Below, in pieces: positions 1 to 64,000 of a stretch of 64,000 nt of DNA. This DNA is from Brevibacillus brevis. Its GTDB lineage: Bacteria; Bacillota; Bacilli; Brevibacillales; Brevibacillaceae. Made by a program: the position numbers and the translations under genes. The stretch lies in assembly GCF_022026395.1 (NCBI RefSeq), contig NZ_CP041767.1:2698501-2762500 (forward strand), written 5' to 3'. The number at the start of each line of letters is the position of its first letter. Position 1 is the first letter of the stretch. The notes under the pieces were generated by a model. That model made no database searches. It was not told where the DNA came from and was given only the letters and a program-made list of their open reading frames with translations.

Positions 1-783
1 GTCTCCCTAGAAGTGTTTCCAGGAGAATATGTCGCCATTATCGGTCATAATGGGTCCGGTAAGTCAACGCTGTCTAAGCATCTCGATGGAATTTTGACTC
101 CAAAGGAAGGTGACGTCATCGTTAACGGCATCAACACGCGTGAAAAACAGCGCATCCATGAAGTGAGGAGCCGTGTCGGGATGGTTTTTCAGCATCCGGA
201 CAATCAGATTGTCGCGACGATTGTAGAGGACGATGTGGCTTTCGGATTGGAGAACATCGGGACATCGGCGGAAGAGATGAAAACACGAGTGGATTTTGCC
301 TTAGAGGCAGTAGGAATGAGTGCATTTCGCCATCGCCCGCCTCATCATTTGTCTGGCGGACAAAAGCAGCGGATCGCCATTGCGGGTATATTGGCGATGA
401 AGCCCCAAGTCCTTGTCATGGATGAAGCGACGAGTATGCTGGACAGCTACGGTAGACAGGATATTTTGGCAGTCGTTCGCAAGCTGCATCGCGAAGGAAT
501 GACGATTGTCACAGTGACCCATCACATGTCAGAGGTAGCAGAAGCAGATCGCGTCATCGTGATGGAGGGCGGCAAGATCGTATTGGAGGGGACTCCACGA
601 GAAGTATTTTCCCATCAGGAAAGACTTCGCGAACTCCATCTGGATGTTCCAGACGCGAGCCGAATCGCTCATCTCGTCCACTCCGAATATAGCGAATTTA
701 CCCCTGATCTCATCCACAATGAGGAAGTTGTTGCGGAGGTTAATCGTCTATACGTCAGACAAGCGGAGGCGAGTGGTTCATGA
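1..783 (+). CDS. ecfA1: ECF transporter ATPase EcfA1, 5' end outside window
   Basis: One of two ATPases that power an energy-coupling factor vitamin or micronutrient importer at the inner face of the membrane. The frame is open from base 1, so roughly the first 25 residues lie upstream. Visible motifs are Walker A GHNGSGKST, a Q-loop (VFQHPDNQI), the ABC signature LSGGQKQR and Walker B VLVMDEATSMLD. It overlaps ecfA2 by the four bases ATGA, which implies translational coupling. In many Firmicutes the housekeeping ecfA1-ecfA2-ecfT genes lie beside ribosomal protein genes and truA. Here an S component and hydrolases follow, so this looks like a dedicated module. Confidence 0.93.
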   Translation, partial: VSLEVFPGEYVAIIGHNGSGKSTLSKHLDGILTPKEGDVIVNGINTREKQRIHEVRSRVGMVFQHPDNQIVATIVEDDVAFGLENIGTSAEEMKTRVDFALEAVGMSAFRHRPPHHLSGGQKQRIAIAGILAMKPQVLVMDEATSMLDSYGRQDILAVVRKLHREGMTIVTVTHHMSEVAEADRVIVMEGGKIVLEGTPREVFSHQERLRELHLDVPDASRIAHLVHSEYSEFTPDLIHNEEVVAEVNRLYVRQAEASGS

Positions 784-1640
784 CGCAACCGATCGTAAAC
801 GTAGAAAATCTTTCTCATGTCTATATGCAGGGAACACCTCTCGAACATCGGGCTCTCGATCAGGTAAGCATCCAGGTGGCAGAGGGCGAATGCTTGGCCA
901 TTATCGGTCATACCGGATCGGGAAAATCGACGTTAATCCAGCATTTTAACGGTCTGATTCGCCCGCAGTCCGGTACGGTCATCATCAATGGAATGGACGT
1001 ATCTTCACCCAAAATCGATATTCGTACATTGCGCAGACAAGTAGGGCTCGTTTTTCAAAATCCGGAGGATCAACTGTTCGAAAAACTGGTCGGTGATGAT
1101 GTAGCCTATGGCCCTTTTCGGATGGGGCTGCCTTTAGAGGAAGTGCGGCGACGTGTTCAGTGGGCGATGGACTTGGTCGGCCTCTCGTTTCAGGAGATGA
1201 AAGATCGTCCGACATTTGCCCTAAGTGGAGGGCAGAAGCGCAAGGTGGCGATGGCTGGTGTCCTTTCCTTGCAACCCAAGGTTCTCGTGCTTGATGAGCC
1301 AACTGCCGGGTTGGACCCGCGCTCTCGTCTTGAGCTATTGGAACGCATCCGCAGTCTCAATCGGGAAGAAAAGCTAACGGTTATTTTCGTCTCACACAAT
1401 ATGGAAGAGGTCGCCAAGCTTGCAGATCGTGTCTACGTTATGGCAAACGGCCAATCAGTCTGCGAAGGGACACCACGACAAATTTTTAGCAATCAGGAAT
1501 TGCTGCGACAGCATCACATCGGCACACCGGAATCAGTCGATATTTTATACAGGCTCCGTGAGCATGGCTACAGCATCGATCCTAGCGCTTTTTTACCCGA
1601 AGAGACAGCGATGGAAATTTTGAAACTGTTGAACCGCTAA
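780..1640 (+). CDS. ecfA2: ECF transporter ATPase EcfA2
   Basis: Second ATPase of the ECF transporter, expected to form a heterodimer with EcfA1 on the EcfT scaffold. The 286-residue protein has Walker A GHTGSGKST, a Q-loop (VFQNPEDQLF), signature LSGGQKRK and Walker B VLVLDEPTAGLD followed by the H-loop region (VSHNMEEV). Its start overlaps the ecfA1 stop (ATGA). Length and motif spacing are normal for the family. The next gene, ecfT, begins 13 bases downstream behind a strong GGAGGGGG ribosome binding site. Confidence 0.95.
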   Translation: MTQPIVNVENLSHVYMQGTPLEHRALDQVSIQVAEGECLAIIGHTGSGKSTLIQHFNGLIRPQSGTVIINGMDVSSPKIDIRTLRRQVGLVFQNPEDQLFEKLVGDDVAYGPFRMGLPLEEVRRRVQWAMDLVGLSFQEMKDRPTFALSGGQKRKVAMAGVLSLQPKVLVLDEPTAGLDPRSRLELLERIRSLNREEKLTVIFVSHNMEEVAKLADRVYVMANGQSVCEGTPRQIFSNQELLRQHHIGTPESVDILYRLREHGYSIDPSAFLPEETAMEILKLLNR

Positions 1641-1653
1641 GGAGGGGGTCCAC

Positions 1654-2490
1654 ATGTCAGCAGAATTTGAATTGACGCGAAATATTACGATCGGTCAATA
1701 TTTGCCCACTGCTTCGGTCGTTCATCGTCTCGATCCTCGTTTCAAGCTTGGTGCTTTCGTCATTCTCATCTTAGCGATTGCCATCTGCGATACATATGTG
1801 GGCAATCTGTTTGCTTTAGCCATTTGTATCTGGATGTTTCAAATCTCGAAGATCCCTCTGCATTACGGCATATCCGGGATCAAGCCCGCTATCCCCTTTA
1901 TCATTATATTGGCGATCATGCAGTTGCTTTTTTACGGGGAGGTTGTCAATGGCGGAACGGTTTATTTGAAATACGGCTTCATCACGATCACGAGTGAGAG
2001 TGTACGCCTCGTCATTGTGTCTGCCATGCGCTTTGTAGAAGTGATCTTCTTATCGAGTGTCCTCACGCTCAGCACTTCTACGACGGAACTCACGCACGGC
2101 ATGGAGCGACTGCTGGGGCCTTTGGAAAAAGTGAAGTTTCCCGTTCACGCGTTTGCATTGATCATTACGATTGCTGTGCGCTTTGTACCTACCTTCGCGA
2201 TGGAAATGGAAAAAATGATGAAAGCACAAGCGTCTCGCGGTGCAGACTTCGGTACAGGAGAATGGTGGCGGATTATCCAGAGAACAAAAGATATGTTTCC
2301 TATCATTATCCCGCTGTTTAATGTGGCGCTCTCCAGAGCTGAAGATTTGATTTTGGCAATGGAAGCCAGATGCTACACACCAGGTGCCGCACGGACCAGA
2401 TACACCCAGTACAAGGCAGTAGGCAAGGATTACGTCGCGCTGATCGCAAGCATAGTCATTTCTGCCGCCATGCTCGCCATACCTTGGTAA
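1654..2490 (+). CDS. ecfT: ECF transporter transmembrane component EcfT
   Basis: Membrane scaffold linking the two ATPases to the substrate-binding S component. It has 278 residues with several hydrophobic segments at about residues 28-60, 73-90, 112-135, 160-180 and 255-275. The two cytoplasmic coupling motifs are visible: KAQASRGADF, and later AMEARCYTPG. The second reads A-R-C where A-R-G is usual in the family. The RBS is GGAGGGGG seven bases before the ATG. It lies third in the operon. Confidence 0.93.
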   Translation: MSAEFELTRNITIGQYLPTASVVHRLDPRFKLGAFVILILAIAICDTYVGNLFALAICIWMFQISKIPLHYGISGIKPAIPFIIILAIMQLLFYGEVVNGGTVYLKYGFITITSESVRLVIVSAMRFVEVIFLSSVLTLSTSTTELTHGMERLLGPLEKVKFPVHAFALIITIAVRFVPTFAMEMEKMMKAQASRGADFGTGEWWRIIQRTKDMFPIIIPLFNVALSRAEDLILAMEARCYTPGAARTRYTQYKAVGKDYVALIASIVISAAMLAIPW

Positions 2491-2556
2491 GGAAGACTAG
2501 CGGGAACTCGCCCGAGTAGGGCATTCCACATAAAACTCGTAAAAGGAGGAGTATGC

Positions 2557-3114
2557 ATGGAAAAAGGCTTGACCGTTCGCAAGATTGTCATTGCAGGCGT
2601 TTTGGGGGCGATCGCGATTTTGCTCGGGGTGACTCGTCTCGGCTATATTCCGGTTCCGACAGCAGCGGGCAATGCCACTATTATGCACATCCCGGCAGTT
2701 ATCGGGGGCATAATGGAGGGCTGGGGCGTTGGTATGATCATTGGCCTTATATTTGGAGTCTCTTCTTTCTTAAATGCCACCGTCCCGCTGTTTAAAGACC
2801 CTCTTGTCGCCATCCTGCCACGGTTGTTCATCGGCGTGACTGCTTACTTGACCTATGTTGGTTTGAAAAACGTCAATCAGTACTTGGCGATTGGTGCCGC
2901 TGGTTTTATCGGGGCGATGACAAACACGATCCTGGTACTGGGCATGGCCGTTATTCGAGGCTACATGACGCTTGGTGTAGCGACAACAGTCGCAATCACG
3001 AGCGGCTTGCCAGAAGCAATTGTTTCTGTCATTGTGACATTGGCAGTCGTGGCGGCCTGGAAGAAGTTAGGCTCAGCGGGCAGGCAAAAATCAAAAATTT
3101 CAGGAGACTTATAA
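2557..3114 (+). CDS. ECF transporter S component, substrate unknown
   Basis: Substrate-binding membrane subunit (EcfS) of the ECF importer. The 185 residues are mostly hydrophobic, consistent with about six membrane segments. The N-terminal helix KIVIAGVLGAIAILLG contains the small-residue surface that S components use to dock on EcfT. The stretch GNATIMHIPAVIGGI and the following loop resemble the general ECF_trnsprt family (PF12822). Substrate cannot be assigned from sequence alone. The stop codon overlaps the next start (TAATG), so the transporter and the peptidase behind it are translationally coupled. The RBS is AAAGGAGGAG. Confidence 0.85.
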   Translation: MEKGLTVRKIVIAGVLGAIAILLGVTRLGYIPVPTAAGNATIMHIPAVIGGIMEGWGVGMIIGLIFGVSSFLNATVPLFKDPLVAILPRLFIGVTAYLTYVGLKNVNQYLAIGAAGFIGAMTNTILVLGMAVIRGYMTLGVATTVAITSGLPEAIVSVIVTLAVVAAWKKLGSAGRQKSKISGDL

Positions 3115-4076
3115 TGACCGGAACGATAGTTGACGTACCCGGCGTTCTTGTCGGGCATGCACAAAACGAAGAAACATTAACGGGATGCAGTGTGATTATG
3201 CTGGAAAAGCCGTCTGTCTGCGGCGTGGATGTCCGGGGTTCAGCCCCGGGCACTCGTGAGACGGATCTCTTGGACCCGCTCAATCTGGTGAGTGTCGTCC
3301 ATGCAATTTGCCTTTCGGGTGGTAGTGCATACGGCTTGGATGCTGCCTCAGGTGTCATGCAGTATTTGGAGGAACAAGGCATCGGGCTAGATGTTGGCTA
3401 TGGCGTCGTTCCTATCGTTCCAGCAGCAGTCTTGTTCGACCTGGCTGTAGGCGACTATCGGGTTCGTCCAGATCGTCATATGGGCTATGAGGCAGCACAG
3501 GCAGCAAGCCGTGAGACAGTAGCACAAGGAAACGTCGGTGCTGGTACAGGTGCGTCAGTAGGCAAGCTAAATGGATTTGAGAATGCGATGAAGAGCGGGG
3601 TGGGCACAGCTTCCGTGATTCTACCGAAAGGACTCGTCATAGGCGCAATCGTTGCTGTAAATGCAGTCGGTCATGTCGTAGATCCACAGTCAGGGACGAT
3701 CATAGCCGGACCGAGAGATGAACAGGGTACCATTCGGGATAGCGTGGAGATGATGCGCCAGCAAGCTTTTGCCCCAATCCCTCCAGGTACGAACACGACA
3801 ATTGCCGTAGTCGCGAGCAATGCCCGCTTGTCCAAAGCAGAAGCAAACAAAGTTGCGCAAATGGCTCATGACGGGCTTGCCCGTACGATCCGTCCGATTC
3901 ACACCATGTACGATGGCGATACGATCTTTGCTGTAGCAACAGGCGAAGTAGAGGTGAGTGTAGACCTGGTGGGCGCGTTGTCCGCAGATGTGCTGGCAGA
4001 AGCCGTCGTCCAAGCGGTTAAGCAAGCTGAGGAAGCAGGGGGGCTGCCATCTTATCGCAGTTACTTCCAGGAATAG
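3114..4076 (+). CDS. P1-family self-processing peptidase (DmpA/NylC type)
   Basis: N-terminal-nucleophile hydrolase of peptidase family S58 (P1). Known members include L-aminopeptidase DmpA, beta-aminopeptidase BapA and nylon-oligomer hydrolase NylC. The precursor is expected to cleave itself between Asn227 and Thr228 in the motif PPGTNTTIAVVA, leaving Thr228 as the new N-terminus and nucleophile. Other family features are GVDVRGSAPGTRETDLLDP near residue 37 and LSGGSAYGLDAASGV near 68. It has 320 residues, no signal peptide, and is therefore probably cytosolic. Being coupled to the S component suggests it acts on the imported compound or a conjugate of it; that is inference. Confidence 0.9.
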   Translation: MTGTIVDVPGVLVGHAQNEETLTGCSVIMLEKPSVCGVDVRGSAPGTRETDLLDPLNLVSVVHAICLSGGSAYGLDAASGVMQYLEEQGIGLDVGYGVVPIVPAAVLFDLAVGDYRVRPDRHMGYEAAQAASRETVAQGNVGAGTGASVGKLNGFENAMKSGVGTASVILPKGLVIGAIVAVNAVGHVVDPQSGTIIAGPRDEQGTIRDSVEMMRQQAFAPIPPGTNTTIAVVASNARLSKAEANKVAQMAHDGLARTIRPIHTMYDGDTIFAVATGEVEVSVDLVGALSADVLAEAVVQAVKQAEEAGGLPSYRSYFQE

Positions 4077-4113
4077 GTGTAACAAAATTGGATGCAGAGG
4101 AGAGGGTTGGCGG

Positions 4114-5331
4114 ATGAATCAGGTAATATCCTTTGTTGACGAGCAGGAAGTTGTACGCCTTACGCAGGAGCTGGTAAGAATTCCGAGTGTATTTCGCCCT
4201 GATCAGGCAGGAGCGAATGAAGAGCGGGTCGCGCTATTTGTCGCCGATTATCTTCGCAATATGGGTTTGCAGGTCTTCTATGAGGAGGTTGTTCCGGGCA
4301 GGCCGAATGTCATCGCTTTTTACGATTCGGGTAGACCTGGCAAAACGCTTTTGTTCGAAGCCCATACAGATGTCGTAACAGAAGGGGACCGGGATGCTTG
4401 GAGCTATGACCCTTTTGGCGGGACAATATCTGGTGGGCGTATCTACGGGCGTGGCTCCTGTGACACAAAAGGAAATCTGGCAGCTGCGATATGTGCCGTC
4501 AAAGCAATCCAACGATCCAAACAGTCTTTTACAGGAAAAATCCTCCTGTGCATCCCTTGCGATGAGGAGAGCATGATGATCGGGATCAAAGATTTCATCC
4601 GCCGTGGCTGGGCCAACAACGTTGATGCTGCGATCATCTGCGAACCGGAAGAAAATCAGCTCTGCATCACGCAAAAAGGAGCCATGCGAGCGATTCTTCG
4701 TACGTTTGGCAAAATGGCGCATGGTGCCATGCCACTGACAGGAATCAATCCAAACACAAGGATGGCACGCGCCATAGTCGCATTAGAAGAGCTGGAGCGC
4801 AAGGAAATGGCTCGTCTGGGAGAGCACCCGATGTTGGGGTGGCCGAGTATCACTCCGACGATTTTGCAGGCACCGGTCAAAGGAGACGCCCAGATCAACG
4901 TCGTACCCGATCAATGCATGACCACGCTTGATATTCGCACGGTACCCGGGCAGGACCACCAGGCGCTGTATAAAGAAATCAGTGAGATATTAGAAGGATT
5001 AAGCAAAGAAGATGACAAGTTCAAAGCCACCTTGGAAGTCATCGAAGAGCGCCCATGGACGTTGACTGGCATGAAGGAAGAAGTCGTGACTGCTGTCGCT
5101 AGCGCGTATCGGGAAATTACCAAAAAAGAACCCGTTTATAATGGCGTCCCAGGTGCGACAGATGGTACCTTCCTGCACAAGGCCGGCATACCGATTTTGA
5201 CGACAGGCGCAGGCGATCGTCACATCCCTCACCATGCAGATGAGTACGTAGCCATTGACCAATTGGTGGAATCCACCCAACTTTTTGCCTTGTCAGCGTT
5301 GACGTTTTTGACGCAGCCAGTTCGAGCTTGA
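4114..5331 (+). CDS. M20 family peptidase/deacylase (ArgE/DapE type)
   Basis: Zinc-dependent amidohydrolase of the M20 family (ArgE, DapE, CPG2 and the thiamin-salvage deformylase YlmB are relatives). Metal-site signatures are visible: FEAHTDVV, GRGSCDTKG, and CDEESMM with the catalytic and metal-bound acidic pair, then CEPEEN. The start at 4114 has the RBS GAGGAGAGGG; the open frame extends further upstream but overlaps the previous gene and lacks an RBS. It has 405 residues and no signal peptide. As last gene of the ECF operon, before a terminator, it probably hydrolyses an amide bond in an imported substrate. The exact substrate is unknown. Confidence 0.85.
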   Translation: MNQVISFVDEQEVVRLTQELVRIPSVFRPDQAGANEERVALFVADYLRNMGLQVFYEEVVPGRPNVIAFYDSGRPGKTLLFEAHTDVVTEGDRDAWSYDPFGGTISGGRIYGRGSCDTKGNLAAAICAVKAIQRSKQSFTGKILLCIPCDEESMMIGIKDFIRRGWANNVDAAIICEPEENQLCITQKGAMRAILRTFGKMAHGAMPLTGINPNTRMARAIVALEELERKEMARLGEHPMLGWPSITPTILQAPVKGDAQINVVPDQCMTTLDIRTVPGQDHQALYKEISEILEGLSKEDDKFKATLEVIEERPWTLTGMKEEVVTAVASAYREITKKEPVYNGVPGATDGTFLHKAGIPILTTGAGDRHIPHHADEYVAIDQLVESTQLFALSALTFLTQPVRA

Positions 5332-5346
5332 TCGCCCTATAAAAGA

Positions 5347-5380
5347 ACTCTGCTTATGGTAGCGGCAGAGTCTTTTTATT
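5347..5380 (+). terminator. Rho-independent terminator of the ECF operon
   Basis: A 7-bp stem (ACTCTGC with GCAGAGT) with an 11-base loop is followed by CTTTTTATT. It sits 15 bases after the M20 stop codon. Confidence 0.8.
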
Positions 5381-5475
5381 CTCGAAAAAGAAGTTTTCAT
5401 AGTAAAAACTTGCAGAATCCATCTAATTTTTTTTACAATAGGCTTGTTACATAAGCGAAAAGGAGGCGCGTGCCC

Positions 5476-7263
5476 ATGAATATGCGTTGGAAATTGGATG
5501 TCTTGTATTCCTCGTTTGATGCACCAGAATGGAAACAAGATTGGGAGAAGTTAGTACGTGAAACAGAAGAGATCAAAAGCTGGGCAGCGCAAAACTTGCA
5601 ATCTTCAGAAGATGCAGTAGCGAAAATGGAGAAATACATCACCATGATGACCTCTGTCCTGCAAACGCAATTTCGTTTGTACGCCTACGGAGAGTTGACT
5701 GCTAGCGTGGATGCCAAGAATGAAGCAGCACTGCTCGCAATTGAAAAAGTACAGAATCAGGCTGTTGAATTGGTTGAACCGGGCGTACAATTCCAAAAAT
5801 GGTTAGGATCGTTGAGCAACCTGGACGAGTTGATCAGCCAATCGGAGCTGTTAGAGACACATCGCTTTATGTTGACAGAAATGTCAGACAAGAGCAAATA
5901 TATGCTGAGCGAAAAAGAAGAAATCGTTCTGGCAAAAATGAAAAATACAGGGTCAAATGCATGGACAAAGCTCCATGAAATGCTGACTTCCACATTACTG
6001 GTAGACATTACAGTCGATGGGGAGCACAAACAGCTTCCATTGCCAGTAGTACGAAACATGGCGAACGAAAAAGATCCGCAGCTTCGTAAAACGGCATATG
6101 AGGCGGAACTTGCCGCTTACAAAAAAATTGATGAGGCTGCAGCTGCCAGCTTGAATGGAATTAAGGGTGAGGTTATTACCGTAGCGAAGCTCAGAGGCTA
6201 TGAATCGCCGCTGGATAAGACGTTGCAAGACTCCCGCATGGACCGCGAGACGCTCGAAGCGATGCTTCAGGCGATGCGTGAGAGCCTTCCATCCTTCCAT
6301 CAATACTTCCGTACAAAGGCGAAGTTGCTCGGTCATGAGAGCGCTCAGTTGCCGTTTTATGATTTGTTTGCGCCAGTTGGTGAGGCAGACATGCGGTTCT
6401 CGTATGAGAAATCCCGCGACTTCATCGTGAAGCACTTTGGTAGCTTTAGCGAAAAGCTCGCCAACTATGCAGCACGAGCTTATGACAATCAGTGGATTGA
6501 TGCAGAGATTCGAGAAGGCAAACGTGGAGGGGCATTCTGTTACAACCTGCACATCGTAGGGGAGAGCAGAATTATGTCCAACTACACAGGCAGCTACAGC
6601 GATGTGAGCACAATGGCACATGAATTGGGACATGGTTATCACGGAGAATGTCTCGTAAACGAAGCATTCTTGAATAGCGAATACCCAATGCCAATCGCCG
6701 AGACTGCGTCCATTTTGTGCGAAACCATCATTGCCAATGCAGCGCTGGAACAAGCGACAGCCGAGGAAGCATTTGCGATTTTGGAAAATGATATCAGCGG
6801 GGCAAGTCAGGTGATCGTCGATATTTATAGCCGTTACTTGTTCGAGACTGCTGTATTTGAGCGCAGAACAGAAGGTGCCTTGTCTGTTTCCACGCTGAAC
6901 GAACTGATGCTGCAAGCGCAAAAGGACGCGTACGGAGATGGTTTGGATCCGGCGGCCCTACACCCTTACATGTGGGTATGCAAACCGCACTATTATAGCG
7001 CGGATTACAATTTCTACAACTTCCCGTATGCTTTTGGGCTCTTGTTCGCAAAAGGCCTGTACGCAGAGTATCTCAAGCGCGGGGAGGCTTTTGTTGAGCA
7101 GTACGACAAGCTCTTGTCAGTAACGGGCAAAATGAGCGTTGCGGACGTTGCAGCTATCATGGATGTTGACGTACGCTCAGTTGATTTCTGGCGGAATTCT
7201 CTCTCTTTGGTTGCAAAAGATATCGACAAATTCGTTGAGCTCGCATCTGCTCGCCTGAACTAA
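5476..7263 (+). CDS. pepF: M3 family oligoendopeptidase (PepF-like)
   Basis: Cytosolic zinc metallopeptidase that trims short peptides. The zinc site is MAHELGHGYHGE (HExxH), with the third ligand Glu in the downstream PIAETASILCE motif. From the ATG at 5476 it has 595 residues, the usual length of oligoendopeptidase F. That ATG lies nine bases after AGGAGG; the GTG at 5470 is too close to it. The gene is a single-gene unit between two terminators. Confidence 0.93.
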   Translation: MNMRWKLDVLYSSFDAPEWKQDWEKLVRETEEIKSWAAQNLQSSEDAVAKMEKYITMMTSVLQTQFRLYAYGELTASVDAKNEAALLAIEKVQNQAVELVEPGVQFQKWLGSLSNLDELISQSELLETHRFMLTEMSDKSKYMLSEKEEIVLAKMKNTGSNAWTKLHEMLTSTLLVDITVDGEHKQLPLPVVRNMANEKDPQLRKTAYEAELAAYKKIDEAAAASLNGIKGEVITVAKLRGYESPLDKTLQDSRMDRETLEAMLQAMRESLPSFHQYFRTKAKLLGHESAQLPFYDLFAPVGEADMRFSYEKSRDFIVKHFGSFSEKLANYAARAYDNQWIDAEIREGKRGGAFCYNLHIVGESRIMSNYTGSYSDVSTMAHELGHGYHGECLVNEAFLNSEYPMPIAETASILCETIIANAALEQATAEEAFAILENDISGASQVIVDIYSRYLFETAVFERRTEGALSVSTLNELMLQAQKDAYGDGLDPAALHPYMWVCKPHYYSADYNFYNFPYAFGLLFAKGLYAEYLKRGEAFVEQYDKLLSVTGKMSVADVAAIMDVDVRSVDFWRNSLSLVAKDIDKFVELASARLN

Positions 7264-7271
7264 ACAGGAAG

Positions 7272-7305
7272 AACGTCCGCTATGTCATGAGCGGACGTTT
7301 TTTAT
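7272..7305 (+). terminator. Strong rho-independent terminator after pepF
   Basis: Ten-base perfect stem (AACGTCCGCT with AGCGGACGTT), 8-base loop and a run of T residues. Confidence 0.92.
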
Positions 7306-7383
7306 TTATGATACAAAGCGTTTTTGTGCGCATAGGGAACAGAGGGGAAGGAGAAAGTAAGAAAAAACAGATGAGGTGATTAC

Positions 7384-7626
7384 GTGGTAAACGGATTGCA
7401 GTTACTCGACCTATTACGGGAAACGGAGAACAAGATGCTGCATTTACATAGAGCCATCGACAGAGTAAGCAGCGAGCCGGATTTCAAGGAATCTGTCAGT
7501 GTTCTTACCGTAGTCGTTCGCGATTATCAACTCCAACTCGACAAAATGAAGCAAGCGTTGGGCAAAATCGAAATCGGAGGGCAACAACAACAGAATCAGC
7601 AGGCCCATAATAACGAAATACATTAA
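7384..7626 (+). CDS. Small uncharacterised helical protein
   Basis: An 80-residue protein starting at GTG with the RBS GAGGTGAT. It is predicted to be almost entirely helical (LLRETENKMLHLHRAIDRV, VVVRDYQLQLDKMKQALGKI), with a glutamine- and asparagine-rich tail after residue 65. There are no cysteines, membrane segments or recognisable domains. It is monocistronic, facing the convergent NlpC/P60 gene across a shared bidirectional terminator. The function is unknown to me. Confidence 0.7.
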   Translation: MVNGLQLLDLLRETENKMLHLHRAIDRVSSEPDFKESVSVLTVVVRDYQLQLDKMKQALGKIEIGGQQQQNQQAHNNEIH

Positions 7627-7640
7627 GCACAAAAAAGACA

Positions 7641-7690
7641 AACAGCCCTCGACCTGCTGTAAAAGCAGAGAGGGCTGTTGTTTGCTTATT
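7641..7690. terminator. Bidirectional terminator
   Basis: Nine-base stem AACAGCCCT / AGGGCTGTT separates two convergent genes. T-rich stretches lie on both sides (TTGTTTGCTT on plus, TGTCTTTTTT on minus). Confidence 0.85.
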
Positions 7691-7703
7691 TGTGTAGGAA
7701 AGC

Positions 7704-8612
7704 TTACTGGAAATTAGCGTAACGCTTCACGCCGTAAAACGGGTAGAGCTTATGCATGTATTCGACTTTGCCATAACGAACATCTTCGCCATTCGCATGC
7801 ACGATTGCCCCATTACCCAGATAGATCGCTACGTGAGACACGCGTCCTTTGCCAAGCGAATCGTAGAACAAGAGGTCACCAGGCTGTGCTTGATCCAATG
7901 ATACTTCTTGACCACCACGGAATTGATCTTCAGAAGTGCGCGGAAGTGTAACCCCAAGCTGCTCAAAAACGTATGAAGTAAAGCCACTACAATCAAAGCC
8001 ATTCGGAGTAGTTCCGCCTAAGACGTATGGTGTATTAAGCAATGGTTCAAAAATTTCCTTCAAACGACCCAGATCTTCTGCATTTACCTCGGCAGGCAGC
8101 GAAACGGTAGAAGTGAGGTTTGGACTTAGGAACTCTGTAGAAACGTATGCTTCACGATCTTCGAATTCGATTTTCGTCCATTCACTACCCGTCTCTACGA
8201 CTTCTACAATAGAACCGAATCGTAGCTTGCCTAATACTTTTGCGTCAGTCGAAGGCTTTTTACGAACATTCAGCACGTCACCAGTGACGCGGGCTTTTTC
8301 ACCAGCTGTTAGTTCTTTAGACTCAGTGGTAGCGTTATCATTCTGATTGACAGCTACATCGGAAGGAGTGTCAGTCGCAATGGAGCCAGAAGTGTTTTCA
8401 CCATGAATAGACAATGTTTGTCCAATTGACAATCTATCATCATTCAGTTGGTTCCATTGAATGAGTTGTTCCACTGATACTTGATGCTCGCGAGCGATTT
8501 TGCTCAGCGTATCACCTGCTGATACCACATATGCCGATGAGGAAGCATGGGCAGCAGTAGGCAGCAGAGTGAAGAGGGCGAGGAAGGTGAGTAGCCTCGA
8601 AGTCTTTTTCAT
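7704..8612 (-). CDS. LysM-SH3b-NlpC/P60 cell wall endopeptidase
   Basis: Secreted peptidoglycan hydrolase expected to cut the gamma-D-Glu-diamino acid bond of stem peptides. Order of domains: signal peptide ending near AHA-SS (residue 24), LysM wall-binding module (YVVSAGDTLSKIAREHQ, about 28-70), an acidic linker, a bacterial SH3 domain (about 103-165) and a C-terminal NlpC/P60 domain. Catalytic Cys lies in NGFDCSGFTSYV and catalytic His in VSHVAIYLGNGAIVH. Length 302 residues is typical. It resembles LytE/CwlO-type enzymes. The gene is transcribed alone, diverging from the tRNA cluster. Confidence 0.93.
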   Translation of the reverse strand: MKKTSRLLTFLALFTLLPTAAHASSSAYVVSAGDTLSKIAREHQVSVEQLIQWNQLNDDRLSIGQTLSIHGENTSGSIATDTPSDVAVNQNDNATTESKELTAGEKARVTGDVLNVRKKPSTDAKVLGKLRFGSIVEVVETGSEWTKIEFEDREAYVSTEFLSPNLTSTVSLPAEVNAEDLGRLKEIFEPLLNTPYVLGGTTPNGFDCSGFTSYVFEQLGVTLPRTSEDQFRGGQEVSLDQAQPGDLLFYDSLGKGRVSHVAIYLGNGAIVHANGEDVRYGKVEYMHKLYPFYGVKRYANFQ

Positions 8613-8723
8613 GTCATCGTCTCCACCAATCTACTAAAATCTGCATATCTAGCTAAAATTCTATCGGATTTTGCTTGGTAAATCTATGAAAAAAATAATC
8701 TTTATTTTATTTTTTAAAAACTA

Positions 8724-8753
8724 TTGCATCACGAGATAGGATCGTGCTATATT
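8724..8753 (+). promoter_or_regulatory. Probable sigma-A promoter of the tRNA cluster
   Basis: TTGCAT and TATATT are separated by 18 bases. The -10 ends 36 bases before the first tRNA, in otherwise very AT-rich sequence. Confidence 0.55.
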
Positions 8754-8789
8754 ACAGAAGTCGCCGCGAGATGGAGACAAAAACCACAT

Positions 8790-8866
8790 GGAGCTGTGGT
8801 GAAGTTGGAGTTCACGCCGGTCTGTCACACCGGAGGTCGCGGGTTCGAGTCCCGTCAGCTCCGCCA
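8790..8866 (+). tRNA. tRNA-Asp (GTC)
   Basis: The acceptor stem GGAGCTG pairs with CAGCTCC; the anticodon loop CTGTCAC gives GTC. The T-loop is GGTTCGAGTCC and CCA is encoded. It is the first of three clustered tRNAs. Confidence 0.97.
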
Positions 8867-8908
8867 TTCTTTTACGAGAATGTGCGAATTTAATAGTTTT
8901 TCTAATGT

Positions 8909-8984
8909 GCCGGTATAGCTCAATTGGTAGAGCACCTGACTTGTAATCAGGGGGTTGTGGGTTCAAGTCCTATTGCCGGCACCA
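8909..8984 (+). tRNA. tRNA-Thr (TGT)
   Basis: The acceptor GCCGGTA pairs with TGCCGGC with one wobble. The anticodon loop CTTGTAA gives TGT, the T-loop is GGTTCAAGTCC, and CCA is encoded. Confidence 0.96.
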
Positions 8985-8991
8985 TTTTTAT

Positions 8992-9078
8992 GCGGTCGTG
9001 GCGGAATTGGCAGACGCGCTAGATTCAGGTTCTAGTGGTGGCAACACCGTGGAGGTTCAAGTCCTCTCGACCGCACCA
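8992..9078 (+). tRNA. tRNA-Leu (CAG)
   Basis: An 87-base class II tRNA with the acceptor GCGGTCG/CGACCGC, anticodon loop TTCAGGT (CAG), a long variable arm (TGGTGGCAACACCG) and encoded CCA. Confidence 0.96.
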
Positions 9079-9091
9079 TATGGCAAACAAC

Positions 9092-9137
9092 AGGTTCGTA
9101 CATTAGCTGATGAAGCTAATGACGAGCCTTTTTATTT
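9092..9137 (+). terminator. Terminator of the tRNA cluster
   Basis: A long stem formed by AGGTTCGT-A-CATTAGCT and AGCTAATG-ACGAGCCT with a short loop is followed by TTTTTATTTTT. Confidence 0.88.
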
Positions 9138-9183
9138 TTCTTGCATGTTGAATCCTCCTCCATTTTCCATTACAATCACATTA

Positions 9184-9198
9184 TGATAATGAATCTCA
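9184..9198 (+). promoter_or_regulatory. Candidate Fur box
   Basis: TGATAATGAATCTCA matches the 7-1-7 Fur consensus (TGATAAT-N-ATTATCA) fully in the left half and at five of seven positions in the right half. A further overlapping half-site (TTTTCACTATC) follows. It lies 60 bases upstream of the ferredoxin-NADP reductase start. Confidence 0.55.
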
Positions 9199-9257
9199 TT
9201 TTCACTATCGTTTTTGATGATTCATAAACAAACAAGAAAGACAGTGGAGGGGTAGTT

Positions 9258-10304
9258 GTGGGAGAAAAGTTGGAGCTGTTTGATGTAACCATTATCGGCG
9301 GTGGCCCTGCGGGGATGTACGCTGCCTTTTATAGCGGAATGCGCGATATGAAGACAAAACTCATTGAAGCGAAAGAAGAACTCGGTGGACGAATGTTGAT
9401 CTATCCAGAAAAAATGATCTGGGATGTAGGCGGTGTACCACCACAGTTATGTGAAAAGCTAATTGCCAATCTGGTACAACAAGCAAAGACGTTTGATCCT
9501 ACCATCGTCTTAGGTGAGGCGATCATTGGATTAGAGCCACAAGAAGATGGAACTTACATACTCGTTGCAAAATCGGGGAGACGACATTGGACCCGCACGA
9601 TCATATTGGCTTTGGGTCGAGGTATTTTGAAGATGGCAAAGCTGGAGATCGAAGGAGCCGAGCGCTACGAGGTGACAAATCTTCATTATACGGTGCAGGA
9701 ACTGGAGCCATTCCGTGGGAAGCATGTCCTCATCTCAGGGGGCGGGGACTCCGCGGTCGATTGGGCAAATGAACTGGTACAAATCGCAGCATCCGTCACT
9801 ATCGTGCATCGCCGAGATGTATTTGGAGGACATGAGCGGAATGTAAAGCGCATGAAAGAGTCCTCTGCGATCGTTCGTACGCCATATGCGGTCACGCAAT
9901 TGCAAAGCTCAGACAAAGAAACGATCGATAAAGTGACGATACGTCATCTGGAGACAGACGAGACAGAGCAAATCGATGTAGACGCCATTATTGTCAATCA
10001 CGGATTGAAGGCCGATTTCACTGGAATTAACGAGTGGGGCTTGGACATGGATGAGTGGAACGTGTTTGTCAGTCCTCGTCTGGCAACGAATCTGCCAGGG
10101 ATTTTTGCGGCGGGAGATTTTGCTAGCTTTGACAGCAAGATTACGCTGATTGCGGGAGCATTCACCGATGCGGCTGTGGCTGTAAATAGTGCCAAATTGC
10201 ATATTGACCCGGTAGCAGACCGAATGGCGTACGTTTCTTCTCATAACCAGCGCTTTAAAGAAAAGAACAAAGCCCTTGGGGTTATCGATGAGGACGACGA
10301 GTAG
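9258..10304 (+). CDS. Ferredoxin--NADP(+) reductase, thioredoxin-reductase type (YumC-like)
   Basis: FAD enzyme transferring electrons between NADPH and ferredoxin or flavodoxin. It shows the N-terminal FAD motif [14 protein letters not shown] (about residues 14-27), a second dinucleotide motif [10 protein letters not shown] for NADPH near residue 160, and the C-terminal FAD-contact [12 protein letters not shown]. The thioredoxin-reductase CxxC pair is absent, which separates it from TrxB and fits the type 2 FNR family (B. subtilis YumC). It has 348 residues and a GTG start five bases after GGAGGGG. The Fur-like box upstream suggests induction under iron limitation, consistent with a role in ferric or heme-iron reduction, but this is inferred. 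Confidence 0.9.
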
Positions 10305-10462
10305 AATTGATGTAGGACAAAAAGCCCAACATTTGCAGGTTGATCGTCGCTTTTCCCATACGTTACATTGTAAGAGGCAAGGTATAAAAATATTGACAGT
10401 CTATATAAATAGGGAACTTCGCGTCAGCAAATCGATCAACAAATGTGGGAGAGGAAGTAGAG

Positions 10463-11092
10463 ATGAAGAAAGTTCGGCATTGGCCGATCACTATGGCGAT
10501 TGTAGCCCTTGTGTTCTCGCTCGCTATGAACTATGCGCCTGAGCATGCAATGGCATTACAAGTAGACCGGTTATCTCCTGCTATCGAGTTGCAGGATAAG
10601 TTACAGGAAAAGTATATGGAGAAGATGGGCCTCAAGGAAGAGGAGGTTCTTGGCTTTTATTACTCATCGATGAAAGACAGCACAGATGCTCGTAAACATA
10701 ACATCAAGCAAGCATTGAGCAAGATTCATAATGAAAAAATCAAGCCGCAACAGGTGTTTTCTTTCAATGAAATAGTGGGAAATTCAAATTTGCCAGAGGA
10801 TGGTTGGCAACAGGCCGGAGTTATTCAGAACGGCCAGCTCGTCGATGACTATGGAGGCGGGGTTTGTCAGGTTTCCAGCACGCTTTACAATGCAGTTGCT
10901 GAAGCGGGAATGATCATGGTGGAACGGCATAACCACAGCAAATCAGTGAGATATGTGCCAGTGGGTCAAGATGCCACAGTCGCGTATGGCTATAAGGATT
11001 TTAAATTTACCAACTTGTACGATTTCCCTGTGAAAATCAAAGCAAAATCATATGATGACGAACATGTTGTGATTGCGATCATACGTGCGTAG
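10463..11092 (+). CDS. VanW-family exported protein
   Basis: The 209-residue protein starts at 10463 behind GAGAGGAAG and has an N-terminal hydrophobic segment (about residues 8-24), so it is exported or membrane-anchored. The VanW domain follows from about residue 75 (RKHNIKQALSKIHNEKIKPQ), with the conserved GGGVCQVSSTLYNAV and ERHNHSKSVRYVPVG segments. VanW occurs in some vancomycin-resistance clusters and in many Gram-positive wall proteins; its biochemical role is not established. Unlike YoaR-type relatives, this protein has no additional peptidoglycan-binding or G5 domain. No van genes are nearby. Confidence 0.85.
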   Translation: MKKVRHWPITMAIVALVFSLAMNYAPEHAMALQVDRLSPAIELQDKLQEKYMEKMGLKEEEVLGFYYSSMKDSTDARKHNIKQALSKIHNEKIKPQQVFSFNEIVGNSNLPEDGWQQAGVIQNGQLVDDYGGGVCQVSSTLYNAVAEAGMIMVERHNHSKSVRYVPVGQDATVAYGYKDFKFTNLYDFPVKIKAKSYDDEHVVIAIIRA

Positions 11093-11106
11093 CTAAGCAG
11101 GAATAA

Positions 11107-11139
11107 AGGGGGCATCCTATGGATGAACCCTGTTTTTTT
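11107..11139 (+). terminator. Probable terminator after the VanW-like gene
   Basis: A GGG...CCC and CATCC...GGATG stem is followed by TGTTTTTTT, 15 bases after the stop codon. Confidence 0.6.
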
Positions 11140-11225
11140 CGGTATTTCTTCAGGGAAAAAATGGATGGAGATTTGGTTTTGAGTCATGCATTCCTGACCA
11201 TACTGTTTTAGAGGGAGGTGCCGTG

Positions 11226-11771
11226 ATGTTCGTTCAGGTGACAGGTGATTCACACAATCAAGAGGTTCTCGTCTTGGGAGAACGGTTAGATCGCCAGCAG
11301 GATGGTTGTTATCTCTTGCCTGGGAGACTTGTCCACGCATTGAAGCCACATGATTTGCCGGTAGGAATCCCGTTCAAGCTCTCAGGTGCGCTGCCCTCTG
11401 GCTACGGGTTTTATCGGGAGGATACTGTTGTTTTCCGGCGGACGAATGATACTCCCTCCCTGTGGATTGATGTTACTTCTACATATATGGTTGCGGAATG
11501 GGATGGTTTGTTCTCGGCAGAAGCGACGGTTGAAGCCAGAAAGCATGTCGTGGAACAACAACAGCAGTTTGCCTTTGTCCTCTCCGAAGCGACAGAGCAG
11601 CAAGTGATTTTCCATTACGAATTTTCCTGGAGCTCTGAGCAAGAGATGGATTTGGAGAGTGCGTTGGAATCTATTTGTGATACCGTGATTGAAGTAGAAG
11701 CACGAGGAAATGCCCGTCTTTGGCCTGGCTATGGAAACTACATGGAAGAGGGCGAACAAGACAAGCTGTAA
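11226..11771 (+). CDS. Uncharacterised protein
   Basis: A 181-residue acidic protein with no signal peptide or membrane segment. The ATG at 11226 is seven bases after GGAGG; a GTG at 11223 is also possible. The first half is rich in short hydrophobic stretches consistent with beta structure (EVLVLGERLDRQQDGCYLLPG). The second half contains a helical QQQQ-rich segment and ends in a charged tail. I recognise no domain. It is followed after 58 bases by the FAH-family gene, with which it could be co-transcribed. Confidence 0.6.
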   Translation: MFVQVTGDSHNQEVLVLGERLDRQQDGCYLLPGRLVHALKPHDLPVGIPFKLSGALPSGYGFYREDTVVFRRTNDTPSLWIDVTSTYMVAEWDGLFSAEATVEARKHVVEQQQQFAFVLSEATEQQVIFHYEFSWSSEQEMDLESALESICDTVIEVEARGNARLWPGYGNYMEEGEQDKL

Positions 11772-11829
11772 TACACCATGCAGCCATGATATAGTGAAAA
11801 AAGAGACAGCCACCAAAGGAGAGGACGAG

Positions 11830-12456
11830 ATGGAGCCAGTCAAAAATATTTACTGTATCGGTCGCAACTATCGATTGCATGCTGCGGAGTTAGGGAACGA
11901 TGTGCCAACCAAGCCAATGATCTTTGATAAGCCAACACATGCGCTTGCGATGGCAAATGGTGAGGCCATCGAGCTTCCGGCATCTCGTGGAGAGCTTCAT
12001 TATGAGGCGGAGCTTGTGATTCACATCGCGAGACCGTATGAGGCTGGGGTTACACTTGACGAAATGATTGACAAAATAGCACTCGGGATCGACTTTACTT
12101 TGCGTGATGTTCAGAGCGAGCTGAAGAAAGCTGGGCATCCATGGTTGTTGGCAAAAGGGTTTAAAAATTCAGCCATTTTGACATCATTTCATCCTTTCCC
12201 TGGTATCCATGAGCTGCACCAAACGGATTTCTCGTTGCTGAAAAATGGAGAGCAGGTGCAACGAGGCAATCTGCGTGATGTGATTTTTGATTTGGAAACC
12301 ATTATTGCCTATATTTCCGAAAATCTGGGACTGGATCAAGGAGATATCATTTACACGGGTACACCAGCAGGGGTAGGCCCGGTTTCGGATGGAGATGTGC
12401 TCACTCTCAAGTGGGGAGAAGAGACGTGGGGGCAGTTTACAGCCAAAATGAAATAG
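11830..12456 (+). CDS. Fumarylacetoacetate hydrolase family protein
   Basis: Single-domain FAH-fold enzyme of 208 residues. Relatives are acylpyruvases, oxaloacetate decarboxylases (FAHD1, YisK) and HpcE-type decarboxylases acting on 2-keto acids with Mg2+ or Mn2+. Metal-binding residues are visible in LHYEAELVIHI (two Glu) and the Asp in GIDFTLRDVQ. YTGTPAGVGPV is the conserved C-terminal loop. The ATG at 11830 is preceded by AAAGGAGAGG, so the longer upstream frame is rejected. Substrate is not predictable from the neighbours. Confidence 0.88.
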   Translation: MEPVKNIYCIGRNYRLHAAELGNDVPTKPMIFDKPTHALAMANGEAIELPASRGELHYEAELVIHIARPYEAGVTLDEMIDKIALGIDFTLRDVQSELKKAGHPWLLAKGFKNSAILTSFHPFPGIHELHQTDFSLLKNGEQVQRGNLRDVIFDLETIIAYISENLGLDQGDIIYTGTPAGVGPVSDGDVLTLKWGEETWGQFTAKMK

Positions 12457-12468
12457 AGACGAATCGCG

Positions 12469-12510
12469 AACCATCTTCTGACAGAAACAAGCAGAAGATG
12501 GTTTTTGTTT
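12469..12510 (+). terminator. Strong terminator after the FAH gene
   Basis: A perfect 12-bp stem AACCATCTTCTG / CAGAAGATGGTT with an 11-base loop is followed by a T-rich tract. Confidence 0.9.
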
Positions 12511-12757
12511 GGGGCTCAGGCCAGGAAAATAGCCACTTTTCGCGAAGAAAATCAACTTTGAAACCGTTTTGTAACCTTTATGGTTCCATGGAACTAAGAA
12601 GTAACAACCGCCTACTTTGCACACCGTTTTCTGACTAGTCCCATGCTACCAATTCCATCATTGGAAAATTTTACGGTCTTATCCTCCTGTTTCCTCCTGC
12701 GCTATTCTGTCCATGTACCCAAGACGGGTGCCACAACATGACAAGGAGGAAAAGAAA
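12511..12757. other. Long leader region before the NlpC/P60 gene
   Basis: This 247-base gap holds no supported gene. It contains a perfect palindrome GTTCCATGGAAC at 12583-12594 and a smaller dyad CCAAT...ATTGG at about 12650-12664. I looked for a c-di-AMP riboswitch, which often precedes NlpC/P60 genes, and could not recognise its conserved core. Confidence 0.4.
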
Positions 12758-13660
12758 GTGACGAAACGAGATTGGGTAATGAGGTCAACAGTAGCAGTCA
12801 TGCTGAGTACGTCCCTGTTAATGGGTGGTCAAATTGGAGAAGTGGCCGCTAAGACACCAGATTCAAAACAATCAGAGATTGCGAACATTGCTACTTCTTT
12901 GATCGGGAAGGATTATGAGTACAAAGCAAAGGGACCGAAGCAATTCGGATCAGCAGAGCTGGCTACGTATGCGTACAAACAAGTAGGGATTTCCATCGGG
13001 AGCACAATCTCTAGCCTGTACAAGACCGGGACTAAAGTATCCGAAAAAAGCGTGGTGCCAGGAGATTTGGTGTTCTTCGCCTCTAGCGGAAGCGGCAGCC
13101 CAACTTTTATGGGAATATACATAGGCAGTGATCAATTCGTTTATTCTTCAAAAGGGGAAGACGAGGTAGTTGTAAAAAAATATTCGGAGTACAGTGACAA
13201 ATTTGTAGGGGCTCGTCGTGTTATTGATAGCAATTCCTCAGAGACTACGCCTACTAAGCCAGAAAAGCCGGCAAGCAATCTTGCTGACCAAGTCATTAAA
13301 AATGGCGAAAAGTATATGGGTACCAAATACAAATACGGGTCAAGCAGCAGTACGACCAATACATTCGACTGCTCTTCCTTTACACAGCGCGTGTTTAAAG
13401 AAGCCGGCATTACATTGCCGCGCGATTCCCGCCAGCAATCAACTGTGGGGAAATCTGTTTCCAAGAGCAATCTGCAAAAAGGTGATCTGATCTTCATGAA
13501 GGCATCCGTAACCACTTCTTCTGATCGGATTACACACGTAGCCATTTATGCAGGGGATGGGAAAATCCTGCACACATACGGCAGTCCTGGTGTGACTTAT
13601 TCCAAGTACGACGGAACGAACTGGGAAAAGCGCACAGTTAAAATCAAGCGCGTCATTTAA
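12758..13660 (+). CDS. Tandem NlpC/P60 protein, first domain inactive
   Basis: Secreted 300-residue cell wall hydrolase with a GTG start eight bases after AAGGAGG. After a signal peptide (to about residue 33, VAAKT) come two NlpC/P60 domains separated by a Thr/Pro/Ser/Lys linker (about 165-180). In the second domain the nucleophile Cys sits in TFDCSSFTQRVFKEAG and the catalytic His in THVAIYAGDGKILHTYG. In the first domain the equivalent positions read KQFGSAELATYAYKQVG and FMGIYIGSDQFVYSS, so both Cys and His are missing while the fold-defining pattern (PGDLVFF) remains. The dead copy may bind wall peptide or regulate the active copy; that is inference. Confidence 0.9.
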   Translation: MTKRDWVMRSTVAVMLSTSLLMGGQIGEVAAKTPDSKQSEIANIATSLIGKDYEYKAKGPKQFGSAELATYAYKQVGISIGSTISSLYKTGTKVSEKSVVPGDLVFFASSGSGSPTFMGIYIGSDQFVYSSKGEDEVVVKKYSEYSDKFVGARRVIDSNSSETTPTKPEKPASNLADQVIKNGEKYMGTKYKYGSSSSTTNTFDCSSFTQRVFKEAGITLPRDSRQQSTVGKSVSKSNLQKGDLIFMKASVTTSSDRITHVAIYAGDGKILHTYGSPGVTYSKYDGTNWEKRTVKIKRVI

Positions 13661-13885
13661 GCATCAAATCCATTTCAGCTCTCATGCACTTGCATGGGGG
13701 CTTCTGTATTATATAGGACGCTTGTTCGCACAGATCGTTTCGCGTCAATTTTTGCCAATAGTAGTACGGAGCAAGTAGCGTCATAGGCCTTTTTTTGTCC
13801 CAATTTTTTGTCGAAAGAAAAAGGTGAGAAATATAGTGATGTCGAATTATTATTCATCAATCTTAGAAAAGGTGGAGATGTGCCT

Positions 13886-15469
13886 ATGGAACTAAACATG
13901 CCAGTGAACTATAACTTCGCTGCCCAGGTGGACGAATGGGCGAAAAAACACCCAGAGAGACGAGCGGTTTGGGAGTTAGATGAACAAGGTCAGGAACATA
14001 TCCTTACGTACGAAAATTTGCGCCAATATTCAAACAAAATTGCAAATGGACTAGGTTCCATTGGAATCGAGCATGGGGATCGGGTACTCGTTCTGGTTTC
14101 CAGGGGAACATTGGCTTATGGTCTCTATTTGGCTCTGCTGAAGCTGGGGGCAGTGATTTTGCCAGGGTCTGAGATGCTGCGTTCCAAAGATATTGAGTAC
14201 CGGATCAATCATGCAAAAGTAAAGGCTGTGATCAGCTTCGGGGGAGCAATGAGTGAGGTTGATCTGACGAGAGGCAACTGTTCTACGCTGCAACACTACA
14301 TCACGACGGGAGAAGTGAAAGAAGGTTGGATTTCGCTTGAGGGGCTACTCCAAGGGCAGGACACAGAATTTGAGGTAGTAAACACGAAGTCGGATGAGCT
14401 GGCATTCCTGTCTTATACATCAGGCACGACTGGGGGACCAAAAGGAGTTATGCACGTTCACGGTTGGCCGTTTGCGCATCTGGCTGTAGCCGCTACACAG
14501 TGGCTGGACGTTCGAGAAGGTGACGTGGTTTGGGCAACCGCTGGGCCTGGTTGGGCCAAGTGGATCTGGAGCCCGTTTGTCTCTACGTTAGGACTGGGAG
14601 CGACCGCATTTGTCTATAAAGGAAAATTTTCCGCGGAGAATTATTTGACGATTCTGCAAAATTATCCGGTTTCTGTCTTGTGTGCGACGCCAACCGAGTA
14701 CAGAATCATGGCAAAAGTAACGAACCTGGAACAATACAAGCTGTCCGCCTTGCGCTCCGCATGTTCCGCCGGTGAACCACTTAATCGGGAGGTGATCGAC
14801 ACATTCCGCCGAGTATTCCAGTTGACCGTACGAGATGGATACGGACAGACAGAGAACACGTTGCTGGTAGGTACCTTTGTTGGCATGGAGCCAAGGCCAG
14901 GTTCAATGGGCAAGCCATCGCCAGTTGTGAGGATTGCCATTATTGACGAAGAAGGAGCGGAGCTGCCGGTAGGCAAAGTGGGCGATATTGCAATTGATCG
15001 TCATATGGTGGCGCTGTTCAAAGGCTATCTGGATGATCCCGAGCGCACTGCCAGAGCATTTCGCGGAGACTGGTACGTGACGGGTGACCAAGGTCGCATG
15101 GACGAAGATGGCTACATCTGGTTCGAAGGACGTTCAGACGACATTATCATCTCAGGCGGATATACGATTGGTCCGTTTGAGGTTGAGGATGCGTTGGTGA
15201 AGCATGCGGCAGTAGCGGAGTGTGCGGCGGTTGCCAGTCCTGATCCAGAGCGTGGGCATGTGGTAAAAGCTTTTGTCATCCTGAAAAAAGGGAATGAGCC
15301 ATCCGAAGAGTTGATCGCGGAATTGCAAAACCATGTCAAACAATTAACTGCTCCTTATAAATACCCGCGCAAAATCGAATTTGTTCAGGAACTGCCGAAA
15401 ACGACCTCCGGTAAAATCAGACGGATCGAGCTGCGTCAGCAGGAGGTACAGCAAAATCAGCATATGTAG
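13886..15469 (+). CDS. Acyl-CoA synthetase (acetyl-/medium-chain type, AMP-forming)
   Basis: ANL-superfamily enzyme that activates a carboxylic acid to its acyl-CoA through an acyl-adenylate. It has 527 residues from the ATG at 13886, behind GGTGGAG. Motifs are the P-loop LSYTSGTTGGPKGVM (about residue 175), the A5 motif DGYGQTENTL, the hinge DWYVTGDQGRMDEDGYIWFEGRSDDII and the catalytic Lys in PKTTSGKIRRIEL near the C-terminus. The WATAGPGWAKWIW segment is typical of medium-chain or YtcI-like synthetases. The substrate chain length is uncertain. Confidence 0.9.
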   Translation: MELNMPVNYNFAAQVDEWAKKHPERRAVWELDEQGQEHILTYENLRQYSNKIANGLGSIGIEHGDRVLVLVSRGTLAYGLYLALLKLGAVILPGSEMLRSKDIEYRINHAKVKAVISFGGAMSEVDLTRGNCSTLQHYITTGEVKEGWISLEGLLQGQDTEFEVVNTKSDELAFLSYTSGTTGGPKGVMHVHGWPFAHLAVAATQWLDVREGDVVWATAGPGWAKWIWSPFVSTLGLGATAFVYKGKFSAENYLTILQNYPVSVLCATPTEYRIMAKVTNLEQYKLSALRSACSAGEPLNREVIDTFRRVFQLTVRDGYGQTENTLLVGTFVGMEPRPGSMGKPSPVVRIAIIDEEGAELPVGKVGDIAIDRHMVALFKGYLDDPERTARAFRGDWYVTGDQGRMDEDGYIWFEGRSDDIIISGGYTIGPFEVEDALVKHAAVAECAAVASPDPERGHVVKAFVILKKGNEPSEELIAELQNHVKQLTAPYKYPRKIEFVQELPKTTSGKIRRIELRQQEVQQNQHM

Positions 15470-15578
15470 TGAATAGTTTGTCTTACGAAATTGTAAGATT
15501 GCTGTAAGTGGATTCGATGGGACGAAATGCGCGCATCCCCTACAATGTGAGTAGAAGCAAGGCAAGGGGGAATGCAGC

Positions 15579-16394
15579 ATGAACCACCTTCCAATCCCAT
15601 TAGGAAGAAACACCGACTTGTATGAAGTGGCGAGCATGCCTAAGAGCATGAAGAAGCTCGGTGTTCGTTGGAAAAAACGACTGCGTATCAGTTTTCTCGT
15701 GATCATGATGGCAGCTATCTTGGCGCCGATCATGCTTGCGTGGACAGGGAATATATGGATAGATGAAAATAAGCTGGCTGCTGTTCAGCAATCCAACAGC
15801 TATGTAAAGCTGGACGAAATGCCTGATTATGTGTGGAAGGCGTTCGTTGCGATAGAGGATCATCGGTTTATGCAGCATCCAGGAGTGGACCCGATTGGAT
15901 TGAGCCGCGCTATCTGGGTGGATATCAAGGAAGGTGCCTACGTGCAGGGCGGAAGTACAATCACCATGCAGTTGGCGCGGAACCTGTTTCTGACAAACGA
16001 CAAAACGATGACCAGAAAAGTGAAGGAAGTTGCGATCGCTTTGCAATTGGAACAGCGATACAGCAAAAAAGAACTGCTCGAAATGTACCTCAACGTCATT
16101 TATTTCGGGCACGGAAAATACGGGATCGGCGAGGCTGTTCCCTTTTACTTCGGAAAAAAAGCAACAGAAACAGGGGATCGAGCGGTAACACTGGGAGAAG
16201 CGGCAATGCTGGCTTCTTTACCGAAAGGACCAGAGCGCTACTCACCGGTAAAGAACTGGGGCCGAGCCAAACAACGGCAGGAGGTAGTGCTGAATCGGAT
16301 GAACGAATTGGCCGTGATCGACCAAAGCGAAAGTACATTGGCGAAGAACGAACAGATATCCGTTGTGCCTACTGTCAAACGCGCAGTGAAATAA
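15579..16394 (+). CDS. Monofunctional biosynthetic peptidoglycan glycosyltransferase (GT51)
   Basis: Membrane-anchored enzyme polymerising lipid II into glycan strands. The 271-residue protein has a cytosolic N-terminus, one membrane segment at about residues 37-57, then the GT51 domain only. The catalytic Glu is in AIEDHRFMQHPGVD; other family motifs are GGSTITMQLARNLFL, RKVKEVAIALQLE, and EMYLNVIYFGHGKYGI. No transpeptidase domain follows, unlike class A penicillin-binding proteins. The RBS is AAGGGGGAA. The gene is monocistronic. Confidence 0.92.
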   Translation: MNHLPIPLGRNTDLYEVASMPKSMKKLGVRWKKRLRISFLVIMMAAILAPIMLAWTGNIWIDENKLAAVQQSNSYVKLDEMPDYVWKAFVAIEDHRFMQHPGVDPIGLSRAIWVDIKEGAYVQGGSTITMQLARNLFLTNDKTMTRKVKEVAIALQLEQRYSKKELLEMYLNVIYFGHGKYGIGEAVPFYFGKKATETGDRAVTLGEAAMLASLPKGPERYSPVKNWGRAKQRQEVVLNRMNELAVIDQSESTLAKNEQISVVPTVKRAVK

Positions 16395-16408
16395 TCGAAT
16401 GTGATGGA

Positions 16409-16452
16409 AAGTGACCAGTCCGCAGTTGATGCAGATTGGTCACTTGTTTGTT
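16409..16452. terminator. Terminator between GT51 gene and xerS
   Basis: AAGTGACCA and TGGTCACTT pair around a long loop and are followed by TGTTTGTT on the plus strand. The opposite strand carries TTTCC, so it may serve both convergent genes. Confidence 0.6.
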
Positions 16453-16461
16453 GAGGACTTC

Positions 16462-17574
16462 TTACGTCGTTCGGTTCACAGCCTTGCCCAGCGCATCTTC
16501 TAATACATGGGCATACTGCATGGTCGTCTCGATTTTGGAGTGCCCCAGCTGTGCTTGGAGCTGATGGGGGTCAGGGTTCAACCGAAGAAACTGTGTAGCA
16601 AAGCTGTGACGAAGCTTATGTACGGACAAATCGGGGATGCCGAATGCTTTCGCGTACTTTTTGACCAGCTTTTGGACAGACCGCACTTCGATGCGATGCC
16701 CATTCGGATTGGCAGGGGAAACAGCGAGAAAAACAGCGTCCTCTTGTGGGTCGGGATTGTATTTGTCACGCAGCTGCAAGTATTTGGCTAAGTACTCTTT
16801 GCCCCAGTCACTGAAAAAAGGAGCGTCTTCTTTCTTTCCTTTGCGGATCAATTTCAACTGGTTCTTTTCCATAATAATATCGGATAGATCGAGACTGACG
16901 ATCTCTGACACACGGAAGCCACCGGATAAAATCATCGCGATCAAGGCAGTATCCCGGTCGCGGTTTTGCATGTGATACTGCTTCTTTTTTTCCGTATCGC
17001 AGTGAGCCAAATATCCGTTGTAGACAAAATCGACGAACTGATAGATTTCGTCGTCAATCAGGATTTTTGCCCGAATGGCATGGGCGCGTGCAAGGGGAGT
17101 CAGCTCCGTGATCTCCAGCTCGATTTTGGCGAGTACATTCCGCGTCAAATACGATTCCCCATTCTCATCCTCAGCAAGAGCAGACAAGTAATGAAAAAGC
17201 GATTTCAGGCTCGATATTTTTCTGCTGATGGTGCGGTCGCTGTACTCTTTCTTCGCGCTTTTGGTAGGGTTCGAGAGCAAAGCAGATCGCTCATACAGAT
17301 GCGACTCCTGCAAGTATAATATGTAGCTTTCTACCGTTTCCTTCTTCAAGTCATTCAAATCGCTTAACGGGATGTCCTTCATATCCGTCGCGGTACTCAA
17401 ACCTTCTGTCATCATCCAGCGAAAGAAAAAAGAGAAATCGCGGAGGTAGCCAAGCAAGGTGGAGGGTGAATTCTTTTTTGCTTTTTTATGCTCAATAAAC
17501 TTTTCGACATACCAAGGGTAGGAGCCCACTGTTTGCAAAAGCTGCAAGGCATCGCGCTGTTTGGTAACGGACAT
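16462..17574 (-). CDS. xerS: XerS-like tyrosine recombinase
   Basis: Site-specific tyrosine recombinase of 370 residues. From the ATG at 17574 (weak RBS GGTGGTG), it has an N-terminal SAM-like core-binding domain (about 25-190) and a C-terminal catalytic domain. Catalytic residues are visible as Arg in GGFRVSEIVSL, His and Arg in HKLRHSFATQFL, His in LGHSKIETTMQYAHV and the Tyr in that motif. Length and motif context match XerS, the single recombinase resolving chromosome dimers at difSL in streptococci, which is also annotated in several Bacillota. No obvious dif-like site was found in the flanks. A longer upstream frame lacks an RBS. Confidence 0.85.
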   Translation of the reverse strand: MSVTKQRDALQLLQTVGSYPWYVEKFIEHKKAKKNSPSTLLGYLRDFSFFFRWMMTEGLSTATDMKDIPLSDLNDLKKETVESYILYLQESHLYERSALLSNPTKSAKKEYSDRTISRKISSLKSLFHYLSALAEDENGESYLTRNVLAKIELEITELTPLARAHAIRAKILIDDEIYQFVDFVYNGYLAHCDTEKKKQYHMQNRDRDTALIAMILSGGFRVSEIVSLDLSDIIMEKNQLKLIRKGKKEDAPFFSDWGKEYLAKYLQLRDKYNPDPQEDAVFLAVSPANPNGHRIEVRSVQKLVKKYAKAFGIPDLSVHKLRHSFATQFLRLNPDPHQLQAQLGHSKIETTMQYAHVLEDALGKAVNRTT

Positions 17575-17720
17575 GCTTTCACCACCAACATCTTTTTGTA
17601 AATCGTATACGAACATATATTCTATCAAAAACCAAACGTTCTGGGAATTGCAAATTGAACAAGAAACCGTCATGATGGGGAGTGTGGATAGATGTTGGAC
17701 AAGAACGGAGTGGATTTGTA

Positions 17721-18098
17721 GTGGCAACATGGGACTTATCTGAGACGAGACATCACGTGTTGATTTGCAACGGTGGAAGCTGTATGCGCAAGGGCGGCGA
17801 AGAGGTTACGGTAGCGATACGTGAAGCAATTACCACCGCAGGCTTGGATGACTATGTACATACCACCCGCACGCGTTGCAACGGACGCTGTGAGGACGCA
17901 TGCGTGATGATCGTGTACCCCGAGGGAATCTGGTACGAAAACGTGACGCCAGAAGATGCACAGCTGTTGGTGGAAGAGCATTTTCAAAACGGCAGACCAG
18001 TAGAGTCCTTGATGACGCATCGCTTTGAATCGAACGGTTTTGTGCGTACGATTGACAACAAGCCTGGCATCTTAAAATCACAAAAGGCAAAAAAATGA
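17721..18098 (+). CDS. Thioredoxin-like [2Fe-2S] ferredoxin
   Basis: Small cytosolic electron carrier of 125 residues. The start is the GTG at 17721, seven bases after GGAGTGG. The four cluster ligands can be read as Cys in LICNGGSCMRKGG (C-x4-C) and in TRCNGRCEDACVMIVYPEGIWY. This pattern and the VYPEGIWY stretch are typical of thioredoxin-fold (2Fe-2S) ferredoxins, as in NuoE and CbiW-like proteins. The partner is unknown; the neighbours (xerS and kbl) do not suggest one. A terminator follows. Confidence 0.85.
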   Translation: MATWDLSETRHHVLICNGGSCMRKGGEEVTVAIREAITTAGLDDYVHTTRTRCNGRCEDACVMIVYPEGIWYENVTPEDAQLLVEEHFQNGRPVESLMTHRFESNGFVRTIDNKPGILKSQKAKK

Positions 18099-18107
18099 GG
18101 AAAGAGC

Positions 18108-18145
18108 CACGATCTGCTTATAGGAAGCAAGAGAGTGGTTTTTTC
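18108..18145 (+). terminator. Terminator after ferredoxin gene
   Basis: CCAC/GTGG and TGCTT/AAGCA paired segments form a hairpin followed by TTTTTTCATTTT. Confidence 0.7.
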
Positions 18146-18217
18146 ATTTTCGGGAGTCTACGAATATCGACAAAAGGAGAAAGTAGGAGAGATGACATTA
18201 TGGAAAGGAAAATGATT

Positions 18218-18231
18218 GAAAACGTTAACAA
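18218..18231 (+). promoter_or_regulatory. Catabolite-responsive element (cre), perfect match
   Basis: TGAAAACGTTAACA fits the CcpA-binding consensus TGWAANCGNTNWCA at every fixed position. It is 161 bases upstream of the kbl start codon and just upstream of the putative promoter at 18247-18275, so CcpA could repress or activate threonine breakdown depending on carbon source. Confidence 0.65.
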
Positions 18232-18246
18232 TATGTCTTTGTGATG

Positions 18247-18275
18247 TGGACGTTTTAAGTAAATGGTGGTAAAAT
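18247..18275 (+). promoter_or_regulatory. Possible kbl-tdh promoter
   Basis: TGGACG and TAAAAT are separated by 17 bases, upstream of a leader of about 110 bases before the kbl RBS. The -35 is weak. Confidence 0.4.
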
Positions 18276-18391
18276 GTCTGTAGATTAAGTTGATTTTATG
18301 CGAATTTTATCAAAATGATATGTCCATACAGTGTGAACAATTGTTTTTGTGGAAGTTACTAATCGATGGCTGAATAATGGAGGGATTCTCG

Positions 18392-19585
18392 TTGGCGAGC
18401 AAAACACTTGAACATTTTTTACATGAAAATCTGGCAGATTTGAAGAGCAAGGGACTGTACAACGTCATTGATCCTTTGCAAAGCGCAAATGGTCCTGTCA
18501 TTACGATTGCAGGAAAAGAACTGATCAACCTCTCCTCCAATAACTATCTGGGCCTGGCTACTGACCAACGCCTTGTGGACGCTGCGATTGCAGCAGCGAG
18601 CAAATACGGCGTAGGAGCAGGGGCTGTGCGCACAATCAATGGTACCTTGGACTTGCATGTGAAGCTGGAAGAAAAGCTCGCTGCCTTCAAGCATACGGAA
18701 GCTGCAATCGCTTACCAATCTGGTTTTAACTGCAACATGGCTGCGATCTCTGCTGTCATGGACAAGGACGATGCGATTCTTTCTGACGAGTTGAACCACG
18801 CTTCCATTATTGACGGATGCCGCCTGTCTCGTGCGCAAATTATCCGTGTAAACCACTCCGATATCGATGACCTGCGTGCGAAAGCGAAGGAAGCGAAAGA
18901 ATCCGGCAAATATAAAAAACTGATGGTCATTACTGACGGCGTATTTTCGATGGATGGCGATGTTGCCAAGCTGCCGGAAATCGTAGAGGTAGCCGAAGAA
19001 TATGACTTGATTACGTATGTAGACGATGCCCACGGCTCTGGTGTTCTCGGCAAAGGCGCAGGAACGGTTAAGCATTTTGGCCTGTCGGATAAAATCGACT
19101 TCCAGATCGGCACACTTTCCAAAGCAATTGGGGTAGTCGGCGGTTATGTCGCGGGACGCCAAGAGCTGATCGACTGGCTCAAAGTACGCAGCAGACCGTT
19201 CCTGTTCTCGACCTCGCTGACGCCAGCGGACGTGGCTGCTTCGATTGCGGCTATCGATATTTTGATGAACAGCACTGAGCTGCACGACAAGCTGTGGGAT
19301 AACGGACACTACCTCAAAAAAGGCTTGAAAGAACTCGGCTTCAACATCGGGGAGAGCGAAACGCCTATCACTCCTTGCATTATCGGAGACGAACAGCAAA
19401 CCCAGGAGTTCAGCAAGCGACTGTATGAAGAGGGCGTGTATGCGAAAGCGATCGTGTTCCCGACTGTCCCAAAAGGAACTGGTCGTGTACGGAATATGCC
19501 AACAGCGGCGCATAGCAAGGAAATGCTGGATCGTGCCCTTAGCATCTACGAAAAAGTTGGGAAAGAAATGGGGATCCTGAAATGA
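18392..19585 (+). CDS. kbl: Glycine C-acetyltransferase (2-amino-3-ketobutyrate CoA ligase)
   Basis: PLP enzyme that cleaves 2-amino-3-ketobutyrate with CoA into glycine and acetyl-CoA, the second step of threonine catabolism. The 397-residue protein starts at the TTG at 18392, seven bases after GGAGGG. The PLP-binding Lys is in [13 protein letters not shown], with [19 protein letters not shown] and [17 protein letters not shown] as alpha-oxoamine synthase motifs. It overlaps tdh by four bases (ATGA), giving a coupled two-enzyme operon. Close relatives include BioF and serine palmitoyltransferase, but the tdh partner settles the function. Confidence 0.95.
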
Positions 19586-20544
19586 AAAAAATTCTGGTAA
19601 CCGGGGCGTTAGGACAAATTGGTTCCGAGCTCATCATGAAATTACGCGATATTTACGGAGCGGATCAAGTCATCGCTACAGATATCCGGAAAAACGAAGA
19701 CGATCCTGTGGTGCAATCGGGTCCATTCGAAGTTCTTGATGTCACAGACGGGAACCGGATGTTTGAACTGGCGAAGAAACATGGCGTGGATACGATCATG
19801 CATTTGGCTGCCTTGTTGTCTGCAACAGCAGAAGCAAAGCCTCTCTTGGCGTGGAACTTGAATATGGGCGGGTTGGTTAACGCTCTGGAAGCAGCGCGTG
19901 AGTTGAACTGCCAGTTCTTTACGCCGAGCTCGATTGGTGCATTTGGTCCGACTACCCCGAAGGACAACACGCCGCAGGACACGATTCAACGCCCTACGAC
20001 CATGTATGGTGTAAATAAAGTTTCCGGTGAGTTGCTCTGCGATTACTATTATCAAAAATTTGGGGTAGATACGCGCGGTGTACGCTTCCCAGGTCTGATC
20101 TCGTATGTAGCGCCTCCGGGCGGTGGTACGACCGACTATGCAGTTGACATTTACTACAAGGCGATTCAGCATGGGGCGTATACGTCCTACATCGGCAAAG
20201 GCACGTACATGGATATGATGTATATGCCTGATGCGCTGAATGCGATTGTTTCCCTGATGGAAGCAGATGCCTCCAAGCTCATTCACCGCAATGCGTTCAA
20301 CGTGACTGCGATGAGCATTGAGCCAGAAGATGTAGCAGCAGCGATTCGCAAACACATTCCTGAGTTTACGCTCTCTTATGAAGTCGACCCTGTGCGTCAG
20401 GCGATTGCCGATAGCTGGCCGAACTCGATTGATGCTACGGCTGCCATGCAAGAGTGGGGCTTCAAAGCGGAGTACGACTTGGACAAAATGACCGAGGACA
20501 TGCTCGCAAAACTGCGGGGAAAGTTGCTCCAGCAAGTCGGATAA
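19582..20544 (+). CDS. tdh: L-threonine 3-dehydrogenase, SDR/epimerase type
   Basis: NAD-dependent oxidation of L-threonine to 2-amino-3-ketobutyrate. This is the short-chain dehydrogenase (UDP-galactose epimerase-like) form, not the zinc alcohol-dehydrogenase form found in E. coli. The 320 residues show the NAD motif [10 protein letters not shown] at the N-terminus, a catalytic Ser region ([13 protein letters not shown]) and the YxxxK pair in [35 protein letters not shown] is characteristic of this threonine dehydrogenase group. It is coupled to kbl, so the product is passed on at once. A terminator follows. Confidence 0.93.
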
Positions 20545-20560
20545 ACGAATAGAGAAAAGG

Positions 20561-20611
20561 AAAACTGCTACTTCTTCTTGTGCGAGATGCGAGAGAGGTG
20601 GCAGTTTTTTT
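20561..20611 (+). terminator. Terminator of the kbl-tdh operon
   Basis: AAAACTGC pairs with GCAGTTTT around a long loop, followed by TTTTTT. Confidence 0.75.
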
Positions 20612-20677
20612 GAATGCCTTTCCTCTTCTAAGGGCACATTAACAAAGGATGCTTGGAGGAAAGGATGAACGAGATCG

Positions 20678-21013
20678 ATGAGCAAAAAGGATTACATCCT
20701 TACGATTATTGAAAAATTCGAGAAACACAACGATATGATGCCAGAACGGTTGCAGGCTGTGATAAAAGAGGTGAAGCAGGATATTGAAAATGTCCCCGCA
20801 GAAGCCTTCTATTTGCAAACGAATGGGGTAGTGACACATTCTGCAACGAGTGGTGATTCTGAGCGTAACAACCCTCTATTTCGATTATCAGAAGTGTATT
20901 TCGATCTGAAAAAGCTCGCTGAGACAAATAGAGATACTCATCCAGATTTGATTTCAGCCATTACCCAGTATGAGGGCTTGCTGAACGAATCCGAGGGGTA
21001 TTCTCCAGAGTAG
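20678..21013 (+). CDS. Small uncharacterised protein
   Basis: A 111-residue acidic, soluble protein with long predicted helices (YILTIIEKFEKHNDMMPERLQ, VYFDLKKLAETNRD). No cysteines, signal peptide or known domain. A GGAGGAAAGG sequence ends 13 bases before the ATG, which is rather far. It begins a run of small genes around a CotF-like coat gene, so a sporulation link is possible but unproven. Confidence 0.6.
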   Translation: MSKKDYILTIIEKFEKHNDMMPERLQAVIKEVKQDIENVPAEAFYLQTNGVVTHSATSGDSERNNPLFRLSEVYFDLKKLAETNRDTHPDLISAITQYEGLLNESEGYSPE

Positions 21014-21049
21014 CTAGCTCAAGCCAACGAAAAAGAGAGGGGGAGAGCC

Positions 21050-21208
21050 ATGGACATGCAAAAAAACCTACATGGCAACCATTCGAAGCACGGCAAAGAA
21101 GGACAGGTCATCCAAAATCTTCCGGATGCGAAGGTCAGTAGTCCTGAGGAACAAACAATAGAGAGCTGGGGCTGGTCTAATAATACAGAGACCGTTCGAG
21201 ATCGCTGA
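21050..21208 (+). CDS. Small protein of 52 residues, unrecognised
   Basis: ATG at 21050 is preceded by GAGGGGGAG at good spacing, and the frame runs 52 codons to TGA at 21206-21208, followed 16 bases later by a strong terminator. The product is hydrophilic with His-, Gly- and Asn-rich ends (MDMQKNLHGNHSKHGKEG) and a single Trp-Gly-Trp near the C-terminus. The RBS and terminator support a real gene; the composition resembles small spore-associated proteins, but I recognise no family. Confidence 0.6.
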   Translation: MDMQKNLHGNHSKHGKEGQVIQNLPDAKVSSPEEQTIESWGWSNNTETVRDR

Positions 21209-21224
21209 CACATCGTAACAAATA

Positions 21225-21252
21225 AAACCTTCCGGAAGCGGGAAGGTTTTTC
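21225..21252 (+). terminator. Terminator after the 52-residue gene
   Basis: AAACCTTCC pairs with GGAAGGTTT over a short loop, followed by TTTC and T-rich sequence. Confidence 0.85.
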
Positions 21253-21284
21253 TTATTCCAAGATGCCATGACACACATAATATG

Positions 21285-21312
21285 AAAACCGTCCAAACGA
21301 GGACGGTTTTTT
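21285..21312. terminator. Bidirectional terminator, mainly for the CotF-like gene
   Basis: Perfect 10-bp stem AAAACCGTCC / GGACGGTTTT, 6-base loop, T tracts on both strands. It lies three bases beyond the stop codon of the minus-strand coat gene. Confidence 0.88.
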
Positions 21313-21315
21313 GGC

Positions 21316-21870
21316 TTACAGGAGCATTTGTTGTTGGGGCTGGTAAGCGTTAATCATCGTGTTCATCGTGTGATCGGCAAGCTGCGGAGCTTGGTAGTAG
21401 CCTTTGGCATTCATGTATTGCCAGGTTTCATAAGCCATTTGCTGGCAAGCATTTGCACCATTTACGTGATATTGGCGGATTCCTGGATCGACGCACTCAG
21501 CCGCCCAAAGCATGCCAATTGCCGAACCCGCTTTATGCCAGTTCAGCATGAGGGTAGCAATTGTCATATCTGACAAGCGGGTCGGGTGTGGGTTGGGAGC
21601 AGCCATCTGCGGGTTATTAAGACCAACTGCTGTAGGTTGTGCTACACGCAATTGAATAGGAGCTGGTGCAATGTTGAAACCTTTTCCTTGCAAGAGGCTA
21701 ATCCCTTGCTGGTAGGCGTTCATGATTAATTGCTGATGTCTGTTAATGATGCCTGTTAATTGAGGGTCCTGTGCCATCTCGGCAAGTACACCGTGCATTT
21801 CAATCGCGGCGTGTTTGGAGCGGAGTGCTTCTTGTGTTTCCAAAAACTCATGAGCAGCAAATCGTTGCAT
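21316..21870 (-). CDS. Spore coat protein, CotF family
   Basis: Structural protein of the spore coat related to CotF and YhcQ. It is 184 residues long. The ferritin-like helical region covers the N-terminus (HEFLETQEALRSKHAAIEMHGVLAEMAQDPQL, about residues 7-38) and the C-terminal half (SDMTIATLMLNWHKAGSAIG). These are separated by a Pro/Ala/Asn-rich linker. The YQAPQLADHTMNTMINAYQPQQQ tail is typical. The RBS is GGAGG seven bases before the ATG. It is transcribed alone or as the last gene behind two small minus-strand genes. Confidence 0.88.
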   Translation of the reverse strand: MQRFAAHEFLETQEALRSKHAAIEMHGVLAEMAQDPQLTGIINRHQQLIMNAYQQGISLLQGKGFNIAPAPIQLRVAQPTAVGLNNPQMAAPNPHPTRLSDMTIATLMLNWHKAGSAIGMLWAAECVDPGIRQYHVNGANACQQMAYETWQYMNAKGYYQAPQLADHTMNTMINAYQPQQQMLL

Positions 21871-21977
21871 AATGGCCTCCTGAAATTGAATTGGGTTACT
21901 GTCAACCTTTGATAGTGTTTGTATAGAATCAATGGATATTCAGGAAAAAAGTGGGGAAAGGGGATGTCAACCGGGCT

Positions 21978-22205
21978 CTAAAACATGTTTTCGTAGCCAG
22001 TGCGTGGTATCTCGATATTTTTTTGTCCAGCATTTTCATCGATTTTTCCGTCGTTTGTACCTTCCATGTAGTTGTCACTGACTTGTTCGTGTGTAATGGC
22101 GAGTCCTTGCTCTGTCAACGATTCACTTTTATAAAAGGACGGGTCGTACGTTTTGTCGGCGACCTCCTCGGCAGCTTTAAGCAAATCTTCATCGTTGTTT
22201 TTCAT
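21978..22205 (-). CDS. Small acidic protein, DUF4025-like (YozQ type)
   Basis: A 75-residue, strongly acidic protein. The ATG at 22205 follows CAGGAGGG at ideal spacing; an in-frame upstream extension has no RBS. The central ITHEQVSDNYMEGTNDGKID segment resembles the short DUF4025/YozQ family found in Bacilli; this assignment comes from memory of the motif and is moderate. No function is known. It sits between the coat gene and another small gene on the same strand. Confidence 0.65.
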   Translation of the reverse strand: MKNNDEDLLKAAEEVADKTYDPSFYKSESLTEQGLAITHEQVSDNYMEGTNDGKIDENAGQKNIEIPRTGYENMF

Positions 22206-22259
22206 CGTGTTCCCTCCTGAAGTTAAAAGATAATCCAACGGACATTTTGCAAAGTGGTG

Positions 22260-22628
22260 CTAGCTTACGTATTCAGCCGAGTACGAATTGAAGCCTGCAT
22301 GTACCGAAAGCAATGTATTTGCATAACCCACCAAACGATTGACTGTCTCATCTACCACTGCGTAGACCAGCGGATGCAGAGTAGGGTCATGCAGCTTTGG
22401 GTCATCGAAAATCACGGTGGTGTTGATAAACACATCCCGATTTCCAATCAAGTCGTAATGAATAAATACTTTCCCGCAAGCCCCTTCTGTCTGCGGATCT
22501 CGATATCCCGGCAAAAACAGATACCATTCCTCGGCTGTTGCAGAACGGAAATTTTTCGTGAAAGTGAGACCTTGGATAGCTTCCTCTGTTTTTCTTTTTA
22601 ATTCAGGGCTCATCAAAATATCCGACAA
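22260..22628 (-). CDS. Uncharacterised protein
   Basis: A 122-residue soluble protein starting at the TTG at 22628, six bases after AGGAGGAAAG; the longer upstream frame has no RBS. Features include an N-terminal helix (SPELKRKTEEAIQGL) and a possible beta-rich middle (GKVFIHYDLIGNRDVFINTTVIF), then a helical C-terminus (VDETVNRLVGYANTLL). There is no signal peptide or recognised domain. Confidence 0.6.
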   Translation of the reverse strand: MSDILMSPELKRKTEEAIQGLTFTKNFRSATAEEWYLFLPGYRDPQTEGACGKVFIHYDLIGNRDVFINTTVIFDDPKLHDPTLHPLVYAVVDETVNRLVGYANTLLSVHAGFNSYSAEYVS

Positions 22629-22759
22629 GAATCTTTCCTCCTTCTGCTCCCTTTCAGTATGAAGAAAGGAGGGCAATCCCATGCAGAACACCAAAGATTG
22701 TCTAATAATCGTTTAAAGGAGGCAAACTACTGCTAACTTGCATGCTGGAGGGATCGCAA

Positions 22760-22924
22760 TTGACTGAACAAAACAATCAGGAAGTGGAAAATAAAGAACT
22801 GAAAGTACTGGGGACGCACGCAGCAGGAAGCACCGATTTATTTGAGACGCGAAAAGCGGCGAAGGACGAAGTTGTCGAGGCGCCCAAACATCCTGGAGGC
22901 GCAGGCTCATCAGGAACTTACTAG
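22760..22924 (+). CDS. Small acidic protein of 54 residues
   Basis: The TTG at 22760 lies seven bases after GGAGGG. The product is hydrophilic and Glu/Lys/Ala-rich (MTEQNNQEVENKELKVLG), with a Gly/Ser tail ending AGSSGTY, resembling small spore-associated or stress proteins, but no family is recognised. Confidence 0.5.
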   Translation: MTEQNNQEVENKELKVLGTHAAGSTDLFETRKAAKDEVVEAPKHPGGAGSSGTY

Positions 22925-22948
22925 GAGGATTTGCCTAGCCTAACAAAA

Positions 22949-22992
22949 AGAAGCGCCTCTGCCACGGCTATAGCCGGACGAGGGCGCTTCTT
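22949..22992 (-). terminator. Terminator of the GH18 gene
   Basis: AAGAAGCGCC(T)C and G(A)GGGCGCTTCTT form a long stem. On the minus strand it is followed by TTTTTGTT. Confidence 0.88.
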
Positions 22993-23001
22993 GCATGATT
23001 C

Positions 23002-24606
23002 TTACAGTTTTTCACGTGCATGTTTGAGGGTGATCGAATTGGCAATGGCTGTCCACATATCAGGTGATTCAGAGCCAACGTACCAGTACGCCAGTCCACC
23101 AATTTGCCATTGCAGACTAGCCTGAGCCTTGAGCCCAATCGACCGGCTTTCTTCCAGCCAAATCGTGTGTGTGACGCCTTGCTTTTGATACGTCGAACGG
23201 TATTGTCCAACTTTGTCGTCCCAGATTGTTTTTGCTCTGTATTGCGAGAGTAACTGGTATGACTGAGGGATGCTGATATCTGTCGATTTCAATGACCCAT
23301 TCGATTGGTACCAGTCGCGTGTATAAAGAGGCATTCCGGCGATCAGCTTTTGGGTCGGAACCTCGTCAAGCAGGTCGGTAATGACTTTCGTAAACCAAGG
23401 CAAGGATGCTACGGAGCCTGCTTCTGACCCGCCTACCCAATGCTCTTCATAGGCCATTACTACCAAATAATCCGCGTGTTTTGCTAATTTAGCAAAATCG
23501 AAAGGATCGCTCCAGTCTGAATCACCATCAGGCGGTATATCTACAGATAGAACAGCACCTTTTGCGTGAAGAGCAGTCGCGAGCTCCTGGATAAACAAGG
23601 TGAAGTTGTTGCGATCCGCAGGGGAGAACCCTTCAAAATCGATGTTAATCCCATCTAACTGGTACTGTTCAATGAAGGAAGAAAGCTTTTGCACGGTTGC
23701 TTTTCGTTTATTGGGATCGGACAGCATGGCGTGAGTAGCGTCGGGATCGAATTTATTTCCGAATAGAGGCCACACCTGCTTGCCATTTGCCTGCGCCCAA
23801 TGGACGAGTGAAGCATCCGTCAAGTCGCTAATCGTTCCGTCTTTTTGCAGGAAGTACCAACGTGGAGATAGCGTGTTGACTCCGCTTGTTTTGACCTGTG
23901 CAATGAACTCCTCTGTCGTGGATTGGTATTGCCATCCGAGAGAGACGAGCGGTTTTGCTGTAACGTTTTGCTTCTTGAGATTCTCCTGAATTCGATACAA
24001 AATAACAGCCGTTTCTTCTCTCGATAGTGCTTGAGTCGGACGGAAGTAGCCGTTGTAGCCAACCAACCATTTTTTCTCTATGGCGTGGCTGACTGAGGCC
24101 CGTGCCCAGCTGGAAATCGCATGGGCATCCTTCACCGACAACTGGTATGAAGGAGAAATGCTCTGCTCCAGTGCGCGTACGAGAAACGCAGCGGCCTCTT
24201 CGCGAGAGATCGTCCGCTTCGGAGCAAAAGTAGTAGGGCCGATGCCATTCGCAATGTTAAGTCCAGCAGCAGCTTGTACGTATCCGTATGCCCAAGAGTT
24301 TTTTTGGACATCCGAATAGGCTGCGACGTTGCTGGCCACCGGCTTAATACCGAGCGTGCGTGTGAGCATCGCAACAAACTCAGCACGCGTCACCGGGCGA
24401 GTTGGGTGAAAATACCCGTTTTCATCCCCAGCGATGACACCTGCCACCTGTAGCGAACGGATTTGCTCTTTCGCATAGCTGTTTGCGATATCTTTTAAAT
24501 TTTTTGTCGATGCTGTGGATGCAGGGACTCCTATGGCAAAAGAGAGACCGTACACCAGAAAAGCAAAGGAGACTAACCAGATATGTATGTTTTGTTTTTT
24601 CATCAT
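23002..24606 (-). CDS. SLH-domain glycoside hydrolase family 18 protein
   Basis: Exported, wall-attached hydrolase of about 534 residues. After a signal peptide (to about residue 32), three SLH repeats (about 35-210; ITRAEFVAMLTRTLG-like, ISREEAAAFLVRAL, LSREETAVILYRI) anchor it to secondary wall polymer. The GH18 barrel follows, with the catalytic motif DGINIDFEGF (DxxDxDxE) and family sequences YLVVMAYEEHWVGG and KLIAGMPLYTRDW. The layout resembles YaaH/SleL-like or YdhD-like N-acetylglucosaminidases in sporeformers, so a cortex or wall target is as likely as chitin. The ATG pair at 24603-24606 is chosen for the signal peptide; no strong RBS is visible. Confidence 0.88.
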   Translation of the reverse strand: MMKKQNIHIWLVSFAFLVYGLSFAIGVPASTASTKNLKDIANSYAKEQIRSLQVAGVIAGDENGYFHPTRPVTRAEFVAMLTRTLGIKPVASNVAAYSDVQKNSWAYGYVQAAAGLNIANGIGPTTFAPKRTISREEAAAFLVRALEQSISPSYQLSVKDAHAISSWARASVSHAIEKKWLVGYNGYFRPTQALSREETAVILYRIQENLKKQNVTAKPLVSLGWQYQSTTEEFIAQVKTSGVNTLSPRWYFLQKDGTISDLTDASLVHWAQANGKQVWPLFGNKFDPDATHAMLSDPNKRKATVQKLSSFIEQYQLDGINIDFEGFSPADRNNFTLFIQELATALHAKGAVLSVDIPPDGDSDWSDPFDFAKLAKHADYLVVMAYEEHWVGGSEAGSVASLPWFTKVITDLLDEVPTQKLIAGMPLYTRDWYQSNGSLKSTDISIPQSYQLLSQYRAKTIWDDKVGQYRSTYQKQGVTHTIWLEESRSIGLKAQASLQWQIGGLAYWYVGSESPDMWTAIANSITLKHAREKL

Positions 24607-24754
24607 ACATCCAGTATAAGGAGAGAGAACCATTCTTTCATTGGTCAGATTTTGGTAGAAACCTTGCAGGAGTGCTGGGGAACTCTTTTGTTGTAAACGC
24701 GATATGATATGATGGAGGAATAAGAATAGAGAGAATAAAGCGAGGCGGAGAGAA

Positions 24755-25729
24755 ATGGAAGACGTACTGATTGTAGGCGGTGGGCCTTGTGGACTGGCAG
24801 CGGCAATAGCCTGCAAGCGAGCTGGACTTGATCCCATCATTATTGAAAAAGGGGCGCTTGTCCATTCGATTTATCGCTACCCGACCTATATGATTTTTCA
24901 TAGCACACCTGATTTACTGGAAATCGGAGGTGTGCCTTTTGCAACGGCGAACGACAAGCCGACCAGACAGGAGGCACTCAATTACTATAGATTGGTAGCA
25001 GCACGAGAAAAATTGCGCGTGAACGTATATGAAACGGTGACAGGTGCGAAGAAGACGCCAGTTGGCTTTCAAATCACGACCACAGACCGATTCGCCAAAA
25101 CACATACGTACGAAGCGAAAAACTTGGTGATCGCCACAGGTTACTTTGACAATCCGAATCGACTACATGTACCAGGTGAGGAGTTGCCGAAGGTTTCGTC
25201 CTTCTACAAGGAAGCACATCCGTACACTGGGCTTGCAGTAGCGGTAGTAGGGGGAAACAACTCTGCTGTTGACGCGGCAATGGAACTGGAGCGGGCTGGA
25301 GCAGAAGTTACGGTGATTTGCCGCCGAACGGAGCTATCTGATAAGGTCAAGGCATGGACAAGACCTGTTTTTGAGAGTCTGATCAAAAAAGGACGCATCC
25401 AGATGCTGTTCGGTGCAACAGTCGAGAGCATTGAGGAGCGTTCCATCAAGGTGAAAACAGGGGAGGAAGTCATTACGCTTGCCAATGACCATGTGTTTTC
25501 TTTGATTGGATACCGTCCGGATCGTACCTTCCTTCATTCGTTAGGGGTTATGATTGACGAGGAAACGGGAATTCCAGCGCATCATCCAGAGACAATGGAG
25601 ACGAACATCCCAGGACTCTATATAGCGGGAGTCATTGCGGCGGGCCATCACGCGAACCCCATTTTTATTGAAAATGGAAGGTTTCATGGTGAAGGAATCG
25701 CCCGCCACATTGCCTCTCATAAGGAGTAG
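24755..25729 (+). CDS. ypdA: YpdA family bacillithiol disulfide reductase
   Basis: Flavoprotein that reduces bacillithiol disulfide with NADPH, completing the bacillithiol/bacilliredoxin redox cycle. It has 324 residues, the N-terminal FAD motif GGGPCGLAAAIACKRAGL with the conserved Cys adjoining the first glycines, a second dinucleotide motif VVGGNNSAVDAAMELERAG, and a C-terminal IPGLYIAGVIAAG. The proline/cysteine GGGPCG signature separates it from ordinary thioredoxin reductases. The RBS is GAGGCGGAGAG. It diverges from the GH18 gene and is alone. Confidence 0.92.
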   Translation: MEDVLIVGGGPCGLAAAIACKRAGLDPIIIEKGALVHSIYRYPTYMIFHSTPDLLEIGGVPFATANDKPTRQEALNYYRLVAAREKLRVNVYETVTGAKKTPVGFQITTTDRFAKTHTYEAKNLVIATGYFDNPNRLHVPGEELPKVSSFYKEAHPYTGLAVAVVGGNNSAVDAAMELERAGAEVTVICRRTELSDKVKAWTRPVFESLIKKGRIQMLFGATVESIEERSIKVKTGEEVITLANDHVFSLIGYRPDRTFLHSLGVMIDEETGIPAHHPETMETNIPGLYIAGVIAAGHHANPIFIENGRFHGEGIARHIASHKE

Positions 25730-25742
25730 TAGCTGCTATTGA

Positions 25743-26081
25743 TTAGAACTGCCACTCCAATTGTCTGCCTCCGATGAGGTGGTAGTGCAGATGGAAGACA
25801 GTTTGTTGTCCATGCTTGCCAATGTTGGTTACGATTCGGAAGCCATCCTCGTTCACGCCCATTGTTTCTGCCACTTTTTGCAGGGATAGATGGAGGTGAC
25901 CGATCAGCTCCTTGTCCTCAGGCTCGATAGCCAGAACGGATTGAATATGCTTTTTCGGAATCATCAGGACATGAACAGGGGCAACAGGATTAATGTCATG
26001 AAATGCCAATACATGCTCGTCCTCATACACTTTTTTAGATGGAATGTCTCCGTTTACAATTTTGCAAAATAGGCAGTCCAT
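25743..26081 (-). CDS. hit: HIT family nucleotide-binding protein
   Basis: Histidine-triad nucleotide hydrolase/transferase of 112 residues (Hint type). The catalytic triad lies in VFHLHYHLIGG and the N-terminal CLFCKIVNGDIPSKKVYE contains the CxxC usually binding zinc. The start is chosen as ATG at 26081 (MDCLFC) about 11 bases after AAAGGA; an upstream in-frame ATG overlaps the RBS. It converges on ypdA with only 13 bases between stop codons. Confidence 0.92.
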   Translation of the reverse strand: MDCLFCKIVNGDIPSKKVYEDEHVLAFHDINPVAPVHVLMIPKKHIQSVLAIEPEDKELIGHLHLSLQKVAETMGVNEDGFRIVTNIGKHGQQTVFHLHYHLIGGRQLEWQF

Positions 26082-26155
26082 AGGGCGATACATCCTTTCT
26101 AATAATGATAGATCGTAATGCCTACTTCGTCATGCGAGTAGGCTTTCCCTGTTTT

Positions 26156-27445
26156 TTACTCTGGAAAAGTCTGTTCCAAAAACTGAAGAACCCCACGCCA
26201 AGAGTGCTCAGATGCGTAGGCGTTGTTTTTGGGCGTACCACCATTGAGCTGTGTACGGGTCGTCGGTATGTAAGGAAAGCGGATCCCGTGTCCTGTATCC
26301 GCGTAACGCAAATGCACTACCGAATGAGCAAACTGATGGTCCTTTAACCGCTCAACCATTTGCTCGCAATGCTCTGCTGCTGGCCACCAGTGATCGTCAT
26401 CCGAGGAGAGGAAGAGGATCGGACCATTGATTTTTTCAACCGGAATTTCGGTATCCTCTAACCACTCACAAGCAGCCCATGCTTCAGCATGGATGTGATC
26501 GATGCGTTGACCTGCGTCGAGCCGCTCCTGCGAGACCTTTGTCTGCTCCTCTGTCCATGGCACGAATGGAAGAGGTTCTCCTTGAAACGACCAAGAGGAT
26601 TGCGGGGAGAACGTGTCTGATCCAGCGAATGCTTTATCTGTACCGATCGTAACGGTAGAGCTGGGGCTCGAAGCAATGACAGCATGTACGTGTTGATCGA
26701 GCGATGCTGTGACTAATGCCAATTCTGCTCCTTTGGAGCGTCCGAATAACGTGATTTTCTCAGGGTGTACGGAGGGCTGCTGCTGTAGCCAATGAATGGC
26801 GCGTTGAACATATTCGATTGGGATTTGGCGGATATCGTCAGGAAGATCATTGCATTGGAAGTAAGCAAGTGCTAGCGCCGGATAGTCGTGAGAGGCGAAC
26901 AAAGCTGCGAATTGTGAACAGGAACCGATTCCACCTTCGCTTCCACCAAGTACGACAATGGCGGGTCTTTGCTCCGTGTGAGGTTTTGAGAAATACAGAC
27001 CGACTAGCCCGTTGTCTGTCACTTTCTGAATCGATACGTCACGAGAGACAAAAATACGTTTCACAACGGCTTTCGCTACGGGTTTATCGTAGACTTCTGC
27101 CGTTAATTCAATCTCAGTGGAGCGTGGGGTGAACTGAAAGTCGTCCAGAGAATAGGCATGATAAAAGCGCATGGTTTGGACATTCATCGACCAGAAAAGC
27201 CCCATCGGATCAATTCCCTCATAAGTACCAAATAAAGGAGCTTGGGAAACCAAATCCACCGAGCCATTTTCGTCTGCTTGGAATATAGCATGTGATGATG
27301 CAGTCAAATCTCCTCCAGGCAACCCATTTTTCAGAGTGGCATGAAGGGTGATTAATTGATTGGGGATAAACCCGCTAAGGGTGATATGGACAGGAACATC
27401 TATTAAGGCTGTCGCAGGCGTAACTTCAATTTGTGGAAGCATCAT
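26156..27445 (-). CDS. Acyl-CoA thioesterase/BAAT-type alpha-beta hydrolase
   Basis: About 429 residues combining an N-terminal thioesterase/BAAT beta-sandwich (about 1-130; VTPATALIDVPVHITLSGF) and a C-terminal BAAT alpha/beta-hydrolase. The nucleophile elbow is GRSKGAEL with Ser, where animal bile acid N-acyltransferases carry Cys; Asp in SSDDDHWWP and His in DTGHGIRFP complete the triad. Bacterial homologues occur widely in sporeformers, mostly uncharacterised; hydrolysis of acyl-CoA or another ester is likely. Start is uncertain: ATG at 27445 is 12 bases from AAGGAG, TTG at 27454 only three. Confidence 0.82.
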   Translation of the reverse strand: MMLPQIEVTPATALIDVPVHITLSGFIPNQLITLHATLKNGLPGGDLTASSHAIFQADENGSVDLVSQAPLFGTYEGIDPMGLFWSMNVQTMRFYHAYSLDDFQFTPRSTEIELTAEVYDKPVAKAVVKRIFVSRDVSIQKVTDNGLVGLYFSKPHTEQRPAIVVLGGSEGGIGSCSQFAALFASHDYPALALAYFQCNDLPDDIRQIPIEYVQRAIHWLQQQPSVHPEKITLFGRSKGAELALVTASLDQHVHAVIASSPSSTVTIGTDKAFAGSDTFSPQSSWSFQGEPLPFVPWTEEQTKVSQERLDAGQRIDHIHAEAWAACEWLEDTEIPVEKINGPILFLSSDDDHWWPAAEHCEQMVERLKDHQFAHSVVHLRYADTGHGIRFPYIPTTRTQLNGGTPKNNAYASEHSWRGVLQFLEQTFPE

Positions 27446-27545
27446 TTTTGTCAACACTCCTTCCAGATTGCGGGAACACTTGACACAGTCATTATAGTAG
27501 AATGAATAAAAGTTCGCCGGGACGAAATGTGACGGTATGGTTAAC

Positions 27546-27582
27546 TTGACTTCTCGTCTGTGATGTAACTATAATCATTACA
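27546..27582 (+). promoter_or_regulatory. Promoter and probable autoregulatory dyad of the Rrf2 gene
   Basis: TTGACT-18 bp-TATAAT is a good sigma-A promoter. An inverted repeat TGTAA-N9-TTACA at 27564-27582 is centred on the -10, a typical arrangement for repression by the adjacent regulator. Confidence 0.65.
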
Positions 27583-27600
27583 ACGAAAGGGTGACTACGT

Positions 27601-28041
27601 ATGAAAATCAGCAGCCGGTTCTCTATTGCGGTTCACATCTTATCACTGCTTTCCATTGATTCTAATTCGCATTGCACTTCCGAATGGATCGCAGGTAGTG
27701 TGAATACGAATCCGGTCGTGATCCGACGTGTGCTGGGGCTGTTGAAGAAGGCTGGGCTCGTGAACGTACGTGCCGGAGCTGGCGGCGCGTCTCTCGCCAA
27801 GGAATTGGATCAAATCACGCTTCTTGAGATTTACCGTGCAGTCGATGTCGTGGAGGAAGGGCAACTTTTTCACATCCATGAGCAACCGAACCCCGATTGT
27901 CCAGTGGGAGCGAATATACAGTTTGTGCTGGAGTTGATTTTGACCCGTGCGCAGAATGCCATGGAGGATATTTTGGGCGGAGTGAAAATGTCCGAGCTCG
28001 TAGATAACCTGCGTCAAAAAATAACCGAAAAAGCGCAGTAA
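27601..28041 (+). CDS. Rrf2 family transcriptional regulator (YwnA-like)
   Basis: A 146-residue winged-helix DNA-binding protein. The HTH covers about residues 25-60 (SEWIAGSVNTNPVVIRRVLGLLKKAGLV) with the wing AGAGGASLAKELDQITLLEIYRAV. The three-cysteine cluster site of iron-sulfur Rrf2 proteins (IscR, NsrR) is missing; only two widely separated Cys remain (C25 and one near residue 99), as in YwnA and CymR. It probably represses its own promoter through the dyad over the -10. There is no adjacent target gene on the same strand. Confidence 0.9.
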   Translation: MKISSRFSIAVHILSLLSIDSNSHCTSEWIAGSVNTNPVVIRRVLGLLKKAGLVNVRAGAGGASLAKELDQITLLEIYRAVDVVEEGQLFHIHEQPNPDCPVGANIQFVLELILTRAQNAMEDILGGVKMSELVDNLRQKITEKAQ

Positions 28042-28045
28042 GAAT

Positions 28046-28077
28046 AAAAATGCCCTTGCGTAAGCGAGGGCATTTTT
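28046..28077 (+). terminator. Terminator after the Rrf2 gene
   Basis: AAAATGCCCT pairs with AGGGCATTTT over a short loop, followed by T residues. The symmetry allows use on both strands. Confidence 0.88.
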
Positions 28078-28127
28078 ACGAGAAAGGAGTGCCCGCATCC
28101 ATTTTTCAAATATTTCATGAATCCAGG

Positions 28128-29183
28128 TCAAATGGGGCGGGATGTTTCTTTTTCATGATGAAGCAGCCAGCGTTTGCGCGAAAGTCCTCCTCCGTAACCT
28201 CCCAAATCACCATTGGAGTTGATGACCCGGTGACAAGGAATGACAATCGCTAACTGATTCGCGCCATTTGCTTGCGCGACAGCACGAAAGGCACTTGGTT
28301 TCCCAATAGCTGCTGCAACCTCAGAATAGGATGAAGTTTGACCGGGGGGGATCGATTGTAACTGCTCCCAGACCATCCTTTGAAAAGGCGATCCGCACAA
28401 AAACAAAGGCGTTGCAAATTGTGTGAGCTTTCCGTCAAAATACTCCTCTAACTCACGTTCAATGGAACGGATTGGCGCTGTGGAACCAGGGATAATCGCT
28501 GACTTCGTTCTTTGTCTAAGACGTTCAACTTCTCGTTCCAAGCCGCGGCGATCAATGAATTCAAGTAAATACAGCGCTTCTTCATCCGCGATTGCTATCA
28601 TGGGACCGAGTCGCGTATCCAGCCATGATGCCTTTAAGATATGATGATCTCCGAGAAGAGTAGGGGCTGCCCCCATGATTCGTGAAAATGCGTCTCGAAA
28701 ACCACTGCTGGACTCGTAACCGGTGGATAGTTGGGCATCAATGATGGCTTTTCCTTCTCTGATTTCTTTTAGTGCAATCCCCATACGCCGCGCCCTTGCA
28801 TACTCGACGAACGTCATGCCAAAACGTTTTTTGAATTGGCGTCGCGCTGTTGCAGCGTCCACGGATAATCTTTGAAAGTCTTTTTCCGTCCAGCGCTGCT
28901 CGGGGTTCTCTTCTACAGCGTTTACTAGCAGACGCACGAGCTCTGAGACATGATTGGGATGTGAAAGTGGACGGCAGCGTTGGCAGGGCCGGAACGAAGC
29001 CAGGAGTGCTTGTTTGGCATGATCAAAAAACTCACAATTAACAAACTTAGGTTTTCTTGCTGGACATGTCGGGCGACAGAATACGCCAGTTGTCTTGACT
29101 CCAACAAAAAAGACACCTTCATATTCAGAATTTTTATCCAGTAACGCCTGATAATACTCGGACTTCATCTCGGCCGTTATCAT
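28128..29183 (-). CDS. ada: Ada: methyltransferase/transcription regulator and O6-methylguanine-DNA methyltransferase
   Basis: Bifunctional adaptive-response protein of 351 residues in the E. coli Ada order. The N-terminal Ada zinc domain has four Cys (VFCRPTCPARKP and FRPCQRC, with the first Cys the methyl-phosphotriester acceptor). An AraC-type HTH follows (about 85-175; FQRLSVDAATARRQFKKRFGMTF), and the C-terminal MGMT domain ends with the acceptor Cys in IVIPCHRVINSNGDLGGYGGG. In B. subtilis these functions are split between AdaA and AdaB, so the fused form is notable but common elsewhere. The RBS is GGAGGGGGA. Self-methylation should activate its own promoter. Confidence 0.94.
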   Translation of the reverse strand: MITAEMKSEYYQALLDKNSEYEGVFFVGVKTTGVFCRPTCPARKPKFVNCEFFDHAKQALLASFRPCQRCRPLSHPNHVSELVRLLVNAVEENPEQRWTEKDFQRLSVDAATARRQFKKRFGMTFVEYARARRMGIALKEIREGKAIIDAQLSTGYESSSGFRDAFSRIMGAAPTLLGDHHILKASWLDTRLGPMIAIADEEALYLLEFIDRRGLEREVERLRQRTKSAIIPGSTAPIRSIERELEEYFDGKLTQFATPLFLCGSPFQRMVWEQLQSIPPGQTSSYSEVAAAIGKPSAFRAVAQANGANQLAIVIPCHRVINSNGDLGGYGGGLSRKRWLLHHEKETSRPI

Positions 29184-29339
29184 TCGGTTCCCCCTCCATT
29201 TTTATGTTTTCATTTTACCGCTCGCCAAAAACGACTGCAGCCGAAAATCGTACATTGATTTTTTCTTGTTCCTTCACTATGAAGTCATGAGGGCGAAGGC
29301 TGGACAGGATTTAAGCTGGAATTAGCCTGAAAATATAGA

Positions 29340-29345
29340 TATAAT
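29340..29345 (+). promoter_or_regulatory. Possible -10 of the eut leader
   Basis: TATAAT lies about 25 bases upstream of the first hairpin of the leader. No convincing -35 is visible at 17 bases, so the promoter may need an activator. Confidence 0.35.
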
Positions 29346-29370
29346 AAAAGTATTCAGAAATAGGCAAGAA

Positions 29371-29436
29371 ACCGACAACGGCGTCGGTTGCGTATTGAAT
29401 GAAGAGTAGTTGGCACGTCCGTTCACTGGTGATCGG
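29371..29436 (+). promoter_or_regulatory. Candidate ANTAR-type dual-hairpin RNA leader
   Basis: Two short hairpins each have a six-base loop with A at position 1 and G at position 4, the hallmark of RNA sites bound by ANTAR antiterminators. P1: ACCGAC-AACGGC-GTCGGT (29371-29388). P2: CCGTTC-ACTGGT-GATCGG (29419-29436), with one internal T-T mismatch. They are separated by 30 bases and P2 touches the GGGAGG RBS of the receiver gene. No terminator was found directly behind P2, so control may be on translation. Confidence 0.5.
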
Positions 29437-29447
29437 GAGGTGGAGTA

Positions 29448-29822
29448 TTGCGTCAGCATTATCGAGTCATCATCATAGACGACGACCCCATAACACGTAT
29501 GGACCTGGTCGAGATGTTGCAAGAGCAGGGATATAACGTCGTAGCTGAAGGAAAAAACGGCAAAGAGGCCGTTCGATTGACGCAAATGTGGAACCCGCAT
29601 CTCATTATTATGGATGTGAAAATGCCAATTATGGACGGTTTGACAGCGACTGGGATTATCCGAGAGCATTCGGACGCGGCTATCCTTCTCTTGACTGCTT
29701 ACAGTCAAAAGGACATGGTCATGCAAGCCAAAGCAAAAGGGATATGTGCCTATCTGGTCAAACCCGTCATGGAGGAAGAACTGCTACCGGCAGTGGAGTT
29801 CGTGCTTGTGGGTAAACAATGA
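29448..29822 (+). CDS. Stand-alone receiver domain, EutV/ANTAR-regulator type without the ANTAR
   Basis: A 124-residue response-regulator receiver. Acidic pocket and phosphate-acceptor Asp are visible in VIIIDDDPITRMDL and IMDVKMPIMDGL, with the Thr in LLTAYSQKD and Lys in YLVKPVMEEELLPAVE. The sequence style (DPITRMDL, TAYSQKD, AYLVKP) is that of ANTAR-containing regulators such as EutV and AmiR, but the protein stops after the last receiver helix (EFVLVGKQ) and no ANTAR frame follows in any register. The start is TTG with GGGAGGTGG. It directly precedes eutBC, suggesting a eut signalling role. No histidine kinase is adjacent. Confidence 0.85.
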   Translation: MRQHYRVIIIDDDPITRMDLVEMLQEQGYNVVAEGKNGKEAVRLTQMWNPHLIIMDVKMPIMDGLTATGIIREHSDAAILLLTAYSQKDMVMQAKAKGICAYLVKPVMEEELLPAVEFVLVGKQ

Positions 29823-29871
29823 ACGCAAAAAAGTGAATCGTATGAAGAGCAACGGCGCTTGGACCAAGGCG

Positions 29872-29905
29872 AGCATTTCGTCTTATGTTTCGAAGCGCTT
29901 TTTTT
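29872..29905 (+). terminator. Attenuator or terminator between receiver gene and eutB
   Basis: A TTCG...CGAA stem with AGC/GCG flanks is followed by TTTTTTT. GCGCTT at 29855-29860 could pair alternatively with AAGCGC at 29894-29899, giving competing folds. No A1/G4 hexaloop was found here. Confidence 0.55.
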
Positions 29906-29960
29906 CGTTCTATTAGATAGAGTTTACGGAAATTTGAAAAGAAAGTGAGTGAAGCTAGAG

Positions 29961-31322
29961 ATGAAATTGGCTTGCGTTGTACGTAAACAGCATTACCAGT
30001 TTACTTCGGTTCGTGATGTATTGGCAAAAGCCAGTGAAGAAAAGTCTGGCGATCACATGAGTAAACTAGCAGCCAATTCCGCACTGGAGCGGATGGCGGC
30101 CAAAGTCGTATTAAGTGAAATGCAACTGCGAGATATATATGAAAATCCCGTCATTCCGTACGAAAAAGACGAAGTGACGCGGATCATTTATGATGATATC
30201 AATCTCTCCATTTACGATGAGATCAAAAATTGGACAGTAGGGGAGCTGCGGGAGTACATCTTGTCGTTTTCCACAGGAATGCCTGAGCTGACACGAATTA
30301 GTCGTGGGCTGACCAGCGAGATGATTTCCGCTACGGCGAAGCTGATGTCCAGTATTGACCTGGTTATGGCTTCACAAAAAATGAAGCATCAAGCCTACTG
30401 CAACACACTCATTGGCGAGCCGGGAAGACTGGCGTTCCGCTGCCAGCCGAATCACCCAATCGATGATCCCGATGGCATTTTGGCTTCGATGAAGGAAGGC
30501 TTGTCCTATGGATCAGGCGACGCTGTCATTGGAATTAACCCCAATAATGATTCCGTTGAAAGCGTTACCAAGCTCTTGAAAATGACACATGATTTCATGC
30601 AAAAGTGGGAAATTCCTACGCAAAACTGCGTACTGGCTCACATCACGACTCAGATGCAGGCTCTTCGCGGCGGAGCGCCCATTTCTCTGATGTTCCAAAG
30701 TCTGGCAGGCTCACAACGAGCGAATGATGCGTTTGGCGTAAACAAGGAGATTTTGGATGAGGCAATGGATTTGATGCTCCGAAAAGGCACAGCTTCGGGA
30801 CCAAACGTCATGTATTTTGAGACAGGGCAAGGCTCCGAAGTGTCGCTGGACTCCCATGAAGGTGTCGATATGCAGACGCTGGAAGCGCGTACGTACGGTT
30901 TTTGCCGTCACTGGAAGCCGTTTATGGTCAATAACGTTTCTGGCTTTATTGGACCAGAAACACTCTATGATGGCAGACAGATGATTCGTGCCGATCTGGA
31001 GGACTTGTTCATGGGCAAGCTGCATGGTTTGCCGATGGGAATCGCTCCGACTTATACGAACCACATGTACGCGGATCAGAATGACCAGGAGATTGCAGGG
31101 ATGCTGACGACCTTGGCAGGGGCGAATTTTTATATGGGCGTACCAGGTGGGGACGATGTCATGCTCAGTTACCAGGACACGAGCTATCACGATGACGCCA
31201 GCTACCGTGAGCTCTTGGGACTGCGACCTCTCCGGGAATTTGAGAAATGGATGGAAAAAATGGGCCTTATGGAAAATGGTCGTTTGACAGAGCGCGCAGG
31301 CGATTTAACCATTTTTGACTAA
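29961..31322 (+). CDS. eutB: Ethanolamine ammonia-lyase large subunit
   Basis: Catalytic subunit of the adenosylcobalamin-dependent enzyme converting ethanolamine to acetaldehyde and ammonia. 453 residues match the family length. Conserved segments include SRGLTSEMISA, LSYGSGDAVIGINP, QNCVLAHITTQ, the MYFETGQGSEVS core, and YTNHMYADQND near the active site. The ATG at 29961 fits the usual MKL N-terminus; a GTG four codons upstream is also in frame and the RBS is weak (AAAGTGAG). It follows an attenuator-like hairpin. No microcompartment shell genes are nearby. Confidence 0.95.
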   Translation: MKLACVVRKQHYQFTSVRDVLAKASEEKSGDHMSKLAANSALERMAAKVVLSEMQLRDIYENPVIPYEKDEVTRIIYDDINLSIYDEIKNWTVGELREYILSFSTGMPELTRISRGLTSEMISATAKLMSSIDLVMASQKMKHQAYCNTLIGEPGRLAFRCQPNHPIDDPDGILASMKEGLSYGSGDAVIGINPNNDSVESVTKLLKMTHDFMQKWEIPTQNCVLAHITTQMQALRGGAPISLMFQSLAGSQRANDAFGVNKEILDEAMDLMLRKGTASGPNVMYFETGQGSEVSLDSHEGVDMQTLEARTYGFCRHWKPFMVNNVSGFIGPETLYDGRQMIRADLEDLFMGKLHGLPMGIAPTYTNHMYADQNDQEIAGMLTTLAGANFYMGVPGGDDVMLSYQDTSYHDDASYRELLGLRPLREFEKWMEKMGLMENGRLTERAGDLTIFD

Positions 31323-31342
31323 CGAGCGGGGAGGGAAGCAAG

Positions 31343-32176
31343 ATGAAACAGATCAATATGGAAGACTTGGTCCAGCGCGTAATCGATGAGCTGTCCAAAA
31401 AAGGCCAAGGAGTTATTCATTTTCCAGAGCAAAAGCAATGCGGAGTCAAGAACCCAAACAATCCAGAAGCATTGGAGCTAGCGATGAAACGAACGCCGGC
31501 TCGCATCGGAATCGGGCGTGCGGGTACCCGAATGAAGACGGGAAGCTACCTCCAATTTCGGATTGATCAAGCCGCAGCACGCGATGCGGTCATGAAAACG
31601 ATCAGTCCAGAGCTGATCAAGAGTCTGCAGCTACCTGTCCTCCATTCAAGAGCGACGAGCATGGAAGAGTATTTAATGAACCTCGACTCCGGACGGATGC
31701 TATCGGATGAGTCCGCTCGCTGGCTGGAGCAGAATGGGGATAAAAATAAAGATGTGCAAATCGTCATTTCGGACGGACTGAGCACGTCTGCATGTGAGGC
31801 GACCATTCCAGATCTCTTGCCTGCATTGATGCAGGGGCTGTCCATGCGAAACATCAGCGTTGGGAAACCAGTGTTTATTCACAAGGGTCGCGTTTGGATT
31901 CAGGACCAGGTCGCGTCCATCGTCAATTGCAAGGTCGTCATTTCCTTGATCGGGGAGCGACCGGGGCTTGCGACGGCAGAAAGTCTCAGTGCTTACATGA
32001 TTTACAAACCGGATGCCAATACGGTAGAATCGGATCGTACGGTTATTTCTAATATTCATAAGGGTGGCACGCTTCCGATTGAGGCAGGTGCTTACCTTGC
32101 AGAGCTTTTGGAGGAAATTTTGAAGTACCAGGCGAGTGGAGTAAAATTATCACAGCTTCGGGCGATTAACGGGTAG
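31343..32176 (+). CDS. eutC: Ethanolamine ammonia-lyase small subunit
   Basis: Small subunit that helps bind adenosylcobalamin in the ethanolamine ammonia-lyase complex. 277 residues. Family landmarks are TPARIGIGRAGTRMKTGSYLQFRIDQAAARDAV, VQIVISDGLSTSA, and VVISLIGERPGLATAESLSAYMIY. The RBS is GGGGAGGGAAG. It starts 20 bases after eutB, and the pair should be co-transcribed. The coenzyme reactivase EutA and the transporter Eat/EutH are not in the window. Confidence 0.95.
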   Translation: MKQINMEDLVQRVIDELSKKGQGVIHFPEQKQCGVKNPNNPEALELAMKRTPARIGIGRAGTRMKTGSYLQFRIDQAAARDAVMKTISPELIKSLQLPVLHSRATSMEEYLMNLDSGRMLSDESARWLEQNGDKNKDVQIVISDGLSTSACEATIPDLLPALMQGLSMRNISVGKPVFIHKGRVWIQDQVASIVNCKVVISLIGERPGLATAESLSAYMIYKPDANTVESDRTVISNIHKGGTLPIEAGAYLAELLEEILKYQASGVKLSQLRAING

Positions 32177-32252
32177 ATTCCCACTGGCGCTTCCTCCTGT
32201 CTTGCACTAGAATACATAGAAGATAACCAATTTCTATGAGGAGTTGCTACGC

Positions 32253-32462
32253 ATGACGGAGCCAAACCAAAACGAAAAAGAAACCACAGAGCAAAAGCCT
32301 GGGAAGATCAGCCTGCAAGAGGCGATGAAGCGCAAACTGGCAGAGAAGAAACAAGCGCAAGCACAGGCCAATAACCCATTGAATCAAAAGGCGAAAAATC
32401 AAACGATGAAAAGCCAGCTCACCAAAAAACCAAACAATCAACGCAGACGTATGGGCGTATAG
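32253..32462 (+). CDS. Small basic Lys/Gln-rich protein
   Basis: A 69-residue hydrophilic protein starting at the ATG at 32253, nine bases after ATGAGGAG. It begins acidic (MTEPNQNEKETTEQKPGK) and becomes strongly basic, with MKRKLAEKKQAQAQANN and a C-terminal QRRRMGV. Predicted helix in the middle and disorder at both ends. It is followed by a good terminator. Function unknown; composition would suit nucleic-acid binding, but this is only a suggestion. Confidence 0.6.
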   Translation: MTEPNQNEKETTEQKPGKISLQEAMKRKLAEKKQAQAQANNPLNQKAKNQTMKSQLTKKPNNQRRRMGV

Positions 32463-32480
32463 TTTCGAATGAAGCAAGGC

Positions 32481-32523
32481 AAAAAGGAATGTGCAGCAAC
32501 TTTAGGCTGCAGATTCCTTTTTT
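32481..32523 (+). terminator. Terminator after the basic protein gene
   Basis: AAAAGGAAT(G)TGCAGC pairs with GCTGCA(G)ATTCCTTTT, followed by TTT. Confidence 0.85.
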
Positions 32524-32577
32524 GTATGATCATTCATACGGGAGTGATCTTCAAATTTTTAAAAGGTATCGATGAAC

Positions 32578-32814
32578 CAACTAAGCTGGCGAGAAGAAAA
32601 AGCACAGGGCTCGTAGACCTTGACAACGCCTACCCAGTCGGAACTTCAAGAAGGGGACCCGCTTGTCGAACACTTCTCCTCTGAGAAACTTCCGCCCGTA
32701 GGGTGGCTTTGGCTCGATGGTCCCCTTTTTGAAGTGGAGACGTCCAGTCAATCCCCCATGCTGGCGTGTCAGAGTCGAAGAGAACTGTGCTTTTTCTTCT
32801 CCTCCACTATGTTG
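32578..32814. repeat. MITE-like palindromic element with terminal inverted repeats
   Basis: A 17-bp perfect inverted repeat (GAGAAGAAAAAGCACAG at 32591-32607 and its complement at 32785-32801) extends imperfectly outward to CAAC...GTTG, making termini of about 30 bp. A second nested repeat pairs 32643-32659 with 32719-32735 (16 of 17 match). The flanking gap of 374 bases contains no gene. The element ends 23 bases before the next gene's start and lies directly upstream of its RBS. It has no transposase, so it would need to move in trans; no clear target-site duplication was found. Confidence 0.6.
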
Positions 32815-32836
32815 ACTCAAAAAAATGGAGGCGTTC

Positions 32837-33766
32837 ATGAAGGTAGAACGGCTACTCGCTATTGTCATCATGCTGTTGAATAAGCGTCGTGTGAGCGCTC
32901 GTGAACTATCCGACCACTTTGAAGTATCCTTGCGTACAGTCTATCGGGATTTGGAAACCATTAATGCAGCCGGCATTCCGATCGTCGCGTACCCTGGGGC
33001 AAGCGGCGGATACGAGATCATGGAGAATTTTACAATTGATCGACAATACTTATCCTTGGACGAGCTAGTCGCGGTTATTGCTGCGCTAAAAGGGGTTCAT
33101 TCCTCTACAGACGACAAGCAAATTGGACAGCTTCTGGAAAAAATAAAAGCATTGCTCACCACTGCACCATCCTCACTGCAAGGAAGTGCACATCCCGTTG
33201 TTTATGACTTTAATCCATGGGGTAGTACACCTGCGATTGCCGAAAAAGTAAACAAGCTGCGGGAAGCCATCGAGAAGAGACATCGTGTGCGAATCACTTA
33301 TACGAAAATGCAAGGCGATGCGACAGAGCGCATCATTGAGCCTGTCACACTGATTATCAAAGGCTATGTGTGGTATGTGTATGGCTATTGTTTACAGCGG
33401 CAGGAGGATCGTCTGTTTCGCTTGTCACGGATTGCAGACATGTCCGTGCTGACAGAGGAGTTTTCCCCGCGCCCGTATCAAATAGACAAACTGGAATGGC
33501 TCGAATCATGGGATACGGCAGAGCGTATTTCTCTTGTCCTTGAATTTGCTCCGCGTGTGCATGTAAGGGTACGAGATATGTTTGGGCCAGAAACGATAGA
33601 GACCATGCAGGATGGCTCCTTGCTCGTACGGACGATGATGACAGACGATGAATGGTTAAATGGTATGCTGCTTAGCTTTGGCGATGCCTTGTGTGTACAT
33701 GAACCTGCGTATGTTAGACAGAGAATTGGGGACACGGTAAAAAGAATGACGAAACTTTATGAATAA
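32837..33766 (+). CDS. YafY-type HTH/WYL domain transcriptional regulator
   Basis: DNA-binding regulator of 309 residues. An N-terminal winged HTH_11 domain (about 1-60; VSARELSDHFEVSLRTVYRDLETINAAGIPI) is followed by a central linker and a WYL domain (about 135-215; IKGYVWYVYGYCLQRQEDRLFRLSRI, reading W-Y-V-Y-G-Y) and a WCX-type C-terminal domain. WYL domains are thought to sense nucleic acids or nucleotides or other ligands. The start at 32837 has GGAGG; the upstream ATG at 32825 lacks spacing. The adjacent gene encodes an effector-binding protein, which is a common pairing. Confidence 0.9.
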   Translation: MKVERLLAIVIMLLNKRRVSARELSDHFEVSLRTVYRDLETINAAGIPIVAYPGASGGYEIMENFTIDRQYLSLDELVAVIAALKGVHSSTDDKQIGQLLEKIKALLTTAPSSLQGSAHPVVYDFNPWGSTPAIAEKVNKLREAIEKRHRVRITYTKMQGDATERIIEPVTLIIKGYVWYVYGYCLQRQEDRLFRLSRIADMSVLTEEFSPRPYQIDKLEWLESWDTAERISLVLEFAPRVHVRVRDMFGPETIETMQDGSLLVRTMMTDDEWLNGMLLSFGDALCVHEPAYVRQRIGDTVKRMTKLYE

Positions 33767-33848
33767 ACGTTGGAACGTTGACAGATAGTTGTCAGGGTAT
33801 GGTCGTTATACTGAGTCATGTAAACAAACTCATACAGGAGCGTGGATA

Positions 33849-34343
33849 ATGATGAACCCAACGATTGTCAAACTGGATGAAATGCGTGTAGCAGGCTTGC
33901 AAATTCGGACAACCAATGAGGCGGAGTGCGGACCGAATGCGAAAATTGGGGGACTATGGCAGCGCTATTATCAAGAAGAGCATCCCTTCAAAACTCCCCA
34001 TCAAAAAGAGCCGGGTGTTGTTCTGGGGGTGTACTCCGATTACGACAGTGACGAGACCGGTGAGTACTCCTTGTTAGTAGGAACCGTTGTAGAAACAAAC
34101 GGTGAGCTTCCTGCTGAGCTTACAGTCAAGACCCTGCCGGCTTCTACTTACGCTGTATTTACGACTCGCGTAGGACCGATGGTAGAGGTTGTGATGGAGG
34201 CCTGGGCGAAGGTGTGGGAGTGGTCCCATCAACCGGGGAACAAGCGAACATTTACCGGAGATTTCGAACGATATGACGGAGTGCGCTGCGCTGATGCCAA
34301 CAACGCACAAGTGGATTTGTACATCGCGATCGCAGAAGAATAA
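33849..34343 (+). CDS. GyrI-like/AraC effector-binding domain protein
   Basis: A stand-alone small-molecule binding domain of 164 residues (SOUL/GyrI-like fold). Characteristic features are an N-terminal strand with VAGLQIRTTNE, the W-xx-Y motif in LWQRYYQEE, VVLGVYSDYDSDETGEYSLLVG and the C-terminal WEWSHQPG-like helix with a final YIAIAEE strand. Proteins of this type bind drugs or act as inducers for neighbouring regulators such as the YafY-like gene. The ATG at 33849 is eight bases after AGGAG; a second ATG follows in frame. A terminator lies behind. Confidence 0.85.
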   Translation: MMNPTIVKLDEMRVAGLQIRTTNEAECGPNAKIGGLWQRYYQEEHPFKTPHQKEPGVVLGVYSDYDSDETGEYSLLVGTVVETNGELPAELTVKTLPASTYAVFTTRVGPMVEVVMEAWAKVWEWSHQPGNKRTFTGDFERYDGVRCADANNAQVDLYIAIAEE

Positions 34344-34363
34344 TAGTACAGCATCTCATCCAT

Positions 34364-34400
34364 GCAGTCGTAGTCGATCAGGCTACGACTGTTTTGCTTT
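34364..34400 (+). terminator. Terminator after the GyrI-like gene
   Basis: GCAGTCGTAG pairs with CTACGACTG(T) over a 9-base loop, followed by TTTTGCTTTTTT. Confidence 0.88.
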
Positions 34401-34469
34401 TTTCCATGATTTCTTCACAAGTTTCGTTTACTCTAGAGGAAGAGTGGCAGAGGGGAGTCATACAGACGA

Positions 34470-35054
34470 ATGGATTGGATAACCAATATAGAAGCCCTGG
34501 CAGAGTGGATTCGCTCTTTGGGGATGCTGGGGATTGTCGGTAGTATTTTATTGAACATCGTGATCAGTGTGGCGGGTGTATTGCCGTCCATTTTTTTATC
34601 GGGTGCGAACGCAGTCGTGTTCGGCTTGTACGGAGGGTTCTTGATTTCCTTAACGGGAGAGGTGGTTGGGGCTTGCATAGCCTTCTTTCTTTACCGCTAC
34701 ACGATCAAAAAAGCAGATCGAAACGAAAAGCTAAAATCATTCAAATGGGTACATACCATCAATGGAACGACGAGTTTTCGCAAGTGCCTTGCCATCGTTT
34801 TGCTCAGGATAAATCCGCTGATGCCTTCAGGTGTAATCAATTTAGGCGCGGCTATGACGAATATCACCTTCGTGCAATTTTTGGTGGCGACCTTGCTAGG
34901 AAAAGTGCCGTCGATGGTTTTTGAAACATTCGTCGGTCATGATCTGATTACTTTTGGTGAAAACAAGTTTCGCTTGCTCTTTTCCTTGCTGGCAGGCGCT
35001 CTCGTCTTTTTACTTTTCTGGAAAAAAGGAAAGGATCAAACACAAGAGGAGTAG
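34470..35054 (+). CDS. VTT (DedA/TVP38) family membrane protein
   Basis: Integral membrane protein of 194 residues with hydrophobic segments at about 20-45, 48-72, 115-140, 150-165 and 170-185. The conserved glycine-rich VFGLYGGFLISLTGEVVGACIAFFLYRY and R-INPLMPSGVINLGAAM motifs identify the SNARE-associated/VTT domain, members of which are linked to lipid scrambling and membrane homeostasis. The GGGGAG RBS is 12 bases from the ATG, slightly long. Twelve bases separate it from a response regulator, so the three genes to 37109 may form an operon. Confidence 0.88.
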   Translation: MDWITNIEALAEWIRSLGMLGIVGSILLNIVISVAGVLPSIFLSGANAVVFGLYGGFLISLTGEVVGACIAFFLYRYTIKKADRNEKLKSFKWVHTINGTTSFRKCLAIVLLRINPLMPSGVINLGAAMTNITFVQFLVATLLGKVPSMVFETFVGHDLITFGENKFRLLFSLLAGALVFLLFWKKGKDQTQEE

Positions 35055-35065
35055 GGAGGATTTAC

Positions 35066-35755
35066 ATGTCTACCATTTTGCTAGTCGATGATGAGCCGCA
35101 AATCTTAGAAATATTGTCCTCCTATTTGCAAAAGGAAGGATATCATGTCCTGACCGCCCAAACAGGCAAGGAAGCAGTCGAAATGGCCACGACGATTTCA
35201 TTGACCTGTATCATTTTGGATCTGATGCTTCCTGATTTGAGTGGGGAAGAAGTCTGCGTCCAAATTCGCAAAGAGTCGCGTGTCCCGATTTTGATGCTAA
35301 CAGCGAAAAGTGGAGAGGCGGATCGGATTCGCGGGCTTACGATTGGCGCTGATGACTATTTAATCAAGCCTTTTAGCCCGAGAGAACTTGTAGCCCGTGT
35401 TCGAGCCGTTATGCGTCGTGCGGGCGATTATTCAACACTCTCCGATTTCGTTGAAGTGGGCGACTTGACCATATCAATGAATGAGAAGAGAGTCACGAGA
35501 AAGGGAGTCGCTTTGGAGGTTACGCCAAATGAATACCGCTTGCTCACAACGCTTGTCCGTTATCCGGGGAGGACGTGGGGCAGGGAGGAACTCGTGCGTG
35601 AGGTCATGGGCTTTGATTTCGATGGATACGATCGAACCATTGATACGCATATCAAAAATCTTCGCCAAAAGATAGAGGCAGACCCGAAGCAACCGGAGTA
35701 TATCAAGACGGTGTATGGATTGGGCTATCGCTTTGACGATCCCATGAAGAAGTGA
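35066..35755 (+). CDS. OmpR/PhoB family response regulator
   Basis: Two-component transcription regulator of 229 residues. Receiver domain with acidic pocket DDEPQ and phospho-accepting Asp in IILDLMLPDLSG, Thr/Ser in LTAKSGEADR and Lys in YLIKPFSPREL. C-terminal winged-helix trans_reg_C domain (about 130-225; LTPNEYRLL-like and TIDTHIKNLRQKI, GLGYRF). The RBS is GGGAGGA. It precedes its cognate sensor kinase with 7 bases between. Confidence 0.94.
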   Translation: MSTILLVDDEPQILEILSSYLQKEGYHVLTAQTGKEAVEMATTISLTCIILDLMLPDLSGEEVCVQIRKESRVPILMLTAKSGEADRIRGLTIGADDYLIKPFSPRELVARVRAVMRRAGDYSTLSDFVEVGDLTISMNEKRVTRKGVALEVTPNEYRLLTTLVRYPGRTWGREELVREVMGFDFDGYDRTIDTHIKNLRQKIEADPKQPEYIKTVYGLGYRFDDPMKK

Positions 35756-35762
35756 GGCCACA

Positions 35763-37109
35763 ATGAAGCATATTTGGGTAAAGCTCGCCTTTGTGATCAT
35801 GACAGTCGGTGCTTGCGCTGTTCTTTTTTCCTCGTTGTTGTCCGTAAAGGAAATGGATGTTCATTTTTCCATGTATGCCAATGAAGTGAGGAATCAGCAT
35901 AACCAGGAAATATCGCGTGTCGCACTCCAGGCGTATCAGGACAATCAAGGCTGGGGAGCGGAAGCCTATCATAAGCTTGAAGCGGTTTCTGAGGTCTTGG
36001 GATTGCATATCACACTCCTCGATCAACAGCAACAAGTACAAAACGAATGGGGCAAGCGGCCAGTCCATACGAGCAATTACAGTGTAGACAAGATTCCCCT
36101 TGTCAGTAAGGGAGTCATGATCGGGCAACTGGTGATTAGCCATGATGATCGCAGTGCGTATATGACATTGGAAAGTCATTTTCAATGGGCGCATAAAAAC
36201 ACAACATTGTGGACAATGGCTGTGCTGCTTATCCTGGTCATTATCATCAGCATACCACTCGCCCGGACTATGGTGCGTCCTGTCGTACAAGTGAGTACCG
36301 CAGCACAACGAGTCGCGCGAGGCAATCTGTCGATACGTGTACCGGAACCTCGTGGCAAGGATGAAGTTACGTCATTGGTCGCTGCCTTTAACAACCTGGT
36401 CCAAAGTCTTGAGCATCAGGAGGAGCTGCGCAAGCGACTGACCTCCGATATTGCCCATGAATTGCGAACTCCGTTGAACACCTTGTTGGCGCAAGTAGAG
36501 GGGATGATCGATGGCATATGGGAAGCGACTCCCAAAAATCTCGAAAGCACGAGGTCTGAGGTACTGCGGTTGAGCCGTCTCGTCCGTGATTTAGATCAGG
36601 TGATCCAAGTGGAGTCAGGCTCCTTGCAAATGCGCAGTGAAGAGGTGGAACTGCGTGAGGTTGTCAAAGAAGTCACCGAGTCGATGAGTGCGACGTTTGC
36701 CCGTGCCCAAGTGAATTTTCACTTCAAAGGAGATCACGTTGCCTGGATCAAAGGGGACAGGCAGCGACTGGCGCAAATCGTGGCCAATTTGTTGACGAAT
36801 GCCTGCAAGTATACTCCAGCGGGTGGAGAAGTCGTAGTTACAGTGGACAAACCGAGTACGATGGTCCGGTTGCAAGTAAAGGACAACGGCACGGGTATCG
36901 ACCAAAAGGATCTCCCGTACGTATTTGAGCGTTTTTATCGGGGAGATCGCTCACGAGCAAGGGAACGCGGTGGAGCAGGATTGGGGTTGACGATTGTGAA
37001 AGGGATTGTGGAGGCGCACAAGGGAATCATCTCGTTGGATAGTAGAGTGGGTGAGGGAACGACCATCACGATTTTGTTTCCGTCACAAGCTTATGAAGGC
37101 GAAAAGTAA
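35763..37109 (+). CDS. Sensor histidine kinase, HAMP type
   Basis: Membrane sensor kinase of 448 residues with two transmembrane segments (about 7-28 and 145-165) enclosing an extracellular sensor region of some 115 residues with no recognised ligand domain. HAMP linker (about 167-220), HisKA with phospho-His in SDIAHELRTPLN, and HATPase_c with N-box NLLTNACKYTP, G1 DNGTGIDQ, F box FERFYRGD and G2 GGAGLGL. It partners the response regulator at 35066. The stimulus is unknown; an adjacent VTT protein may hint at envelope sensing. Confidence 0.94.
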   Translation: MKHIWVKLAFVIMTVGACAVLFSSLLSVKEMDVHFSMYANEVRNQHNQEISRVALQAYQDNQGWGAEAYHKLEAVSEVLGLHITLLDQQQQVQNEWGKRPVHTSNYSVDKIPLVSKGVMIGQLVISHDDRSAYMTLESHFQWAHKNTTLWTMAVLLILVIIISIPLARTMVRPVVQVSTAAQRVARGNLSIRVPEPRGKDEVTSLVAAFNNLVQSLEHQEELRKRLTSDIAHELRTPLNTLLAQVEGMIDGIWEATPKNLESTRSEVLRLSRLVRDLDQVIQVESGSLQMRSEEVELREVVKEVTESMSATFARAQVNFHFKGDHVAWIKGDRQRLAQIVANLLTNACKYTPAGGEVVVTVDKPSTMVRLQVKDNGTGIDQKDLPYVFERFYRGDRSRARERGGAGLGLTIVKGIVEAHKGIISLDSRVGEGTTITILFPSQAYEGEK

Positions 37110-37189
37110 GCCTAACCCGTATCGTTCTCGCAGCACATCGTTTATCATAGGAAGAGAATTTGAATATTCGATACAAAGAGGGAGAGCAC

Positions 37190-37816
37190 ATGTTTGATTG
37201 GACTACCATGGGAGCATTTTTGGCTGTTGTGATCGGCCTCTTTTTAATTCCGGGTCCCGCTGTTCTGTTAACTGCGACGCGTACCGTCCAGGGAGGCCGT
37301 AAAGCGGGGATAATGGCTGGGCTGGGCATTGCTACAGGCGATTTCATTCATACGATTTTTGCTGCAGTCGGTTTGTCCGCGATATTGATGACATCTGCAT
37401 GGGCATTCAATCTCGTAAAATTTGCGGGAGCGGCTTATTTGGTCTATTTAGGTGTTCGGGCCATGCTTGAAAAACCATCTGACCCAGAGCTGCCAAAAGT
37501 AACACCGTTGCCTCCGCTGCAATCGTATGGGCAAGCTATCCTCGCAGAAGTTTTGAATCCGAAGACGGCATTGTTCTTTCTGGCGTTTCTGCCACAATTC
37601 GTACATCCGGAGCGTGGGGGAGCCATTTACCAATTCCTTGTCCTGGGACTGATATTCGCTATCTTGGGGTTCTTTTACACCGCATTGATTGCAATCAGCA
37701 TCAGACCACTTGGGCATATGGTGAAGCGAATTTCCTGGCTGGGTCGCTGGAGTGGCAAGATCGTAGGTTCTGTTTACATCTTATTGGGCTTAAAAGTAGC
37801 ACTGCAAGAAAGATAA
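37190..37816 (+). CDS. LysE/RhtB family amino acid exporter
   Basis: Membrane exporter of 208 residues with about six hydrophobic segments. The family signature GPAVLLTATRTVQGGRKAGIMAGLGIATGD is intact, together with AEVLNPKTALFFLAFLPQFV. Start at the ATG at 37190 after AGAGGGAGA; the ORF frame opens 30 bases upstream without RBS. Related proteins export homoserine, threonine or other amino acids. It is a single gene closed by a strong terminator, and regulation is not evident. Confidence 0.9.
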   Translation: MFDWTTMGAFLAVVIGLFLIPGPAVLLTATRTVQGGRKAGIMAGLGIATGDFIHTIFAAVGLSAILMTSAWAFNLVKFAGAAYLVYLGVRAMLEKPSDPELPKVTPLPPLQSYGQAILAEVLNPKTALFFLAFLPQFVHPERGGAIYQFLVLGLIFAILGFFYTALIAISIRPLGHMVKRISWLGRWSGKIVGSVYILLGLKVALQER

Positions 37817-37825
37817 AGAAATGAG

Positions 37826-37857
37826 TCGGGAAGACAGTCTTCCCGGCTTTTTTATTA
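37826..37857 (+). terminator. Terminator after the LysE-family gene
   Basis: CGGGAAGAC pairs with GTCTTCCCG with a very short loop, followed by TTTTTTATT. Confidence 0.88.
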
Positions 37858-37875
37858 TATGTTTACGGCTATTAG

Positions 37876-37908
37876 GTACTTTTTAGTGCCTATGATACTT
37901 GAAAGTAC
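37876..37908. promoter_or_regulatory. Candidate operator for the HxlR regulator
   Basis: GTACTTT and AAAGTAC form an inverted repeat around 19 bases containing the related repeat GATACTTG, and a palindrome AGTACGTACT directly follows. The site lies 124 bases upstream of the transporter gene that heads the HxlR-containing cluster. Confidence 0.45.
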
Positions 37909-38031
37909 GTACTTCCTACCAAGTGAGGCATGAGACATAATAGCATTCAGAACCAACATATTCGCCAATCATGATAAGTAAGGGCCCTGCTTTGTGAACG
38001 GCAAGAAAAATTAAGGGAGGATACAACTCAG

Positions 38032-39243
38032 ATGAGCACAATTACATCCAATGTGAAGCAGCAAGCAACTGGTGCCAAAAACTCCACTCTTGCTTTACTT
38101 GCTCTCGCAATCAGCGCATTCGGTATCGGGACTACTGAATTTGTTATCGTCGGTTTGTTGTCTACAGTCGCACAGGATTTGAAAGTAACCATTACCTTAG
38201 CAGGACTTCTTATTTCTGGATATGCATTAGGGGTAGCTGTTGGAGCTCCGATTATTACAGCACTCACAAGTCGAATTCCACGCAAAGCGCTACTCATGCT
38301 TTTGATGATTGTCTTTGTTGTCGGAAACAGCGCGGCAGCCTTGTCGAGTAGTTTTACACTTTTAATCATTGCCCGTTTCTTTACCGCGTTTTCTCATGGG
38401 GTATTTTTCTCCATCGGTTCGACGATTGCAGCCGATCTGGTTCCAGAAAACAAGCGCGCCAGTGCGATTGCTACCATGTTTACGGGTCTGACTGTCGCAA
38501 CTGTTACAGGCGTACCTTTGGGAACGTTTATTGGACAAATGTTTGGATGGAGAGCGACTTTTTGGGGAGTGGCCATTCTTGGCGTAATTGCACTTATCTC
38601 GACAGCGATTCTGGTACCAAGCAATTTGAAAAAAGCTAAGCCGGCTTCCATTAAAGACCAAGTGAAAATAATCACAAACTTGCCATTGTTACTTGTCTTT
38701 GCGATTACGGCTCTTGGCTACGGCGGTACCTTCGTAACCTTTACATTCTTAGGTCCGATTCTGGAAGAAATCACAGGTTATCAGGCGAGTGCCGTCAGTC
38801 TGATTCTGCTCGTCTATGGGATTGCGGTAGCGATTGGAAATACGGTTGGAGGAAAGGCGGCCGACAAGAATCCGATAAAAGCGCTGCGTTGGATGTTTAT
38901 CATTCAGGCGATCATTTTGGTCATTCTCACGTTTACTGCGCCTTTCAAATGGGGGGGAACCCTCACGATTATGTTGATGGGCCTCTTGGCCTTTATGAAC
39001 GTACCAGGCTTGCAAGTATATGTCGTGCAGTTGGCTGAAAAATACGTGCCAAGTGCTGTTGATGTAGCTTCTGCCATTAACATTGCGGCATTCAATCTCG
39101 GCATTGCGATAGGAGCGTTCGTGGGAGGAATCATCGTCGATACCATTGGACTGATTCATACACCATGGGTCGGCGGAGTGATGGTGTTAGGTGCAGCATT
39201 ACTGACGGTGATCAGCAGCAAGCTGGAAAAAGCTCGTCGCTAA
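38032..39243 (+). CDS. MFS transporter, DHA1/AraJ-like
   Basis: Twelve-span major facilitator of 403 residues. Motif A-like RIPRKALLMLLMIVFVVGN between helices 2 and 3, FSHGVFFSIGSTIAADLVPENKRASA and VTGVPLGTFIGQMFGWRATFWGV (motif C-like) are typical of AraJ/YdhP-type drug or sugar efflux proteins. The RBS is GGGAGGA 13 bases before the ATG. It heads a same-strand cluster with an LLM oxidoreductase, an HxlR regulator and a quinone-reductase-like protein. A weak hairpin separates it from the next gene. Confidence 0.92.
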   Translation: MSTITSNVKQQATGAKNSTLALLALAISAFGIGTTEFVIVGLLSTVAQDLKVTITLAGLLISGYALGVAVGAPIITALTSRIPRKALLMLLMIVFVVGNSAAALSSSFTLLIIARFFTAFSHGVFFSIGSTIAADLVPENKRASAIATMFTGLTVATVTGVPLGTFIGQMFGWRATFWGVAILGVIALISTAILVPSNLKKAKPASIKDQVKIITNLPLLLVFAITALGYGGTFVTFTFLGPILEEITGYQASAVSLILLVYGIAVAIGNTVGGKAADKNPIKALRWMFIIQAIILVILTFTAPFKWGGTLTIMLMGLLAFMNVPGLQVYVVQLAEKYVPSAVDVASAINIAAFNLGIAIGAFVGGIIVDTIGLIHTPWVGGVMVLGAALLTVISSKLEKARR

Positions 39244-39252
39244 TTGTACAAA

Positions 39253-39292
39253 GACGGCGGATGGATGAAAGCACTGTGTCCGCCGTTGGTTT
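39253..39292 (+). terminator. Weak internal terminator or processing hairpin
   Basis: ACGGCGGA pairs with TCCGCCGT over a 17-base loop, followed by TGGTTT. The T tract is poor, so read-through into the LLM gene is likely. Confidence 0.45.
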
Positions 39293-39322
39293 CCAAAAAC
39301 ATCACGTGAGGAGAGAGCATCG

Positions 39323-40297
39323 ATGAGCAAATTCGACGGTCACTATGGTTTTCAGCGAATGTTCCAAGAAGGGAAGATGACCTTGGGATTTCACATTCCG
39401 CTGGAGGCATACGAATGGGAAGCACCGACAATGGAGCGACAGGTTGAACTCGTTCAAGCGGCAGAAGACTACGGCTTTACCGGAATCTGGCTGCGCGATG
39501 TGATTTTGCAGGACCCCGCTTTTGGTGACCCCGCAACCGGGCAAATTTATGACATGATGATTTATTTAACCTATTTGGCTGCGCAAACCAAAAAAATCGC
39601 TTTCGGTACCTCGAGTATCGTGCTTCCACTGCGTCATCCGTTGCGAGTGGCAAAAGAGACAGCGACCATCGAAAATTTGTTTCCCCAACGTTTGATGATG
39701 GGGATTTCTTCAGGAGACAGACGGGCAGATTTTCATGGATTGAATGTGCCGCATGAACAGCGTGCAGAGCTGTTTCGTGATGGCTACGACTACTTGCAGA
39801 AGGTCATGGCAGAGGATTTCCCAAAAATCAACTCTCCATACGGTATGATTAATGGAGCGAATCTGGTGCCTAAATCGACTGCGCCCATTCCTACTTTTAT
39901 CACGGGGTACAGTCAACAAACGATGGACTGGTTCGCGCAAAACGGAGATGGGTGGATTTATTATCCGCGTGACCCATACAACCAAGCACATGCCATCCAG
40001 GAATGGAGAGAGCTTGTCCAGAAATATCATCCAGGTGTATTCAAGCCGTTTATTCAGCCTCTTCATCTGGATCTTGCAGAAAACCCGGATGAGTCGGTCA
40101 CGCCGATTCGATTAGGGTACCGGGTCGGAAGAAAGATGCTTATAGAACTGTTGGCCATGTATCAAGAGGTCGGCGTCAATCATTTGTTCTTCGCCTTGTT
40201 CCCTAGCCAGCGTCCTATTGACGAGGTCATCGATGAGCTTGGACAAGAAGTACTTCCATATTTCCCGGCCCATATCGATACACCGGAGCAGGTTTGA
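39323..40297 (+). CDS. LLM-class flavin-dependent oxidoreductase
   Basis: Luciferase-like monooxygenase fold enzyme of 324 residues using reduced FMN. Barrel motifs include TLGFHIPLEAYEW, VQAAEDYGFTGIWLRDV, FGTSSIVLPLRHPLRVAKETATI, and RLMMGISSGDRR, with IYYPRDP in the C-terminal half. The substrate is not predictable. The HxlR regulator 27 bases downstream and the flanking reductase suggest a role in electrophile, quinone or xenobiotic handling. The RBS is GAGGAGAG. Confidence 0.9.
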   Translation: MSKFDGHYGFQRMFQEGKMTLGFHIPLEAYEWEAPTMERQVELVQAAEDYGFTGIWLRDVILQDPAFGDPATGQIYDMMIYLTYLAAQTKKIAFGTSSIVLPLRHPLRVAKETATIENLFPQRLMMGISSGDRRADFHGLNVPHEQRAELFRDGYDYLQKVMAEDFPKINSPYGMINGANLVPKSTAPIPTFITGYSQQTMDWFAQNGDGWIYYPRDPYNQAHAIQEWRELVQKYHPGVFKPFIQPLHLDLAENPDESVTPIRLGYRVGRKMLIELLAMYQEVGVNHLFFALFPSQRPIDEVIDELGQEVLPYFPAHIDTPEQV

Positions 40298-40324
40298 CAA
40301 CATCTTTTATGAGGAGGGGAGGAC

Positions 40325-40654
40325 ATGCAAAAATACAATATCCCTGTAGAGGCAACATTGGAAGTCATTGGAGGGAAATGGAAAGTAGTAATCCTCTGCT
40401 TGTTGGCAAAAGGGACAAAGCGGACAAGCGAATTGAAACGCGCAATGCCTGCCATCACGCAAAAAATGTTAACGCAGCAACTGCGAGAATTGGAAGCGGA
40501 CAACATCATTACCCGCAATGTGTATCAGCAGGTTCCCCCACGCGTCGAATATGAATTGACCGAGTACGGCAAGACACTTTCGAAGGTCTTAGATGTCATG
40601 TGTGAATGGGGAGAGAGTCACATCGAAAACCAATTGCAAAAAATAGCCGAATGA
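40325..40654 (+). CDS. HxlR family transcriptional regulator
   Basis: Winged-helix MarR-like regulator of 109 residues. The HxlR hallmarks are VEATLEVIGGKWKVVILCLL, then ELKRAMPAITQKMLTQQLRELEADNIITR and RVEYELTEYGKTL in the wing. No Cys at the N-terminal position that serves as thiol switch in YodB/HypR, so sensing is by another mechanism or ligand. It lies inside the operon it probably controls, 14 bases ahead of the reductase gene; the dyad at 37876-37908 is a candidate operator. Confidence 0.92.
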   Translation: MQKYNIPVEATLEVIGGKWKVVILCLLAKGTKRTSELKRAMPAITQKMLTQQLRELEADNIITRNVYQQVPPRVEYELTEYGKTLSKVLDVMCEWGESHIENQLQKIAE

Positions 40655-40668
40655 AAAGGGGAAGTTCG

Positions 40669-41622
40669 ATGAGAGGAATTGGCATCAAGCAATACGGCGA
40701 CATCCAACAGCTAACAGAAATTGAACTGCCAACAAAGCCGATCGGACCGGACGATATGCTCATTTCAATAAAAGCGAGCGGGGTAAATCCTGTCGATTGG
40801 AAGGTGAGGGAAGGTCTGCTGCAAGCAGATTTTCCTTTTGAACTGCCACTTATTTTAGGGTGGGATGCGGCGGGCACGGTAAAGGCTGTTGGTACGAATG
40901 TGCAGGATTTTCATATCGGGGATGATGTCTTCTTTCGTCCGGAGCTGGAAAGGGAAGGGACATACGCAGATGAAATGGTCGTTCCGGCGAATATCGTAGC
41001 CCCGATGCCACGTGGTTTGTCGTATGCAGAAGCGGCTTCACTTCCGCTGGTTGGACTAACGGTTTGGCAGGCATTGGTGGAGGTAGGGAAGGTACAAGCG
41101 GGAGAAAAAGTCCTTGTGTTGGGGGGGAGCGGCGGGATCGGTTCCATGGCGATCCAGCTAGCAAAAGCGCTAGGTGCCTATGTGGCAACAACAACGAGCT
41201 CCAAAAACAGCGATTATGTCCGTGAGCTGGGAGCAGATGAAGTCATCGTGTATGACCAGGGAGCACTTCATACCTCTGCGCAATTTACATTCATGCTGGA
41301 CACGTTGGGTGGAGAAGCGTACGGAGAAGCTATAAGATTGATGAAGCAGCAAGGAAGAGTGGCCACCATTATCAGCGAGCGCGATGCCAAGAAACCTTCG
41401 TTCGCGGATGCGTTTGAGAAAGAACGAGAGCTGGATGTTACTTTTGTGTTTACGCGTCCAGATGGGACAAACATGAATCGTATTCGTGAGCTAGTGGAAG
41501 CCAAACATGTAAAGCCGTTTTTGACGAAGATATATCCAATGACGATTGAGGGGGTTCGCGATGCGCATCTCTTTAGTCAAACGGGTAGAGTGCGTGGGAA
41601 GATTGTGCTCGTCCGATCATGA
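40669..41622 (+). CDS. NADP-dependent zinc-type alcohol dehydrogenase/quinone oxidoreductase
   Basis: MDR-superfamily reductase of 317 residues. The N-terminal GroES-like domain includes IKASGVNPVDWKVREG and ILGWDAAGTVKAVGTNVQDFHIGDDVF. The nucleotide-binding motif is VLVLGGSGGIGSMAIQLAKALGAYV. Cysteine zinc ligands are absent, typical of quinone-reductase-type members. Start at ATG 40669 after AAAGGGGAAG; the longer frame overlaps hxlR. It is last in the cluster, before a terminator. Confidence 0.9.
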   Translation: MRGIGIKQYGDIQQLTEIELPTKPIGPDDMLISIKASGVNPVDWKVREGLLQADFPFELPLILGWDAAGTVKAVGTNVQDFHIGDDVFFRPELEREGTYADEMVVPANIVAPMPRGLSYAEAASLPLVGLTVWQALVEVGKVQAGEKVLVLGGSGGIGSMAIQLAKALGAYVATTTSSKNSDYVRELGADEVIVYDQGALHTSAQFTFMLDTLGGEAYGEAIRLMKQQGRVATIISERDAKKPSFADAFEKERELDVTFVFTRPDGTNMNRIRELVEAKHVKPFLTKIYPMTIEGVRDAHLFSQTGRVRGKIVLVRS

Positions 41623-41657
41623 AAGGGAGAAAGAGCACGAGTAGGTTGCGCGAATGG

Positions 41658-41707
41658 AACAGCGGCGGGCTAGGAGTATCGTTTTCAACCGAGCCCGCTG
41701 TTGTTTT
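41658..41707 (+). terminator. Terminator of the HxlR cluster
   Basis: AACAGCG(G)CGGGCT pairs with AGCCCGCTGTT around a 20-base loop, followed by GTTTTC. Confidence 0.8.
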
Positions 41708-41765
41708 CATGATAAAGCCAGCGTGACGGTCTAGTCTAAATCGCCTTCGCTGGTAATCGTCAGCT

Positions 41766-41921
41766 TCATCTCCTTCGAATCACGGCCCCCTGCAGGACAA
41801 AGGTAATCCCTAAAATTCCTGCGATGGCAAGCAGTCGAATGAAACCGTTGGACACAAACAGATTGATACAGATTAGCCCAATAATGATCAGAACAAGCAA
41901 AATCACCGTTTTCCCCGACAT
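41766..41921 (-). CDS. Small membrane protein of 51 residues
   Basis: Start at ATG 41921, 11 bases after AGGAAAGGGG. Two hydrophobic segments (about 4-22, VILLVLIIIGLICINLFV, and 27-45) end in a basic tail VIRRR, so it should span the membrane twice. No family is recognised. A 12-codon frame (MKLTITSEGDLD) overlaps its stop codon immediately after GAAGGAG; this could be a coupled microprotein but is too short to call. Confidence 0.55.
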   Translation of the reverse strand: MSGKTVILLVLIIIGLICINLFVSNGFIRLLAIAGILGITFVLQGAVIRRR

Positions 41922-42049
41922 GTACGTGTTACCCCTTTCCTCAGACAAAATGAGTGGTTTCGTCAAATCGGAATATGCGGGTCGTTCCATGGCGTATGTA
42001 ATTACTATTGTAGCGAATACAATCGTGGAAGGAAAGGCGGGATCACGTG

Positions 42050-42106
42050 AAAAAACTCCCTTCTGTCAACGCAAGGTGTTCACCTGTACGCATGAGAGGG
42101 AGTTTA
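42050..42106 (-). terminator. Terminator of the minus-strand MFS gene
   Basis: On the minus strand AAACTCCCT pairs with AGGGAGTTT around a 36-base loop containing a smaller GGTG/CACC hairpin, followed by TTTTTC. Confidence 0.75.
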
Positions 42107-42129
42107 CGCTTGTGAATATGCTACACACG

Positions 42130-43359
42130 TTACTTCGTTGCTAGCTGGCGCTCCGTTGTCTGCTGCTTCAACGGCTGTCCGGCCAATTGTGATCGTTTGG
42201 ATCGAATCATGATGGCAGTAATCAATAGCGCGATACCATTGATGATAAAAACAAAGCGAATCGGGATGAGTCCTCCGAGAACGCCGCCAATGATCGGTCC
42301 CATCATTGTTGCGAGCTGCGTCGAGGATTGGTTCAGGCTAAACGCTCTGCCGCGAAATTCTGGTTCTGTGACTTTTACAATCATGGCATTGATCGACGGA
42401 TAAACAGCGGCAAAAAACAGTCCGTACGCGAAGCGCAAAATGCCAAATCCATACAGATTGGTGAAGAAAAATTGCAGTAAATTTCCGATCGCTCCACCCA
42501 TTAAGCCGATGAACAAGATTTTGGAATAGCCAACCTTTGACCCGAGCTTTCCCCATTGTGGAGCTGCAATGACGGTTGCGATGCCCACCGCCGCAAAAAT
42601 GATGCCGGAGCTGAGGGATGCGTCTTGTTGCGATGCGCCCAATTGCATAACATACACGGTTAACAAAGGCTCAAGAAGCATAACGGAAATAGTGACCATC
42701 AGGCTCATACCTAATATGGACATCAAAGACCGGTTTGCCATTGCAGCCCGCAAATCTTCTCGTACACTAGATCGACTGCCGGAGCGGTTGAAGTTCGTTT
42801 CCTTCACGAAGAAAGTAGCGATCAGCGCTGCTACGAGGACGACAAATCCTGAAAAAATAAAAGCTTCTGCGTTTCCCCATACGTGACTGACGACACCGCC
42901 AACCAACGGACCGATGATTCCTCCTGTTGCTCCCGAAGTCGCCATAATCCCCAGTGCGTACCCGACGTTTTTTTCTGGTGTATTCGTCGCTACCAGCGCA
43001 ATGGCGGCAGGTACGTAGCCGGCAAGCAAACCCTGGAAGATCCGTAACACAAGAAACAAATAAGGGTCCGTAATCAAATACGTCAAAAAATACAGCAAAG
43101 CGAGGCTAAATCCAGACCGAATCAACATTGGCTTTCGTCCATATTTGTCCGCAAGCGAGCCCCAAAATGGCGAAATAAGTGCACTTGCCAAAAATGTGAT
43201 GCCAAACGAAATACCGGACCAGGCTTCCAGATGCTCATTGACCCCCAGTGAAGTATGGAGGAAGATGGGCAGGAAAGGGATCGAGATGGAGTAGGCGGTG
43301 CTACAGAAAAATACCCCAATCCATAACACAATCAAATTACGTTTCCAAGAAAATTCCAT
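42130..43359 (-). CDS. MFS transporter, multidrug efflux type
   Basis: Twelve-span major facilitator of 409 residues. The classical motif A appears as WGSLADKYGRKPMLIRSG after helix 2, with RIFQGLLAGYVPAAIALVA (motif B) and GYALGIMATSGATGGIIGPLVGGVV (motif C), which mark drug:H+ antiporters of the MdtG/YqjV-type. A hydrophilic C-terminal tail is rich in Gln. The SD is weak (ACAGAAAG). Single gene with its own terminator. The substrate is unknown. Confidence 0.9.
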   Translation of the reverse strand: MEFSWKRNLIVLWIGVFFCSTAYSISIPFLPIFLHTSLGVNEHLEAWSGISFGITFLASALISPFWGSLADKYGRKPMLIRSGFSLALLYFLTYLITDPYLFLVLRIFQGLLAGYVPAAIALVATNTPEKNVGYALGIMATSGATGGIIGPLVGGVVSHVWGNAEAFIFSGFVVLVAALIATFFVKETNFNRSGSRSSVREDLRAAMANRSLMSILGMSLMVTISVMLLEPLLTVYVMQLGASQQDASLSSGIIFAAVGIATVIAAPQWGKLGSKVGYSKILFIGLMGGAIGNLLQFFFTNLYGFGILRFAYGLFFAAVYPSINAMIVKVTEPEFRGRAFSLNQSSTQLATMMGPIIGGVLGGLIPIRFVFIINGIALLITAIMIRSKRSQLAGQPLKQQTTERQLATK

Positions 43360-43508
43360 CTTTCTGTCACAACCTTTGCAGTTAAAAAGCAGGAATATTG
43401 TTATTGATCATTCTAGCACTGCAAAATGATGCTGACCAATTCGGAAATATGATCGGACTATTGCAAAAATGAAATAAGAGGAAAACTTGACTTCATTCGG
43501 ACAAAAGA

Positions 43509-43557
43509 AAATCCCCTAACGACAAGAGATAAAGCTCTTGTATCCGTTAGGGGATTT
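43509..43557 (-). terminator. Terminator of the SulP remnant
   Basis: AAATCCCCTAACG and CGTTAGGGGATTT form a long stem with an inner ACAAGAG/CTCTTGT pairing. On the minus strand it is followed by TCTTTTGT. The gene it served is only a fragment. Confidence 0.8.
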
Positions 43558-43608
43558 CCATTTAAAACGGCAGGTTAATGTCCGGCAGGAGTACGAATAC
43601 CCACACGA

Positions 43609-43836
43609 TCAATCAACCGCTTGCTTTAACCGCTTGCTTTCATCATTAAGTCCGGTGATAAAGACGAATTTGTCCAACTGTCTGTATTTCTCTACGACTT
43701 TCGAGATAGCCGTGACAGCTGACAAATCCCAGACATGGGAACGAGAAAAGTCAATAATAATCTGCTGGGGATCATCCTGAAAGGAAAATTGGTCGACGAA
43801 GTGTGTCATGGTACCAAAGAACGAAGAAGCTCGCAA
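43609..43836 (-). pseudogene. 3' fragment of a SulP permease (STAS domain only)
   Basis: The readable frame encodes only the C-terminal STAS domain of a SulP anion permease: FFGTMTHFVDQFSFQDDPQQ, IIIDFSRSHVWDLSAVTAISKVVEKYRQ and VFITGLNDESKRLKQAV. The rest of the gene (normally more than 400 residues of membrane helices) is absent. Upstream of about 43825 the sequence changes abruptly into AT-rich DNA coding for a protease on the other strand, and a stop codon interrupts the frame. The native terminator downstream is preserved. This is a deletion or recombination scar. Confidence 0.8.
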
Positions 43837-44433
43837 AGCTCAGGCTCAACCAAGCGACAAATTTAGACCAATTCAAGCTGGTTTAAGAATAAAAAATACT
43901 ACAGAAGACCGAAATTGCACTTCTGCGTTTTCAGTGCAAAAGGATAACGATTTTTATGTTTTAACTGCTGGACACTGCACAGAAAATGTTGGGGATAGGT
44001 TTCAGCAAGGAGGAGAAAGGTTTGGTAAAACCGCAGATTTTAATTTCGGTGGGAGTGTAGATGCAGCACTCATTGAACTAACAAACGGATCTGACGATGC
44101 TACTTACTATGTTTTTGGAAATTATAAATCAGAATACAATACTATTACAGAGGTTCAAAGAACAAGGGATGAAACCATTGGAGATACAGTTTGCAGTGTG
44201 GAACGTTGAAATCAACTAATTGGAGGGGGAGTATAGAAAGCCCAAATGGAGACAAGCAATACTTTACTAATATGAGACAAGTTAGTTATTCAGAAGTACC
44301 AGGGGATAGCGGAGGGCCTATATTTTACGGTGGAACAGCAATAGGAGTTCATAGCGCAGATACTGGAGTTTACACACATATTAGCGAAATAGAGGATTAT
44401 TTTAACATTGATTCAATTTTTACTGGTAACTAG
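43808..44433 (+). pseudogene. Trypsin-like serine protease, truncated and frameshifted
   Basis: Chymotrypsin-fold (S1) protease resembling alpha-lytic/glutamyl endopeptidase-like secreted enzymes. Catalytic His lies in VLTAGHCTENV, Asp in GGSVDAALIEL, Ser in SEVPGDSGGPIFYGG, so all active-site residues survive. It is broken in two ways: the signal peptide and propeptide are missing at the SulP junction, and the frame ends at 44209 (GDTVCSVER) while the rest continues in another frame from about 44191 (QCGTLKSTNW). Alignment with family logic suggests a short internal deletion between GTTTGC and the CGT segment. Low GC, unlike its neighbours. Confidence 0.8.
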
Positions 44434-44444
44434 TTGAAATAAAG

Positions 44445-44476
44445 TTCCCCATGAGGGAAGGGTTTCTCATGGGGAA
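44445..44476. other. Perfect 11-bp hairpin between protease remnant and lipoprotein gene
   Basis: TTCCCCATGAG and CTCATGGGGAA pair around a 10-base loop. There is no T tract on the plus strand, and the hairpin ends five bases before the AAAGGA RBS of the lipoprotein gene, so it could be a regulator of translation or mRNA stability instead of a terminator. Confidence 0.5.
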
Positions 44477-44496
44477 TAAGAAAGGAAATGAGCACA

Positions 44497-45054
44497 TTGA
44501 AAAAGGCTTTGATAGTAATCATTGCAGCATTACTTATAACTGGATGTGCAACTAATCACAAGAATGTTGAAAAGCAAGCATTAACAGGATACGTAACTGA
44601 AAAAGATTTTGAAAAAAAAGGTCTCTTAGTTATAGAAAATGATGAAACCAAGACGAGCGATGAGAATTTCTATGCAGCAGAGTGGTATTTCCCAAAAGAA
44701 GAAGCCGTATTCCTCGATAGCAAGGGGAATAGTATCTCGTTTGATGAAATCGAAGTTGGTCACACAGTTTCTACATGGTCAACGACACCATCAGCACAGT
44801 CTTATCCCAGTGGCGCAGAACTCAGTAAACTTGTAATTAATGAAGAAAGCAAAAATCCTATTAATCAGATGGATGAAAAAAGTGCGATTCAGCACGCAAT
44901 CAATTACTTAAAGAGCACACATAATGATGGAATCATTATGAAAAGTGCAAGTGGACAGAAAGATCATTGGCTGATAAAGGCAACCGACTATGATCATAAA
45001 ACAGATACTATTCTACAAATCAATGCTCAAACAGGAGAAGTAAAAGAGCTTTAA
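44497..45054 (+). CDS. Lipoprotein, DUF3221/YobA-like
   Basis: A 185-residue secreted lipoprotein. The TTG at 44497 gives the N-terminus MKKALIVIIAALLITGCATN with a lipobox (ITGC, lipid-modified Cys near residue 18). An ATG three codons upstream is too close to the RBS. The N-terminal half has a YobA/DUF3221-like pattern (TGYVTEKDFEKKGLLVIEN); the C-terminal half ends in a PepSY-like strand pattern (ILQINAQTGEVKEL). AT-rich like the protease remnant before it. The function is unknown. Confidence 0.75.
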   Translation: MKKALIVIIAALLITGCATNHKNVEKQALTGYVTEKDFEKKGLLVIENDETKTSDENFYAAEWYFPKEEAVFLDSKGNSISFDEIEVGHTVSTWSTTPSAQSYPSGAELSKLVINEESKNPINQMDEKSAIQHAINYLKSTHNDGIIMKSASGQKDHWLIKATDYDHKTDTILQINAQTGEVKEL

Positions 45055-45072
45055 AATTGATAAGTTTCTCAT

Positions 45073-45113
45073 AAAAGTGTAGAGGTTAAATAAGCATGCA
45101 CGATGCACTTTTT
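45073..45113 (+). terminator. Probable terminator after the lipoprotein gene
   Basis: AAAAGTG pairs with CACTTTT around 27 bases, followed by TTC. Moderate strength. Confidence 0.5.
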
Positions 45114-45249
45114 CAATACAAACAACCAAGCTGTACATACTTTAATAAGCACACCAAATGTACCTAGTATAAGCAGCTGTAAAGAAAGGGTTCAAAACAT
45201 CATGAATTGTATAAAAGATGTTGATCTATTAAAGCACCCAATCTTAGCA

Positions 45250-45397
45250 TCAAAGTAGGAGGGCTTGGAACAGCTTCGCGCCGTCTCCCAAAGGGGCGGG
45301 TGGGGTGCCCGCTTATCAAGATTTACGCTGAGTAATATTCAGGTTCGAGCCTCTGATTCCTTGATGGATAAGGAGATTCGAACCGTTTTTTTTTGCC
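45250..45397 (+). ncRNA. GC-rich structured RNA candidate with terminator
   Basis: Within the 470-base gene-free gap 45055-45525, a GC-rich block contains the hairpin GCGGG-TGGGGTG-CCCGC, a GCC...GGGGC pairing before it, and an outer CTTG/CAAG pair. It ends in GGTTCGAGCCTC...GAG-A-TTCGAACC followed by eight or nine T residues (terminator at about 45346-45396). No recognised Rfam-like motif or tRNA could be fitted. A peptide frame starting at TTG exists but the RBS is one base away, so I prefer an RNA. Flanks are AT-rich, making the block conspicuous. Confidence 0.45.
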
Positions 45398-45456
45398 AAT
45401 GTGCTCCGCGAAGAAAAAAATTCCAATAAAACATCGATATAAAAGTCAAATCCATA

Positions 45457-45476
45457 TATAATGAAAATGATTTTCA
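45457..45476 (+). promoter_or_regulatory. Fur box overlapping a -10 element
   Basis: TGAAAATGATTTTCA at 45462-45476 is a perfect 7-1-7 palindrome differing from the Fur consensus only at one symmetrical position per half. It overlaps the end of TATAAT (45457-45462). It lies 50 bases upstream of the ABC transporter gene, so iron-replete repression is expected. Confidence 0.75.
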
Positions 45477-45525
45477 AAATCAAACACTTGATTGATGTTG
45501 TTCTTGAGAGAGGAGTGCTGCTTCA

Positions 45526-47271
45526 ATGCTTCGCAGATTTTTTTCTTACTATCGGCCTTATCGTGGATTATTCATCCTCGACTTCACGTGTGCAGTTTTT
45601 GTTGCTTTGTTGGAGTTGGGATTTCCGCTTGCAGTGAACATGGTTGTCGATCAATTACTTCCAAGCAAGGATTGGAACATGATCGTATGGGCGTGCATTG
45701 GCCTTTTGGCTTTGTATGGTCTCAACGCCGGGATGAACTATGTCGTCACGTACTGGGGACATATGCTTGGAATTAACATCGAGACGGATATGCGTAAGAA
45801 GCTGTACGACCATATTCAAAAGCTCTCTTTCCGCTTTTTCGATAATACCAAGACGGGGCATCTGCTATCTCGCCTAACGAATGACTTGATGGAGATCGGG
45901 GAGGTCGCTCACCACGGTCCGGAAGATTTGTTTATCGCCGTGATGACGCTGATTGGTGCTTTTCTTTTGATGTTCAATATTAATGAAGAAATGGCGCTGC
46001 TTACGTTTTTGGTGATTCCGCTCTTGATATTCTTCGTAGTTCACTTCAACCGCAAGATGACGGGTGCGTTCCATCGTCTGTACGGCGACATGGCGGATTT
46101 CAACGCACGTGTTGAGGATAACGTAGGCGGAATGCGTGTGGTACAGGCTTTTGCCAATGAGAAATTTGAAAACAAAAGATTTGCAGAGAACAACCAGCGT
46201 TTCCGTATCACCAAGCTGTTGTCCTACAAAATCATGGCCCAAAATATTTCCGTCAGTTACGTGCTGATGCGCTTAGTCAATTTGTTCGTCTTGATTTGCG
46301 GCAGCTGGTTTGTTATTCAAGGTGAACTGACCTACGGTGAATTTGTCGCTTTCTTGCTGTTAACGAATGTATTTTTCCGTCCGTTGGAGAAAATTAATGC
46401 GATTATCGAGAGCTATCCAAAAGGGATTGCCGGTTTTAAGCGCTACATCGAAATCATGGACACAGCACCGGATATTGCGGATGCTCCGGATGCTATCCAG
46501 GTAGAGTCGTTGAAGGGCGATATCTCGTACAAGAATGTTTCGTTTAGCTACGACCAAGAGTCTTCTGTTTTGCAAAACATTGATTTGAACATCCGGGCGG
46601 GCGAGACCATTGCATTTGTAGGCCCTTCTGGAGCAGGAAAAACCACGCTGTGCAGCCTCTTGCCGAGATTTTATGAGATCGACGGAGGCAGCATCACCAT
46701 CGATGGAATGGACATTCGCGAAATCACGTTAGCGTCATTGCGCAGCCAAATCGGGATCGTTCAGCAAGATGTGTTCCTCTTTTCAGGGACGATTCGCGAA
46801 AATATCGTGTACGGAAAACTAAATGCTTCAGAGGAGGAGATCTGGGAGGCAGCGCGTCTGGCTAAACTAGAAGAGTTTATCCGTTCTCAGCCCGCTGGTC
46901 TGGAGACGATCATTGGTGAACGCGGAGTCAAATTGTCCGGTGGTCAAAAACAAAGACTGGCGATTGCGCGCATGTTCTTGAAAAACCCGCCGATCCTGAT
47001 TTTGGATGAAGCTACCTCTGCACTCGATACCGAAACGGAGGCGGCGATCCAGCAGTCCTTGCAGGAACTGTCCAAAGGACGTACGACATTGGTGATCGCG
47101 CACAGATTGGCTACCATTAAAAATGCAGATCGCATTATCGTTGTAACGGAACAAGGCATTACGGAGCAAGGAAGTCATGATCAGCTCTTGGCTCGTGAAG
47201 GCATCTATAGCAGACTGTATAAGGCGCAGTTCGGCACATACCTTGATCAGTCAAACAGCGTTTTTTCTTGA
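45526..47271 (+). CDS. ABC transporter, fused permease/ATPase (exporter fold)
   Basis: Half-transporter of 581 residues: six membrane helices (about 15-290) followed by an ATPase with Walker A VGPSGAGKTTL, Q-loop VQQDVFLFSG, signature LSGGQKQRLAIAR and Walker B ILILDEATSALD, then an H-loop VIAHRLATI. It probably acts as a homodimer. Fur control and co-transcription with a FhuF-like reductase 21 bases downstream point to siderophore traffic. Exporter-fold ABC proteins can also import siderophores (IrtAB in mycobacteria), so direction is open. The RBS is AGAGGAG ten bases from the ATG. Confidence 0.92.
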   Translation: MLRRFFSYYRPYRGLFILDFTCAVFVALLELGFPLAVNMVVDQLLPSKDWNMIVWACIGLLALYGLNAGMNYVVTYWGHMLGINIETDMRKKLYDHIQKLSFRFFDNTKTGHLLSRLTNDLMEIGEVAHHGPEDLFIAVMTLIGAFLLMFNINEEMALLTFLVIPLLIFFVVHFNRKMTGAFHRLYGDMADFNARVEDNVGGMRVVQAFANEKFENKRFAENNQRFRITKLLSYKIMAQNISVSYVLMRLVNLFVLICGSWFVIQGELTYGEFVAFLLLTNVFFRPLEKINAIIESYPKGIAGFKRYIEIMDTAPDIADAPDAIQVESLKGDISYKNVSFSYDQESSVLQNIDLNIRAGETIAFVGPSGAGKTTLCSLLPRFYEIDGGSITIDGMDIREITLASLRSQIGIVQQDVFLFSGTIRENIVYGKLNASEEEIWEAARLAKLEEFIRSQPAGLETIIGERGVKLSGGQKQRLAIARMFLKNPPILILDEATSALDTETEAAIQQSLQELSKGRTTLVIAHRLATIKNADRIIVVTEQGITEQGSHDQLLAREGIYSRLYKAQFGTYLDQSNSVFS

Positions 47272-47295
47272 TAAGGAATAGAGAGGGAGATCGTG

Positions 47296-48078
47296 ATGCT
47301 AGAATGGGATGACGATTTTATTACACAACGGTTTGATATTTCTTCAAAACCGAGACCCAATGCCTTATTTTCGATGAAGGCGAGAGATTTGGTAAACCTG
47401 AAACATATGAATGAGGTTGTACAAATCTATGCTCCGCTAATCAAGGCACATGAGCTGACTGCTGCTGGTACTTACATCAGCAGTTGGCTCACGAGCCCTT
47501 CACTCGGTCTTTTGTACATGATCTCTGTCTGGAACCGTGCACTTACGATGACGCTGGATAATATGACGATTGAATTGTTTTACGAGGATGACTATCCGCA
47601 ATTCGTCTTTGTGATCCCGGCATATGAGATCGTAGAAGCGCCTACCAGCGAAGCAGAACGCGCAATCTGGCTCGAGGAATGCTATCGTGCGTATTTCCGA
47701 GACTTCCTGCATCCGTTGCTCACGACTCTTGCAAAGGTAACAGGAAACCCCGAAGCGATGCTTTGGGGACAGTTCCCAACCAAGTTCAATTACTATACAG
47801 ATGTTTTTGTGGCGTTGGTAGAACAGGATAGCGTCAAGCAACAAGTGAAGGCTGATTACGATGTTCTCTGTAATCAGCTGAAAGGCGAGAGCTTTGGATT
47901 GCCAAAAAATCCGTTTCGCGTGAAAGTGCGCTGGATCGAGGATATGCGTGACCCCAAAGCGAAAGTGCGGATCAAGAACCAATGCTGTTTGTACTATAAG
48001 ACGGGGGAGCAAAAGTATTGCTATACCTGTCCGCGGATAAAAGAAGAAGAGCGCGCTCTGATGAGAATTCATACGTAG
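47296..48078 (+). CDS. FhuF-like ferric siderophore reductase
   Basis: Cytosolic [2Fe-2S] protein of 260 residues that releases iron from imported ferric siderophores by reduction. The C-terminus carries CCLYYKTGEQKYCYTC, exactly the C-C-x10-C-x2-C cluster motif of FhuF. The body shows the FhuF/IucC-like pattern (LWGQFPTKFNYYTDVFVAL). Start taken as ATG 47296 after AGGGAGA; a GTG one codon earlier is possible. It is the second gene of the Fur-box operon and is followed by a strong terminator. Confidence 0.88.
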   Translation: MLEWDDDFITQRFDISSKPRPNALFSMKARDLVNLKHMNEVVQIYAPLIKAHELTAAGTYISSWLTSPSLGLLYMISVWNRALTMTLDNMTIELFYEDDYPQFVFVIPAYEIVEAPTSEAERAIWLEECYRAYFRDFLHPLLTTLAKVTGNPEAMLWGQFPTKFNYYTDVFVALVEQDSVKQQVKADYDVLCNQLKGESFGLPKNPFRVKVRWIEDMRDPKAKVRIKNQCCLYYKTGEQKYCYTCPRIKEEERALMRIHT

Positions 48079-48082
48079 CGGC

Positions 48083-48106
48083 CCCTCCCTTTGCGGAGGG
48101 TTTTTT
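48083..48106 (+). terminator. Terminator of the ABC/FhuF operon
   Basis: CCCTCC pairs with GGAGGG over a 6-base loop, followed by TTTTTT. Confidence 0.9.
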
Positions 48107-48201
48107 CTATACATCGTCGACGTATGGACATGGGCTAGCCTCTTCCTATAAAGTAGAGTCAGGGATAAAGTTAGAAAAATCAGAATGATTTCCAGGAAGG
48201 C

Positions 48202-50160
48202 GTGGTTCGTATACAGAAAATGAACCAAAAGGAACTGGATCGCTACGTTCGTGATTTTCAGCAAGCGGTTGTCGATCAGCAACTGAGCTTGTATTATCAA
48301 CCACTTTACGACCTGAGAACAGGCAAAATAATCGGAGCAGAAGCTCTGGTAAGATGGAACCATCATCAAAAAGGGCTGCTGCCCCCGGAATGGATATTGT
48401 TGTTAGCAGAAAAGAGCGGGTTGATTCTATTGGTAGAGGAATGGGTAATCAGAACGGCTTGCCAGCAGAACAAAGCTTGGCAGGACGCTGGACTACCACC
48501 GCTTGTGACATGTGTGAATCTATCATCCTCTACCTTGGAATCGGACCAGGTGGGTAGCAGGATTCAAGCGATCTTAGATGAAACAAACCTGCAGCCTCAC
48601 TATTTGGAGCTGGAATTTACCGAGGATTCGACCAGAGATGGGGAGCGTACCATCGAGATTTTAGCAGAACTAAAAAGAATCGGTGTAAAAATTAGCCTGG
48701 ATGATTTTGGGAAGGGCTATAGCAGCATTCAACATCTATCCCGCTTTGCCATGAACAAACTAAAAATCGATCAATCCTGTGTGAGGGAATGTATGAGCGA
48801 TGTCACACAGGCGACCGTTATTAAAACTGTCATGGCGATGGCACGAAGTCTAGGCGTGCAAGTAACGGCAGAAGGTGTAGAGACGCAAGAGCAACTGGAT
48901 TTTCTTTGGCAGCTTGGTTGTGATTCTGCTCAAGGATTTTGGTTTAGTGAGCCCATGCCTGCCGAAGATCTGGCTCGTGTGTTGAAGCGTGAGGAAAGGT
49001 TTAGGAACAGTGCTTTTCTATTACTCAATGGTGGACAGCACCGAGCTCTTGATCCATACGAAGTGGACCATAGTGAGCGAGGAGACGTTCTTCGCAAGCA
49101 ACAACCTGTGACCGAATCACCCTATCGATTGATCGCAGAAAACTTGTCGGATATTATCGTGATCATCAACAGTCAGGGGATGATCACGTATATTTCGCCA
49201 GCCGTTCAATCTGTCATGGCAATTGCTCCTGATGAAGTCGTGAATCGACACCTGCTAGCTGTACTACCGCTGGAAACGGGCAGGCTTGTTATGCAAACGA
49301 TTCGTCAGATCACGATGGAGAAGCAGCCTCGTCTCATTACATTTAGTTGCCCGGACCGGAATGGCAAAAAGATCACGCTGGAGGCAAAAGGCACCCCGGT
49401 TATTCGTGAAGGTCATGAGACGAACCAAGTCATCTTTATTATTCGAAATCACACGAAGCACGTGCAAACAGAAGAGTTTTTACAAAAGATAGACAAGCTA
49501 TCCGTCATTGGGCAAATGGCTGCCGGGGTTGCGCACGAAATACGAAACCCGGTAACTTCCATCAAAGGCTTCGTCCAATTGCTTCGTCGAGACCAATGGA
49601 AGCGGGAATACTTTGATATTATGCAGGCTGAATTTCACCAATTAGAGAGTGTCCTGCGAGAATACGTCTTTTTATCAAGAGAGTGCACAGAACCGTACGA
49701 ATCACAAAATCTAACGGATTTGCTGCGGCAAGTTACACGATTCATGCAAGCAAAGCTAGAGCGTCATCATTTGATGCTGGATGTCAAGGAAGTGGAAGGG
49801 ACTAGGATTTGGTGCGATCAGAATCAAATTCAACAGCTTTTCATGAACCTTCTGTCGAACTCCGTTGAGTCGATGCAGGATGGTGGGACGATTCGCATCG
49901 TGGCAAGGCATAAAAAAAGTGAGCAAGTGATGATTAAAATTATTGATCAAGGCTGCGGTATGGCGGAAGAACGGTTGAAACGATTAGGGGAGCCTTTTTA
50001 TAGCACAAAAGAAAAGGGGACCGGGCTAGGACTTATGATTTGTTATAAAATCATGCAAGCACACGACGGGTACATCCATTTTTCAAGTACCCCGAATAAA
50101 GGAACGACAGTGGAGATTTCCTTTCCACTTGGAAAATCAAACCCAAGGCTCGATCCATAA
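48202..50160 (+). CDS. EAL-PAS-histidine kinase fusion protein
   Basis: Soluble 652-residue protein joining a c-di-GMP phosphodiesterase to a sensor kinase. EAL domain about 22-262, with all catalytic positions present: E47 in EALVRW, E138 in EFTED, D167/D168 in LDDFGKGYSS, K188 in KLKID and E224 in AEGVET. PAS domain about 305-420. HisKA with phospho-His445 in GVAHEIRNPVTSIKGF, very like sporulation kinases, then HATPase_c (N-box NLLSNSVESM, G1 DQGCGM, G2 GTGLGL). No membrane segment. The GTG start is close to AGGAAGG; ATG 48220 is an alternative. Single gene. Confidence 0.9.
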   Translation: MVRIQKMNQKELDRYVRDFQQAVVDQQLSLYYQPLYDLRTGKIIGAEALVRWNHHQKGLLPPEWILLLAEKSGLILLVEEWVIRTACQQNKAWQDAGLPPLVTCVNLSSSTLESDQVGSRIQAILDETNLQPHYLELEFTEDSTRDGERTIEILAELKRIGVKISLDDFGKGYSSIQHLSRFAMNKLKIDQSCVRECMSDVTQATVIKTVMAMARSLGVQVTAEGVETQEQLDFLWQLGCDSAQGFWFSEPMPAEDLARVLKREERFRNSAFLLLNGGQHRALDPYEVDHSERGDVLRKQQPVTESPYRLIAENLSDIIVIINSQGMITYISPAVQSVMAIAPDEVVNRHLLAVLPLETGRLVMQTIRQITMEKQPRLITFSCPDRNGKKITLEAKGTPVIREGHETNQVIFIIRNHTKHVQTEEFLQKIDKLSVIGQMAAGVAHEIRNPVTSIKGFVQLLRRDQWKREYFDIMQAEFHQLESVLREYVFLSRECTEPYESQNLTDLLRQVTRFMQAKLERHHLMLDVKEVEGTRIWCDQNQIQQLFMNLLSNSVESMQDGGTIRIVARHKKSEQVMIKIIDQGCGMAEERLKRLGEPFYSTKEKGTGLGLMICYKIMQAHDGYIHFSSTPNKGTTVEISFPLGKSNPRLDP

Positions 50161-50183
50161 CGTGATCAGGCCTTGGGTTTTTC
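50139..50183 (+). terminator. Terminator overlapping the end of the EAL-kinase gene
   Basis: AAACCCAAGG inside the last codons pairs with CCTTGGGTTT after the stop codon, followed by TTC. The loop is 22 bases. Confidence 0.82.
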
Positions 50184-50187
50184 TCAC

Positions 50188-50325
50188 TTAGTCTTTCTTT
50201 GTTTGGTTATCGGAAAATTGTTGTTGAACGGCTTCCAAAAAACGCAGCCATGCCTCGGGCAGCTTAGGCTCTTCTGTAGGGCGGCGCATAGTGGAATTGC
50301 TATCGTTTTGATTCGCTCGCTCCAT
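50188..50325 (-). CDS. Small protein of 45 residues downstream of the SNF2 gene
   Basis: ATG at 50325 lies seven bases behind the SNF2 stop codon, with AAAGGA within the end of that gene and GGAGA close by. The product is hydrophilic (MERANQNDSNSTMRRP) with an amphipathic helix (LPEAWLRFLEAVQQQF) near the C-terminus. It is likely co-transcribed and translationally coupled with the SNF2 gene. No family recognised. Confidence 0.55.
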   Translation of the reverse strand: MERANQNDSNSTMRRPTEEPKLPEAWLRFLEAVQQQFSDNQTKKD

Positions 50326-50332
50326 TCTCCAT

Positions 50333-53191
50333 CTATCCTTTCGTGTCTAGCCAATCATGCCGCAGGGTGAACAAGTCTCGCAGTTCTTCCGTGGATAGCT
50401 CCGTGATCCAGCTTTCGCCCGTCCCGACAATTTGCTGGCTCAACGATAGCTTTCTCTCCATCATCTCATCAATACGTTCCTCAATTGTCCCGAGCGAGAT
50501 GAATTTGTAGACGTGAACATTGCGCTGTTGTCCTATGCGATGAGCACGGTCAGTAGCCTGATTTTCTACCGCAGGATTCCACCAGCGATCTACGTGAATG
50601 ACGTGGTTGGCTTCCGTCAAGTTCAAGCCAGTTCCACCCGCACGCAAGGAAAGAATGAAGATGGCCCCGCGTTCCTCGTCCGGAAGTGTCGAGTCTTGAA
50701 AACGAGCGATCATCTCATCGCGTTTTTCTTTCTTTGTGGCTCCATTTAGGAAGTAGACAGGTCCATAGCCTTCTCGCGTCAGCACTCGTTGAAGCAAATT
50801 GCCCATTTCGATGTATTGGGTAAAAATCAGACAACGCTCTTTCTTTTGGCGAATATCCTCTACCAATTCCAACAGCCTTTCCAATTTGTGCGAGCGACTG
50901 GCTTCATCTGTTGTTGCGATTTCATTCAAAATGAGGGCAGGATGGTCACACAATTGTTTGAGACGTGTCAGTGTCGTCAGAATCAGACCGCGCCGTTCCA
51001 TAGGTGAAGCTTTTTCCATACGATCAAACATATCTTGAATCGCGGTCTCATAAAGTGCGCCTTGCTCGGTAGTCAGCGGTACATATTCCTTGCTCTCATT
51101 CTTGTCTGGCAAGTCGAGCTGAATGTTCGGATCGGTTTTCACCCGACGGAGCAGGAAAGGCTGAATGAGTCGTTGCACTTGATTGATGAGCTGCTGGTCT
51201 TGGTCTCGTTCGATGGGATGGACAAAACGCTGCGTAAATTCCCCAAGACTTCCCAGATAGCCAGGATTCAAGAAGTCGAAAATGGACCAGAGCTCACTCA
51301 GGCGATTTTCGATCGGAGTGCCTGTGAGAGCGATCCGGTGCCATGCTTTCAAATCGCGCACAGCGGATGCTTGCTTTGTATAGGCGTTTTTAATATTTTG
51401 CGCCTCGTCGAGACATATCGTATCCCATGTAACCATTCCTAGCTCCTGCTCATCCAAATGGGACAGAGCGTAGGAGGTAATGACCAGATCCGCTCCCTTG
51501 ATCGCTGGCAAAAACGCCTCCTTCTTTTGACGATCATTGCCATAGTGAATCATTACGTGAAGAGAAGGGGCGAAACGCTTCAGCTCTTTTTGCCAGTTTC
51601 CTATGACGGAGGTCGGGCAAATTAAGAGAGAAGGAGTACTGGCTGGGCCATGTTGTTTGACATGAAGCAAATACGTAATAAATTGAACCGTTTTCCCCAA
51701 TCCCATGTCATCGGCCAGACAAGCTCCCAACCCAAAGCGGCGTAAAAAGAACAGCCACGAACTGCCCTCTAGCTGATAATTGCGCAACGTCCCGTGAAAA
51801 GTAGATGGCTGCTCCATAATCGGGATGCGCTTCGTTTCTTGCAATTGATTCAACAGCTCTCGCAAATGCTGGTTTAGCTGAACTTCAACCGTTAGGGAAG
51901 TATCGAAATCGTACTCATCCTCGGGTAGCTCCTCAACCTCTACAGTGGGGGCGAGGTGCATTCTCATGACATCGCGAAGGGACATGCCGTTTTTCGCTTG
52001 GTTTTTCTTGAGGGCTTCCTGCAGCTGCAAGAATAGATCGGGAGTCAATTGCACCCAATGCCCGCGAATTTTCAACAGGCGCTGCTTTTGTTTAATGAGT
52101 TCCTCAAATTCCTCTTCGCTGAGCTCTACAGGTCCCAAGGCGAGCTTCCATTCAAAATCCATGAGCTGGGAGACACCTAGGAACGACTGTCTGCTAGCCC
52201 CGACAGAGGTTGTAATCTTGGCTTTTAGCTTCGGTTTTACCCGACGCACTTGTTCCCACCATGCTGGCAAAAAGACGTGAATACCAGCTTGCACCAACTG
52301 CAAACTGCTCGATGTCAAAAAGATCCATGCTTGCTCGTTCGTCAGTCGGGTGAGAAAACGGCTTTGATTTTTCTGGGTGTCTTTTTGCCAAGGAAGAATC
52401 TCTTTGCATTTGGCTAGGTCCGTGAGAAAACGATTCCAGTGCTCACGCCAGTCAGCAGGGATGCGAGCGGTGGCTACTCCCTCAGCCGTCAACTGGTGTG
52501 GCTCAATGAGGAATAACTGATCGGGCTCTTCACGATTTTGCAAATACACTTGGAGTTGCCAGTCATTGGGGTGCTCCTCGGCCTCAACGATTTGCAAGCA
52601 TGTGCGAAACGGTGTCGTATCTGGCAGCCAACCTATCGATTGCAACCATTCCTGTTCCTGCAGGTGTGGAGAAAGCTCGGCGCCCATGACGTAAAGAGCC
52701 GGATATTGCGTCAATAGCTGCTCCCACATTCGTCCAATTTCGCCAGTACCTTGCAAGGATTCCTCCACGATGAACGAAAGCCACCTGTGTCCGTACTCTG
52801 GCAAATCGACGGGAGTGTGCAGGGCTCTCCAGCCGATTTGCCCTTTTTTCCAAGAAGAAAAATCAGGGGCAATGGAGCCTTGTGCGAGTGTATCGCGGAT
52901 CATTCCCGCAACATGCGTAAATTGTTCAAATGGCGTGCTGACTGAATAGGTCCGATGCAAAAGCCACTGAGGGGAGACAAAAAAGGAGAGGGCCTTGGCA
53001 GGGCTGAGCAATACGCCATGCTCGTTTTTATCCAGGAAGGTTCCGTAATAGGATGCCTCATCCCACGCAAAAAGTGTTCCTGCCAATTCTTCTGGATCGA
53101 CCACTGTTCCTTGCGTGTCTTTGCCAGTAATCAAGAATTGTCCGTCTGCCAAAAGCTCTCCGTCTAGAACCAATGTAGTGACGGTCTTCAT
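50333..53191 (-). CDS. ywqA: SNF2-family helicase (YwqA-like)
   Basis: DNA-dependent ATPase of 952 residues. The N-terminal half (about 1-440) has a SNF2-associated domain and a unique region. The helicase core contains motif I CLADDMGLGKTVQFITYL, motif II DEAQNIKN, motif III ALTGTPIENRLSELWS, and in the C-terminal lobe FILSLRAGGTGLNLTEANHVIH (motif V) and TDRAHRIGQQRNVHVYKF (motif VI). It overlaps the SWIM gene by four bases, the arrangement known as ywqB-ywqA in B. subtilis. The precise role is unknown; remodelling of protein-DNA complexes or transcription, as with RapA, is plausible. Confidence 0.92.
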   Translation of the reverse strand: MKTVTTLVLDGELLADGQFLITGKDTQGTVVDPEELAGTLFAWDEASYYGTFLDKNEHGVLLSPAKALSFFVSPQWLLHRTYSVSTPFEQFTHVAGMIRDTLAQGSIAPDFSSWKKGQIGWRALHTPVDLPEYGHRWLSFIVEESLQGTGEIGRMWEQLLTQYPALYVMGAELSPHLQEQEWLQSIGWLPDTTPFRTCLQIVEAEEHPNDWQLQVYLQNREEPDQLFLIEPHQLTAEGVATARIPADWREHWNRFLTDLAKCKEILPWQKDTQKNQSRFLTRLTNEQAWIFLTSSSLQLVQAGIHVFLPAWWEQVRRVKPKLKAKITTSVGASRQSFLGVSQLMDFEWKLALGPVELSEEEFEELIKQKQRLLKIRGHWVQLTPDLFLQLQEALKKNQAKNGMSLRDVMRMHLAPTVEVEELPEDEYDFDTSLTVEVQLNQHLRELLNQLQETKRIPIMEQPSTFHGTLRNYQLEGSSWLFFLRRFGLGACLADDMGLGKTVQFITYLLHVKQHGPASTPSLLICPTSVIGNWQKELKRFAPSLHVMIHYGNDRQKKEAFLPAIKGADLVITSYALSHLDEQELGMVTWDTICLDEAQNIKNAYTKQASAVRDLKAWHRIALTGTPIENRLSELWSIFDFLNPGYLGSLGEFTQRFVHPIERDQDQQLINQVQRLIQPFLLRRVKTDPNIQLDLPDKNESKEYVPLTTEQGALYETAIQDMFDRMEKASPMERRGLILTTLTRLKQLCDHPALILNEIATTDEASRSHKLERLLELVEDIRQKKERCLIFTQYIEMGNLLQRVLTREGYGPVYFLNGATKKEKRDEMIARFQDSTLPDEERGAIFILSLRAGGTGLNLTEANHVIHVDRWWNPAVENQATDRAHRIGQQRNVHVYKFISLGTIEERIDEMMERKLSLSQQIVGTGESWITELSTEELRDLFTLRHDWLDTKG

Positions 53192-54792
53192 AAGTTGAAA
53201 TTTCCTCTCCTTAGCTCTTCTTGAAAAGCACGTAACCGATTATGTTTGGCAGATAATTGTTCCACGTATCGTTCCCAGCGCGCATCTTGGTTTGCTCTGT
53301 TGTAAATCGTCCTTACCCTTTTCATGAGCTTGATGGCTTCTTTGTAGGCCGTTCGGTTCCGTTCCGCAATCAGTCTGTTCACCTCACGCAAATAAAAAGG
53401 GAAGAGCAGTGTCGGCTCGGCTTCCTCGATTTCTTTTACCTGCATGATCGAGATATCTGCCATGGGGACTTGAAACGACATTTGCAAATCAATCCATTGC
53501 TGAAACTGTCGTTCTTCATATAAATAAGCGGCATATTCGTGATAACTGCTCGGCAAGAACTGCTTCAGCTTGGCGCCACACTCGGCTGATCGGCCCACTT
53601 GGTCCATTGCTTCCTGCCAAATGGCGATAACGAGTCGATATTGTTGTGTCTCGGCTTGACCGATTAAGGTCGTCAACGAGGCAGTCCAATCGAGAAATCG
53701 CTGCCATTCTCCATTGCGAGCGAATGATTTCATATAGGACAAGTAGAAGGAGAGGTTCAAGCGGCTCATTCTTTTCCAGATTTGTAGAGCAGCTTCGTCC
53801 TCCTTTTCCATCACATGAAAGTGGGCACGGAGCAGCAGCCCTTTTTCCTTTTCGGCGGCAGAACTGTTTTCATCGTTGATCAGCTGATCCAATACATGGA
53901 TCTCTTCTTGCATCCACTCTGGCTTTTTCAATAGCATCCACCATAACATTTGATAGGCGAATACCCAGTAGAGGGAAGTAGCTTCGTTTTCTTTCAATTC
54001 CTTTGTCAGTTGAAGAGTATCTTCGATGGCATCCTGGTGGTCAACCAAAAGAGCAGGGATGTCTGCAAAGTACAATGTCCCTTCTAATTGATCCAATAAC
54101 CGCTCGGCGGTCTGAACCAAATCGAGAAACCAGTATGATTGGCGGTACGTTTTGACGTATTGTGTAAGCTTCATGAGATGAAACAGATCGGCATGAATGA
54201 CAAAGAGTTGCGCCCGATCCTTCGGCCATGAGGCAGCAACACTCAGCACATTTTGATAGCTCGATAATAACTCAGAGGAAGCCCGATACGATTCCATTGC
54301 CGCAAACAAGTTGCGTGTCCAGCTCTCAAAAAATGCCCACCATTCTTTGACGGAGCTGTTCGCGTTTAGCGGAGAGGAAACAGACGCTGTATCCTGTTGA
54401 GCAGGAGCGGTATGGCTGTATTTATAAGTAGGAATCAGCAGATGAGGAGAAAAAGTAGCTCGTCTTGGTTGTTGGGAGCGGGTCAAAAATGTACGAGGAT
54501 TCTCGAACACACTGTACATCTGAAAAAATGTAGCAGCAATATGCTTGCAAATGCGCGAATAAGGGCAGGTGCAAGTACTGTTTTGAACCGTTTCCATATC
54601 GAGGCGAACATGATACACCTCGGAGCCTTGAACATCACTCGTCAAATATTGGCCTTGTTCTACGCGTGTATTGAAGACGACGCCATCTGAAAAGTACGTA
54701 TAGCCCCGTTCAATGATGTGTCCTTCGACGGCAATTAGGATTTGCTCGCCTAGCTGTATCGCTTGTTCCCGAGTCAACTCTCTTTGCAACAT
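53188..54792 (-). CDS. ywqB: SWIM zinc-finger protein (YwqB-like)
   Basis: A 534-residue protein with a SWIM zinc finger at about residues 75-87 (STCTCPYSRICKHI, pattern CxC...CxH) after an N-terminal domain. The remainder is helical, TPR-like, with no other motif recognised. SWIM domains bind DNA or proteins. ATGA overlap with the downstream SNF2 gene implies that the two proteins work together. The AAGATCC region before the ATG gives only a weak RBS (GGAGGATC seven bases upstream on the minus strand). Divergent from the EamA gene. Confidence 0.88.
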   Translation of the reverse strand: MLQRELTREQAIQLGEQILIAVEGHIIERGYTYFSDGVVFNTRVEQGQYLTSDVQGSEVYHVRLDMETVQNSTCTCPYSRICKHIAATFFQMYSVFENPRTFLTRSQQPRRATFSPHLLIPTYKYSHTAPAQQDTASVSSPLNANSSVKEWWAFFESWTRNLFAAMESYRASSELLSSYQNVLSVAASWPKDRAQLFVIHADLFHLMKLTQYVKTYRQSYWFLDLVQTAERLLDQLEGTLYFADIPALLVDHQDAIEDTLQLTKELKENEATSLYWVFAYQMLWWMLLKKPEWMQEEIHVLDQLINDENSSAAEKEKGLLLRAHFHVMEKEDEAALQIWKRMSRLNLSFYLSYMKSFARNGEWQRFLDWTASLTTLIGQAETQQYRLVIAIWQEAMDQVGRSAECGAKLKQFLPSSYHEYAAYLYEERQFQQWIDLQMSFQVPMADISIMQVKEIEEAEPTLLFPFYLREVNRLIAERNRTAYKEAIKLMKRVRTIYNRANQDARWERYVEQLSAKHNRLRAFQEELRRGNFNL

Positions 54793-54994
54793 GTAGTAAG
54801 ATCCTCCGAACGAAGTGTCATCCCTCCATTATAACCCAAAATGCGGAGAATGGAAAAAGATGCGTGTGTTTGAGAGCATCAATAAATGGTTTTGGGCGAT
54901 AAGCAGAAACAATACTTAATTTTTGCAAAGACTGGGTGTATACTGTACACGTCGAATGAAAAACAATTAAACGCAATGTGTTTTATTGTCTTTA

Positions 54995-55010
54995 GTTGTA
55001 TTTGTACAAC
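54995..55010. promoter_or_regulatory. Short perfect dyad before the EamA gene
   Basis: GTTGTA-TTTG-TACAAC is a perfect 6-bp inverted repeat 20 bases upstream of the start codon. It could be an operator or a leader hairpin. Confidence 0.35.
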
Positions 55011-55030
55011 AACAGAGAGAAGGGGCATAC

Positions 55031-55885
55031 ATGCTATCGATTTCGATTCTGCTCGTACTATCGTCTGGCCTTGCGCACGCAGTCTGGAACCTTTTCACGA
55101 AAAAAAGTGAGAACAAAATGGCTTTTCTATGGTTGATTACATTGCCAACAACCGTGATCCTCTTACCTGTTCTCATTTGGGAATTGATACACGTACAACT
55201 GACATGGACTTTAGGTCTTTTTCTGTTTCTGTCCTTTTTCTTTCAAGGATGCTATACCTTATTGATTTCAAAGGCGTATACATACGGAGATATCTCACAG
55301 GTTTACCCCATCATGAGGGGGACGGGGACGCTTCTCATTCCGTTTTTTAGCGCGATTTTCTTTCAAGAGTATTTATCTGTACCGGGATGGCTGGGGGTCA
55401 TTTGCATCGTGATCGGAGTCTTTGCCATCAGCGGGATGATTGGCACAGATCGTCAGGTACAACCAGTGAATCCGCTGGCCCTGCGATACGCTGTTGCTGT
55501 TGGACTATGCATTACAGGGTATACGTTGACCGACAAGCAAATCGTCCAACAATTATCTCCCTTCGCTTTATTGGAAATAACGAACTTTGCCTGCCTGATT
55601 GTCGCTGGGGTCTTCGTTTGGAAGAAGGGACTCGTTCGCCGTGAGTGGCAAAAAAACTGGCGAACGATTGTGCTGGGTGCTGTCCTGTCTCCAGGTTCGT
55701 ATCTGCTGTTTTTGTTTGCCATGACATTGGCACCACTGGCAGCTATTGCGCCTATTCGTGAGGTAAGTACAGTTTTTGGTACGCTGCTTGGGGTCTTCTT
55801 GTTAAAGGAGCGACAACGCGTATGGCGTTTATCCATGTCTTTGATGATCACGATAGGCATTATTTCCATTGCCCTTTGGGGGTAA
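55031..55885 (+). CDS. EamA/DMT family transporter
   Basis: Ten-span membrane transporter of 284 residues of the drug/metabolite superfamily, built from two EamA repeats. Features are SGLAHAVWNLFTKKS in the first repeat, YTYGDISQVYPIMRGTGTLLIPFFSAIFFQE at its end, and AAIAPIREVSTVFGTLLGVFLLKER in the second repeat. Start at ATG 55031 after AGAAGGGG; a longer frame upstream has no RBS. Substrate unknown. Confidence 0.9.
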   Translation: MLSISILLVLSSGLAHAVWNLFTKKSENKMAFLWLITLPTTVILLPVLIWELIHVQLTWTLGLFLFLSFFFQGCYTLLISKAYTYGDISQVYPIMRGTGTLLIPFFSAIFFQEYLSVPGWLGVICIVIGVFAISGMIGTDRQVQPVNPLALRYAVAVGLCITGYTLTDKQIVQQLSPFALLEITNFACLIVAGVFVWKKGLVRREWQKNWRTIVLGAVLSPGSYLLFLFAMTLAPLAAIAPIREVSTVFGTLLGVFLLKERQRVWRLSMSLMITIGIISIALWG

Positions 55886-55985
55886 AGGATGATAAAGAGT
55901 CGGCTGGGAGGAATTCTGGCTGGCTATTTTTTTTGCTACCAGGGAAAGATGAAGGGGTAAGAAAAAACGGCTAAGGATGATCAAA

Positions 55986-56870
55986 ATGGATGCAAAAACG
56001 GTTGCACCGATCACTCATAAACGAACGAAAAAAAGAAGGATCGCACTGAGAGCTCTTGGAATCATCATTGGAGCTCTGTTGGTGGCAGTCGGACTGGAAA
56101 TCTTTCTGGTTCCCAACAACATCATTGACGGTGGTGTAACCGGTGTTTCCATTATGGCATCAAAGCTGACAGGAGGATCACTCGGAATATTTTTATTCCT
56201 TTTTAACCTGCCCTTTTTACTTATTGGCTACAAGCAAATTGGCAAGACATTCGCCATCTCTACGCTGTTCGGTGTCGTCGTGATGTCCCTGGGGACGAGC
56301 TACCTTCATCATGTTCCCGGCTTGACGGACGATTTGCTTCTCTCTGCTGTTTTTGGGGGGATCATTATCGGAATCGGTGTGGGACTTGTCATTCGCGCGG
56401 GCGGTTCCTTGGATGGAACGGAAATTGTTGCGATCCTGATGACGAGGAAAAGTCCGTTTTCAGTCGGCGAAATGGTCATGTTTTTTAACATTTTTATTCT
56501 AGGCAGTGCCGGCTTCATATTTGGATGGGATCGGGCCATGTACTCGTTAATTGCTTATTACATCGCTTATAAAATGATCGATATTACGATGGTCGGACTC
56601 GAACAATCCAGATCAGTATGGATTATCAGTGATTATCCAGTCGAAATTGGCGATGCGTTAACGGCGAGACTGGGGAGGGGAATTACCTATTTGAATGGAG
56701 AAGGTGGCTACTCCGGGGACGTCAAAAAAGTCATTTTCTGTGTCATCACCCGATTGGAAGAAGCGAAGCTGAAATCCATCGTGGAGGAAATCGATTCCTC
56801 TGCATTTTTGGCAATCGGTCATATTCACGATGTTTCTGGTGGACGGTTTAAGAAAAAGAATATTCATTAG
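55986..56870 (+). CDS. YitT family membrane protein (DUF161/DUF2179)
   Basis: Membrane protein of 294 residues with five or six hydrophobic segments in the first 190 residues (LGIIIGALLVAVGLEIFLVPNNIIDGGVTG opens the DUF161 region) and a soluble DUF2179 domain behind (about 205-285; SVWIISDYPVEIGDALTARLGRGITYLNGEGGYSG). Start at ATG 55986 behind AAGGATGA; the ATG at 55977 is too near. Function of the family is unsettled; many copies per Bacillus genome. It lies 100 bases after the EamA gene without a clear terminator. Confidence 0.9.
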   Translation: MDAKTVAPITHKRTKKRRIALRALGIIIGALLVAVGLEIFLVPNNIIDGGVTGVSIMASKLTGGSLGIFLFLFNLPFLLIGYKQIGKTFAISTLFGVVVMSLGTSYLHHVPGLTDDLLLSAVFGGIIIGIGVGLVIRAGGSLDGTEIVAILMTRKSPFSVGEMVMFFNIFILGSAGFIFGWDRAMYSLIAYYIAYKMIDITMVGLEQSRSVWIISDYPVEIGDALTARLGRGITYLNGEGGYSGDVKKVIFCVITRLEEAKLKSIVEEIDSSAFLAIGHIHDVSGGRFKKKNIH

Positions 56871-56969
56871 CCAACGAGTATGGCCCCCTTTTCCAATTAA
56901 GTGAACGGCGAGAAGGGGGTTAAAAATGTATTGACCGTAATGACAGAATTATTCTACGATTATCTTATA

Positions 56970-57000
56970 CCAAAATACAAAATATCATTCCGTATTTTGG
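56970..57000. promoter_or_regulatory. Inverted repeat operator for the IclR regulator
   Basis: CCAAAATAC and GTATTTTGG are perfect 9-bp complements separated by 13 bases, ending 22 bases before the iclR-type gene start. Position and symmetry suit autoregulation and control of the pxp operon. Confidence 0.6.
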
Positions 57001-57022
57001 GACGATAAAGTGGTGATGAAAA

Positions 57023-57805
57023 ATGGGAAAAACAGCAAACCGCAGTGTGTTGAAAACGCTGGAGTTTTTAGAGTATTTCATCGATAACAGCGAATTGAGT
57101 CTGGCGGAACTCGTGGAATTGTCTCAAATGCCGAAAAGCACGGTATTTCGGATCATCCAGACCCTTGAAATGCGCGGTTTCGTCGCCAAAACAACGAGCC
57201 ATCAACCGCCCAAGTACCAATTGGGCTTGAAGCTACTCGAATTTGGAAACATCGTGGCACAGCGATTGGAGATCAGAAAACTCGCGCTTCCGTACATGCT
57301 GCAATTACGTGATAGCGTCGAGGAAGCAGTCAATTTGATTATTCGGGATCAAGATGAAGGAGTTTACATTGAAAAAGTGGATACACGCGGGTACGTGCGG
57401 GTTTATACCCAGGTAGGGCGAAGGGCGCCTCTGTATGCCGGAGCGTGCCCGCGCATTTTGTTATCGTTCATGCCAAATGAGGAAATTACCGCTTTCTTGA
57501 AGCGGGTTGAATGGAAAAAGATCGCTCCAGGTACCAATACGGATGAACACCTGTTGTGGAAATGGATACAAGATGCGCGTGAGAGGGGTTATACCGTGAG
57601 CTACGGTGAACTGGAGCCTGATTCAGCGGCCTTGGCAGTCCCCATTCGTGATTATACGGGACAAGTTATTGCTGGATTGAGCTTAGCTGGCGCTTCTTCG
57701 CGTTTTACGGAGGAGCGATTGGGATATTTGGTCCAGGAGACGAAAGCGGCGGCGAAAAGCATCATGGGTCAACTGGGATATACGGAATCGATCACAGATA
57801 AATAG
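57023..57805 (+). CDS. IclR family transcriptional regulator of the pyroglutamate operon
   Basis: A 260-residue regulator: winged HTH at about 10-70 (LAELVELSQMPKSTVFRIIQTLEMRGFV) and C-terminal IclR effector domain (about 85-255; VNLIIRDQDEGVYIEKVDTRG, RAPLYAGACPRILLSFM, YGELEPDSAALAVPIRDYTG). IclR proteins commonly sense the carboxylic acid made by their operon, so 5-oxoproline is a natural candidate effector, by inference. It lies 12 bases before pcp and reads in the same direction. Confidence 0.92.
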   Translation: MGKTANRSVLKTLEFLEYFIDNSELSLAELVELSQMPKSTVFRIIQTLEMRGFVAKTTSHQPPKYQLGLKLLEFGNIVAQRLEIRKLALPYMLQLRDSVEEAVNLIIRDQDEGVYIEKVDTRGYVRVYTQVGRRAPLYAGACPRILLSFMPNEEITAFLKRVEWKKIAPGTNTDEHLLWKWIQDARERGYTVSYGELEPDSAALAVPIRDYTGQVIAGLSLAGASSRFTEERLGYLVQETKAAAKSIMGQLGYTESITDK

Positions 57806-57817
57806 GAGGAGTACGAC

Positions 57818-58465
57818 ATGAAGACGGTTTTGGTAACGGGATTTGATCCTTTTGGGGGGGAGTCCGTCAATCCAGCATGGGAGTCGGTAAAAGAGCTAGG
57901 AAAGATCGAGTCTGCACATTATCAAGTGGAAATACGTCAAATCGCTACTGTCTTTGATAAGTCGATCGAGCAGCTTTATGCAGCGATTGAGGAAACGAAG
58001 CCGGACATCGTGCTTTGCATTGGACAAGCAGGCGGACGGGTCGATATTGCTGTCGAGCGCGTTGCGATTAATGTGAACGATGCTCGTATTCCAGACAATG
58101 AAGGAAATCAGCCCATCGATACGCCGATTCGGGAAAATGGACCTGTTGCGTACTGGTCTACCTTGCCTATCAAGGCCATCGTCCATGAATTACGAAAACA
58201 AGGGGTACCCGCATCCGTTTCACAAACGGCCGGAACCTACGTGTGCAATCATCTTTTTTATGGTTTGATGCATTATCTAGCCGAATATCACGCATCAACT
58301 CGAGGGGGATTCATTCATATTCCTTATCTGCCTGAGCAGGCTGCAAGGCTGGCCGAACAGCCAAGCATGGCGCTGGAAACGATTGTGAAAGGGTTGCAAA
58401 TCGCAATCGAGGCAACGATTTCGCATGAGCAGGATATGGTTGTGGGTGGCGGACAAATCAGCTGA
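57818..58465 (+). CDS. pcp: Pyroglutamyl-peptidase I
   Basis: Cysteine peptidase (C15) that removes N-terminal pyroglutamate from peptides. 215 residues. The catalytic Glu is near [15 protein letters not shown], the nucleophile Cys in [16 protein letters not shown] and the His in [13 protein letters not shown]. The RBS is AGGAGGAG. Releasing 5-oxoproline here feeds the following PxpB, PxpC and PxpA genes. Confidence 0.95.
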
Positions 58466-58481
58466 TCAAGAGGGGAAACGA

Positions 58482-59198
58482 ATGAAGAACTACGAATTCT
58501 CTCCACTTGGTGATTCAGGTGTGATTGTCAAGCTTGGGGAAGTGATTGATCAAAGGACGCATGAGATTGTCGTGATGTTCACGGATTTTCTTCTGGAGAA
58601 TCCTTTTCCGGGAATGCTGGAGATTGTCCCCGGTTTTACCACCATCACGGTTTATTATGATCCAATTATTCTCGCACAGCAGTTTCCACATGACCTGATG
58701 CCTTATGAGAGCGTCCTCGCTATCCTTGACAGAATGTTCCAGGAGCTCACTGTCACATGCAAGGCTGAGCCTAGGCTTGTTGAGATTCCGGTTTGCTATG
58801 GCGGAAGCTTTGGGCCGGATTTGGACAACGTTGCTCAGCAGAACAGTCTCACGCGAGAGGAAGTCATTGCGATCCATTCATCTGCCGAATATTTGGTTTA
58901 CATGATCGGATTTGCCCCCGGTTTTCCGTATCTTGGGGGAATGGACGTGCGTTTGGCTACTCCACGCCGCTCTTCACCTCGTCTCTCGATTCCAAAAGGC
59001 AGTGTAGGGATTGGCGGTGCGCAAACAGGTATTTACTCAATCGAGACGCCGGGAGGATGGCAAATAATCGGAAGAACACCACTCAGTCTATTCCAACCAA
59101 CCGAGAGTCAGCCGAGTCTTTTGCGTGCCGGAGACAAAGTTCGTTTTCGTCCGATCTCCGAACAGGAGTATGAGGCTGGGAAGAAGGTGTTTCGATGA
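58482..59198 (+). CDS. pxpB: 5-oxoprolinase subunit PxpB (KipI family)
   Basis: Subunit of the bacterial ATP-dependent 5-oxoprolinase (PxpABC). 238 residues from ATG 58482 after AGAGGGGAAA. Family patterns include FSPLGDSGVIVKLGE at the N-terminus, PVCYGGSFGPDLDNVA, YMIGFAPGFPYLGGMD, LSIPKGSVGIGGAQTGIYSIETPGGWQIIGRTP. The B. subtilis homologue KipI was first described as an inhibitor of kinase KinA. Overlaps pxpC by four bases. Confidence 0.94.
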   Translation: MKNYEFSPLGDSGVIVKLGEVIDQRTHEIVVMFTDFLLENPFPGMLEIVPGFTTITVYYDPIILAQQFPHDLMPYESVLAILDRMFQELTVTCKAEPRLVEIPVCYGGSFGPDLDNVAQQNSLTREEVIAIHSSAEYLVYMIGFAPGFPYLGGMDVRLATPRRSSPRLSIPKGSVGIGGAQTGIYSIETPGGWQIIGRTPLSLFQPTESQPSLLRAGDKVRFRPISEQEYEAGKKVFR

Positions 59199-60202
59199 GC
59201 ATAGAGGTTGTATCGCCAGGGCTTTGTACAACCGTGCAGGACTGGGGCAGGTACGGCTATCAGCGGCACGGTGTCAATGTAGGTGGTGCGATGGATGCAC
59301 TTGCCGTACAGATGGCCAATATGCTGGTAGGCAATCATCGAGATGAGGCAGTTCTGGAGTTAACGATGAAGGGACCGACACTTTTGTTCCAAAAGGACAT
59401 GCTGATTGCGATCTGTGGTGGCGATCTCAGTCCAACTATCAACAAAAAAACAGTCAAGTCCAATCGAGCAGTCTGGGTAAGAAGCGGAAGCATTTTGCAG
59501 TTCAGCCATGCGAAAAAAGGCTGTCGTGCTTATCTCGCTGTTGCTGGTGGTTGGGATGTGCCAATCGTGATGGGGAGCCGCAGCACGAATCTGCGAGCGG
59601 GATTTGGGGGATTGGCAGGCAGAATGCTGCAAGCAGGTGATAGACTCGAGCACAACCCGCAAAGCTCATTCAGTTTGTATCTCGCAAAGCAATTGGAACA
59701 AAAAGCAGGAGACGAAGCTTTTTCCGATACGGATTGGTTTATTCCTGCCAGTCATTTTGCACAATGTCAGGAAAGTATCGTTCGGGTCATTCGTGGGGAT
59801 CAGTTCGACGATTTCACAGCAGAGAGCCGTCAGCGCTTTTTCGATCAGGCTTTTCAGGTATCTCCTCAATCAGATCGGATGGGGTATCGTTTGACGGGAT
59901 CGACTCTTGCCCTTACGTCTCCACTAGAGTTGATATCTGCTGCTGTCACGATGGGAACGATTCAGGTTCCTCCAGACGGTCAGCCGATCATTCTCATGGC
60001 AGACAGACAAACAATCGGCGGATATCCCAAGATCGGGTATGTGGCGACTGTGGATTTGCCGATCATCGCTCAGTTGCGACCGGGAGAAACGATGCGTTTT
60101 CAAGAAATTTCTCTACAGGATGCGCAGCGGGCATTGTACGAACGAGAGCGGACCATGAATGAGATACAATTGGGAATCAAACTGACTGTAGGGTGGAGGT
60201 AA
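59195..60202 (+). CDS. pxpC: 5-oxoprolinase subunit PxpC (KipA family)
   Basis: Partner subunit in the 5-oxoprolinase complex. 335 residues of the biotin-dependent carboxyltransferase-like family: VVSPGLCTTVQDWGRYGYQRHGVNVGGAMDALA at the start, WVRSGSILQFSHAKKGCRAYLAVAGGWDVP, and QPIILMADRQTIGGYPKIGYV near the C-terminus are strongly conserved. It overlaps pxpB by the ATGA overlap and leaves three bases to pxpA, so the trio is translated in close proportion. Confidence 0.94.
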   Translation: MSIEVVSPGLCTTVQDWGRYGYQRHGVNVGGAMDALAVQMANMLVGNHRDEAVLELTMKGPTLLFQKDMLIAICGGDLSPTINKKTVKSNRAVWVRSGSILQFSHAKKGCRAYLAVAGGWDVPIVMGSRSTNLRAGFGGLAGRMLQAGDRLEHNPQSSFSLYLAKQLEQKAGDEAFSDTDWFIPASHFAQCQESIVRVIRGDQFDDFTAESRQRFFDQAFQVSPQSDRMGYRLTGSTLALTSPLELISAAVTMGTIQVPPDGQPIILMADRQTIGGYPKIGYVATVDLPIIAQLRPGETMRFQEISLQDAQRALYERERTMNEIQLGIKLTVGWR

Positions 60203-60205
60203 TAC

Positions 60206-60970
60206 ATGAAGAGCGTAGATTTAAACTGTGATATGGGAGAAAGCTTTGGCGCTTACCGGATTGGGAATGACGAAGCGATTCTTCGCTATGTCAGCTCGGC
60301 AAATGTCGCTTGTGGTTTCCATGCAGGAGACCCTGGAACGATGAGAAAAACAGTGCAAATGGCTTTGGAGGCAGGTGTGGCAATTGGTGCCCATCCCGGA
60401 TTCGCTGATTTGGTCGGCTTCGGTCGCCGCAACATGGAGATTTCCCCCGAAGAGGCGTATGATCTAGTCGTGTACCAAATCGGCTCCCTGCAAGGCTTTG
60501 TGCGGGCTGAAGGGGGCGTCATGCATCATGTGAAGCCACATGGTGCCTTGTACAATATGGCAGCCACAAGACCCGCTCTGGCCGAGTCTATCGCGTTGGC
60601 CATCTACAAAGTAAATCCGGAACTGGTGTTGTATGGCTTGGCGGGAAGCGAATTGACGCGTGCTGGCGAAAAAATCGGACTAGCTACAGCGCACGAAGTG
60701 TTTGCCGACCGCACGTATCAGCAGGATGGCACGCTGACACCGCGCAATCAGCCGAATGCGATGATTACGGACCAACAGCAATCCCTCCAGCAAGTCATTC
60801 GTATGGTGAGGGACGGGCTCGTCCTAACCCAGCAAGGCGTGGACATCCCGATTCAGGCCGATACCATTTGTATTCATGGCGACGGTGCCCACGCGTTGGA
60901 ATTCGCGCAGAGTATTCGAGAGGCATTGTTAGTAGCCGGTATTCCGATAGTAGCACGAGTTGCCCGATAG
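60206..60970 (+). CDS. pxpA: 5-oxoprolinase subunit PxpA (LamB/YcsF family)
   Basis: Subunit that binds 5-oxoproline and completes its ATP-dependent hydrolysis to glutamate. 254 residues; the metal/substrate-binding pattern is [53 protein letters not shown] and [11 protein letters not shown]. The RBS is GGTGGAGG five bases before ATG. It ends inside a strong terminator hairpin, closing the operon. Confidence 0.95.
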
Positions 60971-60988
60971 ACATCTATCGGGCTTTTT
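60962..60988 (+). terminator. Terminator of the pyroglutamate operon
   Basis: GCCCGATAG / CTATCGGGC with a 4-base loop and TTTTT. The stem contains the pxpA stop codon and the last codons of the convergent gerAB-like gene. Confidence 0.93.
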
Positions 60989-62108
60989 CTGTTTCTGCAC
61001 CGGGGGTCTGGTATTGTGTGGTACTTCGCTTTTTCCCCCAGAGAAGGAAGAGCAGGAACAGCAGGGGGATATAGCCAAAAATAAAAACGATGCTCACTTT
61101 CCCGTAAAAATGGAGTGCCATGAGCAAAGGAGTCGTACCTTTGAGCAGATAGGAACCCATTGCCAAAGATACTAGGAGAAGCAAAAGAGCGCGGAATTGA
61201 CTGATGCCAAATATTTGCTTCATTCCGCGAATAACCCCCCATAGATTGAGACAGATGTTTGGCAAAATCACGAACAGCCAGAGAGAGATTACAATGAACT
61301 CCAATCGCTGCAAAATCGGAATTTCGACGATTTTGAGCATGGTCAAGGTCGGCCAAATAATCTTATCCAGTTCACCATGGCTAAACATGAGGAATGTTAC
61401 AATAGCGACGGCTACATACAGGAGCGTGCTAAAAAGGACGCCAGCGTGTGCCCATTTTTGCGAGTGAGCTGCTCGCTTGATAAACGGGTAGTAGAAGAAC
61501 AGTAGTTCAAAGCCCATATAATTGATAACAGCGTCTTTGGCAGACGCGAACAAGGCGGTAAAGCTATGCGAAAACATCGGAAACAAGTTATTCGGGCGAG
61601 CGTACTCGAAAGGGAATAGAAACAAAGGAAGCATCAATATCGCCGGAATCACCACACCAAAAAAGCAGACGCCCGTAACCGTACGAAAACCACCAGCAAC
61701 AATGTACAAAATGAGGAGCAAAATAATCAGCGTCGTACTCCATGTATGCATGAGAGGGAAAATAAACTGCTTCACAATACTGACATAAGAACGCAAGATG
61801 AGAAAAGCAGCCATCCAGACGTAGATTAATACGACAAAGCTCATTAATTTTCCTAGCCATTTTCCAAAGCAGAGCTCGTGAAGGGAGAATAAATCATGGC
61901 CCCCCGCATTCAACATGAAATAGAGCATCCAAATAATGAGATGGATGCTTGCCCCGGCAAGTAGAAGGGAGATCCAGGCATCGTATCCGGCATGGGCTAC
62001 GATTGTCCGTTGAAACCCTAGTATTCCGACCCCCACGATATTGGCGTGCACGAGAAAAAATACAAAAAAAGGTGAAACCATCGCGCTTTCCCGAATGGAA
62101 GTACTCAC
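60975..62108 (-). CDS. gerAB: Spore germination receptor B subunit (GerAB family)
   Basis: Membrane subunit of a nutrient germinant receptor in the spore inner membrane, an APC-superfamily-like protein of 377 residues with about ten hydrophobic spans. The conserved VSPFFVFFLVHANIVGVGILGF start, SFTALFASAKDAVINYMGFELLFFYYPF, and FVILPNICLNLWGVIRGM support the GerAB family. Starts at GTG with AGGAGGG. Last in a three-gene minus-strand operon, 21 bases after the gerAC-type gene. Which germinant is recognised is not visible. Confidence 0.9.
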   Translation of the reverse strand: MSTSIRESAMVSPFFVFFLVHANIVGVGILGFQRTIVAHAGYDAWISLLLAGASIHLIIWMLYFMLNAGGHDLFSLHELCFGKWLGKLMSFVVLIYVWMAAFLILRSYVSIVKQFIFPLMHTWSTTLIILLLILYIVAGGFRTVTGVCFFGVVIPAILMLPLFLFPFEYARPNNLFPMFSHSFTALFASAKDAVINYMGFELLFFYYPFIKRAAHSQKWAHAGVLFSTLLYVAVAIVTFLMFSHGELDKIIWPTLTMLKIVEIPILQRLEFIVISLWLFVILPNICLNLWGVIRGMKQIFGISQFRALLLLLVSLAMGSYLLKGTTPLLMALHFYGKVSIVFIFGYIPLLFLLFLLWGKKRSTTQYQTPGAETEKAR

Positions 62109-62129
62109 CTGATCCCTCCTGGTTATTCA

Positions 62130-63200
62130 TTACTCACCTGTTTGCTCCAGCTTGATCGAAGCAGTCACTGCGATTTTCATTTGTGGATAAATCTTTTTGA
62201 AGTGGGAGTAGTTCCATGAAACGCTTCGACTGCGAACCAAATCACCAAATCCAACCGGATCAACTTCAAGTTTCTGCAAATGCTTCACAAAGCTCGTCGC
62301 CTCTTTTTGCAGGTACGCGGAAAGTTCTTTTTCCATTTGATGGAGGACTTGTGGATTGGATAATTGCAGCCACTTTGAATAATCTTTGATTTGTCCATTT
62401 ACCGTGAGCTTTACCATGATGCTGGGAACAGGCTCTGTCGTATTGACATCGAAGGCGGCATGGGAATGCAGATTTTTCAAAAGTCCGGATTCTTTTCGAT
62501 TGTTGATCGTCACCTCAAATGGAATCTGACCACTCTTGGCTTTTTCGACCATGATTTTGAGTAAAAAGCTTTCTTTTGAATGGATGCGATGCACGAATTT
62601 GTCATCTCGGAAAAGCGCGAGACCATCCAGCTTCACTCTGTCATTATGCATCACGAAATAGGGAAGGTAAGGATCGCGACCCTCACCATAAAAATTAAAC
62701 AAGAAAATATGCAAGTTGGTCTTGGGCAAATTCAACGTTTTGATATTCTGAGCGACGCTATCGGAGATGAAAAAAGGAATTTGCATATGGCGAATGCCTT
62801 TCAAAATCGTCATTGCCTTTGGTTCTGCAACAGCGAGTTGAAGGCGAAAACCAATAGCTGGATCGCGGCAAAGCGTATGCACCAGCGTTTCCACTCCGTT
62901 TTCTGCATATTTCCTCCCAACTATAACGGAGCGCAATTGCCCAAGCTCCACTTGAGAAGGCGTGATGGCATTAAAATCAGGGAGGATCGTAAATAAATTC
63001 GAGCTTTTCGTTTCCAATAGCTCTATCTGAGTCTTTTCCTTTCCGTATATGTGAGTAATGGCTGCCCCTTTTATTTTTTGGTCTTCGAGATCGAGACCCA
63101 GTGAATGAATCAATTGTACTTCGCTGACAATTCGAGTCGAAGAGCAGCCAGCCAAGATCACTATCAATAGCACCACTGTCCATTTCCTTTTTGCAAGCAT
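62130..63200 (-). CDS. gerAC: Spore germination receptor C lipoprotein (GerAC family)
   Basis: Membrane-anchored lipoprotein of 356 residues. The lipobox is ILAGCSS, with the modified Cys at residue 19. The Ger(x)C pattern is seen in SEVQLIHSLGLDLEDQKIKGAAITHIYG and the C-terminal GERCHCX-like stretch SWNYSHFKKIYPQMKIAVTASIKLEQTG. It complements GerAA and GerAB in the receptor. In the operon, the C gene lies between A and B, not after B. The AAGGAG RBS is present. Confidence 0.93.
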   Translation of the reverse strand: MLAKRKWTVVLLIVILAGCSSTRIVSEVQLIHSLGLDLEDQKIKGAAITHIYGKEKTQIELLETKSSNLFTILPDFNAITPSQVELGQLRSVIVGRKYAENGVETLVHTLCRDPAIGFRLQLAVAEPKAMTILKGIRHMQIPFFISDSVAQNIKTLNLPKTNLHIFLFNFYGEGRDPYLPYFVMHNDRVKLDGLALFRDDKFVHRIHSKESFLLKIMVEKAKSGQIPFEVTINNRKESGLLKNLHSHAAFDVNTTEPVPSIMVKLTVNGQIKDYSKWLQLSNPQVLHQMEKELSAYLQKEATSFVKHLQKLEVDPVGFGDLVRSRSVSWNYSHFKKIYPQMKIAVTASIKLEQTGE

Positions 63201-63223
63201 GGTTTCCTCGATGGCTCCTTCTT

Positions 63224-64000
63224 CTATTCATCAATGTCTCTTTTTTGAGTCGCCTTGTCAGGATCGTACCTCCATTGTGAGATGACGCGCATAACAGCAG
63301 ACCTTTTGGCTGTGTGGCTGTAGGAAGAGCGAATGAAGCTGTCCGCGAAGCTGCGTCTGCGAAAAGGGTAAAGCGGAGCCAGATAAGGTGTTCCCAACGA
63401 TTTGAGTTGAAGCAGATGAGTCAGCATGAACATTAAACCGATGGCAATTCCAAGCCCGCCCCAAATTCCAGCCAAAACAATGAGCGGGAAGCGCAGAAAA
63501 CGGATCGTGTTTGACATTTTATAGATGGGGGTGGTAAAAGAGGCAAGTGCCGATAGAGCTACGATGATTAGCAAAATATTACTGGTCAAGGCTGCTTCTA
63601 CTGATGCTTGTCCAATGACGATTCCACCTACGATGCCAAGAGTTTGTCCGACCTTTGTCGGGAGCCTTGCACCTGCTTCTCGCAAGAATTCGATCGTCAG
63701 CTCCAAGAAAAGCACTTCCAAGACGGGAGGAAAAGGGACGTACTTCCTCGATAAAATGATCGGAGCCAGCATGTCTTGCGGGATCATTTCCAAGTGAAAG
63801 GTGAGAACCGCCGTATAGGCAGGAGTCATCAAGATCGAAAAAAGCACTCCGAAAATGCGAATCAACCGAAATAAGGATGATAAGATCCACGGTAAATAAT
63901 AATCCTCGGGAGAAATGAAGAAATCAAAGATGGTTGTTGGACCTGTAATGACATACGGGGAAGCGTCGGAAATAATCACGATTTGCCCGAGAGTTAACGC
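63224..64000 (-). CDS. gerAA: Spore germination receptor A subunit (GerAA family), 5' end outside window
   Basis: C-terminal part of the A subunit, with the frame open to the last base of the window. Membrane helices dominate: the GPTTIFDFFISPEDYYLPWILSSLFRLIRIFGVLFSILMTPAYTAVL segment, then MIPQDMLAPIILSRKYVPFPPVLEVLFLELTIEFLREAGARLPTKVGQTLGIVGG, both hallmarks of GerAA/GerBA proteins. A hydrophilic tail ends TQKRDIDE. Some 230-250 residues are still missing upstream. First gene of the A-C-B operon. Confidence 0.92.
   Translation of the reverse strand, partial: ALTLGQIVIISDASPYVITGPTTIFDFFISPEDYYLPWILSSLFRLIRIFGVLFSILMTPAYTAVLTFHLEMIPQDMLAPIILSRKYVPFPPVLEVLFLELTIEFLREAGARLPTKVGQTLGIVGGIVIGQASVEAALTSNILLIIVALSALASFTTPIYKMSNTIRFLRFPLIVLAGIWGGLGIAIGLMFMLTHLLQLKSLGTPYLAPLYPFRRRSFADSFIRSSYSHTAKRSAVMRVISQWRYDPDKATQKRDIDE

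Follow-up and report, generated by a model that had tools for sequence, protein, structure and literature searches.

A probable EutV-controlled leader upstream of a second eutBC pair in Brevibacillus brevis, with a stand-alone EutV-family receiver gene embedded in it

In the 64,000-nucleotide window of the Brevibacillus brevis chromosome analyzed here (NZ_CP041767.1, positions 2,698,501 to 2,762,500), a gene for a receiver protein lies directly upstream of genes for ethanolamine ammonia-lyase. An earlier note, made from the sequence alone, had read the leader of this gene (29371-29436) as a dual-hexaloop target of an ANTAR protein, and had pointed out that the receiver itself ends before any ANTAR domain. 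The locus raises the question of what the RNA structures control, which protein would bind them, and what a receiver without an RNA-binding domain might do at this place. The leader and the genes that follow it are arranged in this order:

29340-29345, + strand: probable -10 element TATAAT, matching the consensus and found as GATATAAT in most aligned leaders
29370-29389, + strand: P0 hairpin AACCGAC[AACGGC]GTCGGTT, an A1/G4 hexaloop with closing pairs A-U and C-G
29414-29442, + strand: helix CAC.UCC : GGA.GUG over the receiver Shine-Dalgarno (SD) sequence, containing the ACTGGT place at 29425-29430
29448-29822, + strand: stand-alone (REC-only) receiver of the EutV family, 124 aa, TTG start, without ANTAR domain (PF00072, E 6.6e-27)
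29831-29837, + strand: AAGTGAA box, at the position expected for P1 of a dual hexaloop
29847-29860, + strand: P2-type hexaloop hairpin GAGC[AACGGC]GCTT
29854-29905, + strand: intrinsic terminator, 5' arm GGCGCTT at 29854-29860, 3' arm at 29893-29899, then a T-run
29961-31322, + strand: eutB2, ethanolamine ammonia-lyase large subunit, second copy (PF06751, E 4.6e-202)
31343-32176, + strand: eutC2, ethanolamine ammonia-lyase small subunit (PF05985, E 8.1e-80)

The microcompartment operon of the same genome encodes another EutB, to which EutB2 is 60% identical. Two neighboring genes may be mentioned for orientation. A fused Ada-type alkyltransferase gene with metal-binding, HTH and methyltransferase domains (28128-29183) is divergent from the receiver transcript. 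An ORF for a lysine- and glutamine-rich protein of 72 aa without Pfam match lies 3' of eutC (32244-32462); it is 85-100% identical across Brevibacillus and adjoins the receiver gene in B. centrosporus (L040), where eutBC has been lost.

The absence of an ANTAR domain from the receiver was borne out, since the 124-aa protein matched PF00072 only and not PF03861, and its gene indeed adjoins eutB and eutC. Orthologues, all with a TTG start, were found in 20 Brevibacillus genomes, and all 20 of these genomes also carry EutV. The receiver and the EutV encoded in this genome share about 58% identity and the same phosphorylation residues, and comparison of the orthologues showed that the phospho-acceptor Asp and the active-site Thr and Lys are kept. 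Where dN/dS could be computed, values of 0.06-0.18 indicated purifying selection. When one genome of each species was scanned, the nearest matches outside Brevibacillus were EutV proteins of eut operons. In the receiver tree, the proteins formed a clade of their own (support 100/99) among EutV receivers and outside the Brevibacillus EutV clade. By its sequence, then, the protein is paralogous to, but distinct from, the receivers of EutV. A receiver split from its ANTAR domain by a frameshift was ruled out, as its end point is much the same throughout the 20 genomes and a nearby ANTAR domain was not found. Descent from an EutV gene duplicated within Brevibacillus was likewise unsupported by the position of the clade outside the Brevibacillus EutV proteins, although nearby forks of the tree have only moderate support.

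The first of the two hexaloops in front of the receiver gene was found exactly as described. The loop AACGGC occupies 29377-29382 on a perfect 7-bp stem and is conserved across the genus. We refer to this hairpin as P0. Among the eutB2 leaders of 22 Brevibacillus genomes, only that of G008 has lost P0, leaving 21 with the hairpin, of which G024 has a stem reduced to 3 bp. Alignment of 15 Brevibacillus leaders showed no variation in the loop (AAYGGC) or in the A-U and C-G pairs that close it; these closing pairs are identical to those of P1 of Enterococcus faecalis, where they matter (PMC3369931). The stem contained one covarying pair, a double change from C-G to U-A in 4 of the 15 leaders. The 16-nt core of P0, YCGACAAYGGYGTCGR, occurred as a single copy at the eutB2 locus in each of 19 genomes, and a 20th match, in G024, lay on a different contig. 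A third hexaloop of the window, AATGGC at 49515, sits on a 4-bp stem (GGCA[AATGGC]TGCC), and no adjoining terminator was found.

The second proposed hexaloop, ACTGGT (29425-29430), fared differently. It is restricted to the brevis group, its stem contains a U.U mismatch, and in the minimum free energy fold A1 and U6 of the loop pair with each other, leaving a CUGG tetraloop. In orthologues outside the brevis group, the same place reads TCTGAC, TCTTAT or TCTAAG. As the second loop is not conserved, the dual-hexaloop reading of 29371-29436 fails. An overlap of hexaloop and terminator is also absent from this stretch, the only one in the window being at 29851. For the receiver leader, Rfam returned no match at gathering score, and relaxing the threshold to E 10 added nothing relevant, ANTAR models included. 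The folding energy of the whole receiver leader was unremarkable (z -1.63).

The note had also let its second hairpin reach into the ribosome-binding site of the receiver gene. This site does lie inside a conserved structure, but the structure is a different helix, formed by CAC.UCC (29414-29420) and GGA.GUG (29436-29442). Its six pairs were invariant in 15 of 15 leaders, including the anti-SD arm, which is non-coding and yet unchanged. Because the helix is invariant, pair counts cannot prove it, and covariation speaks neither for nor against it.

A further element, absent from the earlier note, was found between the receiver gene and eutB2 (29831-29905) and consists of box, hexaloop and terminator. 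All four pairs of its hairpin GAGC[AACGGC]GCTT were formed in 15 of 15 leaders, and the hairpin agreed with the motif AGCAANGRRGCUY (PMC3369931) at 12 of 13 positions. A1 of the loop was changed to G in 2 of 22 genomes, G024 and G008. The 5' arm of the terminator, GGCGCTT, takes in the 3' arm of this hairpin; in the terminator alignment, 90% of cells were paired and 6 pairs had changes on both sides. The element thus combines an A1/G4 hexaloop on a stem of at least 3 bp with the overlap of P2 and terminator, and the same genome encodes an ANTAR protein and its kinase (EutV and EutW, see below). No stable P1 hairpin was found 5-12 nt upstream of P2, by eye or by folding. This may be of importance, as P1-P2 spacing matters in E. 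faecalis (PMC3369931, PMC8934654). In its anatomy, the element appears to be an ANTAR antiterminator, in a variant without P1 hairpin.

The place of P1 is taken by the AAGTGAA box. It can be read as A[AGUGAA]U with A1 and G4 but hardly any stem, and G4 is changed in several species. In 12 genomes, the leader of the eutL operon has the box as well, in the order box, short spacer, hexaloop, terminator, and AAGTGAA stands at the P1 place in eut sites of several Bacillaceae and of a Listeria-like family as well. The sequence AAGTGAA(T/C)A, with hardly any structure, was seen instead of the P1 hairpin ahead of the terminator-linked hexaloop in eut sites of several Bacilli (in L041, L043, L046, L054 and L024). 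The box may belong to the EutV target as a component not yet described.

If these elements are ANTAR targets, a binder should be encoded elsewhere, as the earlier note had expected. The genome search identified a single ANTAR domain, at 5.816 Mb, which belongs to EutV, with the gene for the kinase EutW adjoining. The pair lies 3.09 Mb from the receiver, in a microcompartment eut operon that has its own eutBC. EutV was encoded in 23 of 26 Brevibacillus genomes.

In order to find further sites, we built a covariance model, R1, from the box/hexaloop/terminator element. With the reservation that E-values of such models are rough, four matches at E <0.1 were obtained in the genome, all at eut genes: eutBC2, the eutL operon, the gap between eutV and eutA, and eutH. 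The eutA (E 1.5e-5) and eutH (E 5e-4) sites were outside the set used to build the model. At E 0.01 or better, R1 found matches in 23 of 23 EutV-bearing but in none of the 3 EutV-less Brevibacillus genomes. The pattern of box plus hexaloop gave two matches in the genome, both at eut, and the control gave none. Matches of the pattern outside eut in other Bacilli (e.g. L128, L129 and L145) look like chance matches in coding regions. The idea of an ANTAR target at this locus is well supported by comparison, since the hexaloop/terminator sites track both eut genes and EutV, and a four-site eut regulon at three chromosomal loci can be assigned to EutV, the genome's sole ANTAR protein. We also note that the eutH site (L190, G000:C1:1013809-1013888, minus strand), an ANTAR-type hexaloop/terminator, lies far from both eutBC loci. 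In two genomes of related genera, eutB2 follows other genes, a permease gene in G110 (L180/L186) and a gene for an EutW-like kinase in G256 (L178), with a hexaloop/terminator directly 5' of eutB2 in each.

Natural losses help to assign the parts of the leader to the genes around them. G016, G041 and G012 have no receiver gene, and all the RNA parts, from P0 through box and hexaloop to the terminator, are packed into about 150 bases 5' of eutB; the distance between P0 and P2, 474 nt in the window, is about 60 nt where the receiver gene is missing. As the receiver-bearing G024 and G008 fall outside these three in the eutB2 tree, some forks of which are weak, loss of the receiver is the simpler reading. 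Since three species do without it, the receiver is dispensable. The reverse case is G007, which has kept the receiver but neither eutBC nor the terminator element. Here P0 is degenerate and has lost A1 (GAC[TAGGGT]GTC), and the SD helix is still present. In these few cases, P0 tracks eutBC and the SD helix tracks the receiver. The suggestion that the receiver is controlled translationally through the second loop is not supported by this pattern, in which P0 is kept without receiver and decayed without eutBC. For the same reason, we regard P0 as part of eutBC control, as far as such comparisons can tell. As ANTAR domains can bind one hexaloop alone (PMC8934654), P0 is probably another site for EutV in the eutBC2 leader. 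An upstream binding or loading site for EutV appears to be its most likely role.

We consider it probable that the eutBC2 leader is controlled by EutV antitermination and that the stand-alone receiver is embedded in this leader. The element, its conservation, the regulon and the co-occurrence with EutV were read directly from sequence; building on them, we infer EutV binding, the use of P0 as a loading site, and a role for the receiver. RNA polymerase would start near 29350, transcribe P0 and the receiver gene, and stop at the terminator 5' of eutB. In the presence of ethanolamine, EutW would be activated, and phosphorylated EutV would bind the hexaloop at 29847-29860, with P0 serving as an upstream binding or loading site in the same leader. 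The 3' arm of the hexaloop, held by EutV, could then not join the terminator stem, and eutBC would be transcribed. Synthesis of the receiver, whose gene precedes the terminator, would continue with eutBC switched off. Several observations count against this model: the P1 hairpin is missing, A1 of the P2 loop is G in G024 and G008, P0 is lost in G008, the receiver is dispensable, and P0 is far from P2 even where the receiver gene is absent, whereas at the E. faecalis site a linker lengthened by 20 nt was enough to abolish antitermination in vitro.

The receiver descends from EutV receivers, occurs only in genomes with EutV and has outlived eutBC in one species, all of which suggests that it probably acts in trans, modulating EutW or EutV. 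The earlier note had already named titration of a kinase or partner as one option, and this is the role that we regard as most likely. Because the phospho-acceptor site and the EutV-type receiver are kept, competition with EutV or the formation of mixed dimers is favored. The receiver would compete with EutV for phosphate from EutW, or form inactive mixed dimers with EutV, and in either way raise the threshold of induction. A more far-reaching reading, less likely than not, would be a three-part ANTAR leader, in which P0 and the terminator-linked hexaloop would co-operate across a gene whose product, a receiver-only EutV paralogue, dampens EutV, such that the leader RNA would carry both the target and an antagonist of one regulator. 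We offer this complete scheme tentatively, as a possibility that may well not hold in all its parts.

Other explanations have to be weighed against the main reading of EutV antitermination with a receiver that acts on EutW or EutV. Stand-alone receivers often serve unrelated pathways, and there is a small but appreciable chance that this one is independent of EutV, answers to another kinase or partner, and owes its location to chance. It is dispensable in three species and was retained in one after loss of eutBC2, as such a protein might be. However, it falls into the EutV receiver clade and not among generic receivers, and every one of the 20 genomes that encode it has EutV. The proposal that all hexaloops are chance structures, with a terminator that merely ends the receiver transcript and a separate promoter for eutB, is very improbable. 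It would agree with the ordinary folding energy of the leader as a whole (z -1.63), but not with pattern and model matches that are confined to eut genes and absent where EutV is absent, or with the occurrence of P0 once per genome, at the eutB2 locus, in 19 genomes.

If the hexaloops are genuine, P0 might still serve another purpose than eutBC antitermination. Together with the SD helix, it could form a translational switch for the receiver, with EutV at P0 altering access to the Shine-Dalgarno sequence. The invariance of the non-coding anti-SD arm in all 15 leaders would be explained in this way, and the P0 loop (AAYGG) could pair with the anti-SD sequence (CCRUU) in 11 of 15 leaders, as counted by hand; moreover, Mycobacterium tuberculosis has been mentioned as having ANTAR-type hairpins that cover ribosome-binding sites (PMC8934654). 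We nevertheless consider such a switch unlikely, as the pairing contains a C-A mismatch in the other 4 leaders, P0 is intact in the three species without receiver, and it has decayed where the receiver was kept but eutBC lost, although the SD helix remains there. Use of P0 as a decoy that titrates EutV in the manner of the EutX/rli55 RNA, and not as a local control element, is quite improbable. A stable single hexaloop without a terminator of its own would be suited to this task, given that an ANTAR domain needs no more than one hexaloop for binding (PMC8934654). However, P0 is always found in the eutBC2 leader, also where the receiver is missing, and decays upon loss of eutBC, and neither a separate short transcript nor a B12 riboswitch was apparent in the window. 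The preferred reading of P0 remains that of an upstream EutV site in the eutBC2 leader.

If the receiver dampens EutV, the eutBC2 leader would belong to a two-component system that acts on RNA and encodes its own antagonist within a leader that it targets. In the open papers searched, an incomplete collection, no such arrangement of a leader was found. The eutBC2 leader also provides a natural test of a question raised previously (PMC8934654), namely whether a hexaloop can contribute to control when it is single or remote from the terminator. Brevibacillus species that have or lack the receiver gene in between offer ready-made comparisons.

The receiver resembles EutV in its EutV-type receiver domain, its phosphorylation residues and its eut neighbors, but ends after the REC domain, without coiled coil or ANTAR domain, and is encoded outside the microcompartment operon. 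With stand-alone receivers that act as phosphate sinks it shares the single receiver domain, the intact acceptor site and the paralogy to a true regulator. The difference would be that the sink proposed here, by analogy, competes for the kinase of an RNA-binding regulator. P0 is comparable to the EutX/rli55 sRNA in that both offer hexaloops that may bind EutV without an adjacent terminator, but P0 is part of an mRNA leader, has no riboswitch, and is always tied to eutBC2. The closest parallels are the EutV sites of E. faecalis and Listeria, which likewise have an A1/G4 hexaloop with a 3' arm overlapping a terminator before eut genes (PMC3369931, PMC8934654), and EutV and EutW in the same genome. 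The Brevibacillus leader differs from these sites by the AAGTGAA box in place of the P1 hairpin, by an extra, strong hexaloop further upstream, and by a whole receiver gene in between.
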